Assembly (NCBI GenBank): GCA_025363605.1
Contig: JANYDO010000359.1
Location: 1-47,593, forward strand
DNA length: 47,593 nucleotides
Direction of reading: 5' to 3'
Source of the DNA: Candidatus Kapaibacterium sp.
GTDB lineage: Bacteria; Bacteroidota; Ignavibacteria; Kapaibacteriales; UBA4661
Part shown: one piece after another, positions 1-47,593 of the stretch
Layout: each line of letters opens with the position of its first letter
Position numbering within the stretch: the stretch's first letter is position 1
Translations under genes and position numbers: made by a program
Notes under the pieces: model-generated
What the model was told of the DNA's origin: nothing
What the model saw: only the letters and a program-made list of their open reading frames with translations
Database searches by the model: none

Positions 1-534
1 GCGCACGGTGCAAATGCTTCATCCTTTGCCGATTGGTGGGCATACAAAATGGAAGTTGCCGATGCTATCCCATACAATGGCGCAATCCTTAACGCAATGG
101 GACTGAACGTTGCCTTCAACTCCGACGATGCTGAGATGGCGCGTCGCTTGAACCAAGAAGCCGCAAAAGCCGTCAAATACGGCGGCGTACCGGAAGAAGA
201 AGCGCTGAAATTTGTAACACTGAATCCCGCAAAAATGCTCCACGTGGACGCAAAAGTGGGCAGCTTGAAAGTTGGTAAGGATGCAGACGTGGTGCTTTGG
301 TCAGACAATCCGCTTTCCATCTATGCCCGCGCGGAAAAGACATTCGTGGACGGAACGCTCTACTACGACCGCGAACGCGACGCACAAGTCCGTGAGGAAA
401 TCCGCTTGGAACGCGCCCGCTTGACGCAAGCAATGATTCAAGCCAAAAAGGGTGGCGCTCCCACGCAAGCCGCACCGCCGCGCCGCAATTTCGAGAAAGT
501 TCATTGCGACCAACTTGGCGAAGTGGGCTGGTAA
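1..534 (+). CDS. Amidohydrolase family protein, C-terminal part (5' end outside window)
   Basis: The frame is open from the first base, so the start lies upstream. The visible 177 residues are the end of a metal-dependent amidohydrolase (imidazolonepropionase/dihydroorotase superfamily). An AHGA segment opens the fragment. FNSDD carries the late Asp that in this superfamily assists catalysis at the metal site. A typical stretch (EEALKFVTLNPAKML) and the closing beta-sandwich segment (VGSLKVGKDADVVLWSDNPL) follow. Family members hydrolyse C-N bonds in cyclic amides or peptides. The substrate cannot be told from this part. In Bacteroidota-type genomes such proteins are often secreted, but the N-terminus is not visible. 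The Ala/Pro-rich tail before the stop is unremarkable. Palindromic repeats follow instead of a further gene. Confidence 0.85.
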   Translation, partial: AHGANASSFADWWAYKMEVADAIPYNGAILNAMGLNVAFNSDDAEMARRLNQEAAKAVKYGGVPEEEALKFVTLNPAKMLHVDAKVGSLKVGKDADVVLWSDNPLSIYARAEKTFVDGTLYYDRERDAQVREEIRLERARLTQAMIQAKKGGAPTQAAPPRRNFEKVHCDQLGEVGW

Positions 535-562
535 GAATTAATAAAAAAGTATCAAAATTTTG

Positions 563-632
563 GGCTTCGGCAGCACAGACATTCTTGTCTGTGAGATTTA
601 GCGCTCTGTGCTTACCCTGTGCTACTGAAGCC
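563..632. repeat. Inverted-repeat element (GGCTTC...GAAGCC), possible terminator
   Basis: A 70-bp stretch just after the amidohydrolase is bounded by GGCTTCGGCAGCACAG and a complementary TGTGCTACTGAAGCC, with 13 of 15 positions matching. Inside is a small hairpin, CAGACATTCTTGTCTG. A related piece in opposite orientation lies at 3973-4018, so this is a dispersed repeat and not a one-off terminator. It could still end transcription of the upstream gene. Confidence 0.55.
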
Positions 633-659
633 AGCAAAATACTTCATCTGTATCAAGGT

Positions 660-784
660 TAGGACTTTTGCAAATCGCATCTGTCATACCGACGTAGGTC
701 GGTATCCATGACGTGTACACGTTGCCGATAGATTCCGACCTGCGTCGGAATGACAGCAAACATGGACAGTTTGCGAAAATCCTA
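660..784. repeat. MITE-like element with TAGGACTTTTGCAAA ends
   Basis: The 125-bp segment starts with TAGGACTTTTGCAAA (660-674) and ends with TTTGCGAAAATCCTA (770-784). The ends are inverted repeats matching at 13 of 15 positions. Its middle contains the separate palindromic unit at 683-754. A second element with the same ends, there perfect over 15 bp, lies at 47145-47258. There is no room for a protein. Terminal repeats, small size and two copies fit a non-autonomous transposable element. No target duplication could be assigned. Confidence 0.6.
683..754. repeat. Short palindromic unit of the GTCATNCCGACG family (copy 1)
   Basis: Two arms matching the consensus GTCATNCCGACGYAGGTCGG face each other across about 25 bp. 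Each arm is itself a hairpin (ATACCGAC-GTAG-GTCGGTAT in the left arm). The centre holds a 12-bp perfect palindrome, ACGTGTACACGT (711-722). The arms match those around the GIY-YIG gene at 42180-42634 and the gene-less copy at 39763-39846, so this looks like a REP/MITE-type derivative of that unit. Confidence 0.65.
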
Positions 785-833
785 AAGGTCTATTTTGTTG
801 AACAACTTGTTGCACAACGACACGAGGAAAACG

Positions 834-1166
834 TTGAAACTGAAACCCGAAAAACTTCTCGAAGAACTCAAAGCTATTGCCGAAACTATCGGCGTTCAGG
901 TGATTATTGACAAAGGCAATTTTTCTGGTGGACACTGCCTCGTTTACGAGGAGCGCAAAATCGTTTTGAACAAACTCCTGCCACCGGAAGTCAAAGCCGC
1001 CAAGCTCGCACAAAGTCTGACGTTCTATTCGCTGGAAGGCATAGAACTCAAGCCCGCGCTCCGTGATTTTCTGGATAACGAGCGTCTGCGCCTTGCTTCG
1101 CGTACAAAAGATGCTCTGAGTGACGAGGCTCAAGCAGTTGTGAACGACGTTCTGGCAAGCGTGTAG
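834..1166 (+). CDS. Conserved hypothetical protein, about 110 aa
   Basis: Small soluble protein with no signal peptide or membrane segment. It is mostly alpha-helical by composition. Its most distinctive part is the segment GNFSGGHCLVYEERKIVLNK, which looks like a conserved glycine-rich strand-turn, but no known family is recognised. The start chosen is TTG at 834, because GAGGA (824-828) lies five bases upstream. The same frame could also open at another TTG at 795, only ten bases beyond the repeat at 660-784, which would add residues of doubtful origin. The adjacent repeat may therefore have replaced the original promoter or leader. It reads in the same direction as the PEPCK-like gene downstream, with a gap of about 110 bp. 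Function unknown. Confidence 0.6.
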   Translation: MKLKPEKLLEELKAIAETIGVQVIIDKGNFSGGHCLVYEERKIVLNKLLPPEVKAAKLAQSLTFYSLEGIELKPALRDFLDNERLRLASRTKDALSDEAQAVVNDVLASV

Positions 1167-1279
1167 CAGCGTAAGCGTATGAATAGCGTATAACAAGAAC
1201 TCAATCATTGCATAATTTTTTCACTCAACCGTCCTTTCACATTTCAATTCAAAGTTGAATGTAGGACATTACAACAATC

Positions 1280-3802
1280 ATGGCACGAAAACCACCCTCC
1301 CGCATTGCGAAAAAGAAAGCTCCGGCAGCACAAGAGATTGCTTTGCCCGTAGAAAACCTTGCGGCGCAAGATGTTCAGATACAAAGCAATCAGCCCGACG
1401 AACATACGCCGGAGCCGCTTGTAGAGCAGCTGCAAGCTGAAGCGCCCAAAGGTGCAAAACCAAAGACGAGCCCGAAGAATCAAGCTCCTGCTGGTAAGAG
1501 TCAAGCCCCGAATGCCAAAACTCCTCAAGTAGAGAAGCCTTCAGCGGAGAAATTATCAGCAGAGAAACTATCGGCGGAGAAGCCGCTAATGGCTGCTGCA
1601 CCTGTTCAAAAGCCTGCTCCCGTAACAAAACCTGCACCAGCAACGAAGCCCGAACCAAGCGGACAAATACTCCCCTTGCCGCAATTCTTGGCGCAAAAAC
1701 ACGGCTTGCACAACCTTGGGCAAATCTTCATCAATCTTTCTACGCCGGAACTGTATGAACACATCTTGTTCCTGCGCGAAGGCGTTATGTCTGCGCACGG
1801 GGCAGTGATGGTGGAAACGACACCCAACACGAAACTTGCTGTACGCGACAAATTCATCGTGGAGGAAGAGATAAATAAAGAACATATTGCATGGGGCGAG
1901 GCAAATCGAGCTATTGAGCAATCAAAATTTAATGCCCTCAAAGCACGCATCGGAGCGTATTTGCAGAAGCGGAATGTCTATGTCCAAGACTGTTTCGCGG
2001 GTTCGGACACACGTCTCAGAGTACCGTTGCGCGTTGTTACTGAAAATGCGTGGCAGAGTCTTTTTGTCCGCAACACCTTTATTGAAGCGCTTCCGGCAGA
2101 ACTTCGCCAATTCGACCCGCGCATGACGATTATTTCCCTGCCCAACTTCAAAGCTATTCCCGAAATAGACGGCACACGGGCGGAAACATTTGTTCTCTAC
2201 GATTTTTCGCAGCGTCTCGCCATTATCGGCGGCACACGCCATGCAGAAGAAATTAAAAAAGCTGTCTTTACGGTAATGAGCTATGCCATGCCGCTTCGCC
2301 GCGTCTTGCCTATGCGCTGCGCTGCCAGCATTGGTGCAAACGGTGAAACCGTGCTTCTTTTCGGCACGAATGGTGCCGGCAAAACAACTCTTTCGGTGGA
2401 CACCGCGCGAACTCTCATTGGTGACGATGCTCACGGTTGGGGCGATGATGGCGTGTTTGCTTTTGAAGGCGGCGGATATGCCAAAGCGCAAGGAATATTG
2501 CCGGAAACAGAGCCTTCGCTCTATGCGGTATCGCGGACGTTTGGTACGATTCTCGAAAATGTGAAATTCGACACCACGACACGCATTGCGAACCTTGCCG
2601 ATACATCTATCAGCGATAATGCCCGCGTTTCATATTCTCTCGCACAACTTTCTCCGTTGCAGCCGGTCACGCCCAAACTGCGCGGCGCACACCCAAAAAA
2701 TGTCATACTTCTTGTCAACGATGCCTTTGGCGTACTACCGCCCGTAGCGCGGCTGACGCAAGAGCAAGCTGTCTTTTTCTATTTGTCCGGCTATGCTGCA
2801 AAAAATCCCATCGGCGAACCGAAAATCGAGCCGCGATCTGTCTTCAGTGCTGGCTTTGGCGAGACATTCATGGTGCAAGACCCCGTCTCATACGCGAATC
2901 TTTTCCGCGAGCGTCTGCGCCGTAATAATACGAAAGTTTGGCTTGTCAATACGGGATGGCAAGGCGGAACACAGGCAACGGGAAGCCGTATCAAGCGCGA
3001 TTACTCGCGTGCGATTGTGCTCGCGATTACTTCCGGCGCTCTTGATTCGGCGCAGTATAGCATTGATGCGGTGTTTAATCTCAGTGTGCCGTCGGCGTGT
3101 CCGGGTGTACCGGCAGCAATGTTGAATCCGCGTAATGCTTGGGCTGACCGTGCGGTATATGAAAAAACCGCACAAAAGCTCCTCCAACTTCTGACAGAAA
3201 ACTTCAAGAAATATGCAGGACGTGTTGATAAATCTATTGCGCAAGCTCTTGCAGCTCCCGCGCAAACTGCACAAAAACAGAATCCTCCGTCCAATGCACC
3301 TGCGCTTGCAACCGCCGCTGCACCGCAGATAGTAAAATCGGGTGCAAATATGCCACCGGAAATTCTTACACCCGACATTTCGGTAGCTGCATCGCCGGAA
3401 ACTCCCGCAGAAACAGCTTCGGGCAAGAAAATTCCACCCAAAAAAGTCAAACCCGTCAAAAAAGGACGTGGTAAGCAAGTGCTGATAGAAGAAGATGATG
3501 AAGCAGAGGTCGGCGACACAGGTTCGCACGAAACCATAGACGCGCCATACGATAATGACGATGATGCAGGCGCAGATGTCATCATTCCGTCCAGCCTTTT
3601 TGTGAGTGAACCCGAAGGCGAGTTCCGTCCGGATGATGATATGCTAACACCATCTACCTTTGATGATGAAGATGACGACGACATTGCTGATAATGGTGAG
3701 GCGCAAGACGGCAATGACGCTGCCGGAGACGAGCAAGGACAAGCTCAATTCAAGGGTGGTCGCCGCCGCAGAGGTGGTCGTGGTCGTCGTCGCCCGCGAT
3801 GA
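1280..3802 (+). CDS. PEPCK(ATP)-like protein with low-complexity tails and altered active site
   Basis: 840 residues. Residues 131 to about 650 align over their whole length with ATP-dependent phosphoenolpyruvate carboxykinase, normally about 540 aa. ATP-side motifs are intact: P-loop GTNGAGKTT (K368), LIGDDAHGW (D382/D383) and NARVSY (the Arg equivalent to E. coli R333). The substrate and metal side is not. By ungapped local alignment to E. coli PckA (from memory), R65 becomes L186, Y207 becomes H321 and the Mn ligand H232 becomes R346, while K212/K213 are kept. Residues 1-130 are Ala/Pro/Lys-rich with three SAEKL-type repeats. Residues 650-840 are disordered, strongly acidic, and end in an RG-rich GGRRRRGGRGRRRPR tail of the sort that binds nucleic acid. 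It may bind nucleotide without making PEP. A divergent active enzyme is not excluded. Confidence 0.85.
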   Translation: MARKPPSRIAKKKAPAAQEIALPVENLAAQDVQIQSNQPDEHTPEPLVEQLQAEAPKGAKPKTSPKNQAPAGKSQAPNAKTPQVEKPSAEKLSAEKLSAEKPLMAAAPVQKPAPVTKPAPATKPEPSGQILPLPQFLAQKHGLHNLGQIFINLSTPELYEHILFLREGVMSAHGAVMVETTPNTKLAVRDKFIVEEEINKEHIAWGEANRAIEQSKFNALKARIGAYLQKRNVYVQDCFAGSDTRLRVPLRVVTENAWQSLFVRNTFIEALPAELRQFDPRMTIISLPNFKAIPEIDGTRAETFVLYDFSQRLAIIGGTRHAEEIKKAVFTVMSYAMPLRRVLPMRCAASIGANGETVLLFGTNGAGKTTLSVDTARTLIGDDAHGWGDDGVFAFEGGGYAKAQGILPETEPSLYAVSRTFGTILENVKFDTTTRIANLADTSISDNARVSYSLAQLSPLQPVTPKLRGAHPKNVILLVNDAFGVLPPVARLTQEQAVFFYLSGYAAKNPIGEPKIEPRSVFSAGFGETFMVQDPVSYANLFRERLRRNNTKVWLVNTGWQGGTQATGSRIKRDYSRAIVLAITSGALDSAQYSIDAVFNLSVPSACPGVPAAMLNPRNAWADRAVYEKTAQKLLQLLTENFKKYAGRVDKSIAQALAAPAQTAQKQNPPSNAPALATAAAPQIVKSGANMPPEILTPDISVAASPETPAETASGKKIPPKKVKPVKKGRGKQVLIEEDDEAEVGDTGSHETIDAPYDNDDDAGADVIIPSSLFVSEPEGEFRPDDDMLTPSTFDDEDDDDIADNGEAQDGNDAAGDEQGQAQFKGGRRRRGGRGRRRPR
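1541..1585 (+). repeat. Three 15-nt in-frame tandem repeats (SAEKL/SAEKP) in the PEPCK-like gene
   Basis: Three consecutive 15-base units of the type TCAGCGGAGAAATTA encode S-A-E-K-L, S-A-E-K-L and S-A-E-K-P in the disordered N-terminal extension. Being multiples of three, copy-number changes would alter length without breaking the frame. Confidence 0.8.
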
Positions 3803-3848
3803 GAAGACATAAATTGTATAAGAAAGTGTTTGAAAATTCGTTTTATTA

Positions 3849-3940
3849 CCCCTCTCCCAACCCTCTCCCAGAGGTAGAGAGCTTCAGAAGCCAAATGAAA
3901 TCTTACTTCCTCTCCCTCTGGGAGAGGACTGAGGTGAGGG
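3849..3940. repeat. Inverted-repeat element rich in CCCTCTCCC
   Basis: The left arm starts CCCCTCTCCCAACCCTCTCC. The right arm ends CTGGGAGAGGACTGAGGTGAGGG-like, near-complementary to the left over about 32 bp. A short AT-rich spacer separates them. Arms of this CCCTC-ACCC/CTCTCCCAGAGG type occur as intergenic repeats in many unrelated bacteria. It follows directly after the PEPCK-like gene and could act as its terminator when transcribed. Confidence 0.6.
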
Positions 3941-3972
3941 ATAGTGGAATTTTCAGACACTTTCTAAAAACC

Positions 3973-4018
3973 GACTTCAGTAGCACGGACTGAGCGCTGC
4001 GCTCACTTGTCTGTGTTA
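3973..4018. repeat. Partial copy of the 563-632 element
   Basis: GACTTCAGTAGCAC and TTGTCTGTG match, in opposite orientation, parts of the repeat at 563-632. They flank the perfect small hairpin GAGCGC-T-GCGCTC. Only one end of the element is recognisable. It lies right before the DUF2459 gene and makes a start upstream of 4034 unlikely for that gene. Confidence 0.45.
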
Positions 4019-4033
4019 CAAATAACATCAAAT

Positions 4034-4705
4034 ATGAGGCTCTCGAAAAAAAATGGTATTGCTCTCGCACTTGTATTGATGCTCGCTTTGAGTATGATAA
4101 TTGCATTTCTTGTTCCGCGGCGTTTCGGATTGCCTTCGCAGGAGCGTGATAATGCAGCAGTAGAAATACGAGTGGCGCGGTATCTGTATCATACGGGTAT
4201 TATTATGCCCGTACGGACACCAGAGGTTGACTGGAGTCAAACGTTCCCATGTTTGCGTGGGAAACAATCTTTTGAAATTGGCTGGGGCGATCGTGATTTT
4301 TACATGAGCGGCAGCATTACCGTAGGTTTGGCATGGAAAGCACTTTTTCAATCACAGGCATCGGTGCTGAATGTAAGTGGCTTCGATACAGCAATAACGG
4401 ATGAGTTCTTGAGTACCGAGCCGTTTGCGCAGAAAAAAATTCGCCTCAGCGCGGTTAATTACAAACGCATGGCAACATGGATACGTGCTTCGTTTGCTCT
4501 TCAAAATGGAGCACCCATTTTTCTCCGCGAAGGTTTCTGGGGCGCATCCTCAGCGTTTTACGAAGCAAATACTGCTCAAACAGGTGCATACAGCATTGTC
4601 AATAATTGCAACGTTTGGAACAGCAATGCGCTTGATGCCGCGAACCTCCCTGTTCCGATGTGGTCTGGTGTTCCATATCCGCTCTTGTGGATGCTGCCGG
4701 AATAG
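4034..4705 (+). CDS. DUF2459 family protein (TIGR02117 type), membrane-anchored
   Basis: 223 residues. An N-terminal hydrophobic helix (about residues 7-28: ALALVLMLALSMIIAFLV) anchors the protein or serves as a signal. The rest matches the DUF2459 pattern: YHTGIIMPVRTPEVDWSQ near the start, FEIGWGDRDFYM, then FWGASSAFYEANTAQTGAYS, and NNCNVWNSNALDAANLPVPMWSG near the end. The conserved His, Asp, Cys and Asn positions suggest an enzyme-like fold, but no reaction is established for the family. The ATG at 4034 is used because the longer frame starts inside a repeat. The gene is flanked by a repeat upstream and by the ATP-grasp gene about 95 bp downstream, with no evident operon partner. Confidence 0.75.
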   Translation: MRLSKKNGIALALVLMLALSMIIAFLVPRRFGLPSQERDNAAVEIRVARYLYHTGIIMPVRTPEVDWSQTFPCLRGKQSFEIGWGDRDFYMSGSITVGLAWKALFQSQASVLNVSGFDTAITDEFLSTEPFAQKKIRLSAVNYKRMATWIRASFALQNGAPIFLREGFWGASSAFYEANTAQTGAYSIVNNCNVWNSNALDAANLPVPMWSGVPYPLLWMLPE

Positions 4706-4798
4706 CGTATGCGGAAAGCGCATGAAACCGTAGTTTATGAAAGCACCTGAAAAAAGCACCTGAAATTCGTTTTATCACCATTCCGGGAGTACCGACGT

Positions 4799-6226
4799 AT
4801 GACGTTTCATTCCTACAACCCCGAAGGCTTCTACGACGAGCTGTTTCAAGCAGACGGTTCACCACGCGAGGGCGCAAAAAAACTGGTGGACAAAATTAAC
4901 TCACTCGGCACAAACGACATCCGCCTCCGTCAGCAAGCCGCCGAGAGTACGCTTATGAACTTGGGCATTACTTTTAATGTGTATGGTGACGATGAAGGTG
5001 TCGAAAAAATCTTTCCCTTCGACCTCATTCCCCGTATTGTCGAGGCTGTGGAATGGCATAAGCTCCAAGCGGGCTTATATCAACGCATCAAGGCGCTGAA
5101 TCTCTTTTTGCAGGATATTTACCATGAGCAAAAAATTCTCAAAGACGGTGTCATTCCTGAGTTTGTTATTACCACAAGCAAAGCATTTTTACCACAGTGC
5201 AAAGGTTTGAAGCCGCCCAAAGGCGTATGGTGTCATATTACCGGTACGGATATTATCCGCGACAAAGACGGTACGTTCTATGTACTGGAAGATAATTTGC
5301 GCTGCCCCTCCGGTGTTTCTTACGTTTTGGAAAACCGTCAGGTAATGAAACGTACATTTCCTGAGGTCTTTGCTACGTCTAATGTTGTGCCGGTGGATGA
5401 CTATTCCTCTCGCCTACTGGACGTGTTGCAGTGGCTTTCGGGGCGCACCAACCCTGTTTGTGCGGTACTCACGCCGGGCATCTATAATTCTGCTTACTTT
5501 GAGCATTCCTTTCTGGCGCGGCAAATGGGCATTGAGCTTGTGGAAGGGCGTGATTTGGTCGTTGTCAATGGTACAGTACAAATGCGCACAACCAAAGGTT
5601 TTCGCAGAGTAGATGTGATTTATCGGCGCGTTGATGATACATTTCTCGACCCGACGGTTTTCAATCCTGATTCGCTCTTGGGCGTTCCGGGCATTATGGA
5701 TGCGTATCGCAAAGGGAACGTTGCTCTTGCAAATGCACCCGGTACGGGGGTGGCAGACGACAAAGTTGTGTATGCGTATGTCCCCAAAATGATTCGGTAT
5801 TATTTGGGCGAAGAGCCGATTTTACCAAATGTTCCCACATATGTCTGCTGGGAAGACGAGCAGCGTGAGTATGTGCTGGACAACATCGAACAACTCGTCG
5901 TGAAAGCTGCCAACGAGTCCGGCGGCTATGGAATGCTGGTGGGACCGCACGCCACAAAAGAAGACCACGCAAAATTCCGTGAATTAGTTGCTGCCGACCC
6001 GCGTAATTACATCGCGCAGCCGACCATTTCGCTCTCGCGTGTTCCCACCTTTGTGGATGAAGTTTTTGAGGGACGGCACGTGGACTTGCGTCCGTATATT
6101 CTCTATGGTGAAGATATTTTCGTAATGCCGGGCGGACTAACGCGAGTGGCGCTGCGTAAGGGTTCGCTGGTAGTAAATTCTTCCCAAGGTGGCGGTAGCA
6201 AGGATACGTGGGTGTTGGGGAGTTAG
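4799..6226 (+). CDS. Circularly permuted ATP-grasp protein (DUF404/DUF407)
   Basis: 475 residues, near the normal family length. Recognisable landmarks are IFPFDLIPRIVEAVEWHKLQ, then RIKALNLFLQDIYHEQKILKDG, YVLEDNLRCPSGVSYVLENR, NSAYFEHSFLARQMGIELVEG, VYRRVDD-type acidic motif (VIYRRVDDTFLDP), VVKAANESGGYGMLVG and LRPYILYGEDIFVMPGGLTRVA, ending in SSQGGGSKDTWVL. ATP-grasp enzymes of this type are predicted to form amide or peptide-like bonds using ATP. They normally sit beside an alpha-E (DUF403) protein and often a transglutaminase-like protease. Neither partner is found here: the gene is followed by two small hairpins and an AT-rich island. It may act with partners elsewhere. The exact substrate is unknown. 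Confidence 0.9.
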   Translation: MTFHSYNPEGFYDELFQADGSPREGAKKLVDKINSLGTNDIRLRQQAAESTLMNLGITFNVYGDDEGVEKIFPFDLIPRIVEAVEWHKLQAGLYQRIKALNLFLQDIYHEQKILKDGVIPEFVITTSKAFLPQCKGLKPPKGVWCHITGTDIIRDKDGTFYVLEDNLRCPSGVSYVLENRQVMKRTFPEVFATSNVVPVDDYSSRLLDVLQWLSGRTNPVCAVLTPGIYNSAYFEHSFLARQMGIELVEGRDLVVVNGTVQMRTTKGFRRVDVIYRRVDDTFLDPTVFNPDSLLGVPGIMDAYRKGNVALANAPGTGVADDKVVYAYVPKMIRYYLGEEPILPNVPTYVCWEDEQREYVLDNIEQLVVKAANESGGYGMLVGPHATKEDHAKFRELVAADPRNYIAQPTISLSRVPTFVDEVFEGRHVDLRPYILYGEDIFVMPGGLTRVALRKGSLVVNSSQGGGSKDTWVLGS

Positions 6227-6240
6227 AGCCTGTTGTGATT

Positions 6241-6305
6241 AATTCTATCCTGCTGCAATAGAATGTGGCTGTTCCTGTTGTACTCATTTTCTGATACAAT
6301 GAGTA
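6241..6305. terminator. Two small hairpins after the ATP-grasp gene
   Basis: ATTCTAT...ATAGAAT (6242-6264) and TACTCATT...AATGAGTA (6281-6305, perfect over 8 bp) could each fold as RNA. Neither is followed by a clean U-run, so termination is only a guess. Confidence 0.3.
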
Positions 6306-6371
6306 TCTTGAGATGTTTATTTTGAATTATAAGCAATCCACACCGTACATTCCACATAACCTTTCTGAGCT

Positions 6372-6530
6372 ATGAAATACAGCATTTGTCTCCGCTACGA
6401 GGATTCAAGCTATGCGGCATGGTGTCAGGGACTGACTGGATGCTGGTCGGAAGGCGCAACAAAAGAAGAAGCTATCACAAATATCTATGACGCGATTCGA
6501 GAATACTTGGAAGTGGCGGAAATGCTTTGA
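6372..6530 (+). CDS. HicB-like small protein (52 aa), no HicA beside it
   Basis: Short frame starting MKYSICLRYEDSSYAAWCQG and ending in DAIREYLEVAEML. It has the HicB partial RNase H-like layout: a first strand, then Y.AWC.GL.GCWS.G.T.EEA, then an amphipathic helix. HicB proteins normally neutralise a HicA mRNA-cutting toxin encoded next to them. Here there is no HicA on either side and no C-terminal DNA-binding domain. It may be an orphan antitoxin or one of the solitary UPF0150/HicB-like proteins. It begins an AT-rich stretch with the next two genes. The ATG at 6372 has no strong Shine-Dalgarno sequence. Confidence 0.7.
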   Translation: MKYSICLRYEDSSYAAWCQGLTGCWSEGATKEEAITNIYDAIREYLEVAEML

Positions 6531-6574
6531 TTACCTAGATTGCTTTTCCAACTATCATTAGCTTAATCCTCATA

Positions 6575-7207
6575 GTGAATGTAAAAACCATAGATAGATT
6601 TGAGGTTATCTTGAGTTTACAAGATGAATTTCTGGATGAGATTCAAAACTCATACTTTATGCGCGTATGTATTGTCATCGCATTGGCAAGTATCCCGTGC
6701 TTTGGTATCGCTTACTTTCTATCCTTGATTCCGACTGGAAGTGAAGCATATCGAATGTGCATCGTAGCAAATCTTGTTTTGACCTCGTTTGTTGCGGCAG
6801 TAACATGGTTTGCAGAGAAATACTCATATTCAATTCCAATCTTTGATGTACCATTTTTTGAAGATGTTTCTATTGCTTCTCTACTGGATTTTCCGTTAGG
6901 AGTCTCTCAACGAATCGAAACACAAGATGTTGAATTGAAGCACGATACGGCATGGATACAAAAGCGCTTACCCAAAGTCTATATGAATTATTGTCGATAT
7001 GTTATTGCGATGGGAATGCTCGGACTATGGTTTTTTATCCTTGAACTACATTCGGATAGGTTACATATTTTGTCTTTACTGAATTGCGCTTGCCCTTTGA
7101 TTGCACTTTATTTTGGAGCGCGTAATTACCCAAGTCGTCAACGTTTAGAAGAAATATATGTGAATTTTTTTCGTGCTCAACAACGCATTACAAGGATTCT
7201 TAAATGA
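6575..7207 (+). CDS. Unknown four-helix membrane protein, 210 aa
   Basis: No family recognised. The start is GTG at 6575. Two hydrophobic helices lie at about residues 29-51 and 59-80, then a hydrophilic loop of about 60 residues (SIPIFDVPFFEDVS onward, including a charged stretch around IETQDVELKHD). Two more helices follow at about 140-160 and 163-182, with a basic C-terminal tail (NYPSRQRLEEIY). The last bases overlap the next start as ATGA, so the two are probably translationally coupled. Base composition is clearly AT-richer than the neighbours: 18 of 60 G+C at 6601-6660 and 21 of 60 at 6841-6900, against 32 of 60 at 8101-8160 in leuS. This suggests recent acquisition. A role as the effector of a small two-gene module is possible but unproven. 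Confidence 0.65.
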   Translation: MNVKTIDRFEVILSLQDEFLDEIQNSYFMRVCIVIALASIPCFGIAYFLSLIPTGSEAYRMCIVANLVLTSFVAAVTWFAEKYSYSIPIFDVPFFEDVSIASLLDFPLGVSQRIETQDVELKHDTAWIQKRLPKVYMNYCRYVIAMGMLGLWFFILELHSDRLHILSLLNCACPLIALYFGARNYPSRQRLEEIYVNFFRAQQRITRILK

Positions 7208-7527
7208 CCACATCCATCAACCTCCGACCCGACGTGTACGATATTTTACACCGCTCCTACGAGGAAACGAAGCTACAAGAGAAAGCAACGGACATTCTTC
7301 TACAAGGCGTAGTTTCTACCTTAGAGCGATACAGCCGAGAAATACTGACCTTTAAGTATGGATGCGGCTTTCAAGAATTTGAACAACGTTGGGACAATGA
7401 TGCAATTCTGGGTAAACACGGCTACGCAGTCGAATCGGATTTTATTGATTGGGAAATGCTGGAAGGTGAGAAGCAAAAACTTGAATTCATTTTGAATACC
7501 ATATCTCAAATTATCATACAACTCTAA
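7204..7527 (+). CDS. Small antitoxin-like protein (107 aa), coupled to the membrane protein
   Basis: Starts [19 protein letters not shown] at an ATG that overlaps the upstream stop by four bases. Residues about 50-90 carry a pattern ([14 protein letters not shown], then [17 protein letters not shown]) that resembles small helical proteins found as first genes of toxin-antitoxin-like pairs in several phyla. This resemblance is from memory of the motif, not from a search. The usual toxin-like partner is absent: leuS begins five bases after this stop. The only coupled partner is the membrane protein upstream. It is soluble, mostly helical and acidic. Composition is AT-richer than leuS. Confidence 0.6.
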
Positions 7528-7531
7528 CTCT

Positions 7532-10096
7532 ATGCCCTACAACCACCAATCCATCGAAGCCAAATGGCAACAATTCTGGGATGTAAATAAAACGTTCCGC
7601 ACGATAACCGACACAACGAAGCCCAAATACTACGTCCTCGATATGTTCCCCTATCCAAGCGGGGCGGGTCTGCACGTCGGGCATCCCGAAGGCTATACCG
7701 CCACCGACATCGTGAGCCGCTACAAACGCATGAAAGGTTTCAGCGTTCTGCATCCGATGGGTTTTGATGCCTTCGGCTTGCCGACCGAGCGATACGCGAT
7801 GACGACGGGAATTCACCCCGCAAAAGTAACGGCGGATAACATTGTGAACTTCACGCGCCAGCTCAAGTCTATCGGTTTCGGCTACGACTGGGAGCGCGTT
7901 ATCAATACCACCACACCGGATTACTACAAGTGGACGCAGTGGATTTTCCTGCTCATTTACAATTCATGGTACGACGAAGCGCAGAAAAAGGCGCGTCCTA
8001 TCGGCGAACTCCCGATTCCGGCGGAGTACAAAACACCGCTCGAAATTCAAGGGTATCAAGATTCTAAGCGCCTCGCGTTTATTGCCGAAATCCCCGTGAA
8101 CTGGTGCGAGGCACTCGGAACAGTACTTGCAAACGAGGAAGTGGACGAATGGACAAGCAAGGGCTATACCGTCGAGCGCCGCCCGATGCGCCAATGGATG
8201 CTGCGTATCACTGCGTATGCAGAGCGTTTATTGCATGATTTCGCCTACTTGGACTGGCCCCAGTCAACGGTGGAAATGCAAAAGCATTGGATTGGGAAAT
8301 CCGAAGGCGCTGAAGTAACGTTCCCACTTGTCGGACATGACGAAGGCATTACGGTTTATACCACGCGCCCGGACACAATCTTTGGCGTTTCGTATATCGT
8401 GCTTGCGCCGGAGCATTCGCTTGTGGAGCGCATAACGACGGACGCGCAACGCACGGCAGTAGAAGAATATAAAAAAGCCGTTGCGCTTAAAAGCGATCTT
8501 GAGCGCACCGAACTTGCAAAAGAAAAAAGCGGCGTTCCTACGGGCGCATATGTACTGAATCCCGTAAATGGCGAAAAAGTACCGGTCTGGATTGCTGATT
8601 ACGTACTGGCGCACTACGGCACGGGTTCGGTGATGGGCGTTCCCTCCGGCGACGTGCGAGACTTTGCTTTTGCAACCAAATTTGGCTTACCGATTCCGAT
8701 TGTCCTCAAGCCTGCAGACGGCTCGGAATGGGACTTCACGAAGGATGGCTATGACGATTACGAAAATGCAATAGCTATCAATTCCAAGAATGATAAAGTC
8801 TCGCTGGACAGTATGGAATCGAACAAAGCGAAAAAATGGATGACGATGTGGCTTGCAAGCGAAGGTTTGGGTAAATTGAAGGTGCAGTACAAACTCCGTG
8901 ATTGGCTGTTCTCGCGCCAACGCTATTGGGGTGAACCTGTGCCGATTATGTTCTTCGAGGACGGAACGCGCCGCGCATTGGAAGCCGACGAACTGCCATT
9001 GAAACTCCCGAATGTGAGCGACTTTCAGCCCGCAGGCACAGGCGAATCGCCGCTTGCAAAGGTGGAAGAATGGATAAACTTCACCGACAAAAAAACGGGC
9101 AAAAAAGCACGGTACGAAACCAACACCATGCCGCAATGGGCGGGTTCGTGCTGGTATTATTTGCGCTTCATAGACCCAAGCAATGATGCGGCACTTGTGG
9201 ACGCGGCATTGGAAAAATATTGGATGAGTGAGGGAAATAATGGCGGTATTGACCTTTACATGGGCGGCGCAGAGCACAGCGTACTGCACCTCTTGTACGC
9301 ACGCTTTTGGCATAAGGTTTTGTTTGATTATGGTTATGTTTCCACGCCGGAACCGTTCAAAAAGCTGTTTCATCAAGGCTTAATTTTGGGCGAGGATTCC
9401 GTGAAAATGTCGAAATCGCGCGGGAATGTGGTCAATCCTGACGACGTAATCAAGGAACACGGTGCGGATGCGCTTCGCATATTTGAAATGTTTATGGGAC
9501 CCTTGGAGGCTGCAAAACCTTGGTCAACGAAAGGCGTAGAGGGCGTTGCACGGTTTTTGAGCCGCGCCTATCGCATGATTACCAATGAAGAAACGGGCAA
9601 ACTTTCTGCCGATGTGAAAGAGACTGAACTCAGCAAAGAACAAGCATTTGTATTGCATTATACCATCAAAAAAGTCGGCGAAGATATTGAAAACCTGAGT
9701 TTCAACACCGCCGTTTCGCAAATGATGATTTTCGTGAACGAGTTCTTCAAGGCAGATGTGAAGCCACGCGCCGCAATGGAATCGTTTGTACTATGCCTTG
9801 CGCCATTTGCTCCGCACTTGGGCGAAGAACTGTGGCAAATTCTGGGGCATACCGAAAGTGTCGCAACAGTGGCTTTTCCTGAATACGACGCATCGAAACT
9901 GGTGCAGGACGAAATCGAAATCGTGTTGCAAATCAACAGCAAAGTTCGCGCGAAGGTCGTCGTTCCAAACAATGCCGATGCAGCAACACTGGAGAAAATC
10001 GCTCTTGCCGACCCGACGGTACAGAAATTCTTAGAAGGCAGAACGCCGAAAAAGATAGTGGCGGTTCCGAATAAATTGGTGAATTTTATTGTGTAG
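7532..10096 (+). CDS. leuS: Leucyl-tRNA synthetase
   Basis: 854 residues, full length. The enzyme charges tRNA-Leu with leucine in the cytoplasm. The class I signatures are present: HVGH (residues 48-51) in [15 protein letters not shown], and KMSKS at about residues 625-629. The CP1 editing domain contains TTRPDTIFG and [17 protein letters not shown]. Both editing Asp residues (SGDVRD) are kept, while the His seen in E. coli (GHDQRD) is Gly, a form common in Bacteroidota. It ends with the anticodon-binding helices and a short C-terminal domain ([16 protein letters not shown]). It follows the AT-rich island with only a few bases between, so its own promoter may lie within or before that island. 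Confidence 0.97.
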
Positions 10097-10106
10097 ATTT
10101 CTGTGA

Positions 10107-10232
10107 AAGAACGCAATAGAAGTATATCGTGAATGGGACGCACAACCAAAACGAGATGCAGAAAATGGTAAGCTGAATAGGCTTGCTATTTCTGCGCTCG
10201 CGGAGTTTCATGCCGGAATCAAAACCATATAA
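10107..10232 (+). pseudogene. Possible C-terminal remnant of an antitoxin-like small protein
   Basis: Right after leuS one frame opens behind a stop (10104-10106) and reads about 41 residues, including VYREWDAQPKRDAENGKLNR and ALAEFHAGIKT, to TAA at 10230. There is no start codon in frame near the beginning. The sequence has the feel of the C-terminal end of small antitoxin-like proteins (a helix followed by a short G-K-T-type tail). No larger frame is left upstream because leuS ends at 10096. It is best read as the leftover of a gene whose front was lost. The match is by impression only. Confidence 0.35.
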
Positions 10233-10260
10233 TACCATTTTTAATTTGAAGTTATTAGAG

Positions 10261-10432
10261 AAGTTACGCTTTCCCAAATTCCCCTTCACTTGTGAAGGGG
10301 TGGCAGTCAAGCACAGCGCAGACTGACGGGGTAGCGTCTCACGACGACGAAGAAACACCCCGTCCTCGCTATCGCTCAGACACCCCATCTTTGTCCCAAA
10401 GAGGGGAATTTGAGAAAGCTCAAGCGTAACTT
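10261..10432. repeat. 172-bp inverted-repeat element (AAGTTACGCT ends)
   Basis: The left end AAGTTACGCTTTCCCAAATT and the right end, read on the other strand, share AAGTTACGCT and then AAATTCCCCT, with a six-base insertion on the right. Inside are CCCCTTCACTTGTGAAGGGG and further AGGGG/CCCCT hairpins. There is no coding capacity. This is a MITE-like or structured intergenic repeat of a kind often seen in Bacteroidota, placed between leuS and the SWIM gene. Confidence 0.55.
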
Positions 10433-10459
10433 CAGATTATTATTTCCAATTCTTTGTCA

Positions 10460-10483
10460 AACAAGGCAGCATGCTGCCTTGTT
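10460..10483. promoter_or_regulatory. Perfect 24-bp palindrome upstream of the SWIM gene
   Basis: AACAAGGCAGCA is followed without spacer by its exact reverse complement TGCTGCCTTGTT. It lies 64 bp before the start at 10548. It could be the site of a dimeric DNA-binding protein or a transcribed hairpin. There is no U-run after it. Confidence 0.4.
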
Positions 10484-10547
10484 AAATCAAGAGTAGAAAA
10501 ATTCGGTTAAAACCATATAATTTCATCACGCGAAATCAGTTTCTCCC

Positions 10548-12278
10548 ATGGCACTGTTTCACACCACCGAAAAATCACTCCCCAAAGCTATTGCCGATTT
10601 AACGACGGCTCAACTCCGTTCATTGGTTGGCTCGACAATATTCCAACGCGGCGAAAGTTATTACAGCAGTGGCGCTGTGGAAGATATTGCCTACACCGAC
10701 AGCCTAACGCTTGAGGCAACAGTTGGTGGGTCGGAGTTTTATGGTATTATTATATCATTGGACGGCGACGGTGTTGAAGCCGAGTGCGACTGCCCTTACG
10801 ATGGCGGCACGTGCAAACACGTTGTTGCCGTGCTGCTCGAAGCGATGAGCGAAGGCGATAGCATTCGTGGTTATCCCGAAGAAGATAACGAAAGTTCAGG
10901 AAAAACGGGTGTTCTGCCGCTTCAATCTCTCGGCAATGGAGGAACGCCGCCGGAAGCAAGTAAGGAATTTCAAGCGTACGTCGAATCGTTACCCTTGAAA
11001 GAATTGCAAGAGTTGGTGCTGCGTTATGCGCCGGAAGATTTTCGCCGTACTGTACTGACACGTGCGCTGAACGAAACAGATGCCGAAAAAGTGATGAAAG
11101 CCGCCGAGCGTGCTATCGAACAAATATTCCAAAACGATTATCTCCGGCACGACAACAGCAAGCTGGAGCGAGAACTCATGCGCCAGTGCAGCCGTGTGCG
11201 CGGTTTGTGGGAGATGCTGCCGGAGCGCGTCGGGGCTATGCTGGTGGGCATTATCACGACCATTGACGAGGGATTTGAGGAAGGTGATTTTTATGGCCAT
11301 GACGATTACGATTACGATGACGAAGGCTTTGCTTCTGATGAGTTCGATGAGTATGTGGTGCAGTTTCTTCGCTCTATTCCCGTTAGCAAGAAATCGCCGA
11401 TTGTTGCGCAAATTGGGGATGCACTAGGGGCGACAGGGTACGGAGCATTTAGCAATATTGAAAAGCGCAAAGCCGAATGGTACACGCCTCAGGAACTGCC
11501 GGCACTGAAAGAAACTATTCTGCAAGCCATCCGAACCAAAAAATATGGAGGCAATGCGGAACTGGATTACAAGACCATTGCGCCAAACCTTGATGATGCA
11601 GAGCGAGAATTGATGCTGCTTGCAAGCTATATCAATAGCAGTACACTGACGCTTGAATTGGTGGCACTGTACCGAAGACAAGGCAAAGCAACAGAAGCAC
11701 TCAGGATTGTGGACAATTTCATTCAGAAGCCCGGCGAAAAATATTGGTCAATGTTCGGCAGTAGCGCTATTTTGCTATGCCGATTGGAGCTTGCGGCGGT
11801 GATGCAGGAACCACCGACAGCGTATCTGAAATCTGCCGAAAAACTTCTCCAAGCGCACCCCAAAGCTGAACTTTTGCAGGCGGCTTCGGAATATCTTGGT
11901 GCTGGGGCGGAACCTTTAGAAACGTTGCTGCATAAGCAGAACCCCGAAGAATTCTTCCGCTATTTGGACAAGCAAGAGCGCTGGAAAGAGTGTTGGGCAA
12001 TGGTTCACGCAAAGAGCCTCCGCTCCGGCACGGAATACCTATTTGCCATCAAGAGATTGCACACTGAGCCGGAGAATGCCAAAGAGGTATTGCTACGCCA
12101 CATTGAGACCCAAAAGAAAATTGCTGACAACAATGCGTATAGCCAAGTCGCCGAAGCACTGAAGTATTTGCAAACGATTGACAGCGTAAAAGCGCAGGAA
12201 ATCTTACTCGACCTGCGTACGAACTACAAGCGCCGTACAAATTTGATGAAACTGCTGAATATGTATTTTCGCCCCTGA
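10548..12278 (+). CDS. SWIM zinc-finger domain protein
   Basis: 576 residues. The SWIM motif CxCx(6)CxH is complete: C80, C82, C89, H91 in CDCPYDGGTCKH. It is preceded by the usual strand ATVGGSEFYGIIISLDGDGV. SWIM domains bind zinc and take part in DNA or protein contacts. Bacterial proteins of this layout have not been assigned one clear job, and some sit with SNF2-type helicases, which is not the case here. After an acidic linker (GHDDYDYDDEGFASDEFDEY) the rest is made of helical, TPR-like repeats (for example EALRIVDNFIQKPGEKYW), suggesting a scaffold. No signal peptide. The next gene is the tail of an IS607-type element on the other strand. Confidence 0.85.
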   Translation: MALFHTTEKSLPKAIADLTTAQLRSLVGSTIFQRGESYYSSGAVEDIAYTDSLTLEATVGGSEFYGIIISLDGDGVEAECDCPYDGGTCKHVVAVLLEAMSEGDSIRGYPEEDNESSGKTGVLPLQSLGNGGTPPEASKEFQAYVESLPLKELQELVLRYAPEDFRRTVLTRALNETDAEKVMKAAERAIEQIFQNDYLRHDNSKLERELMRQCSRVRGLWEMLPERVGAMLVGIITTIDEGFEEGDFYGHDDYDYDDEGFASDEFDEYVVQFLRSIPVSKKSPIVAQIGDALGATGYGAFSNIEKRKAEWYTPQELPALKETILQAIRTKKYGGNAELDYKTIAPNLDDAERELMLLASYINSSTLTLELVALYRRQGKATEALRIVDNFIQKPGEKYWSMFGSSAILLCRLELAAVMQEPPTAYLKSAEKLLQAHPKAELLQAASEYLGAGAEPLETLLHKQNPEEFFRYLDKQERWKECWAMVHAKSLRSGTEYLFAIKRLHTEPENAKEVLLRHIETQKKIADNNAYSQVAEALKYLQTIDSVKAQEILLDLRTNYKRRTNLMKLLNMYFRP

Positions 12279-12334
12279 CCATTTATCAGAAATTCCTCAT
12301 CACACTATAGTTCGTAAAAGCATAGACAAATATG

Positions 12335-13585
12335 TCAAGCTGCTACTTTGTACGGAGTAATGCGTACAGGGCGAACTACAACGCCCTGTATCCCATCGGC
12401 GGAATCACGATTCCAAGCGTTTGGGAATACTTTTCGGAGAATATTTGCCGCTCCGTTAATATCGGCATTGATTTGGCGACCGTCTGAAGCCACAAACAAG
12501 CCCCGATGCTTGCGTTTACCCATGTAGGTCTCGTGTTTGGTAATTGGTTCATTGTCCAAAAACGAGCATTTTGAGGTGTAGCTTTCTTCGGTCAAAACAA
12601 CCGCAATACCGACCAATGCTGCTTTGTATCGCAGTTGGTCAATAAACCGCGCATGAGGAATGTTCACAAAGGCTTGATTGGTGCGCTTGCCAAGATTAAC
12701 CTCTTGCTTCCAGTGCGGGTTTTTACCGATAACCAGTGTACCGATGCCGCGTTCGACCAGTTCTTTGATAACGAGGCTGCTTGCATGATGCAAGTAATTG
12801 TCCATTTTGCAGTTCCGTTTGTGCGTCAGCTTGCGAATACGGCGCGAAGTCTGCTTTTCGCCGCCGCCACGGTCGCCGTGGCATCGTGATTGCAAGGCTG
12901 CTTTTTGCTTGTTGTAGTAGGCGTTCATGGATTTAAGCGGTCTGCCGTTTATCAAGAGCGGACGGAATCCGGCTTGATTGGAAGTTACAGCCGCAAGTGT
13001 TCCAATGCCAATATCTACACTCGCTATCTTGCTTTTGTCGGCGGTCTTTTCAAGGTCGGATTTTTGAGGTGCTTTATCGTACACAACTTCAACAACATAG
13101 TGGTCAAGCTGAGGACTGATGCGGACTTGTTGAATATTGTGCTGCTTGGTCGGCACGTCAATCGTCGTCATGGACAAGCGCACAATGCCGTTACGAAGAT
13201 GCGGCTTGGAAACCGCCTGCACCGTGTAGAGCGCGAGAAATCGCCCTTGTTCTTTGTTTTTGTAACGTGGAAGTTTTGGTTTACCAAGAAAACGCTCAGG
13301 ATGCTTGCCAAACTCGCGCATGGCGGCAAAATGTGCTTTCCAGTTGCGGCAAAGTTGCATCAGAACTTGCTGGGAGACTTTTGACGGCAAGGCACGATAC
13401 GCATCGCTCGGTTGCATGAGTTTATCCAATGCGTTGTAGCCAAGCACCGTGTTGGTCGCAAAGAACTGTTGGCGAATCGTGTAGTTTGCCAGATTGTAGA
13501 GGTTTTTTGCGGCAAAACACACACGGTCGCACTCGGCGAAAAGTCGGTGGTTTTTGGTAATGATATGACGTTCTACAAGTCTCAT
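12335..13585 (-). CDS. tnpB: TnpB RNA-guided endonuclease of the IS607-type element
   Basis: 416 residues. The N-terminal helical recognition region (RLFAECDRVCFAAKNLYNLANY) is followed by the RuvC-like nuclease with its three acidic residues visible: D191 in SVDIGIG, E334 in LTEESYTSK and D375 in INADINGAANI. TnpB cuts DNA matched by a guide RNA made from the element's own end and helps the element persist. The usual CxxC-CxxC zinc ribbon between the last two motifs is missing. It is replaced by KCSFLDNEP...KRKHRGLF, a variant seen in a TnpB subgroup. The start ATG overlaps the recombinase stop as ATGA, giving coupled translation. The frame is intact. Confidence 0.9.
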   Translation of the reverse strand: MRLVERHIITKNHRLFAECDRVCFAAKNLYNLANYTIRQQFFATNTVLGYNALDKLMQPSDAYRALPSKVSQQVLMQLCRNWKAHFAAMREFGKHPERFLGKPKLPRYKNKEQGRFLALYTVQAVSKPHLRNGIVRLSMTTIDVPTKQHNIQQVRISPQLDHYVVEVVYDKAPQKSDLEKTADKSKIASVDIGIGTLAAVTSNQAGFRPLLINGRPLKSMNAYYNKQKAALQSRCHGDRGGGEKQTSRRIRKLTHKRNCKMDNYLHHASSLVIKELVERGIGTLVIGKNPHWKQEVNLGKRTNQAFVNIPHARFIDQLRYKAALVGIAVVLTEESYTSKCSFLDNEPITKHETYMGKRKHRGLFVASDGRQINADINGAANILRKVFPNAWNRDSADGIQGVVVRPVRITPYKVAA

Positions 13586-14175
13586 TCGTTCTCGTGCAGT
13601 TCTTTGATGATGGCTTCCGCCATCGTTACGATGGCTGTCTTGCGTTGTGAACGGCGTAATCCGTAGAGACGCGCCGTAAAACTGGTGATGATAGCGACAA
13701 AATCTTGCATCAAATCATCTTTATTGTCGTGGACGTTGTTGATAATCTCAATCGTTTTGCCTTGCTTTTGAAGCAGAACACCAAGATAATTGACACCAAA
13801 CCGCGCCAAACGGTCTTTGTGTTCAACAAGCACAATATCCCAAGCGTCCCAGAGCAAGATTTTTTCCAACAACGGACGTTTATCATTCAATCCGCTTCCA
13901 ATTTCTTTGACTTCGCGGACAATCGTGTAGCCTTTGGCGGAAGCATAGCCACGTAAGCGTTCAAGCTGTGTTTCAACGTTGGCCTTATTTTCCGACGATG
14001 AGACACGGGCGTACAACACCGCTCGTTGCTTGGTTGTAACAACATTAGAAGATTCTTCTTCGACCACAATCGTTCCGCTTGCAAGCTGTGTACCCTTGAT
14101 AAAACCCTGCTTCCAATGGCGGTGCGCTGTGCGGTACGAAATCGAATGGCGTTTGGCATATTCTGAGAGTTTCAT
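13582..14175 (-). CDS. tnpA: IS607-family serine recombinase TnpA
   Basis: 197 residues. The N-terminal MerR-like helix-turn-helix (LSEYAKRHSISYRTAHRHWKQG) is followed by the resolvase catalytic domain. YARVSSSENK holds the nucleophile, probably S59. Further conserved residues are in QLERLRGYA, the EIGSGLNDKRP loop and VEHKDRLARFG. It performs the strand exchange that moves the element, using a covalent serine-DNA link. The N-terminal placement of the DNA-binding domain is typical of IS607 and distinguishes it from classical resolvases. Length is normal (about 200 aa) and no defect is seen. Its stop overlaps the start of tnpB. Confidence 0.93.
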   Translation of the reverse strand: MKLSEYAKRHSISYRTAHRHWKQGFIKGTQLASGTIVVEEESSNVVTTKQRAVLYARVSSSENKANVETQLERLRGYASAKGYTIVREVKEIGSGLNDKRPLLEKILLWDAWDIVLVEHKDRLARFGVNYLGVLLQKQGKTIEIINNVHDNKDDLMQDFVAIITSFTARLYGLRRSQRKTAIVTMAEAIIKELHENE

Positions 14176-14266
14176 TCGGCAAATATACGACGCATTTGCC
14201 TATTTACGACTATAATTGTCTATAAAATCAACGAAGCTATTTGATACTCAACAAAAAGGAACAACC

Positions 14267-15073
14267 ATGAAAGCCAATGGAAAAACTATCGTCGTTACGG
14301 GTGCTGGAAGCGGCATGGGACGCGAACTCACGCTGCATCTGCTTGCTAAAGGCGCACGAGTTGCGGCTGTGGATATGAACGAAACATCGCTTGCCGAAAC
14401 GCTGGCACTGGCAAAAGACAAACAAGCTATGGCAAGTACGCACATCCTGAACATTACCGACAAAGCAGCAGTCGAAGCACTGCCCGCGTCGGTGATAGCG
14501 GCGCACGGCTCGGTGGACGGCATTATCAACAATGCCGGTATCATTCAGCCTTTTGTACGGTTCTATGATTTGCCGTTCGATGCTATTGAGCGGGTGATGA
14601 ATGTGAATTTCTACGGTACGTTGTACATGATTAAAGCGTTTTTGCCACATCTTCGCGCACGCCCGGAAGCGCATATCGTCAATACTTCCAGTATGGGCGG
14701 CTTTCTGCCTGTGCCGGGGCAAACCATCTATGGAGCATCCAAAGCGGCAGTCAAACTTCTGACCGAAGGGCTGCATTCGGAACTTTCCGATACGAATGTG
14801 CGCGTAACGGTTGTGTTCCCGGGAGCCATCAATACAAACATTACCCAAAATTCCGGTGTTTCCATTTCTTCCGGCGCAGAGGGACAAGAAAGCTCATTTC
14901 CGACGCTTCCGGCGGCGAAAGCAGCTGAGATAATTATTGAGGCAATGGAGCAAAACCGCTATCGCGTTTTGGTGGGTAAAGATGCTAAACTGATGGATAT
15001 GCTGTATCGCCTGAATCCACGCCGTGCGGCGGGACTTATCTACAAGCAAATGCAAACATTATTGCCGAAATAA
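14267..15073 (+). CDS. Short-chain dehydrogenase/reductase
   Basis: 268 residues with the classical SDR layout. The nucleotide-binding TGAGSGMGRE is at residues 11-20, NNAG at 88-91, and the catalytic S142 (in NTSSMGG), Y155 and K159 (IYGASKAAVK) follow. It should be an NAD(P)(H)-dependent oxidoreductase of an alcohol or ketone. The substrate is unknown. The aspartate in AAVDMNE after the second strand favours NAD over NADP. The start ATG is preceded by AAAAAGGA, and the longer frame to 14216 would run into the IS607 end. A weak hairpin follows the stop. The IS607 element upstream may have separated it from its original promoter. Confidence 0.9.
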   Translation: MKANGKTIVVTGAGSGMGRELTLHLLAKGARVAAVDMNETSLAETLALAKDKQAMASTHILNITDKAAVEALPASVIAAHGSVDGIINNAGIIQPFVRFYDLPFDAIERVMNVNFYGTLYMIKAFLPHLRARPEAHIVNTSSMGGFLPVPGQTIYGASKAAVKLLTEGLHSELSDTNVRVTVVFPGAINTNITQNSGVSISSGAEGQESSFPTLPAAKAAEIIIEAMEQNRYRVLVGKDAKLMDMLYRLNPRRAAGLIYKQMQTLLPK

Positions 15074-15091
15074 ATTTCAGCGACATTATTT

Positions 15092-15116
15092 CCTCGCTCA
15101 CAGAATGTTTGCGAGG
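15092..15116 (+). terminator. Weak hairpin after the dehydrogenase gene
   Basis: CCTCGC and GCGAGG pair across a 13-base loop, followed by CTTCTCTC and not a clean U-run. It may act as a weak terminator. Confidence 0.35.
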
Positions 15117-15241
15117 CTTCTCTCAATTTGGAGCTACGGGATATTCACCAAGGCGTTGTTGTATGCGGTTTAGCAAGCAAAGGAGTCAGAATTTAGTCTT
15201 GAGTGTACGAATTCCGGGTACTTTCTAACGAGGAATATATT

Positions 15242-15469
15242 ATGAATAATCAACACTTTCCTGTTATTGTCGAACTCGACGAAGACGGTATGTTTATCGT
15301 CTCTTGTCCGACGTTTCGCGGCTGTCATTCTTTTGGCAAAACCCTAGAGGAGGCAATGAGCAATCTTCGTGACGTGATAGAAATGTGTTTGGAAGAGCGC
15401 GGCGAGGGTTTTATCTCAACAAACACATTCGTTGGTGTACGCGATATTGAGGTGCTTCCTCATGCCTAA
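15242..15469 (+). CDS. hicB: HicB-family antitoxin
   Basis: 75 residues with the HicB pattern: FPVIVELDEDGMFIVSCPTF, RGCHSFGKTLEEAMSNL and a helix RDVIEMCLEERGE. It is preceded by CGAGGA about ten bases before the ATG. HicB antitoxins bind and block HicA, a small double-stranded-RNA-binding-like toxin that cleaves mRNA, and often repress their own operon. The protein is short and has no obvious C-terminal DNA-binding domain. Its last bases overlap the start of the HicA-like gene by 8 nt, which fits a co-translated pair. The partner here is abnormal (see next feature), so the antitoxin may be guarding a toxin that is no longer normal. Confidence 0.85.
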   Translation: MNNQHFPVIVELDEDGMFIVSCPTFRGCHSFGKTLEEAMSNLRDVIEMCLEERGEGFISTNTFVGVRDIEVLPHA

Positions 15470-16514
15470 ATCTCCTTCGCTCTCCGGTAAAGAAATGCTC
15501 AAGTTTCTTGAATGGTTGGGCTTTGTCGTTGTGCGTACCTGTGGCTCGCATCACAGGATGCGTCATGCTGACGGACGCGTAACGACTGTGGCAGTACATG
15601 GAAATACACCTCTGCCCAACGGAAAGAGTATCATTGGCTGTTACTACTATGATTTGCCCCGTTTGGCGAGGCTTCATCCGAACGGCTCCATTGATACCGT
15701 CATCTGCACCGACCTTTTCAATAAAGATCAAGCAGACAGCTCCGGAAGCCTTTCCAGCTTCTTTCTGCAAAGTAGCGGCAAGCTGCTCGTCGCCGGACAT
15801 TTTACTCGATTCAATGGCTATGATGCTCACCAAATTGTTCGATTAAACGCTGATTACAGCATGGACGAGCCATTTTTGCGAGCGCTACAAAACAGCATAA
15901 CAGCAGAAGAGGTACGAAGTATAGCTCCTCAATCTGACGGAAAAATTCTTGTCGTTGTTGAAAAAAAAATAACGAATCCCTCTGAACAAGGAATGTCCAG
16001 AGATACTGTCCGTCTGAATATTGACGGCACAAGAGATACAACTTTTCAGTGCAGTTTTTATCCCTTGGGTTATGCCGTGTTTTCGCAGAGAATAAATGTA
16101 CAACATGATGGCGGTATTTTGATGAGTGGTTTCCATGAGCGCTTTGGTGGGAATAATCCGCAGATGCTCCCGCTTTTTCGCCTCCATCCAAACGGCACAA
16201 TGGATGAGGACTTCCCCGCAATGCAAGATGGAGAAATCATGATTCACAGAGTCTATGAACTTTCAGGCGGAAAGAGCCTTATTCAGGTGTATTCTTCTGC
16301 CACTATCAAAGGTATATCTTTCTATTCTTTCGCAGTTTTGACCATTCCACCACGCACATTGCTTCCCCACGAGATTCTACCGCCTTTGCCGCCCAAAGAA
16401 AATGATGACTGGGATAAAATTTTTCTGAGAGGTACAGGCTTTTTAAGAAATCCCATATTGAATTCATGCAGCAATGGAAAAACTCTACCCAATCCGATAC
16501 GGCAAAGCAGATAA
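15462..16514 (+). CDS. HicA toxin fragment fused in frame to a delta-60-repeat beta-propeller fragment
   Basis: 350 residues. Residues 1 to about 58 are HicA: SLSGKEMLKFLEWLGF, VVRTCGSHHRMRHADG with the catalytic His in GSHH (H30), and VAVHGNTPLPNGKSII. The last HicA helix (usually GTLR.ILRQAGL...) is missing. In its place the frame runs into a series of propeller units of the delta-60 type: LARLHPNGSIDT, IVRLNADYSMDEPF, VRLNIDGTRDTTF and LFRLHPNGTMDEDF, separated by DGKILV-like strands. Such repeats normally belong to secreted proteins, yet there is no signal peptide and no sorting tail, and the end is ragged. A deletion probably joined two genes. Whether the product is toxic or stable is unknown. 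Confidence 0.75.
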   Translation: MPKSPSLSGKEMLKFLEWLGFVVVRTCGSHHRMRHADGRVTTVAVHGNTPLPNGKSIIGCYYYDLPRLARLHPNGSIDTVICTDLFNKDQADSSGSLSSFFLQSSGKLLVAGHFTRFNGYDAHQIVRLNADYSMDEPFLRALQNSITAEEVRSIAPQSDGKILVVVEKKITNPSEQGMSRDTVRLNIDGTRDTTFQCSFYPLGYAVFSQRINVQHDGGILMSGFHERFGGNNPQMLPLFRLHPNGTMDEDFPAMQDGEIMIHRVYELSGGKSLIQVYSSATIKGISFYSFAVLTIPPRTLLPHEILPPLPPKENDDWDKIFLRGTGFLRNPILNSCSNGKTLPNPIRQSR

Positions 16515-16559
16515 TCACATCAAGCACCATGTTGTTTTTCCATAAGTATTTTCTTTTTC

Positions 16560-17804
16560 ATGCTCACCACCCACGACTTTACCAACGATGTCCGCGACGA
16601 AATAGCAGCTTTCAAGCGGGACTTCAACCTTGCCGCCGCGACTAATCTTCTCTATACAAAGCCCGATAACGGCGAACGCGTTGGGTTCATGGATGTTGTC
16701 ATCGAAGGCGGTGGCGTGAAGGGGATTGCGGCGTTAGGGGCACTCTTTGCGATAGAAGAGTGCGGTTTGCGATTCCGTAAGATTGCCGGAACAAGTGCCG
16801 GTGCGCTCAATGCCGCCTTTCTGGCATGCGCGGGACGGAGTGCTGCCGACCACAGAACGTCTCAACTGCTGGAAGTATTGGCAAATATAGATTTCCTGCG
16901 CTTTGCCGATGGTGGTGACGATGCACAAGCAGTAGTGCGCCTTCTGACGCTTCCCGACAATGACAGTGCTCTCGAAACCTTTATGAATCGTGCAAAAACG
17001 ACGGTCGCTATGCTGCGGAATTTGAACGAGGTGATTGTGCGCTTGGGATTGAATCCGGGCGGGCGCTTGAAGGGTTTTTTGTGTTCCGAACTTGAGAAAC
17101 TCAATCGTGGCGAGGAGTTTACAGTTGGTTCGCTTCGGCGCAAGTGGCGGCGCGATGCGATAATGATTGACGGCGAATATCTGGAGCAGGATTTTCAAGT
17201 CGTGGCAACGAATATTTCTCAGCGCCGAAAGGTGGTCTTTCCGTTGGACTTGGAAGATTATGTGCGCGATGCCAATTCTATTCTCGTTGCAGATTTGGTG
17301 CGGGCTTCGGCTTCAATTCCCATGTTCTTTTCTCCCTTCCGGCTTAGTGATTTCTCGACTCCGCCTGAAAATATGAAAGCGTCACATTCTACTTGCTTTG
17401 TGGATGGCTTTATTGTGTCTAATTTTCCACTTTCTATTTTTGACGTATCCGATTTTGCTCGTCCGCCGAAATGTCCTACGTTTGGGTTGACCATTGAAGA
17501 TGATTCGCCGCAAGCCGACAATCAGGAACTGGACAATCTCGTAAAAATCGGGCTGGCAATTTTTCAAACCGCCAGCCAGCATGGCGACAAGGGCTATATC
17601 CACGGCAATCCGCAGAACGCCGCGCGAATTGTGCATATTAGCAATCGCATTCGGCGTGGTGAGAAAGAACATTTTGTGAGCGCGATTGACTTTAACCTCA
17701 GCGATAGCGACAAAATTCAACTCTTTCATAATGGTGTGCGGGCTGCGCTGGACAAGCTGGCAACCTGGAATTTTCACGATTATATCCGGCATTATCGTCG
17801 CTGA
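16560..17804 (+). CDS. Patatin-like phospholipase
   Basis: 414 residues. The three patatin signatures are in place: the oxyanion-hole loop EGGGVKG at residues 49-55, the nucleophile S79 in GTSAG (77-81), and the second catalytic residue D282 in FVDGF. These enzymes use a Ser-Asp dyad to release fatty acids from lipids. The protein has no signal peptide or obvious membrane helix, so it probably works in the cytoplasm or at the inner membrane face. It may use phospholipids or stored lipid. The DG motif reads DGF, not DGG or DGA, a mild deviation. It follows the HicA fusion by about 45 bases and precedes the broken nucleotidyltransferase, with no evident functional link. Confidence 0.92.
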   Translation: MLTTHDFTNDVRDEIAAFKRDFNLAAATNLLYTKPDNGERVGFMDVVIEGGGVKGIAALGALFAIEECGLRFRKIAGTSAGALNAAFLACAGRSAADHRTSQLLEVLANIDFLRFADGGDDAQAVVRLLTLPDNDSALETFMNRAKTTVAMLRNLNEVIVRLGLNPGGRLKGFLCSELEKLNRGEEFTVGSLRRKWRRDAIMIDGEYLEQDFQVVATNISQRRKVVFPLDLEDYVRDANSILVADLVRASASIPMFFSPFRLSDFSTPPENMKASHSTCFVDGFIVSNFPLSIFDVSDFARPPKCPTFGLTIEDDSPQADNQELDNLVKIGLAIFQTASQHGDKGYIHGNPQNAARIVHISNRIRRGEKEHFVSAIDFNLSDSDKIQLFHNGVRAALDKLATWNFHDYIRHYRR

Positions 17805-17913
17805 GAGAATACCGCAAACGCACGGCTTGGAAACACGATAGCGATTCCGTAAATTGAAATGCTTTCTATCAAAAGCATTTTTACAGAATGACGACCATAT
17901 CCAGCGAGGAATT

Positions 17914-18188
17914 ATGCGCGTTACACAACACCATCTTGATACCATTGTCAAATGGGCAAAGCATTACGGCGCACGGAAGGTTATTCTCTTCGGTTCTGCA
18001 CTTGAAACGCCCGATGATGCGAACGATATTGATATTGCTTGCGATATGAAGGGATTGGGAATATTTGCTTTTGCGGGAAAATTGAAGAAGAACTGCGCGT
18101 ACCGATAGATGTAGTGCCACTCACACCGCGCAATTACTTTGTGGAGCTTGTTGAAGAGCGTGGAAAGGTGCTGTATGAAACTCTCTGA
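17914..18188 (+). pseudogene. MNT-type nucleotidyltransferase, frameshifted
   Basis: The ATG follows GCGAGGA. The product begins MRVTQHHLDTIVKWAKHYGA and contains the polymerase-beta-like site LFGSALETPDDANDIDIACD (GS followed by DxD). Near 18075-18085 the frame breaks: the reading frame ends at 18108, while the next frame continues the family sequence as LRVPIDVVPLTPRNYFVELV and ends at 18188. Restoring one G in the GGG run at about 18078 would rejoin both parts. MNT proteins often pair with HEPN proteins as toxin-antitoxin modules, and the small remnant downstream could be such a partner. A sequencing or assembly error cannot be excluded. Confidence 0.8.
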
Positions 18189-18262
18189 CCTACAAAAAGA
18201 TATTTTTATTTCAAGACTTCCAACTCCGCCTCCAATCCCATCTCCAAACACTTGAAGCGTAA
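18175..18262 (+). pseudogene. Short remnant, possibly the start of the nucleotidyltransferase's partner
   Basis: An ATG at 18175 overlaps the end of the nucleotidyltransferase frame, as expected for a coupled second gene. It reads MKLSDLQKDIF, and a shift in the following T-rich stretch would continue as LFQDFQLRLQSHLQTLEA to TAA at 18260. It is only about 29 residues and lies directly against addA. It may be the truncated N-terminus of a HEPN-like helical partner. Evidence is thin. Confidence 0.25.
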
Positions 18263-18270
18263 TTTCCTCT

Positions 18271-21200
18271 ATGTCTAATAACTTCACTCGCGAACAAAAA
18301 ATCGCCCAAAGCGCCGATCGTCACTTGGCTGTCACTGCCGGTGCGGGCGCAGGCAAGACAAGCGTTCTGGTGCAACGCTTCGCCTATCTGCTTTTTGACG
18401 ACATTCTTCGTGCCGATGTGCGGAATATCACGGCTATCACCTTCACACGCAAAGCCGCCGCCGAGATGCACCACCGCGTTAGTCAAGAAATTGAGAAGCG
18501 CCTTGCTAACCCTGAGTATAAGCCGCAATGGGGGCGTATTAAAGCTGTCCGGGAGCGCTTTTCAAGTGCCAATATTTCCACCATTCATAGCTTTTGTGCG
18601 CGGTTGCTGCGTGAATTTCCCATCGAAGCGGGTGTGAACCCGAACTTCACTGAGCTTGAGGAACACGAAGGCGTACAGATGAAGGAACACGCCATTATGG
18701 AGACGCTAGAAGAATGGTTGGAGGCAAAAGAAGAAAGCAAAACGATAAAAGCGAAAGGGAAGAAAAGTGCTGAAGATGACGTACATGAGCCGTCCGAAAA
18801 GCAAATTGCCGCACGGCGTGTCTGGATGCTCTTCGGCAAAAGAGATTTGGTGGAAATGCTCAAAACCTTGCTTGGAAGCGCCGAGCGTTTCAACGAACTG
18901 GAGGAACTCTACCGCCAGCACAGTATTGACGCGCTCTTGCAGATAACCGAAGAAATGTTTGTGTCGCGTTTTTTTACGACAGCCCAGCAGTATTGCGCGA
19001 CACTGGATGGCGCTTTGCGCACACTTGATTTTGATGCGTTTTCCGCCACAACGCGCCCAAAACTGGACGCACTCGACAGCACGTTGGGAATCCTTCAAAA
19101 CCAACTGACGAGACTGCAAGAATCCGCTACTGAAGCGCCTTCGCAGCAAACATGGCGCACGGCACAAGATTTCTGGCAACGCTTCTGTTCAGTGATATTT
19201 GAAAACGGCTTAATCTCGAAGTCCACCGGTACGATAAGCGGAACGAGTGTCAATAAAAAATCTGAGAAAAATTTCTTGAACCGTGACCGTTACGTGCTTT
19301 TGAACTCAGAAGCAAACGCGCTTTTCGTTGATGTGGCTCAGATGGCATCGGTCATTCCTCATTCCACGCATGACCGCGCGATGCTGGAAATTATCCATAT
19401 CCTGCTTGGTATTGCCCGTGAAGCATGGACGCTTGTGCGCGAGGAAAAAGAGCGTTTGGGAGCGCTTGATTTTGACGATTTGGAACTCAAGGTAGATAAG
19501 CTCTTGGATAATGAAGATGTTTGCTCCCGAATCCGCATGAAAACACGCTTTCTGATGATGGATGAGTTCCAAGACACCAACGAATTGCAATATCGTCTGG
19601 CAAAAAAAATCATCGGTCGGCTTGGTGAGCAAACTCTTGGTGAGCAAACTCCTCGTGAGCAAGCTGCTCGTGAGCAAGCTGCTCCCGACGAGGAAATATC
19701 AGCCTCCGGCACAAATTTGTTTATTGTCGGCGACCCCAAGCAAAGTATCTACCGCTTTCGTGGTGCGGACGTGCGCGTTTTTGCCAAAGCAAAGCGTGAT
19801 ATTGAGGCACTCAACAAGCGTTTTCTTGCCGCAGGGCAGATTGCGCCGGACTTTCGGACACCTCTTGGCAATATGCCAGCACTCAGCGAAATGGAGAAAG
19901 CAGGAAACATAGGGCTTCGCGCTACCTTTCGCCTTGTGCCGGAAATTGCTGCCTTTGTTAATTGCGTCTGCGGCGACCAGCTACGCCGCACAAAGACGGA
20001 GTTTGATGTTGAGTATGACGATATTGTCTGCGGTGTGGGGTCGTCTCAGTTGCAAGGCACTGTTACGATGCTCCTTGCGCGGTATCCTTATTCAAAAAAT
20101 GCTTCGAGTGCGGAAGCGGCTTCAGTCGAGAGCGAAGCAGATTCGGGCGGAGAGAGCGATGGAGAGAATGAAGAGTCGTTTATTTCCGATGCCCAACTTC
20201 TTGCTGAGTATTTTCGCGCTATTGCCGACGGTACGACTGCGGAGCCAGTGATGGTGCGTTCTACCGACGGTACACCGCGTCCGGCTCTCTACAGCGATAT
20301 GATGATTCTCATGCGCTCACGAAACGGCATGGAGAGCCTACTTGCAGCGCTTCGTCGCTGTAATGTTCCCTTTCTGGTCGTGGGAGGGCGGGGATTTTAT
20401 GAGCGGCAAGAAATTCTGGATATTCGCTCGTTTTTGCTCTTTTTGCAAAATGCCAACGACGACATCGCGCTTGCTGCCTTGCTGCGGTCGCCTTTTTTTG
20501 CTGTTAGCGATACCGAACTGTATGGCATTAGCCGCACAGAGGTCAGCGCCAGCGACGGAAGCGGCGTGAATTCGCTCTGGGAGCGCTTTGGCGAGTATTG
20601 CGGTAGCCAAGCAACAAGTGAGAACGCTCGCCGTGCATACGCCACACTCACGAACTTACTGCCTCTGGCTGCACAGCTATCCATACCAACTCTTATCCGC
20701 ACTATTTTGGAGCAAACCGCATGGCGGGCGATGATTGCTGCCGACGAGCGCTTCGACCAGATTGAGGCAAATTTGGAAAAGTTGCTTGTTATTGCCCGCA
20801 GATACGAAAACAAGGGCTTTCGTAATTTGTACGATTTTGCTGAAGAACTGCGCCGTTTGGCGCTCTATGCTTTCAATGAAGGTGAGGCAGATTCCGGCGC
20901 AACGAAAAATGCGGTGCAGATATTCACCATTCACGGTGCAAAAGGCTTAGAAGCGCCTATCGTGGCGGTGTACAACGCTAATTCCGGTTCGGGTGGTTTC
21001 GGAGGTGGTTTGTCCTTCGATACAGCGCTTGGAATGTCCTTCAAAATGCTTCGTGCCCGCGAAGACGGTACGATGGAGCATCTCTCCACGCCGCTTTATC
21101 ATATTGCTTCCGAGAAAGACCGTCTTGCCGAAGAAGCCGAATCCAAGCGTCTGCTCTATGTGGCACTGACGCGAGCAAAAGACCATTTAATCATTGCCGG

Positions 21201-22362
21201 AAAATGTCAGGAAACCGCTAAAGGCGATATGAAAAAGCCGCAAGGCTTCTTGTGGATGATGTTGGAAAGTCTGAACGCGGAGGGAAAGAATCTTCTGGTG
21301 CTGCCTTCTCTCGACTTTCCGATGCAGAAATTGGACATTTTGCAGGGTGAAGAGTTTACCCAGCGCGAGGTGCAATTTCGTATTCCCATCATTCGTGCGC
21401 GGGAGCAGTTTTTGGCGGATTTTTCTTCCGCCGCAGATCCTCACACTCCGTACAACGAGGAACGTCAACACAACAAGGAACGTCAACGAAATATAGACGG
21501 TATTTCCGTTGAATCACTTGCGGCAGTTCAAAATCTCAGTGCAGTCGTCCATCTTCCGCCAATGCTGCTTGGCACGCTTTCCAGCAGCATCGAAGGCGAT
21601 TTTTATTCTGCCTCGCAGTTGCAGCTTTTTCGCCGTAATCCTGATGAATACGAGCGTCTGTACCGTCTGGGACTGCCACCGGCGGACGATGAAGGATATT
21701 TCACCGGACGAGCTTCCGGCACAGACGACGATGGCGACGAGACGCTCGGCACGACTGCGGGCGAAAGTATTCATGCGGTCTTGCAGCATTTGCCGCTCTG
21801 GATGAATACCGAAGGTGCTGTGCAGCCAAGCGAATTCCAGCGTACACTTGAGCGTGTTCTGCCCTCTACGCGCCGCACGTTCACGCCTGCACTTCATGCA
21901 CGGATTCAGCGCGAGACACAGGCTGTTGCCAGCGCACCACTTGTGCGGCGTTATGCTGAGGCGCTTTTGGGTGGGCAGTACGAATACCCAATCACGATGC
22001 CGCTTGGCGCAGATTTCCTTATCGGAGCGATAGATGTGCTTGTCAAAACGCCGTCGGGAGCGCTGGAAATATGGGACTGGAAAACGAATCGTGTCGGTGC
22101 GGGGCGTGATATGGACAGGCTCTTGGCGGAATACCGCTTGCAACTGGAAGTCTATGCGTTTGTGGCTTCATGTCTTCAGCCGGAGCAAGAATTTTTTACC
22201 ACGCGTTTGCTCTTCACGCGCCGCGCTACATCGAATGCGCAGGACGACGAATGGACGCGAACACTGGAGTTCACGCGGCTGGATATGCCCGTCATTGAGG
22301 AAAAAATTCAGCGCATTATCCAAGAGATTCGTGCTGTGAGCTATGGTTTGGCGGTGAGGTGA
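18271..22362 (+). CDS. addA: AddA-type ATP-dependent helicase-nuclease
   Basis: 1363 residues. It is a UvrD/Rep-like helicase joined to a C-terminal RecB-family nuclease, as in AddA, which processes double-strand breaks for recombination. Motifs in order: Walker A TAGAGAGKT (K29), motif Ia TFTRKAAAEM, STIHSFCARLLREFP, Walker B MMDEFQDTN, GDPKQSIYRFRGADV, then TIHGAKGLEAPIV and LLYVALTRAKDHLI, and the nuclease centre GAIDVLV...IWDWKTN (D1255, D1269, K1271). The AddB partner is not nearby. Four 15-nt tandem repeats between Walker B and the next motif encode GEQTL/REQAA units. The stop overlaps a possible GTG of the next gene, and the sensor kinase follows closely. Confidence 0.93.
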   Translation: MSNNFTREQKIAQSADRHLAVTAGAGAGKTSVLVQRFAYLLFDDILRADVRNITAITFTRKAAAEMHHRVSQEIEKRLANPEYKPQWGRIKAVRERFSSANISTIHSFCARLLREFPIEAGVNPNFTELEEHEGVQMKEHAIMETLEEWLEAKEESKTIKAKGKKSAEDDVHEPSEKQIAARRVWMLFGKRDLVEMLKTLLGSAERFNELEELYRQHSIDALLQITEEMFVSRFFTTAQQYCATLDGALRTLDFDAFSATTRPKLDALDSTLGILQNQLTRLQESATEAPSQQTWRTAQDFWQRFCSVIFENGLISKSTGTISGTSVNKKSEKNFLNRDRYVLLNSEANALFVDVAQMASVIPHSTHDRAMLEIIHILLGIAREAWTLVREEKERLGALDFDDLELKVDKLLDNEDVCSRIRMKTRFLMMDEFQDTNELQYRLAKKIIGRLGEQTLGEQTPREQAAREQAAPDEEISASGTNLFIVGDPKQSIYRFRGADVRVFAKAKRDIEALNKRFLAAGQIAPDFRTPLGNMPALSEMEKAGNIGLRATFRLVPEIAAFVNCVCGDQLRRTKTEFDVEYDDIVCGVGSSQLQGTVTMLLARYPYSKNASSAEAASVESEADSGGESDGENEESFISDAQLLAEYFRAIADGTTAEPVMVRSTDGTPRPALYSDMMILMRSRNGMESLLAALRRCNVPFLVVGGRGFYERQEILDIRSFLLFLQNANDDIALAALLRSPFFAVSDTELYGISRTEVSASDGSGVNSLWERFGEYCGSQATSENARRAYATLTNLLPLAAQLSIPTLIRTILEQTAWRAMIAADERFDQIEANLEKLLVIARRYENKGFRNLYDFAEELRRLALYAFNEGEADSGATKNAVQIFTIHGAKGLEAPIVAVYNANSGSGGFGGGLSFDTALGMSFKMLRAREDGTMEHLSTPLYHIASEKDRLAEEAESKRLLYVALTRAKDHLIIAGKCQETAKGDMKKPQGFLWMMLESLNAEGKNLLVLPSLDFPMQKLDILQGEEFTQREVQFRIPIIRAREQFLADFSSAADPHTPYNEERQHNKERQRNIDGISVESLAAVQNLSAVVHLPPMLLGTLSSSIEGDFYSASQLQLFRRNPDEYERLYRLGLPPADDEGYFTGRASGTDDDGDETLGTTAGESIHAVLQHLPLWMNTEGAVQPSEFQRTLERVLPSTRRTFTPALHARIQRETQAVASAPLVRRYAEALLGGQYEYPITMPLGADFLIGAIDVLVKTPSGALEIWDWKTNRVGAGRDMDRLLAEYRLQLEVYAFVASCLQPEQEFFTTRLLFTRRATSNAQDDEWTRTLEFTRLDMPVIEEKIQRIIQEIRAVSYGLAVR
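19624..19683 (+). repeat. Four 15-nt in-frame tandem repeats inside addA
   Basis: GGTGAGCAAACTCTT, GGTGAGCAAACTCCT and twice CGTGAGCAAGCTGCT encode GEQTL, GEQTP, REQAA, REQAA. They form a surface-loop insertion between the DEFQDTN and GDPKQS motifs, where length changes would be tolerated. Confidence 0.85.
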
Positions 22363-23518
22363 GATTGAAAAACCTTGAATATGTCCGAGACAATATTTTC
22401 CCCATTGTACATTCGCTACATATGCTTTTACGTCTGGTAACTGCCACGTTCATTTTCCGGCTTTGGTGCGCTGTTGCCATATATTGCCTTACCTTATCGT
22501 GCTTTGCCTACGGGCAAAATACTCTGCCACGAGAACAAACACCGAAGCCAGTCACCAACGCAAAACTCCGCCACCTCGCCGATTCGCTCCAAGAGCAGGC
22601 GCTCAAGTTCTGCAAGAATACCGATAACTACGCCAGCGCAATCCCCCTTCAACTCGAGGCGCTGCATATTTGGCGCGACCTTGCCGATTCCACGAACATT
22701 GCCCGTGCGCTTGATGTTCTCTCGCGCGGCTTTGCTGCTATCGGCGACACCGACCGCGCTCGGCGCTACATAGACGAAGCACTTCTGCTTTTCGACCGCC
22801 AACACACTGTGCGTCCGTATTTGACGACACTGGTCTATCTTGCTTTATTGGAGCAGGCAAGTGGGCGGGTGAGTGCTGCTGCTGCGGCTTTAGAGCGAGC
22901 AGATGCCTACATCGTTCTGCGGCACGTTCAAGACTCGCTGCTCATCCCATCGTCGTTGTACGGGCAAAAAGCAGAGTTTGCGCTTCGTGGCGGTGATTAC
23001 GAAGCCGCGCTGAGATATAATGCAATCTCGGCACGACTTTTCGCCTTGAAGAAAACAAACGCAAGCGCGACGAATCAAGGAGCAAATAAATGTGCCGAAG
23101 CAGTCTTTCTTGCTCGTGTGTGGTGCGCACAGGGCAGGTGGAGTGCTGCATTGCAGTTGCTCTCACCTGTACGGGCAGACAGCACTCGTGCCGGTTTGCT
23201 CAAAACATCGATTCTACTTGATTGGTACCAAACTGCCGCAAAAGCCTTTGCCGGAGCGCGGCGGTACGACTCCGCGTACGTCTATGAATGCGCCGCCCGT
23301 GCCATACACGACACCCTTCAATCCCGCACAAAAGCACAAACACTCGCTAATCTCCAAATCCGCTATGACGTAGAGCGCAAGGATGAACGCTTCCGAGCGC
23401 TTGAGCGCGAGCAACAACTGCAAAACCGCACAGTGCTATTTCTTGTCTTTGGAATTGCGCTGCTTCTTGCATTACTGCTCTTGGCGGCGTGGGCATATCG
23501 CTTAAAGCAGCGTGGAGA

Positions 23519-23582
23519 GCGGCTTTTGCAAGAGCGCAATCGAGAGCTTCGCGGCTTTTGCAAGAGCGCAATCGAGAGCTTC
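23519..23582 (+). repeat. Exact 32-bp tandem duplication that breaks the kinase frame
   Basis: The 32-base unit beginning GCGGCTTTTGCAAGAGCGCA and ending CGAGAGCTTC occurs twice without a gap. As 32 is not a multiple of three, it shifts the frame; deleting one copy gives an uninterrupted kinase. Such a repeat can revert by slippage or recombination. Confidence 0.95.
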
Positions 23583-23716
23583 AACGACTGAACGCGGAGA
23601 AAATGGAGTTTTTAGGCGTTGTGGCGCACGACCTCAAAAATCCGCTTCTTGGTGTAAAAATGGCTGCCGAACAAATTTACAGCACCACAAACCACCACAA
23701 ACAAGCAGACGAAAGA

Positions 23717-23746
23717 GCGCAAATCGAAAAAGCACAAATCGAAAAA
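23717..23746 (+). repeat. Two 15-nt tandem repeats (AQIEK) in the kinase
   Basis: GCGCAAATCGAAAAA and GCACAAATCGAAAAA encode AQIEK twice in a linker just after the H-box helix. They have the same period as the repeats in addA and in the PEPCK-like gene. Confidence 0.75.
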
Positions 23747-24436
23747 GCACAAACAATTATCCACACAACCGAAGCAATGCTCCGTGCCGTCAAAATGCTG
23801 CTCCGCGCACAGACTCCCGAACTGGACCCAAAGCATGATGCACAGCTAAGTACAGAGTCAAATGCAGAGTCAAGCACAGCAACAAATTTTTGGCTGCAAG
23901 CCCCCACCGCGTTTGATGCTGTCAAGCGCGTTCGTATTATTGTGGACGACTTTGCCGACCGTGCCGAAGCCAAAGGTATTTCGCTCGCGTTTGTATCATC
24001 CGAACCCGCTATTATACTGACGCTTGACGAAGACGCTTTCTACCGTATTGTAGAAAATCTCATTTCCAATGCCGTCAAATACTCGCCAAAACGGGCAACG
24101 GTGCATATCTGTTTGGAAAGTGCCGCCGACCCAAATGTAGATGTGGAAAGTCACCGCACAAGCCCTCAAAGGTGTTATCTTTTCGTAACAAATGAGGGCG
24201 ACGGCATCAGCCCGGAAGAGCAGGCGCAGCTTTTTCTGCCGTACAAGCAGCTTTCTGCCAGACCGACCAACGGCGAGGATTCGACGGGTTTGGGGCTTTC
24301 GATTGTCAAACGCTATGCCGAGGCGCTCGGAGGCGGCGTGCGCTGCGAAAGTAGTCTTGGGAAAGGAGCGACATTTATCGTAGATTTGCCGCAGCAATTT
24401 TCTCACTTCAAAAGCGCCTGACGTTATTTTTGCTTT

Positions 24437-25069
24437 ATGCTTCCAATGCCGTTTCGTATCGTGCTTGCCGACGACCACGCGATGGTCAAAGAGGGAATCC
24501 GCGCTTGGCTGGAATCCGCGCCGGACATGACGATTGTGGGTGAGGCAGAATCAGGGGCTGGGACACTGGAAATAGTGCGGAGTGTGCTGCCCGATGTGCT
24601 GGTGCAAGATATTCGGCTGCCGGATATGAGCGGAATAGAAGTGGTACGGCGGATTCGCAGGGAATTTACGCCGGAGCGCCTGAAGATACTGGCACTCAGC
24701 GGCTCGGAGCAGTATTCCGCACGGAGTGTGCTGCTGGCGGGTGCAAACGGCTACTGCGCCAAAGAAGAATCCCGCGAAACCTTGCTTGAAGCCGTGCGCT
24801 GGGTTTTTGCGAGCAACGAAGAATACATCAGTCCGCTTGCCCGCAAGCACTACGAAGCAAGCGGTGAAGCTATTCGCAAAGCAAACTTGACGACAATGGA
24901 ACTCCGCGTCCTTGCTCTTCTCAAAGAGCCGAATAGCGAAATGGCAACAATACTTTCCCTCTCCGAAAAAACTGTCCGTAACTATCTTTCGACAATCTAT
25001 GCCAAGCTCTACGTGTCTTCGCGCTTTGATGCTATCAAATGGGCGGAGCGCTACGGACTCCTTGACTAG
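24437..25069 (+). CDS. NarL/LuxR-type response regulator
   Basis: 210 residues. The N-terminal receiver domain has the acidic pair D12/D13, the phospho-acceptor D58 in VLVQDIRLPDMSG and K109 in YCAKEES. The C-terminal LuxR-type helix-turn-helix (LTTMELRVLALLKEPNSEMA onward, with LSEKTVRNYLSTIYAKL as the DNA-binding part) should bind target promoters once the receiver is phosphorylated. It starts 15 bp after the kinase, so the two form a two-component pair. With the kinase frame broken, this regulator may be without its phosphodonor. An ATG at 24446 is an alternative start. Confidence 0.93.
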   Translation: MLPMPFRIVLADDHAMVKEGIRAWLESAPDMTIVGEAESGAGTLEIVRSVLPDVLVQDIRLPDMSGIEVVRRIRREFTPERLKILALSGSEQYSARSVLLAGANGYCAKEESRETLLEAVRWVFASNEEYISPLARKHYEASGEAIRKANLTTMELRVLALLKEPNSEMATILSLSEKTVRNYLSTIYAKLYVSSRFDAIKWAERYGLLD

Positions 25070-25256
25070 GTCGTGAAAAAAATGTGTGAAAAAAGTCGCT
25101 TTCTTGTGCTATAAGAAGATTTGCAACGTGCGGCATATCTTATCTTTGGTATGAGCCTGTGAATCTTGGAGGGGTCGAACGGCTTTTATACTCCATCCCT
25201 GTCTCATCTGATATACCGAAAAAAAAATCTGTAAAAAAAAATGCCGCCTGCCGTAA

Positions 25257-25276
25257 ATCGGGACATTTGTCCCGAT
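25257..25276. promoter_or_regulatory. Inverted repeat ATCGGGACA-TT-TGTCCCGAT in the leader of the giant surface gene
   Basis: A 9-bp perfect inverted repeat with a two-base centre, about 80 bp before the ATG at 25354. It could be an operator or a leader hairpin. The surrounding 25070-25353 is otherwise non-coding, with runs of A and no recognised gene. Confidence 0.35.
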
Positions 25277-25353
25277 ACTTCGTGTGTATGTTTGCTGGAG
25301 TGTTTTTGGGACACTGTTCACACTTCCTTTTTACGTTTTTTTTGGAGTTTACT

Positions 25354-28300
25354 ATGATTATGCTGTTTCGCTTCTTCCGCCCTCGAACTATCCCACTTGT
25401 GCTGCTGCTGTCGGTGTGCTGTGTGGTACTCGGTCTTGCACAGACTGCGCCGACTATTTCCAGTATCAGCCCTACCTCTGCTCCAACAGCATATTCAGAA
25501 ATTGACCCCATAACGGTCAACGTTATGAACGTTATGCCCTTTATTTCCGGCAGTTCTGGCTTTGGAGAGATACGCTATGTTCTAAGTAATTCACGTGGAG
25601 ACAGCTTGTATGGGGGTAAAGTTAGCAGACCGAGTAGTACTTTCTTGTTTCCCCTTGAAACTCCTTATAGCGGTCCTGTGAAAGTGTTTGTCTCTTCTTT
25701 ATCAAATCCGATAAATGGAGTTTTTCAATCTCTGGCTCCGGGCGATGTTTTCATAAGAATTATTGGTCAAAACGGAAGGTCAAACAGCGCAATATTTACC
25801 TATACCGATATGAGCATTGTCAGTTTTTCGCCGTCATCGGGTCCCCCGGGAACGGTTGTTACGTTAAATGTGCGCGATGGTGTTCCTATCAATAACAGTA
25901 ACGGTCTCGGGAGTTTTCGCGTATTACAGGTCAATTCACGAGGAGACACAACTGCGATAGGTTACGACGGCTCATTGCCACTCACTTCACGTGTCTATAA
26001 CGGACCATTTCAAGTTACTGTTCCGCCAATATTCTATCCAATAAGAGGTAGTAGTTATCCTACACCTTCTGGACCGCTCACCATCACGTTATCAGGTGGT
26101 CGCTATAATTCAGTGAACCCTATCGGTTCCATCAGTGGTGGTACAGCAAGTGTTGTTTTCACCGTCACCGCCCCCACCCCACCACTACCCATAATCACAA
26201 GTTTTACTCCGGCTTCGGGTACAGTCGGAACGCTCGTTACCTTAACCGGAACGGGCTTCCGTTTTGCCGGCGGTAGGCAGATTCAGTCCGTACAATTTGG
26301 CAGTGGAGCGGTTGTAACCGGTGAAAGTATCGGTGCTCAGACCGAAACGCAGTTGGTGGTACTTGTTCCGCCGGGAGCGCAGACGGGACCTATCACCATG
26401 ACGGACAATAGCGGTCGAAGAATTACCACCACCACACCGTTTACGGTCATACCCCCGGTGCCGACTATTTCAGGGTTCTCGCCCACAAGCGGTATGACAG
26501 GGGCGCTCGTGAGCATTATTGGGACGAATTTCACGGGTGCAACCAGTGTGCGCTTTGGAGGGCTTTCTGCCAATTTGTTTGATGTCAATACGGACGGGAC
26601 ACTCATTGCAGTAACAGTTCCGGCGCTTGCGTCGAGCGGCACTATCAGCGTTACCACGCCAGGCGGCACGGCGACAAGCGCAAATGGCTTTACCATTAGT
26701 GCGCCCGCACCGACCATCACCGCTTTCACGCCCACAGGCGGCATTCCGGGCGCGGTTATCACTATCTCCGGCACGAACTTCACGGGTGCTACAGCTGTGC
26801 GGTTAGGCGGAATAAACGTGCCGTTTACCGCCATAAGCCCAACGCAAATCACCGCTACCGTTACCGATGCCGGGGGTTCGGGTGTTATCACCGTTATTAC
26901 TCCAAGCGGCACCGCCACTTCCGGCACATCGTTTACGTTCATGCTGCCGTCGCCCGTGATAAGCAGTTTCACGCCCACAAGCGGTGGTATCGGCACGAGT
27001 GTCGTTCTTTCCGGCAGCAATTTTACGACTGTTAGCCGTGTTTTCTTCGGTTCGTTTTCCGCACAGGCATTTTCGATTGACAGCGACACGCAAATCACCG
27101 CCATTGTGCCGAATTTTGTTACCACAGCAACGATTATACTCCAGTCGCCACGCGGCACGGCTATTTCGGCAACGCCCTTTACTTATGTGCCGGGAGCGCC
27201 CATTATTAGCGGCATTACCCCAACCGGTGCCCCGGCGGAAACACTTATCACTATTCAAGGCTCCGGGCTGACGGGCGCAACGAATGTACTGTTTACAAGC
27301 ACCACTTTCCCAAGCGGCATCAGTGTTACGCCGACGGTTGTGAGCGATAGAATAATTCGCGTGAGTGTACCCATTAGTGCGTCATCGGGTCCTGTTACCG
27401 TTACCACGCCACGCGGCACGGTGACAAGCGCCTTTGATTTTGTTGTAACGCTGGTAGTCAATGCCCGCTACTTTACGCCTGCTTCCGGCGCAGTCGGCAC
27501 AAATGTTGTCGTGAGTGGTTCACAGCTCGCGGGAGCAACATCGGTGCGCTTTGGCGATGTGGAAGCACCGATTCTGAGCAATACCGATTCGCAAATCCAA
27601 ACCCGTGTTCCGGCAGTCGTAAGCGGGCGTGTGCCAATCATCGTCCGTACTCCATCGGGAGTCGGAACGCCGCCGTACGCGCTCTTTTCCGTGAGCGCCA
27701 CGCCTTCGCTGACAGGCTTTGCTCCGGCAAGCGGCGCGGTGCTTGCAAGCGTGGTGCTGACGGGAAGCAATTTCACGGGTGCAACAGCAGTGAAATTCGG
27801 CTCTACGCCAGCAACAGCTTTTACGGTCAATAGCGGAACGCAAATCACCGCCACTGTTCCGGCAGACGCAGCTACGGGCGTTATCAGTGTCGTTACGCCA
27901 AGCGGCACTGCCGCTTCGGGCGCACCCTTTACGATTATTACTGCGCCGAATATTGTCCGCCTGAGTCCGGGAAGCGGCTCGGTGGGAACAACGCTGGCAA
28001 TCGTTGGCGTGGGCTTCACGGGTGTAAGCAGCGTCAGTATTGGTGCTGCGCTGATGACTTTTACGGTCAATAGCGACGGACAAATTACGGCTACGCTTCC
28101 GGCTGGCGCACTGGCGGGTATTGTGAGCGTTACCACGCCGGGCGGCACGGCGCGGTCAGCCTCGCCCTTTACTATCCTTCCCCCAACGCCCACGATAAGC
28201 GGCTTCGCGCCACCTTCGGCGCTTGCCGGGGCAGTGATTACTATCAATGGTACGAATTTCACAGGTGCAACGGCGGTGAGCTTTGGCACAACGCCCGCAG

Positions 28301-31300
28301 CATCCTTTACAGTGGTGAGTGCCACGCAAATCACCGCTACCGTTCCCGGCGGTGTGAGTGCCGGTGCGGTAAGCGTGGTTACACCCAATGGCACGGCAAC
28401 ATCGAGTGCCGTATTTGCACTGCTTATGCCGCCGCCCATTATCACAAATTTCACGCCCACAAGCGGCAGCCCGGGAGCAAGCATCACCATCACGGGACAG
28501 AATTTTGCGGGTACAAACAGTGTTTCCTTTGGCGCGGCACCTGTGGCAGGTTTTACGGTGTCGGCAGACGGTAGAACCATCACGGCAACGGTCGGCACAG
28601 GCTCTAGCGGCTTGGTGAGTGTGGTTACGCCGAATGGCTTGACAAGCTCAAGCGCAGCCTTTACCTATCTTCCGCCCGTTCCTTCAATAACAAGCATTGC
28701 GCCGACGAGCATCAGAGCGGGTGAAGCCTCAACGCTGACGATACAAGGCGCAAATTTGAGCGATGTACGTCTCGGTGGCACCGACGATGCGGGGAACACC
28801 CTCGCGCCGTCGCTGCTTTCTAACACTGCGACAGCTGTTTCTTTCAGCATCATGCCAATTGGTGCGGGTTTGGTGACCTTCACGCTCACTACGCTCGGAG
28901 GCAGTGTGAATGCTCCGCCCGTAACGGTACAATCGCCACGCCCCTTCATTACCGGCTTTTCGCCGACACGGGCGCGGACGGGCGATATGATAACGATTTC
29001 GGGAACAAATTTGGACGCGGCGAGCGCCGTAACGCTTGGCGGAACGCCCGCAAGCATCGTTGTGGGCAGCAATACCTCTACGCGAGTACAAGGAACCGTC
29101 GGCACAGGCGCGTCGGGTGCGGTGCAAGTAACCACGCCCGGCGGCACGGCATCAGCCGCAGCCTCTTTCAGCTTCGATGCTTCAGCTCGTCCGCCGGTAA
29201 TAACGGGATTTTCTCCGGCAAGCGGACCGGCGGGAACGCGAGTAACGATAAGCGGCACAGGCTTTACGCGGGATGGGCTGAATATCGGCATCAATTATTC
29301 CGCTTGGCACGAGATTGTCAGCGTTACGCCAACGGAAATCGTGTTTGTTGTGGGAGCAAATGCACAAGGGCAGACCGGTCGTATTCAAATCTGGTCGGCA
29401 GCAGGGTACACGGAGTCGTCAGGCAATTTTACCTGTACTATTCCGACAACACTGGACGCGCCCATACCGACAAGTCCCGCTAATGCGGCGACGCTAACCA
29501 GTACCACAAGTTACGTAGCAGTTTCTTTTTTATGGAATGCGGCGGTAGCTGCAACAACGTACTCTATTCAAACTTCGCTTGATGCCGGTTTCTCCTCTGC
29601 TCCCAACGCATATACGGCTTTATGGTCGGTCAGTGGCACAATAGCAAATTCATATATTTATACCCCTCGAAGCGGGCAACCGCCTTTGACGACCTACTGG
29701 CGTGTCCGTGCCCTCAATGGCGCTGTGCAAAGCCCCTGGTCAGCAGTGCAGCGGGTCTTGGCTGCACCTCCGGTGCGTATTCTAAGCGTTTCTCCGGCGG
29801 AAATGCAGCAAAGCGCATCGGTAACGATGACAATAACGGGCGAAAGCACGGATTTCACGATTGCCAGAGGTATTTCCCTTATTTTGGGGAGCACAACTAT
29901 CATTGGAGCGCTACAACCCGGGGCAACCCCCACGCAGTGTACGGCATCGTTCACTATTCCGCCGGATGCGCCGCTTGGGTTCTACAGCGTCGTTGTGAGT
30001 GGTGCTCCGTCGGAGGTAAGGCTTCTGAATAGTTTATCCATAACCTCTGCAAGCGGTGAATTAGAGGTTCCCGTTACCACAGGCTTCAATACGCTTGTCC
30101 ACGGCTTTAACTTTTGTAACTGCTCTGATAATATCTGGCCCACTTCGGCATGGAGCAGTATTGATTATACTTCATCGGTGTATCCGACGGCTGTTCGCAC
30201 ATCCGGTGTCAGCACCAGCGTTTTCCCCTCGTTCGATGACTATGCGGCAATCAAAGATTTGAACACGGGTGCCGGTACTTTCTATTCGCCGTTCTATTCC
30301 GATGGTAGCCGTTATCCCGGCTCGTCGCCTAGCGTTGTTAATGCCTCATACATATCACAGTGGTTAGGTTACGGACCCTGGGGTGGCTCGTGCGACGGAA
30401 TGTCGCAGGTGAGTTTGCTGAATTATGCAGGCGTTGCGACGTATCAATTCTCGGGAAGACCGTTTAGCCTAGGTTCAGCGCTCACCAACGACAATTTGCG
30501 AAAACTTATCAATCGTCATCAAAACTGGCAAACATCCGGAGCTTTCGGAGGGGGTGGAGTATCGGTTAATCAAACACTGGCGCAGCTTCGCGCTGATTTG
30601 GCAAGCGGCGACCCGATGCGTCACCGAAGACTTTGGATATCCCCTCAAGATGGCTGCGTAGGTCATGCTATTATCCCCACAGGAATTACCACAAGTAGAA
30701 ATGTGGCGGGGCAGGTTATTGAGCGTATAGCAGTGTATGACGTGAATCTGCCGGGCAACCTCACGCCTTTTGTGGAGGTCAATCGAACACTCAATACGTG
30801 GGTATATCCTCAATATGATAACCCAGCTAGGCGATGGAGCGGTACGACGGGCTTGGGCTTGTCAAACACCGTCGGTGAAATTCGCACCTTTTCCAGCCGC
30901 CCCGGACCGATTGCCACTCTTCAAGACGACCCGCTGCAAAATATCGTTGTCGGCTTTACTTCGCCCTTTCGTACTGCTTCGGGTGTCTCGCTTGCTCCTG
31001 TGGTTCAGCTGACCACTTCACGGGGTGGGCGTATTGCTTCTGAGGGCAGCGATGCCGTGGCGCCAACTATTCCGGGCGCAATGCTGAACAAGACACTTGG
31101 TGGCTTACCGCCGAATTTTACGTCGTCTGTGAGTGGCTTTACCTTCTCCAATGTGCTTGGTTCGGAAGCGTTCACCATCAGCTATACGCCGGTTACACAA
31201 GACCAGTCGAATCGTTTGACAGCAACAGGTGTCTCTGGCTTTATGGCGGTGGATTGGACGGCTTCTTCGACGACGCAATCTCAGTCTATTGTAATAAACA

Positions 31301-32004
31301 CGCAAAACGCTGCTATCACCATGAGCTCGCCCAATTCGCTTTCCGGCATCAATACAACGTATTTTGTCAATGCGCCGTTTCAATCATCTGCTTCGGCATC
31401 GAACAAAAATATTCTTCGCATTGTCAACACAACGCTTGCTGCGGGCGATACGCTGGCGACGAGCGTGGAGAACAGCGCTACCACACTGGTACTATACAGC
31501 AACGCTACTCCTCGCATCTATGACTTACAGCTTGCCCGCGACACAACCTTGCTCACTTTTCCGCGTATTTCGATGGGCGCAAACGAGCAGCATCAAATCC
31601 GCGCTTCCTCGTGGGATAACCTCCGCACCTCACCGATTTACCTTATCATCAGCAAGCGCGGTGCGGCAGCGCAAGGCGCACAGTCACAGGTACTGCAACT
31701 TAATCCCAATGCTAACAACCTGACCGATGTTCGTTCCGGCGGCGGCACAAGCATTGGCACAATGCGTGTCTTTCCGAATCCGGCTTCAACACTTGTTTCG
31801 GTGGAAGCGTCTGTCGGTGCAGCTTCTACGCTGCGTTTGCAGTTGGTCAATATTCTGGGGCAAGTGCTGTGGAGTCGTGAAGAAACGGTGCAAGCAGGCG
31901 CGTATCGCACAGAGATTGATATGACGAATTTTCCTGCCGGCGTGTACATTGTGCGCATTGCGACGGGCGAACACTATCAAACTGCAAGGATTGTCAAGCC
32001 GTAA
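25354..32004 (+). CDS. Giant IPT/TIG-repeat surface protein with cysteine-peptidase-like module and T9SS tail
   Basis: 2216 residues. A signal peptide (MIMLFRFFRPRTIPLVLLLS then LGLAQ) is followed by about 15 IPT/TIG immunoglobulin-like repeats, each opening with a phrase like ISGFSPTSG and containing GTNFTGAT.V.FG. A fibronectin-like segment around TTYWRVRALNGAVQSPW and one more IPT-like unit follow. Residues about 1590-1850 resemble a papain-fold domain: C1680 in GGSCDGM, H1771 in GHAIIPTG and D1796/N1798 in VYDVNLPG. The last about 85 residues (MRVFPNPASTLVSVEA to GVYIVRIATGEH) form a type IX secretion sorting domain, so the protein should be exported and fixed to the cell surface. It is probably an adhesin or surface enzyme. 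GGAG lies eight bases before the ATG. Confidence 0.92.
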   Translation: MIMLFRFFRPRTIPLVLLLSVCCVVLGLAQTAPTISSISPTSAPTAYSEIDPITVNVMNVMPFISGSSGFGEIRYVLSNSRGDSLYGGKVSRPSSTFLFPLETPYSGPVKVFVSSLSNPINGVFQSLAPGDVFIRIIGQNGRSNSAIFTYTDMSIVSFSPSSGPPGTVVTLNVRDGVPINNSNGLGSFRVLQVNSRGDTTAIGYDGSLPLTSRVYNGPFQVTVPPIFYPIRGSSYPTPSGPLTITLSGGRYNSVNPIGSISGGTASVVFTVTAPTPPLPIITSFTPASGTVGTLVTLTGTGFRFAGGRQIQSVQFGSGAVVTGESIGAQTETQLVVLVPPGAQTGPITMTDNSGRRITTTTPFTVIPPVPTISGFSPTSGMTGALVSIIGTNFTGATSVRFGGLSANLFDVNTDGTLIAVTVPALASSGTISVTTPGGTATSANGFTISAPAPTITAFTPTGGIPGAVITISGTNFTGATAVRLGGINVPFTAISPTQITATVTDAGGSGVITVITPSGTATSGTSFTFMLPSPVISSFTPTSGGIGTSVVLSGSNFTTVSRVFFGSFSAQAFSIDSDTQITAIVPNFVTTATIILQSPRGTAISATPFTYVPGAPIISGITPTGAPAETLITIQGSGLTGATNVLFTSTTFPSGISVTPTVVSDRIIRVSVPISASSGPVTVTTPRGTVTSAFDFVVTLVVNARYFTPASGAVGTNVVVSGSQLAGATSVRFGDVEAPILSNTDSQIQTRVPAVVSGRVPIIVRTPSGVGTPPYALFSVSATPSLTGFAPASGAVLASVVLTGSNFTGATAVKFGSTPATAFTVNSGTQITATVPADAATGVISVVTPSGTAASGAPFTIITAPNIVRLSPGSGSVGTTLAIVGVGFTGVSSVSIGAALMTFTVNSDGQITATLPAGALAGIVSVTTPGGTARSASPFTILPPTPTISGFAPPSALAGAVITINGTNFTGATAVSFGTTPAASFTVVSATQITATVPGGVSAGAVSVVTPNGTATSSAVFALLMPPPIITNFTPTSGSPGASITITGQNFAGTNSVSFGAAPVAGFTVSADGRTITATVGTGSSGLVSVVTPNGLTSSSAAFTYLPPVPSITSIAPTSIRAGEASTLTIQGANLSDVRLGGTDDAGNTLAPSLLSNTATAVSFSIMPIGAGLVTFTLTTLGGSVNAPPVTVQSPRPFITGFSPTRARTGDMITISGTNLDAASAVTLGGTPASIVVGSNTSTRVQGTVGTGASGAVQVTTPGGTASAAASFSFDASARPPVITGFSPASGPAGTRVTISGTGFTRDGLNIGINYSAWHEIVSVTPTEIVFVVGANAQGQTGRIQIWSAAGYTESSGNFTCTIPTTLDAPIPTSPANAATLTSTTSYVAVSFLWNAAVAATTYSIQTSLDAGFSSAPNAYTALWSVSGTIANSYIYTPRSGQPPLTTYWRVRALNGAVQSPWSAVQRVLAAPPVRILSVSPAEMQQSASVTMTITGESTDFTIARGISLILGSTTIIGALQPGATPTQCTASFTIPPDAPLGFYSVVVSGAPSEVRLLNSLSITSASGELEVPVTTGFNTLVHGFNFCNCSDNIWPTSAWSSIDYTSSVYPTAVRTSGVSTSVFPSFDDYAAIKDLNTGAGTFYSPFYSDGSRYPGSSPSVVNASYISQWLGYGPWGGSCDGMSQVSLLNYAGVATYQFSGRPFSLGSALTNDNLRKLINRHQNWQTSGAFGGGGVSVNQTLAQLRADLASGDPMRHRRLWISPQDGCVGHAIIPTGITTSRNVAGQVIERIAVYDVNLPGNLTPFVEVNRTLNTWVYPQYDNPARRWSGTTGLGLSNTVGEIRTFSSRPGPIATLQDDPLQNIVVGFTSPFRTASGVSLAPVVQLTTSRGGRIASEGSDAVAPTIPGAMLNKTLGGLPPNFTSSVSGFTFSNVLGSEAFTISYTPVTQDQSNRLTATGVSGFMAVDWTASSTTQSQSIVINTQNAAITMSSPNSLSGINTTYFVNAPFQSSASASNKNILRIVNTTLAAGDTLATSVENSATTLVLYSNATPRIYDLQLARDTTLLTFPRISMGANEQHQIRASSWDNLRTSPIYLIISKRGAAAQGAQSQVLQLNPNANNLTDVRSGGGTSIGTMRVFPNPASTLVSVEASVGAASTLRLQLVNILGQVLWSREETVQAGAYRTEIDMTNFPAGVYIVRIATGEHYQTARIVKP

Positions 32005-32061
32005 GAAACAGAATACGGCTTTTGGCGAAGGTTACAATCAAGCCTGAAAAACTTCCGTCGT

Positions 32062-32099
32062 CCCCACGAAACACATTATTGCTCGTGGGGATTTTTTTG
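32062..32099 (+). terminator. Rho-independent terminator after the giant surface gene
   Basis: Stem CCCCACGA (32062-32069) pairs with TCGTGGGG (32083-32090) and is followed by ATTTTTTTG. This is a textbook terminator for the preceding gene. Confidence 0.9.
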
Positions 32100-32191
32100 T
32101 AAATTTGCAACGTAATTTTTTGTTTGCCCTACAACGTATTGTAGTATTGTATTGCAGCAAACGTCTGTGTTTCACCAATTTCAAAACTACT

Positions 32192-34057
32192 ATGACCGAT
32201 ACACTTCACACCGCCGAACAGTACGAATACAAAGCCGAGATGAAGCAACTGCTTCACCTCATCGTGCATTCGCTCTACACGCATCCCGAAGTTTTTGTGC
32301 GCGAACTCATCTCCAATGCTTCCGATGCGCTCAATAAAGCGCGTTTTCGCCAGCTCACCGACAAAACAATGCTGGACGTGGACGCACCGCTCGAAGTGCG
32401 CATCACGCTTGATTCCGCCGCGCATACCGTTACGATTGAAGACACCGGAATCGGTATGACCAAAGACGATTTGGTCGGCAAACTGGGTACGGTGGCGAGT
32501 TCGGGGACGCTGGAATTTATCAATTCGCTCAAAGCACAGGGCGGAACGCTGGATGGCAATATGATTGGGCAGTTTGGTGTTGGGTTTTATGCGGTGTTCA
32601 TGGTTGCCGATGATGTAACCGTCGAGACACGCCATGCAAACGCTGATTCGGTTGGGCTGCGCTGGAAGTCCGACGGGCAGGGCAGTTTCACGATTGAAGA
32701 AATCGAAAAGCCAACGCGCGGCACACGCATTTCCTTCACGCTCAAAGAATCCGCGTACGAATTTAGCGAGGAATACCGCTTCAAATCTATCATTCAGAAG
32801 TATTCCAATTTTGTGGAATTCCCGATTCTGATTGGAAAACCGGGCGAAGCGGGTGAAAAAGCCAATAATATTCGCGCGCTCTGGCAGATGCCGAAAGAAA
32901 GCGTCACAGCCGACGACGCGAATGAGTTTTACAAATTCCTTAGCAATGATTACCAGAACCCGCTTGGGTACACGCATCTGAGCATCGAGGGTTCGGTTAA
33001 TTTCAAAGCATTGGTGTTTATTCCCGAAACAGCGCCCATGCGCCCGCTCACCTTCGACCAAGACAAATCCTTGCACCTCTACACGAACAAAGTATTGATT
33101 GAGGAAAACTGCAAGCAGCTTTTGCCTGACTATCTCCGTTTTGCGCGGGGTGTGGTCGATACGGACGACTTACCGCTCAATGTCTCGCGCGAAATCACGC
33201 AGACGAGCCCTCAGATGACGAAAATCAACAACGTCATCACAGGCAAGATTCTGAGCCTGCTTCAGGACTGGGCAGCGAATGATGCCGACAAATACGCGAA
33301 GTTCTATAAAGCATTTGGCAGTCAGTTCAAAATCGGTGTGAATAGTGACTACACGAACCGTGAGAAAATTGTTCAACTGCTCAGATTCGATTCCACCACG
33401 ACGGAAAAAGGAACGCTCGTTTCGCTGAAGGATTACGCGGGGCGCATGAAACCTGAGCAGAAAGAGATTTACTACCTTGCGGGCGAACATCGTGAAACGA
33501 TGCTGAACAATCCCAATCTGGAGTATTTCCGCAAGCACGACATTGAGGTTTTGCTGCTCACCGACCCTGTTGATATTATCGTGGTGCCGTCTATTCCTGA
33601 GTTTGAGGGCAAAAAAGTACAATCCATTGACAAAGCAGACCTGAGCGCGAATGAATCTTCCGAAGAAAAAGAACCGTCAATGACGGATTCCGTCTTGCTT
33701 GCGCTCTTCAAAGACGTATTAGCCGAGAAAGTAGAAGATGTCGTGCCGTCCAAACGCCTTGTGGATTCAGCAGTAACGCTGGTCGTGGGCAAAGAGGGAT
33801 TGGATGTGCAGATGGAACGGATGATGAAAATGCTTGACAAGGATTTTCAAGGCGGGCGTAAGCTCTTGGAAGTGAATATGGAACATCCGCTTATCAAAAA
33901 CTTAGCGCGTCTGCAACTTGCCGATGCAGGGAATCCGGCACTTCGGCAATACATTCTGCATCTTTACGAAGGAGCATTGCTAATTGAAGGAAATATGCCG
34001 TCTCCGGCGCTTTTCGTGCGACGCATGACGGAAATTATGACCGATGCGACGAAATAA
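32192..34057 (+). CDS. htpG: Hsp90 family chaperone HtpG
   Basis: 621 residues, normal length. The GHKL ATPase domain has ELISNASDALNKARF, DTGIGMTKDDL and GQFGVGFYAVFMVAD (the ATP lid glycines). The middle domain contains the NLPLNVSRE-type motif as DLPLNVSREITQ. The dimerisation domain ends the protein. It is a cytoplasmic dimeric chaperone that refolds client proteins using ATP. The ATG at 32192 (MTDTLHTAEQ) is chosen because upstream in-frame residues do not belong to the family. It is bounded by terminators on both sides, so it is a single-gene unit. No CIRCE-like operator was found before it. Confidence 0.97.
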   Translation: MTDTLHTAEQYEYKAEMKQLLHLIVHSLYTHPEVFVRELISNASDALNKARFRQLTDKTMLDVDAPLEVRITLDSAAHTVTIEDTGIGMTKDDLVGKLGTVASSGTLEFINSLKAQGGTLDGNMIGQFGVGFYAVFMVADDVTVETRHANADSVGLRWKSDGQGSFTIEEIEKPTRGTRISFTLKESAYEFSEEYRFKSIIQKYSNFVEFPILIGKPGEAGEKANNIRALWQMPKESVTADDANEFYKFLSNDYQNPLGYTHLSIEGSVNFKALVFIPETAPMRPLTFDQDKSLHLYTNKVLIEENCKQLLPDYLRFARGVVDTDDLPLNVSREITQTSPQMTKINNVITGKILSLLQDWAANDADKYAKFYKAFGSQFKIGVNSDYTNREKIVQLLRFDSTTTEKGTLVSLKDYAGRMKPEQKEIYYLAGEHRETMLNNPNLEYFRKHDIEVLLLTDPVDIIVVPSIPEFEGKKVQSIDKADLSANESSEEKEPSMTDSVLLALFKDVLAEKVEDVVPSKRLVDSAVTLVVGKEGLDVQMERMMKMLDKDFQGGRKLLEVNMEHPLIKNLARLQLADAGNPALRQYILHLYEGALLIEGNMPSPALFVRRMTEIMTDATK

Positions 34058-34083
34058 CCAAACGACTCCCACAAATACAAGTA

Positions 34084-34120
34084 AAAAACCCACAAGGCGC
34101 AGTGCATCTTGTGGGTTTTT
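34084..34120. terminator. Bidirectional terminator between htpG and the lipoprotein gene
   Basis: AAAAACCCACAAG and CTTGTGGGTTTTT are perfect inverted repeats, with A- and T-runs on either side. It can end htpG on the plus strand and the lipoprotein gene on the minus strand. Confidence 0.88.
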
Positions 34121-34133
34121 CGTTTGTCGTCTG

Positions 34134-34490
34134 TTATTGATAGCGAACCAATCGCGCTCTTACGGTGCGAATCGTCCATTCCGGTCCGGGCGGTGAAGCA
34201 AAGCGAGCATCCATTTCGCCAATTATCACGGCGTTTGCGCCACGCAATTTCGCCTCAAAAATCATTTGCTGCTCCATCTCCGGCGTAATCACGCTTTCGG
34301 TTGTTTCGAGCAGAATCTCGCCCATAAATTCATACTTCGGCGACTTGACATCTTTTTCCGCATAGACCACATCTATCGTCTGCACAGGCGGATACATTCG
34401 CCCGACGTGGTGCAGACGCACAACGGCACAGCTCGTGAGAACGCTTGCGCTGAAAGCAAGGATGAGAGCGACTTTGAGAAGTGTGTGCAT
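34134..34490 (-). CDS. Small lipoprotein
   Basis: 118 residues. The signal sequence MHTLLKVALILAFSASVLTS ends at the lipobox Cys C21 (LTSC), so the mature protein is lipid-anchored in the envelope. The mature part contains PPVQTIDVVYAEKDVKSPKY, EFMGEILLETTES and KLRGANAVIIGEM. This resembles small YbjQ-like or DUF4156-like folds in which a short alpha-beta unit (AK..GANAVI) recurs in lipoproteins. No function is assigned. The longer frame upstream to 34541 would hide the signal peptide, so 34490 is preferred. It is convergent with htpG and shares its terminator. Confidence 0.75.
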   Translation of the reverse strand: MHTLLKVALILAFSASVLTSCAVVRLHHVGRMYPPVQTIDVVYAEKDVKSPKYEFMGEILLETTESVITPEMEQQMIFEAKLRGANAVIIGEMDARFASPPGPEWTIRTVRARLVRYQ

Positions 34491-34629
34491 AATCGTTTTG
34501 GGTACAAAAAAGTGAAGAACAAGATTTGTAGAAAAAAGCATTCAAGCGGGCAAAGGTTACACGCCGGCAATCAAACCAATCTGAAATTTTTCACCATGAT
34601 AAGTCCTCACCAAGAACAGAAACAAAAGA

Positions 34630-34667
34630 AAAAAGCCTGACAAGAAGACACTGCCGTCAGGCTTTTT
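34630..34667 (-). terminator. Terminator of glgA
   Basis: AAAAAGCCTGAC (34630-34641) and GTCAGGCTTTTT (34656-34667) are perfect inverted repeats. They lie just past the glgA stop on the minus strand and have a T-run on that strand. Confidence 0.85.
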
Positions 34668-34678
34668 GATGAATTGCG

Positions 34679-36154
34679 TCAATGCGGAATTTTTTCCTGC
34701 GCCCAATAGAACACGTCAATATAGCGCTGGGCGCACAGCAGCGACGAGTGATTCGCCATCATACCGTTTTTGACCAAGCGCAGCCAGTGTTCTTTTTGGA
34801 AATAGGTTTCGATAGCCCGATGGACGGCATAGCCCATTTCTCCGGCGTTGTAGTCGTCGAAAACGAAGCCGTTGCCCTCCCCGCTTGATTTATTGTACTC
34901 GCTGATGGTATCTGCCAAGCCGCCCACATTCCGCACCACAGGCACAGTACCGTATTTGAGACTGTACATCTGGTTCAAGCCGCACGGCTCAAAAAGCGAG
35001 GGCATGAGGTAGATGTCCGACGCAGCTTCCACGCGGTGCGAAAGGTTGTCGTTGTAGCCAAGATAAATCAAAGCGCGATTGCCGTACTTTTGGCGAATAT
35101 GGCGGAAGTAGCTTTCGTACTGCTCCGCGCCGGAGCCAAGTAGCGCAAAGCGCACAGGGTAATTTTGCAAGATACCTTCCAGCGCATTTTCCACAAGCGG
35201 GATGCCTTTTTGGTCGGTCAAGCGCGTCACCATGCCGATAATGGGCATATCTTCGTACATTTCATTGTCATTCAGCCCCCAATCTTTCAGGAAGCGATAT
35301 TTATTGGTCATCTTGCCTTCAAGATGGCTGACAGAATAAGGCGCATAGATTTTATCATCTACTTCGGGATTCCAAACGCTATAGTCAACGCCGTTCAGAA
35401 TACCGATAAAATCCCCCGCACGTGCATTGATGGTGTTTTGCAGTCCGTAGCCTTCTTTTGTATTGCGCACCTCTGCGGCATAGCGCGGACTGACGGTAGT
35501 GATCTTATCAGCAAAGAAAATCCCGATTTGCATGGAATTGACCACGCCGTGCGATTCAAACCACGAACCTTGATAAAATTCATTCATTCCAAAGCCTGCA
35601 AACGGCATGGCGCGGCGCGGGTCGAACTGTCCCTGAAAGACCATGTTGTGAATGGCATACACGCCTGCGGTTCGTCCGAAGAAGCTCGTCATGCGATAAT
35701 GAATCTTGAGCATCGGCATCGTGAAGGCAGTGTGATAGTCATTCGCAAAAATGATGTCCGGGCGGAAATTGAGTACCTTTGCGGTCTCGAAGACAGCACG
35801 GCAGAGAAAAATAAAACGGCGATCGTTATCGCCGAAGCCGTCGGGATTGCCATATATGCCCATGCGGTCGAAATAGTCAGCATTTTCAAGAAAATAGACT
35901 GGCACAGTTGTTCCGGGAAGCGTTCCTTTCCAGAGGCGGGCGTATTCTGTCCACCAGTCAATCGGTACCGGCACAATAATATCCGTGCGTTGGATGTTCC
36001 ATTTGTGAACGTCAATATTCGCATATTTCGGCATAACGATAATCACGTTATGACCAAGCTGCTCCCAGTCTTTCGGGAGCGCGCCGCACACGTCGCCAAG
36101 CCCCCCGACTTTGGCAAACGGAAACACTTCAGCGGAAGTAAGCAAAATGTTCAT
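34679..36154 (-). CDS. glgA: Glycogen synthase (ADP-glucose type)
   Basis: 491 residues, close to the usual 475-490. It adds glucose from ADP-glucose to growing alpha-1,4-glucan. The N-terminal KVGGLGDV motif (K15-V22) binds the ADP-glucose phosphates. LLGSGAEQYE and the C-terminal SLFEPCGLNQMYSLKYGTVP with the retaining-GT5 glutamate (in FEPCG) complete the active site. The start MNILLTSAEV at 36154 is chosen because the longer frame begins inside the fbaB terminator. No Shine-Dalgarno is evident. It is the only glycogen gene in the window. fbaB, upstream on the same strand, ends at its own terminator. Confidence 0.96.
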   Translation of the reverse strand: MNILLTSAEVFPFAKVGGLGDVCGALPKDWEQLGHNVIIVMPKYANIDVHKWNIQRTDIIVPVPIDWWTEYARLWKGTLPGTTVPVYFLENADYFDRMGIYGNPDGFGDNDRRFIFLCRAVFETAKVLNFRPDIIFANDYHTAFTMPMLKIHYRMTSFFGRTAGVYAIHNMVFQGQFDPRRAMPFAGFGMNEFYQGSWFESHGVVNSMQIGIFFADKITTVSPRYAAEVRNTKEGYGLQNTINARAGDFIGILNGVDYSVWNPEVDDKIYAPYSVSHLEGKMTNKYRFLKDWGLNDNEMYEDMPIIGMVTRLTDQKGIPLVENALEGILQNYPVRFALLGSGAEQYESYFRHIRQKYGNRALIYLGYNDNLSHRVEAASDIYLMPSLFEPCGLNQMYSLKYGTVPVVRNVGGLADTISEYNKSSGEGNGFVFDDYNAGEMGYAVHRAIETYFQKEHWLRLVKNGMMANHSSLLCAQRYIDVFYWAQEKIPH

Positions 36155-36210
36155 AGAGCGGAGGAAAGTAAGGTAAAAAGGGGTTTGCGGATAGGAAAAA
36201 GTTGCGGGGC

Positions 36211-36264
36211 TGAAAAATAGCAGAAAGGTATAGTCCACGTTCAGCATGGGCTATACCTTTCTGC
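36211..36264 (-). terminator. Strong terminator of fbaB
   Basis: GCAGAAAGGTATAG (36220-36233) and CTATACCTTTCTGC (36251-36264) are a perfect 14-bp stem, extended by CCA/TGG around the loop. On the minus strand the stem is followed by TATTTTTC. It ends fbaB. Confidence 0.88.
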
Positions 36265-36275
36265 AAATACAGTCT

Positions 36276-37346
36276 TTACGCAATCGTTACATCATTGCAC
36301 AAATACACATCTTGGATGGTATTGAGCAGTTTCGCGCCTTCTGCCATCGGACGTTGGAACGCTTTCCGTCCCGAAATCAAGCCCATACCGCCCGCACGTT
36401 TGTTCACCACAGCCGTCATCGTTGCTTCAGCGAAGTCATTGCTACCCGATGCGCCGCCACTATTGATAAGTCCTGTGCGCCCCATGTAGCAATTCGCTAC
36501 TTGGTAACGGCAGAGGTCAATCGGGTGGTCGCTGCTGAGTTCGGTGTACATCCGCTCGTCAAGTTTGCCGTAGCTGGAATTGCCCATATTCAACGACTTG
36601 TAGCCACCGTTATTTTCCGGCAATTTTTGCTTGATAATGTCCGCTTGAATCGTCACGCCGAGGTGATTTGCTTGTCCCGTCAGGTCGGCTGAGACATGGT
36701 AATCTTTGTCCGATTTGAAAGCGTTATTGCGAACGTAGCACCAGAGAATTGTTCCCATGCCGAATTCATGCGCTGCGGCGAATGCTTGGGAAACTTCCAC
36801 AATCTGACGACCGCTTTCGGCGGAGCCAAAATAAATCGTTGCGCCCACAGCCGCTGCACCCATTTCATAGCATTGTTTAATCGTGCCGTACATGATTTGG
36901 TCGGCTTTGTTCGGGTAGGTCAAAAGCTCATTGTGATTGATTTTGACCACAAACGGAATTTTGTGCGCGTATTTGCGCGAAACAATACCAAGCACGCCGA
37001 AGGTAGAAGCAACCGCATTGCAGCCGCCTTCGATGGCGAGTTTGACGATGTTTTCGGGGTCGAAATATGCCGGATTTTTTGCGAAACTCGCGCCTGCGGA
37101 GTGTTCGATACCCTGGTCAACAGGCAAAATCGAGGTGTAGCCTGTGCCGGCGAGCCGTCCGGTGTCAGCAATCCATTGCAGATTGCGCAGAACACGGTTA
37201 TTGCGGTCAGAGCCGATAAATTCACGGCTGACAGCATCGCCGCTTGGCAGGTGCAGTTGGTCTTTGCTAATGGTTTTGCTGGTGTGATTCAGCAAGTAGT
37301 CGGCTTTATCGCCCAAGTGCTGACGAATTTGGTCAATCATTGCCAT
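36276..37346 (-). CDS. fbaB: Class I fructose-bisphosphate aldolase (DhnA/FbaB type)
   Basis: 356 residues. It aligns from end to end with E. coli FbaB (about 350 aa): [20 protein letters not shown], then [25 protein letters not shown] and [17 protein letters not shown]. It splits fructose-1,6-bisphosphate to the two triose phosphates through a lysine Schiff base, here K239 in ADIIKQK. AAGGAG lies about ten bases before the ATG on the minus strand, a strong ribosome binding site. It has its own terminator downstream. Its partners in glycolysis are not in the window. Confidence 0.96.
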
Positions 37347-37743
37347 AGCGAAACACTCCTTATAGTGTGAAGGTAAAAAAGTGAAGAAAATATCGTTTCA
37401 AAACTGGGGCAAAAATACGAAAAAGATACGCCTTTGCTCAAGCAATTCTGTCAAATAGTTCAAAGCCATCCAATATATCATTTGAATACTGTGAGTCGCT
37501 TAGATGCTCACTTTTATATATGAAGGCTTGTAAGTCTCAAGTATGGGGCAATAAGATTTGAAGTTTATTTTGAAAAATTGCCATACCTATTGCGCAGCGC
37601 TTTTAACAAATCTTTAACAGCCACGGCTTAAACTTCTGCATAGCGCTTGCAATCTCACTATCAGTATCACAAAGCAACGCCTATAAGAAAACGTTGCACC
37701 ACTTTCAGTTTTTTTTATCATCTATTTTTAGGGAGTTTTCACC
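37347..37743. other. Non-coding divergent promoter region between fbaB and the Spy-like gene
   Basis: About 400 AT-rich bases between two divergent genes. No frame, strong repeat or riboswitch-like structure is recognised. It should contain promoters for both sides. AGGGAG before 37744 is the ribosome binding site of the plus-strand gene. Confidence 0.6.
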
Positions 37744-38220
37744 ATGAAAACCAGCATCAATTCCACCGCCGTCGCATATACGCCCGACGCACCGGCACAA
37801 ACGCTTCGCCACACACTTTCGGCAGCAATCCTTGTTTTGATGGGACTTGTGCTTGTGGCAACGGGTCTTTTCGCGCAACCGCCGGCACCACCGGAAGGAA
37901 AAGGTCCACGCATAGCACCGGAGAAAATGGCAGAGCGCCGTACTGACCATTTGAAAAAAGCGCTCAATCTCACGAGCGAGCAGGTCAGCAAAATTCAGCC
38001 CATTATTCTCAAAAGCACACAGCAAGGACAGAAGATGGCTGAAGACGACAGAAAAGCCTTTGCTCAATCCATGAAGACCAATATGGAAGCCACCGATAAA
38101 GAAATCAGCGCGGTGCTGACGGCAGACCAACAGAAAAAATTCGAGGAAATGCGCGGCAAAATGAAAGCGAAAATGGAAGAGCGCATGAGCAAACGTATGG
38201 AGAAAAAAGCCGGTAAATAA
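37744..38220 (+). CDS. Spy/CpxP-like LTxxQ periplasmic protein
   Basis: 158 residues. A hydrophobic helix (ILVLMGLVLVATGLFA) at about residues 29-44 acts as an export signal or anchor, after an unusually long 28-residue polar start. The exported part is helical, charged and rich in Lys, Glu and Met. It has two LTxxQ-type motifs (LNLTSEQVSKIQPI and VLTADQQKKFEEM), the mark of Spy/CpxP-like proteins that act as ATP-independent chaperones or stress sensors in the periplasm. AGGGAG about nine bases before the ATG gives a good start. It is followed by a terminator, then by the efflux adaptor gene; both point to envelope functions. Confidence 0.8.
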   Translation: MKTSINSTAVAYTPDAPAQTLRHTLSAAILVLMGLVLVATGLFAQPPAPPEGKGPRIAPEKMAERRTDHLKKALNLTSEQVSKIQPIILKSTQQGQKMAEDDRKAFAQSMKTNMEATDKEISAVLTADQQKKFEEMRGKMKAKMEERMSKRMEKKAGK

Positions 38221-38245
38221 ATTTTTATCCGTCATTGACGGGCAT

Positions 38246-38295
38246 ACTCCCTGTTCGATACGCTTCTTGCCAAGCGCTATTGAGCAGGGAGTTTT
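38246..38295 (+). terminator. Terminator after the Spy-like gene
   Basis: ACTCCCTGTTC (38246-38256) pairs with GAGCAGGGAGT (38282-38292), 10 of 11, with an inner CGCTT/AAGCG stem, and is followed by TTTTG-like bases. The rest of 38296-38549 shows no gene. Confidence 0.65.
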
Positions 38296-38549
38296 GCTGT
38301 CTGGTAGAGGGATTCCTTCTGTAATTTTGAAAGTCTGCGTAACCAGTGGTTCTTACCTCAACGCCTCGTCTTCACTTCCCGCCGTTTCCCCTGTTTTTTT
38401 TGACGCTTCGCTCTTCTTTTATTGGCTCTCAGCACCGTTCTGACGATGTTTGTACAAGGAACAAGCAACAAACACAACGCTTGAATTCAAGACCACGTAT
38501 GTTTGATTTTTTATCAACCTATTTTTCGGACATTTTTCAGGAATTTTCC

Positions 38550-39671
38550 ATGAAACCGCATTTACTGACAATCTTCTCGAAAAGCATGGTACTATGCGCT
38601 TTTGCAGCAACCGCAGTCTCGTGCAAAAAAGCGATTGAAACCGCCAAACCCGAATACCGCGCCCTTACTGAAGCCGTCTATGCGTCGGGAACAATTGCAC
38701 CGCGCGGCGAATACAAGGTCTATGCGATGGCGGACGGTGTCATTACGCGCCGCGCCGTGGACGAGGGAAGCGTTGTGAAAACAGGCGACGTGCTCTTTCG
38801 TATTGACAACGATGAACAAGCAGCCCGCATGAACGCAGCCCGCGACGTGTATCGCACGGCTGAATCGAACTACAACGCCACATCACCGGCACTCGCAGAG
38901 TCAGAATCTGCTCTGCGCTCCGCACAATCGAAGTATAGCAACGACTCGCTCCAGTTTGCCCGCGTGAGCGACCTCTTTGCCTCCAAAGCCATGACCCAAG
39001 CAGATTACGACAAAGCAAAACTCGCTTTCCAAGTCTCGCACAACGATTTCACTGCCGCGAAACAGCGCTACGAGCGCACCAAACGACAACTTTATGTGGA
39101 TATGCAAAATGCGCAAAGCCAGTTCAAAGTGAGCGCAAAGCAGGAATCCAACGCTCTTGTGAAAAGCTCCAGCGACGGCATGGTGTACGAAGCCTATAAG
39201 CAGCAAGGCGAGGCAGTACGCCGAAACGACCCGCTTGCACTCATCGGCAGTGAGCGTGATGTGTATATCAAACTCAGTGTGGATGAATTGGATATTCAGA
39301 AAATTCGCGTCGGGCAGGAAGTCTTGGTTAAAATTGATGTCTATCAAGACCGCACGTTCAAAGCCCGCGTCGAGAAAATTTACCCGATGCTGATGAAGCA
39401 AGACCAGTCATTCCGCGTGGATGCAGCATTTGTGGATGGTCTGCCCGAACGATTCGTGGGCGTAACGGCAGAAGCAAACATCATTATTAGCCGGAAAGAA
39501 CGTGCGCTTGTTATCCCGAAAGCGCTGTTACTTAATGGCGACAGCGTTCTTGTCAAAAATGCGGACGGCAACGCAGCAAAAGTAAAAATTCGCAAAGGTG
39601 CGGAAAATTACGATGTTGTCGAGATTTTGAGCGGTCTGAGCGATAGCAGTCAGCTAGTTGTGAAAAAGTAA
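38550..39671 (+). CDS. Efflux adaptor (HlyD/MacA-type membrane fusion lipoprotein)
   Basis: 373 residues. A lipoprotein signal ends at C25 (ATAVSCK). The mature part has the adaptor layout: biotinyl-lipoyl half-domain (GTIAPRGEYKVYAMADGVIT, VDEGSVVKTGDVLFRID), a long helical hairpin (residues about 90-190, with many Ala, Gln and Ser), the second half (SSSDGMVYEAYKQQGEAV), and beta-barrel and membrane-proximal domains (VLVKIDVYQDRTFKARVEKI and ANIIISRKERALVIPK). It should link an inner-membrane ABC transporter to an outer-membrane channel. CAGGAATT before the ATG is a plausible ribosome site. The permease and ATPase follow but are separated from it by an inserted repeat, a chemoreceptor fragment and a GIY-YIG unit. 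No outer-membrane channel gene is seen. Confidence 0.88.
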   Translation: MKPHLLTIFSKSMVLCAFAATAVSCKKAIETAKPEYRALTEAVYASGTIAPRGEYKVYAMADGVITRRAVDEGSVVKTGDVLFRIDNDEQAARMNAARDVYRTAESNYNATSPALAESESALRSAQSKYSNDSLQFARVSDLFASKAMTQADYDKAKLAFQVSHNDFTAAKQRYERTKRQLYVDMQNAQSQFKVSAKQESNALVKSSSDGMVYEAYKQQGEAVRRNDPLALIGSERDVYIKLSVDELDIQKIRVGQEVLVKIDVYQDRTFKARVEKIYPMLMKQDQSFRVDAAFVDGLPERFVGVTAEANIIISRKERALVIPKALLLNGDSVLVKNADGNAAKVKIRKGAENYDVVEILSGLSDSSQLVVKK

Positions 39672-39762
39672 AAAATATCGGCGCTATACCGCCAGCATCA
39701 TTTTACGGTTTTAATTGGATGTAGTTAGAAATCTCTCTTACAAATGCGGGAAACAAGACGCT

Positions 39763-39846
39763 GTCATACCGACGTAGGTCGGTATCTATATCGAAAGGAC
39801 ACGGCACAACACGCTTCCAATGGATGCCGACCTGCGTCGGCATGAC
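39763..39846. repeat. Short palindromic unit of the GTCATNCCGACG family (copy 2)
   Basis: The left arm GTCATACCGACGTAGGTCGG and the right arm (TGCCGACCTGCGTCGGCATGAC) face each other across about 40 bp that hold no gene. The arms match those of the GIY-YIG unit at 42180-42634, including the CTATATCG extension on the left. It lies directly before the truncated chemoreceptor. Confidence 0.7.
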
Positions 39847-39872
39847 GAGATTTTCCAACTAAAATCATTTAG

Positions 39873-40847
39873 AACCAAAACGATGATATTGCACGACTTT
39901 TCGGCGGGCTGAATCGTAGCGTGGCGACGATACGCGAGATGCTTGGTCAAATCTTGTTTTCCCTGAGCGATACCGTTCAGACGGCAAGTGAAGTCAGCAC
40001 GACGGCGCACCAAATGGCAGCTGGCACGATTGAGGGCGCAACGCAAGTGCAACAATCCACGGCAGCCGTGCAGCAGATGTCCGACGTTATCGCCGACAAC
40101 ACTCGCCAGACCTCAACCGCAGCCTTTGAAGCCGCCGAAGCGCATGGTGAAGCCGAGCGCGGCGGAAGCGTGATGAAAAATATGGTCGAAAATGTGCGGA
40201 ATATCGGCGCAGTGGTGATGGAATCTTCTTCAACGGTCAGTATTCTCGGTAAACGCAGCGAGGAAATTGGCGAAATCGTTTCGACCATTGACGAAATTGC
40301 CGACCAAACGAATCTTCTCGCCCTGAACGCCGCTATTGAAGCTGCTCGTGCGGGCGATGCCGGACGCGGCTTTGCTGTTGTTGCCGATGAAGTCCGCAAG
40401 CTCGCCGAACGCACTCAAAAAGCAACAAAAGAAATCTCCGGCATGATAGCCGTGATACAGCACGAAATGGGCGATGCCGTCCGCGCTATGGCGCGCGGTA
40501 AGCAACTTGTGGACGAAAGCGGCTCGCTGATTACCGCTACGACAGGCACATTTGAAACGATTGTTCGCAAAACCGCCCACGTATCGGACATTATGTCGCA
40601 AGTGGCAAGTGCCAGCGAGGAGCAAGCTGCCACGAGTACGCAGATTGCGGGCAATATGCAGAATATAGCCGGTCTTATTAGCGAAACCAGCACAGGCACG
40701 AACCAAATTGCAGCGACTATTGAAGCCCTCGCCTCGCAAACAATGGATGTGCAGACGCTCGTAGGGCGCTTCCGCATTGATACACTCGCACAGCAATTTG
40801 CACACACTCGCACAGCATTGCCACAAAGCCCCAAACGCTTACGTTAG
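39873..40847 (+). pseudogene. Methyl-accepting chemotaxis protein, 5'-truncated
   Basis: The frame opens after a stop at 39870 with [20 protein letters not shown], the tail of a HAMP domain, and then has a complete cytoplasmic signalling domain: the hairpin tip [40 protein letters not shown], and the methylation helices around it. The sensor and transmembrane parts that belong in front are missing. There is no ATG; GTG at 39921 could start a soluble receptor of 308 aa. The front end was lost at or near the palindromic repeat (39763-39846). It interrupts the exporter genes and is not a usual member of such an operon. It is probably dead, or a cytoplasmic signalling fragment. Confidence 0.8.
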
Positions 40848-40908
40848 AACTGGTGCGCAGTACAAGAATTTACCATTCAACCTTCAACACTCAATATCTT
40901 CTTCCGTC

Positions 40909-42168
40909 ATGTCCTTTGCACTCATTTTCCAAATCGCCAAAACGCATCTTCTTTCCAAGAAGAAGCAAACCATTACCGCCATGCTTGGCGTTACCTTCGG
41001 TATCGGGATGTTTGTCCTGATGATTAGCGTGATGACGGGCGTGAACGACTATCTCACCGATTCCATGCTCGAATCCACCGCGCATATTCGGATGTACAAC
41101 GACCTCGAATCGTCCTCGCGTCTTTCGATTGCCGAGGAACTCTTCAACGCCGTGCAGAATATGGTAACGATTGCGCATCAAAAGCCAAAAAATATTAAGC
41201 TCAATATTCGCAATGGAATGCAAATCGTGGAGGCACTCAAAAACGACCCGAATGTCGCCGGAGTCTCACCGCAGCTGAGTTCGCAGGTTTTTTACAACTA
41301 CGGAGCGGTGCAATTAAACGGCAGTATAGCGGGTGTGAATATTTTGGACGAAGATAAACTCTTCGATGTGACGGGAAAACTAAAATCCGGCAAGCTGGAA
41401 AGCCTTTTAGCGACGAATAACGGTATCATTATGGGTGCGGGACTCGCAAAAAAACTTAATGCAAAAGTAGAAGACCGCGTACAAGTAACTACGCCCTTCG
41501 GAACAACGATGACACTCAAAATTGTGGGGACATTTGCCACAGGAAACGGCGTGATAGACAACGTAAAAAGTTATGCCAGCATTACAACAGTCCAGAAAAT
41601 CTTGCAACGCGACCCGGGCTATATCACCGCCATTAGTGTTAATCTTCATTCCATGACCGATGCCAAGCGCTTTGCACCGGAGTTTCAGGCGAAATATGGC
41701 GTGAAGTCCGAAGACTGGGAAACTGCCAATGCCGTGATTTTGCAAAGTTTTGTGATTCGCAATTTGATGACATATGTGGTCGTAACGACGCTCTTGGTTG
41801 TTGCCGGGTTCGGTATTTACAACATTATGAGCATGACCATCAACGACAAAATGAAAGATATTGCGATTCTGAAAGCAACGGGCTTTTCGGCGGGTGATAT
41901 TGTAGCGATTTTTCTTGTACAAGCTATTGTTGTTGGTGTCTTGGGGGCATCGCTGGGGCTGTGCATCGGCGGCACGCTTGCATATTTTGTGTCACAGATT
42001 CCGGTGGATTTCGGCGAATTTTCCTCCATGACGCGCTTTCCGGTAGCTTTCCATCTGATTCATTACGTTTCGGGCATCCTCTTCGGGGTTGGCGCGACGT
42101 GTCTTGCGGGCTTTTTGCCTTCGCGTAAGGCTGGGAAGATTGATCCGGTGCAGATTATTCGCGGTTGA
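40909..42168 (+). CDS. MacB/FtsX-like ABC transporter permease
   Basis: 419 residues. One N-terminal transmembrane helix (TITAMLGVTFGIGMFVLMIS) is followed by a large periplasmic domain (MacB_PCD, residues about 45-290) and three C-terminal helices (YVVVTTLLVVAGFGIYNIMS; IVAIFLVQAIVVGVLGASLG; and LIHYVSGILFGVGATCLAGF). This is the mechanotransmission type of permease (MacB, LolCE, FtsX) that moves substrates in the envelope, not across the membrane. The ATG at 40909 is preferred because upstream residues belong to the chemoreceptor frame region. It should work with the adaptor at 38550 and the ATPase at 42703. The GIY-YIG unit starts 12 bp after its stop. Confidence 0.9.
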   Translation: MSFALIFQIAKTHLLSKKKQTITAMLGVTFGIGMFVLMISVMTGVNDYLTDSMLESTAHIRMYNDLESSSRLSIAEELFNAVQNMVTIAHQKPKNIKLNIRNGMQIVEALKNDPNVAGVSPQLSSQVFYNYGAVQLNGSIAGVNILDEDKLFDVTGKLKSGKLESLLATNNGIIMGAGLAKKLNAKVEDRVQVTTPFGTTMTLKIVGTFATGNGVIDNVKSYASITTVQKILQRDPGYITAISVNLHSMTDAKRFAPEFQAKYGVKSEDWETANAVILQSFVIRNLMTYVVVTTLLVVAGFGIYNIMSMTINDKMKDIAILKATGFSAGDIVAIFLVQAIVVGVLGASLGLCIGGTLAYFVSQIPVDFGEFSSMTRFPVAFHLIHYVSGILFGVGATCLAGFLPSRKAGKIDPVQIIRG

Positions 42169-42179
42169 AATGAGTACCA

Positions 42180-42634
42180 CTTGTCATGCCGACGCAGGTC
42201 GGCATCCATATCGCCTACGAGCGTTCATCCCAAAATCAATATAATCATTCCCATCAACCAATGAAAACCTACCACATCTACATTCTCGCTAGCGCAAAAT
42301 ACGGTACGCTGTACATTGGCTCGACGAGCAATCTTGTCAAAAGGATGTATGAACATAGCAATTCGCTTATTGAGGGTTTTACGAAAAAGTATCGTGTTCA
42401 CAACCTTGTTTGGTATGAATCCACAAACGATGCTACAACTATGGTTACAAGAGAGCGTCAGATGAAAGAGTGGAAGCGCGATTGGAAAATAAACCGTATC
42501 AATGAACATAACCCGGAATGGCAAAATTTGTATGAAAATGGCGAAATTTCGCCCTTACAGATTCCATAATCAAAGGCAGACATCGAGAAACGGATTCTTG
42601 CGATATGGATGCCGACCTACGTCGGTATGACAAG
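42180..42634. mobile_element. GIY-YIG gene unit bounded by 35-bp inverted repeats
   Basis: The left arm CTTGTCATGCCGACGCAGG... (42180-42214) and the right arm (42600-42634) are inverted repeats agreeing at 33 of 35 positions. Between them is one gene for a GIY-YIG nuclease (42261-42569) and little else. Each arm also folds on itself (CCGAC-GYAG-GTCGG). The same arms without the gene occur at 683-754 and 39763-39846. The unit separates permease and ATPase genes of an exporter. Gene plus inverted ends plus gene-less relatives suggests a self-mobilising unit; movement is not shown. Confidence 0.7.
42261..42569 (+). CDS. GIY-YIG nuclease domain protein
   Basis: 102 residues, a single GIY-YIG domain. 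The first motif is IYILAS...LYIGSTSNLVKRMYEH (the Y-I-G core with the usual Arg), followed by VWYEST and the metal-ligand Glu in the helix RERQMKEWKR. GIY-YIG enzymes make one-strand or staggered DNA cuts and occur in homing endonucleases, UvrC and small standalone proteins like this one, whose job is unknown. The ATG at 42261 fits the family start (MKTYHIYIL); the frame upstream reads into the inverted repeat. It is the only gene of the unit described in the previous entry. It is not related to the exporter genes around it. Confidence 0.92.
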   Translation: MKTYHIYILASAKYGTLYIGSTSNLVKRMYEHSNSLIEGFTKKYRVHNLVWYESTNDATTMVTRERQMKEWKRDWKINRINEHNPEWQNLYENGEISPLQIP

Positions 42635-42702
42635 CGACCCTCATGTCTGGATATACCACAGCATGGCAAAAATAATCAACTATACCATTCGAGAAATATA
42701 TT

Positions 42703-43389
42703 ATGACTACTCCTGTTCTCCAAGCCCAAGGCATCGTCAAATACTTCCACGAACCGGAAACATTTGCGGTTCTCAAAAACGTCTCATTCGAGGTACAGAA
42801 AGGTGAATTTGTCTCTATTGTCGGCAAGTCCGGCTGCGGGAAATCCACACTCTTGTACGTCCTCTCCACGATGGACACTGACTTCGAGGGCGAACTAACA
42901 CTCAACGGCACAACCATTCACGGTAAATCACAAGACGAACTGGCACGGTTTCGTGGCGAACACATCGGTTTTGTCTTCCAGTTTCACTACCTTTTGCCGG
43001 AATTTACTTGCCTTCAAAACGTGATGATACCTGCGCTCAAGCTCGGTAAATACTCACGCGAAGAAATTCAAGAGCGGGCAATGGAAAAACTTCGCCTACT
43101 CGGAGTGGCCGAGCAAGCGGACAAACGCGCCAGCAAACTCTCCGGCGGGCAGCAGCAGCGCGTGGCAATCGCGAGAGCGCTTATCAACGACCCTACGATA
43201 ATCATGGGTGACGAGCCGACGGGGAATCTGGACTCAAATAACTCTAAAGTTGTGTTCGATATTTTCAGAGACTTAGCTCACACCTACGGTCAAACCTTGA
43301 TTTGCGTCACGCACGACCAAGAATTTGCCCGCGCCACCGACCGAACGATTGAGATGCAAGACGGCGAAATTATTTCGCACGGTAACTAA
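42703..43389 (+). CDS. LolD/MacB-type ABC transporter ATPase
   Basis: 228 residues. Walker A GKSGCGKST (residues 41-49), Q-loop VFQFHYLLPEFT, signature LSGGQQQR, Walker B IIMGDEPTGNLD and the switch His in CVTHDQEFA are all intact. The sequence around the Q-loop is that of the LolD/MacB/FtsE subgroup, which powers the kind of permease encoded at 40909. A complex of two ATPases, two permeases and the adaptor at 38550 is the likely product. It begins about 70 bp after the GIY-YIG unit. The sensor kinase follows 23 bp downstream, so exporter and signalling genes probably share a transcript. Confidence 0.95.
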   Translation: MTTPVLQAQGIVKYFHEPETFAVLKNVSFEVQKGEFVSIVGKSGCGKSTLLYVLSTMDTDFEGELTLNGTTIHGKSQDELARFRGEHIGFVFQFHYLLPEFTCLQNVMIPALKLGKYSREEIQERAMEKLRLLGVAEQADKRASKLSGGQQQRVAIARALINDPTIIMGDEPTGNLDSNNSKVVFDIFRDLAHTYGQTLICVTHDQEFARATDRTIEMQDGEIISHGN

Positions 43390-43412
43390 CACCAACGCAG
43401 AGGAGGTCAGCA

Positions 43413-44462
43413 ATGACTATCAATCGCAGAAAAGCATATCCCGTTATTTTCGTTTTTTCGACGATAGGAATTATTGTACGGGGGTTTGTGTTCCCGGAAC
43501 TTGGGCTATTGTTTCATGTGAGTACCCTTGTAGCGTCGGTGCTTTTCATGCCGATTCTATTTGAAGGAACGGTACAAATTCATAACTTCTTTGAGCGTCA
43601 ATTTCCTTATTCTATCAGGTTTTTTGCGGAAGATTACAGGGTTCTGCGCCGGATAATACTGCAAATTCTGACAGGCATGGTGCTGTATGCTTTGCTCGCA
43701 GCACTTGCATTCTGGTTATATCGAGATGTTTTACCAGCGAATTTACGTTTTCCAATGCTAACAAAAACCTTTATTGTAGCGGCAGTTATTGCGAATATCC
43801 TTGCTGTAACGGCTGTCAATCTGGGTTTATTCGGAAAAGAGTTTTTTGATAACTGGAAATCTGAAATTTTACGCAATGAACGCTTGCAGAAAGAGCGTGC
43901 TGAAGCACAATTTGAAAGCCTCAAGAACCAGCTCAATCCCCATTTCCTTTTTAATGCGCTCACCTCGCTCAATAGCCTCATTGTCGAAAATCCGCCACTT
44001 GCGGGTGAGTTTGTGCAGCAGCTTTCCAAAGTCTATCGCTACGTGTTGCAAAGCCGCGACAAGGAATTTGTTACACTCGAAACCGAACTGAAGTTTGTAG
44101 AGCATTATCTTCGCCTGCTCAAAACCCGCTTTGATACTGCCTTACAAATCGAAATCACCGTCAGCGACGAAGCCCGCGAGCGGCTTATCGTACCGGTGAC
44201 ATTGCAGACATTGCTGGAAAATGCTCTCAAGCACAATATTGTGAACACTCAAAAGCCGCTTCAAATCACAATTTCCAGCACCATGCAGAACGGTGTGTGG
44301 TATCTTGTGGTCGAAAATACTCTGCAACGGCGCACACTTGTCGAAACATCCAACAAACAAGGTCTGACAAGGCTGGCGGCATTGTATGAGCATATCAGTC
44401 CGGCGGCGATTAAGGTATGCGAGACCACGCAGAAATTTGCTGTACAACTACCTTTGCTATAA
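43413..44462 (+). CDS. LytS/YehU-type sensor histidine kinase
   Basis: 349 residues. Four hydrophobic helices in the first about 140 residues are followed by a coiled coil (NERLQKERAEAQFESLKNQ) and the His_kinase domain, with H177 in LNPHFLFNALTSLNSLI and the ATPase N-box LLENALKHNI. The usual G-box is weak (KQGLTRLAALYEH), as in many proteins of this family. No periplasmic sensor domain is present, so it probably senses through its membrane part or through the adjacent exporter. The ribosome site AGAGGAGG is about ten bases before the ATG and is the strongest in the window. It is paired with the LytTR regulator 61 bp downstream and coupled to the ABC genes, a common arrangement for exporters of antimicrobial or signal compounds. 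Confidence 0.92.
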   Translation: MTINRRKAYPVIFVFSTIGIIVRGFVFPELGLLFHVSTLVASVLFMPILFEGTVQIHNFFERQFPYSIRFFAEDYRVLRRIILQILTGMVLYALLAALAFWLYRDVLPANLRFPMLTKTFIVAAVIANILAVTAVNLGLFGKEFFDNWKSEILRNERLQKERAEAQFESLKNQLNPHFLFNALTSLNSLIVENPPLAGEFVQQLSKVYRYVLQSRDKEFVTLETELKFVEHYLRLLKTRFDTALQIEITVSDEARERLIVPVTLQTLLENALKHNIVNTQKPLQITISSTMQNGVWYLVVENTLQRRTLVETSNKQGLTRLAALYEHISPAAIKVCETTQKFAVQLPLL

Positions 44463-44523
44463 TTTGCCTTTGCCATAATTTTATGCACAATCCATTATGA
44501 CTCCTGAAACACTTCTGTACACC

Positions 44524-45297
44524 ATGAAAGCCGTCATCATCGAGGACGAACCGCTTGTGGCGAAGGATTTGCGGCACTTGCTGAACCAAATAGATGCCGG
44601 AATTGAGATTTTGAGCGTACTGGACAGCCTCGAAAGTGCGGAGGCATGGTTTTGGGCGAATCCTGAGCCGGACGTACTCTTCTGCGACATTCAGCTTTCG
44701 GATGGCGTGAGTTTCGACCTTTTTAAGCGCATCGAAGTTGCTTGCCCCGTGATCTTCACGACCGCCTACGATGAATACGCCCTTCGCGCCTTCAAACTCA
44801 ATAGCCTTGATTACCTTTTGAAGCCGATTGACCGTGAAGAGTTAGAAGCTGCCTTGTCAAAATTTCAACGTTGGAAAGCGCAAAATATCACACTGGACGT
44901 GCAGTCGCAGCTTGCTGGATTGCTGCGCGACATTGTGCCACACGCGCAAGCACAAAAGCGCTTCAAAGAGCGTTTTTTAGTGCATGGCAAAGGCACGATG
45001 CTGCTTATTCCGGCGGAAGAGGTGGCATTGTTTCAAAAAGAAGAAGTGATATTCCTGACTACGCTTGACGGGAAGCGCTTTCTGACGGATTACAATACAA
45101 TAGAAGAATTAGAAGAACTCGTGAATCCGGCAGAATTTTTTCGTGCCAACAGGCAAACGCTTCTCCGCATTAGTGCTATTGCGGGTTTCCGTGCGGATTT
45201 TACGGGAAAATTGCACATCGGTCTCAAAAATATGCCACAGATTACAGTGGACATTAGCCGCGAAAAAGCCGGTGCTTTCAAGCGGTGGCTTGGCTAA
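44524..45297 (+). CDS. LytTR-family response regulator
   Basis: 257 residues. The receiver domain has the acidic E7/D8/E9, the phospho-acceptor D55 in LFCDIQLSDG, and K100 in YLLKPIDREE. The C-terminal LytTR DNA-binding domain contains FLVHGKGTMLLIPAEEVALF, FLTDYNTIEELEEL and FFRANRQTLLRISAI. Phosphorylated by the kinase at 43413, it should bind direct repeats upstream of target genes, likely the exporter itself. No clear LytTR repeat pair was spotted before 38550. An in-frame ATG at 44497 would add nine residues (MTPETLLYT), and 44524 is preferred because MKAVIIEDEP is the family start. Confidence 0.93.
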   Translation: MKAVIIEDEPLVAKDLRHLLNQIDAGIEILSVLDSLESAEAWFWANPEPDVLFCDIQLSDGVSFDLFKRIEVACPVIFTTAYDEYALRAFKLNSLDYLLKPIDREELEAALSKFQRWKAQNITLDVQSQLAGLLRDIVPHAQAQKRFKERFLVHGKGTMLLIPAEEVALFQKEEVIFLTTLDGKRFLTDYNTIEELEELVNPAEFFRANRQTLLRISAIAGFRADFTGKLHIGLKNMPQITVDISREKAGAFKRWLG

Positions 45298-45321
45298 AGT
45301 CCTTCCGGCAAGCGTGTAAAA

Positions 45322-45400
45322 ATTCATCGTGTGCAGTTTGCCCGAAGATTGTATTTTTGTAGGCATTGTTTTTTCGCCTCCAATCTTGCACACGATGAAT
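45322..45400 (+). promoter_or_regulatory. Inverted repeat that covers the start codon of the glycosyltransferase
   Basis: ATTCATCGTGTGCA (45322-45335) and TGCACACGATGAAT (45387-45400) are a perfect 14-bp inverted repeat; the second arm contains the ATG at 45395. AGATTG/CAATCT nearby can lengthen the stem. In RNA this would pair the start codon into a hairpin; in DNA it could be a two-site operator. Confidence 0.5.
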
Positions 45401-46372
45401 AGCGCACCATCTCACGCCGTCAGTATTATCATGCCCGTTTTCAACGACTGGCAGTCCTTTACCTTGCTCGTCGAAAAAATTGATGCCGCTATTTCCGCAG
45501 CGAATGAATCTCTGAGCGTGAGTATTCTTGCCGTCAATGACGGTTCAACGTCCGAACCCGCCTTGTTGCAAAGCACCTTTCATGCGCTGCCGAACGTCTC
45601 GTCTATTCGTATTATTCATCTTACTCGCAATTTTGGTCACCAACGCGCCATTGCCATTGGGCTTTGTTACGCCGCCGAACATCTTCCGCATACATCAGCA
45701 ATAGTCATGGATTCCGACGGTGAGGACAAGCCGGAAGATGTCCTGACACTCGTTCGCGCCTCCACTACCAGTCCCGGAAAAATCATCTTTGCCGAACGCT
45801 CCAAGCGCTCAGAAAGCCTTCAATTCCGCTTTTTTTACGCGCTCTACAAACGTGTCTATCACGTGCTGACGGGCGCTCCGATTTCCTTCGGTAATTTTAG
45901 TATTATCCCCCCGGCTTTGCTCAAGCGCGTTTCGTCGGTGTCGGAAGTGTGGATACACGTTGCGGCGGGGATTATGAAAGCCCGATTGCCGCTTGCAGCC
46001 GTGCCGACCGTGCGTGGTGTGCGTCTGGCGGGCGAATCCAAGATGAATTTCGTGTCGCTCCTGCTGCATGGCTTGAGCGGTATTGCTGTTCATTCTGAAG
46101 TAGCTGCGGCGAGGCTTTTGGTGGTATCGCTCATGTTTATTGTGTCCTCTATTGTCGGAATAGCCGTTGTTTTGGGTATTCGACTTTTTAGTACCATTGC
46201 CATTCCGGGCTGGGCGACAAGTTCCATCGGCAGTCTTGTAGCAATTTTTATCGAAGCACTGCTGATGTCGGTGTTGCTCGTCTTTTTGGTGCTGAATAAT
46301 CGCTCCCAACAGCCCTTCGTACCGCGTCTGCACTACAACGATTATGTGGCAGACGTGGAAAATGTGATCTAA
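45395..46372 (+). CDS. Membrane-anchored family 2 glycosyltransferase
   Basis: 325 residues. The GT-A domain has VSIIMPVFNDW at residues 9-19, AVNDGST (46-52) and the acidic DSDGEDKPED (106-115), which replaces the more common DADLQDPPE. Also visible is LTRNFGHQRAIAIG. Two C-terminal membrane helices (LVVSLMFIVSSIVGIAVVLG and IFIEALLMSVLLVFLVLNN) put it in the polyprenyl-phosphate sugar transferase group (GtrB, ArnC, DPM1 type), which links a sugar to a lipid carrier at the inner membrane. The start codon lies in an inverted repeat and has no Shine-Dalgarno. Two methyltransferase genes follow, as in surface-glycan clusters. Confidence 0.9.
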   Translation: MNSAPSHAVSIIMPVFNDWQSFTLLVEKIDAAISAANESLSVSILAVNDGSTSEPALLQSTFHALPNVSSIRIIHLTRNFGHQRAIAIGLCYAAEHLPHTSAIVMDSDGEDKPEDVLTLVRASTTSPGKIIFAERSKRSESLQFRFFYALYKRVYHVLTGAPISFGNFSIIPPALLKRVSSVSEVWIHVAAGIMKARLPLAAVPTVRGVRLAGESKMNFVSLLLHGLSGIAVHSEVAAARLLVVSLMFIVSSIVGIAVVLGIRLFSTIAIPGWATSSIGSLVAIFIEALLMSVLLVFLVLNNRSQQPFVPRLHYNDYVADVENVI

Positions 46373-46421
46373 GTCTTCCCATTCTGAAAAATTCTTACAA
46401 CCTCATTTTTTCCAAATTTCA

Positions 46422-47132
46422 ATGAATGACGCAACATACATCGGCAACGAACTTGAATTTTTTGAAAAAGCAGTCAACTGGAAACGTTACTACGCCTCAT
46501 TCCTGAAGCCGTACCTGAAAGGGTGTGTTGTGGAAGTCGGTGCGGGACTTGGCGGTACAACATCGTCCCTTTGCGACGGCTCGCAAGAAGAATGGCTGTG
46601 TCTGGAACCGGACGGAGCGCTCGCAGCACACGTCAGCGAGAAAATCGCTGCCAAGACATTGCCCGCTTGCTGCCGTGTTCATGTGGGATTTTTGAGTGAG
46701 TTGCCCAAAGACCACAAGTACGATGTGGCGATTTACATTGACGTGTTGGAACATATCGAACACGATAGCGCCCAGCTTGAAGAAGTAACGCGCTATCTCA
46801 AGCCCGGCGGACACGTGATTGTTCTCTCGCCCGCGTACCAGTGGCTCTTCAGCCCGTTTGATGCAGCCATTGGGCATTATCGGCGTTATACGCGCCCGAT
46901 GCTTTTGGCAGCCGCGCCGCCTACACTCAAGCGCGTCAAAGCGTTTTACCTTGATTCGCTTGGCTTGTGTACATCGGCAGCAAATAAACTTTTTCTGAAA
47001 CAATCGCAGCCCACGCCGGAACAAATCAAGCTCTGGGATAGCGTCATTGTGCCTGTTTCCAAAGTGACCGATGCGCTTATCGGCTATAATGCAGGGCGCT
47101 CCGTGATTGCCATTTGGCAGTATCAAGGGTAA
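46422..47132 (+). CDS. Class I SAM-dependent methyltransferase
   Basis: 236 residues. Motif I VVEVGAGLGGTT binds SAM, with CLEPD (acidic end of strand 2) and AIYIDVLEHIEHD (motif around strand 4) and LKPGGHVIVLSP (strand 5 region). The HYRRYTRPML segment is typical of methyltransferases found beside polyprenol sugar transferases. The target is unknown; the neighbours suggest a glycan or lipid-linked sugar. No membrane segment. It begins 49 bp after the glycosyltransferase and the two are probably cotranscribed. It is followed by a MITE-like element that separates it from the next methyltransferase. Confidence 0.9.
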   Translation: MNDATYIGNELEFFEKAVNWKRYYASFLKPYLKGCVVEVGAGLGGTTSSLCDGSQEEWLCLEPDGALAAHVSEKIAAKTLPACCRVHVGFLSELPKDHKYDVAIYIDVLEHIEHDSAQLEEVTRYLKPGGHVIVLSPAYQWLFSPFDAAIGHYRRYTRPMLLAAAPPTLKRVKAFYLDSLGLCTSAANKLFLKQSQPTPEQIKLWDSVIVPVSKVTDALIGYNAGRSVIAIWQYQG

Positions 47133-47144
47133 ATCTTTGACCAT

Positions 47145-47258
47145 TAGGACTTTCGCAAACAAGCTGGAGTGCGAACGGGAGTTCGCATAACTACTGCCTT
47201 CGCCTTGTCAACCGAACTTCCGTTCGGACTCCAAAAGAGTATCTTTGCGAAAGTCCTA
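47145..47258. repeat. MITE-like element with perfect TAGGACTTTCGCAAA ends
   Basis: A 114-bp segment bounded by TAGGACTTTCGCAAA (47145-47159) and its exact complement TTTGCGAAAGTCCTA (47244-47258). Inside, GGAGTGCGAACGGGAGTTCG and CGAACTTCCGTTCGGACTCC are inverted repeats (18 of 20). No coding capacity. It is the better preserved relative of 660-784. Confidence 0.75.
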
Positions 47259-47292
47259 GCCATGTACTTTTTTTGAACATTTTTGAATTTTC

Positions 47293-47593
47293 ATGTTTCT
47301 TAGCAAACCTTACTTCCCTGCTCCGACAGAAAACCGTATGGGCGATGACGGTGATTTACTGACAGCGCGTCGAATCTTTTACGACGAAAAGCCGCGTAAT
47401 CTCTGGGCGCTCATGCGCAACCGCTTTTCGTGGATGAATCGGTATATTGATCCCGAAAAACACGTCGGCGTTGAGGTGGGATGCGGTATTGGCGTTGTGA
47501 AAGAGTTTGTGCGGGCAAAGTCCATTTTGCTGACGGACTATGCCGAAAGTCCGTGGCTGGATGTGAAAATGGTAGATGCCATGAAAACGCCCT
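47293..47593 (+). CDS. SAM-dependent methyltransferase, N-terminal part (runs off window)
   Basis: The ATG at 47293 opens a frame that is still open at the window's end (100 residues). It begins MFLSKPYFPAPTENRMGDDG, and VGVEVGCGIGVVKEFV is motif I of a class I methyltransferase. LLTDYAESPW then supplies the acidic loop. Substrate unknown. It should belong to the same glycan-type cluster as the preceding glycosyltransferase and methyltransferase, though a MITE-like element now lies between. The rest of the gene is outside the window. Confidence 0.8.
   Translation, partial: MFLSKPYFPAPTENRMGDDGDLLTARRIFYDEKPRNLWALMRNRFSWMNRYIDPEKHVGVEVGCGIGVVKEFVRAKSILLTDYAESPWLDVKMVDAMKTP

Follow-up and report, generated by a model that had tools for sequence, protein, structure and literature searches.

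An 840 amino acid protein related to ATP-dependent phosphoenolpyruvate carboxykinase (PEPCK), encoded in the window (the whole 47,593 nucleotide stretch of DNA analyzed here), is, judging from its sequence, very probably no longer a PEP carboxykinase. The best explanation, favored at somewhat better than even confidence, is that the lineage's original ATP-PEPCK lost catalysis after it had been replaced and has since been retained by selection in another role.

Fold and active site of the PEPCK-like protein

The reading frame and its core were located as follows.
1280–3802, forward strand: PEPCK(ATP)-like probable pseudoenzyme of 840 amino acids (ORF with ATG start, Pfam, structure-sequence match, residue map)
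1700–3247, forward strand: PEPCK core, residues 141–656, fold kept (match to 1j3b and core model)

Residues 148–612 matched Pfam PEPCK_ATP (PF01293; E 9.5e-160), residues 141–656 aligned with the Thermus ATP-PEPCK 1j3b (E 2e-143), and the predicted core fold (pLDDT 89.7) gave TM values of 0.93–0.96 to 1j3b/1xkv and of 0.92–0.97 over the Thermus ATP-PEPCK structures matched. The protein belongs by homology to the ATP-PEPCK family, with full-length sequence and fold matches to PF01293 and PckA structures, and the three lines of evidence agree with the full-length PEPCK(ATP) core proposed in an earlier note made from the sequence. The start codon was backed by the MARKPP/MARP N-terminus, which is kept in relatives. 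The TIGR00224 pckA score (503.9 bits) did not pass the 590-bit equivalog cut-off, and none of the NCBIfam PEPCK models scored the protein above its cut-off. It resembles ATP-dependent PckA (PF01293; E. coli 1AQ2/2PXZ; Thermus 1J3B) in whole-length fold, P-loop, Asp pair, nucleotide-site residues, and ancestral locus, but lacks the equivalents of R65, Y207, G209, H232, S250, and E270 and adds long N- and C-terminal extensions.

The catalytic roles of the E. coli PckA residues are established, and the residue map related them to the protein in the window at the following positions.
1835–1837, forward strand: L186, equivalent to E. coli R65; substrate Arg lost
2240–2242, forward strand: H321, equivalent to Y207
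2246–2248, forward strand: E323, equivalent to G209, the invariant Gly of the substrate loop
2315–2317, forward strand: R346, equivalent to H232; Mn ligand lost
2363–2389, forward strand: P-loop GTNGAGKTT, residues 362–370; K368/T369 kept, N364 equivalent to S250
2423–2428, forward strand: D382-D383, equivalent to D268/D269; kept
2429–2431, forward strand: A384, equivalent to E270
2624–2626, forward strand: R449, equivalent to R333; kept here, lost in G007/G031

The substrate residues R65, Y207, S250, and G209 were thereby found as L186, H321, N364, and E323, and the Mn site (K213/H232/D269) retained K213 (as K327) and D383 with H232 replaced by R346. The nucleotide site (P-loop K254/T255, D268/D269, K288, and R449) was unchanged at all 11 positions. 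The three substitutions first read from the sequence (L186 for R65, H321 for Y207, and R346 for H232) fell exactly in place in the alignment to PckA, which added E323, N364, A384, and T363 (E. coli L249), and the ATP motifs said to be kept, GTNGAGKTT and GDDAHGW, were both present. All six members of the main clade showed changes at 6/8 substrate/metal positions versus 0/11 nucleotide positions, and 21/113 conserved columns outside both sets were changed (Fisher p = 0.0015 for the substrate/metal set). The substitutions are not attributable to chance, as none of 35 canonical sequences deviated at any of the 19 catalytic and nucleotide positions and the same changes recur in independently assembled relatives. 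Among PDB titles are PckA mutants of these residues (R65Q, Y207F, G209N/S, K213S, and S250A); the literature searched yielded no kinetic paper on E. coli PckA residue mutants.

Distribution of the altered forms

The sample comprised 119 genomes of the order, with eight genomes in the genus of the window (g1) and ten in its family. PEPCK matches were identified in 111 of the 119, typically as an open frame of approximately 550 amino acids, and the long altered forms were restricted to the one ten-genome family. The closest named relatives were Ignavibacteria MAGs with 67–71% identity across nearly the entire protein including the tails, and a search of the class under a strict cut-off added no close relative from beyond the family. 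The substitutions R65L, Y207H, H232R, S250N, and E270A were common to six species (G000, G037, G053, G048, G016, and G024), so that the search for homologues with the same substitutions and tails suggested in the earlier note returned five further species with the same changes, and RG-rich ends in relatives. The syntenic copies of G007 and G031, from the same genus, had Y207H and E270A in common with the main clade and carried their own R65G, G209R, S250A, K213N, and R333I; H232 was kept, 7/8 substrate/metal positions including K213 and R333 were lost, and K288 was lost too. A distant relative, G057, was very diverged and had also lost the P-loop Lys. The copy of the nearest relative (G043a) retained all catalytic residues yet bore a 195 amino acid basic tail, and the same genome held a second, canonical ATP-PEPCK (G043b). 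From an intact enzyme, through an intact one with a tail, to two distinct states in which catalysis has been lost, these genes form a clear natural series. The sequences that grouped with G043b (L043 / L071) came from a different family of the order (G006, L051) and from an acidobacterium (L007), a pattern compatible with an alternative replacement by horizontal transfer.

HPr kinase/phosphorylase has a PEPCK-like P-loop on a related fold and phosphorylates proteins; its likeness to the 840 amino acid protein lies in that related P-loop fold, but a Pfam search of the latter found no HprK domain match. A change into a different phosphotransferase or ATPase, using the kept P-loop, Asp pair, Lys, and Arg to transfer phosphate to some new protein or small-molecule substrate in the manner of HPr kinase, is a rather unlikely reading that nevertheless draws on several observations. 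The window's own clade retained all the equivalents of K213, K254, T255, D268, D269, K288, and R333, and the substituted pocket residues (L, H, E, R, N, and A) were fixed within it, as expected for a reshaped site and not for free drift. Pseudokinases that gained new transferase activities offer a precedent (PMC10211241). However, G007 and G031 lost K213, R333, and K288 with the core still under selection and G057 lost the P-loop Lys, making one common new catalysis unlikely family-wide. Some phosphoryl-transfer chemistry may occur in the window's own clade, where K213, D269, R333, and the P-loop are intact.

Probable replacement by GTP-PEPCK, descent, and selection

A genome search identified the 840 amino acid gene as the single PEPCK_ATP in the window's genome, together with one GTP-PEPCK (L010) that matched a solved GTP-PEPCK (E 2e-283) with all catalytic motifs present. 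The second, canonical pckA that the earlier note had advised looking for was thus borne out as a second intact PEPCK, but of the GTP type and not as a pckA. GTP-dependent PEP carboxykinase (PF00821/PF17297) is distantly related in fold (12–15% identity in the fold match) and is here a separate gene with an intact active site and no tails, predicted to supply the PEPCK reaction in the same genomes. It was present in 11 of the 119 genomes, namely 9/9 with an altered gene versus 2/110 of the others sampled, these two being in another family; G043 was without it. Active-site motifs were intact in 9/9 genomes with the altered gene, so that on sequence grounds the original activity would be supplied elsewhere in each of them. 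On contig C37 of G057 (L044 53-4634), the PEPCK-like gene, the most diverged one, directly precedes the GTP-PEPCK gene, both on one strand and separated by approximately 100 bases, an arrangement that points to co-transcription or to insertion of the incoming gene next to its predecessor; the GTP-PEPCK frame there contains a run of Ns and a short repeat of flanking sequence.

The strict co-occurrence in nine genomes and the adjoining genes of G057 could also speak for a role beside the replacing GTP-PEPCK, as its regulator or chaperone, for instance in a mixed complex with that enzyme or its mRNA. This is considered improbable, as the two genes were on different contigs in the eight g1 genomes, the ATP and GTP types are only distantly alike, and the co-occurrence is equally expected if GTP-PEPCK merely freed the old gene. 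Retained PEP carboxykinase activity with rearranged residues, such as H321 replacing H232 as Mn ligand, is less probable again: in its favor are the conserved fold with K213, D269, and R333 and the fixation of H321 in 8/8 g1 members; against it, six invariant positions of the pocket were substituted jointly, among them G209 (by a charged Glu/Arg) and R65, the sister branch also lost K213 and R333, and an intact GTP-PEPCK occurs in each genome concerned.

Loss of catalysis in a native enzyme, the preferred explanation, is consistent with the locus. The gene order amidohydrolase, 123 amino acid protein, PEPCK-like protein, (DUF2459), and ATP-grasp was kept in g1, and the G043a locus had one further neighbor gene in common with it. 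This conserved order indicates descent in place, with the native pckA as the most likely identity of the altered gene. Canonical sequences were split (96/99) from G043a and the altered genes in the phylogenetic tree, in which the gene evolved fast in G024 and G057, the latter a long branch of unsure placement. The core dN/dS was 0.03 (G053/G048), 0.04 (G000/G037), and 0.10 (G007/G031), compared to 0.10–0.46 for the extensions in the same three pairs and 0.01–0.05 for the ATP-grasp neighbor; in wider pairs dS was near saturation and dN/dS is rough. The core values indicate strong purifying selection on a fold whose catalytic residues are lost, and therefore no decaying pseudogene. A pseudogene on its way out or an assembly error, to which the lost catalytic residues and the fast evolution in G024 and G057 might point, has a negligible likelihood given core dN/dS far under 1, frames open in all genomes of the family (that of G024 split by contig ends), and synteny and tail motifs conserved in independently assembled genomes. 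The nucleotide-binding pseudoenzyme predicted in the earlier note is well supported at the sequence level by the lost substrate and metal residues, the kept nucleotide residues, purifying selection, and the separate intact PEPCK.

Terminal extensions, neighboring genes, and proposed role

The extensions comprised the following parts.
1280–1687, forward strand: N-terminal Ala/Pro/Lys-rich extension, residues 1–136, starting MARKPPSR..KKK, predicted unstructured
3248–3799, forward strand: C-terminal tail, residues 657–840, predicted unstructured
3482–3724, forward strand: acidic stretch, residues 735–815, net charge -30
3581–3637, forward strand: short conserved tail motif IIPSSLFVSEPEGEFRPDD, consensus [IVL]P.[GS]LFA..E..GEFRPDD
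3752–3799, forward strand: RG-rich C-terminal end KGGRRRRGGRGRRRPR

These lengths, about 136 and about 185 amino acids, are close to the N-terminal extension of 130 residues and the tail of 190 residues described earlier, and the tail is acidic and then RG-rich as claimed, ending in GGRRRRGGRGRRRPR. Conservation of the acidic/RG tail took the form of spaced motifs: the terminal 17 residues were identical at 17/17 positions in G037 and 14–15/17 in G053 and G016, and most of the tail shared 25–75% identity per 20-residue block with G037, below the RG end. G007 and G031 have an RG-rich end that is spelled differently, and an RG-rich C-terminus and basic N-terminus were conserved in kind across the relatives. 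The tails of g1 and of G043a/G057 were not clearly alignable, so that homology of the tails family-wide is tentative. A full-length structure prediction from eight sequences did poorly even in the core (pLDDT 41) and says little on the tails beyond the absence of predicted structure. A tail common to many proteins was rejected, as the tail and an RG codon pattern, searched against the window's genome, hit this gene alone at the sensitivity used.

An RG/RGG-rich disordered tail, as in RNA- or DNA-binding proteins, is present but suggestive only. Pfam gave no nucleic-acid-binding domain, only PEPCK and weak P-loop matches, and for the PEPCK-like protein the analysis turned up no operon, no nucleic-acid partner, and no homologous RNA-binding domain. 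Nucleic-acid binding is a prediction from composition, and the RG and acidic composition is weak evidence for RNA binding.

The genes around the PEPCK-like gene were as follows.
795–1166, forward strand: 123 amino acid protein, upstream, no Pfam match, syntenic in the genus, order-wide
4007–4705, forward strand: DUF2459 protein, downstream, syntenic in six of eight genus members
4799–6226, forward strand: circularly permuted ATP-grasp type 2, syntenic

The 123 amino acid protein belongs to an unnamed family found in 100/118 genomes of the order in one copy each; it was rejected as a dedicated partner, since it is order-wide and lies on another contig in G043. DUF2459 was absent from the G007 and G031 neighborhoods, and no partner gene specifically linked to the PEPCK-like gene was found. 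Elsewhere in the window, adjoining ORFs of 416 and 197 amino acids (12338–14175, reverse strand) look like an IS607-type TnpB-like/serine-recombinase pair, and the C-terminal end of a 2281 amino acid ORF (25159–32001) seems to resemble a secretion/sorting-type domain.

In the proposed course of events, the tail would have arisen in an active enzyme, a second PEPCK would then have arrived, and the pocket would have been lost, with further losses differing in at least two branches; we infer that replacement came before loss. The core would bind ATP-Mg and shift conformation with the nucleotide, with no turnover of PEP or oxaloacetate, and the two disordered extensions (PP.LF..E..GEFRPDD and RG-rich motifs) could dock it on protein and nucleic-acid partners, most likely RNA. 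The result would be an ATP-responsive adaptor or regulator. The adaptor/RNA-binding step is a possibility held at a little under even confidence. The fullest version, in which a central gluconeogenic enzyme, once GTP-PEPCK had replaced it, became genus-wide a regulator that senses ATP and associates with RNA or ribosomes, and the tailed, active-site-intact intermediate persists in the sister genus, is tentative and on balance doubtful.

The open literature searched, a partial coverage that is not proof, contained no description of an inactive PEPCK family or pseudo-PEPCK and nothing relevant on an RNA-binding bacterial PEPCK. Pseudoenzymes derived from active enzymes generally show lost catalytic residues, a kept ligand site and fold, and a new role (PMC10211241), as here; the word carboxykinase is absent from that recent review. 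The PEPCK-like protein can be classed as a new branch of pseudoenzymes within an already known family, one with a well-understood mechanism, and its loss of catalysis goes along with the arrival of a replacement. Automatic annotation would name such proteins PEP carboxykinase, and the reaction would consequently be placed on the wrong gene in metabolic models. Should binding of ATP and RNA be demonstrated, the family would represent a direct conversion from metabolism to regulation.
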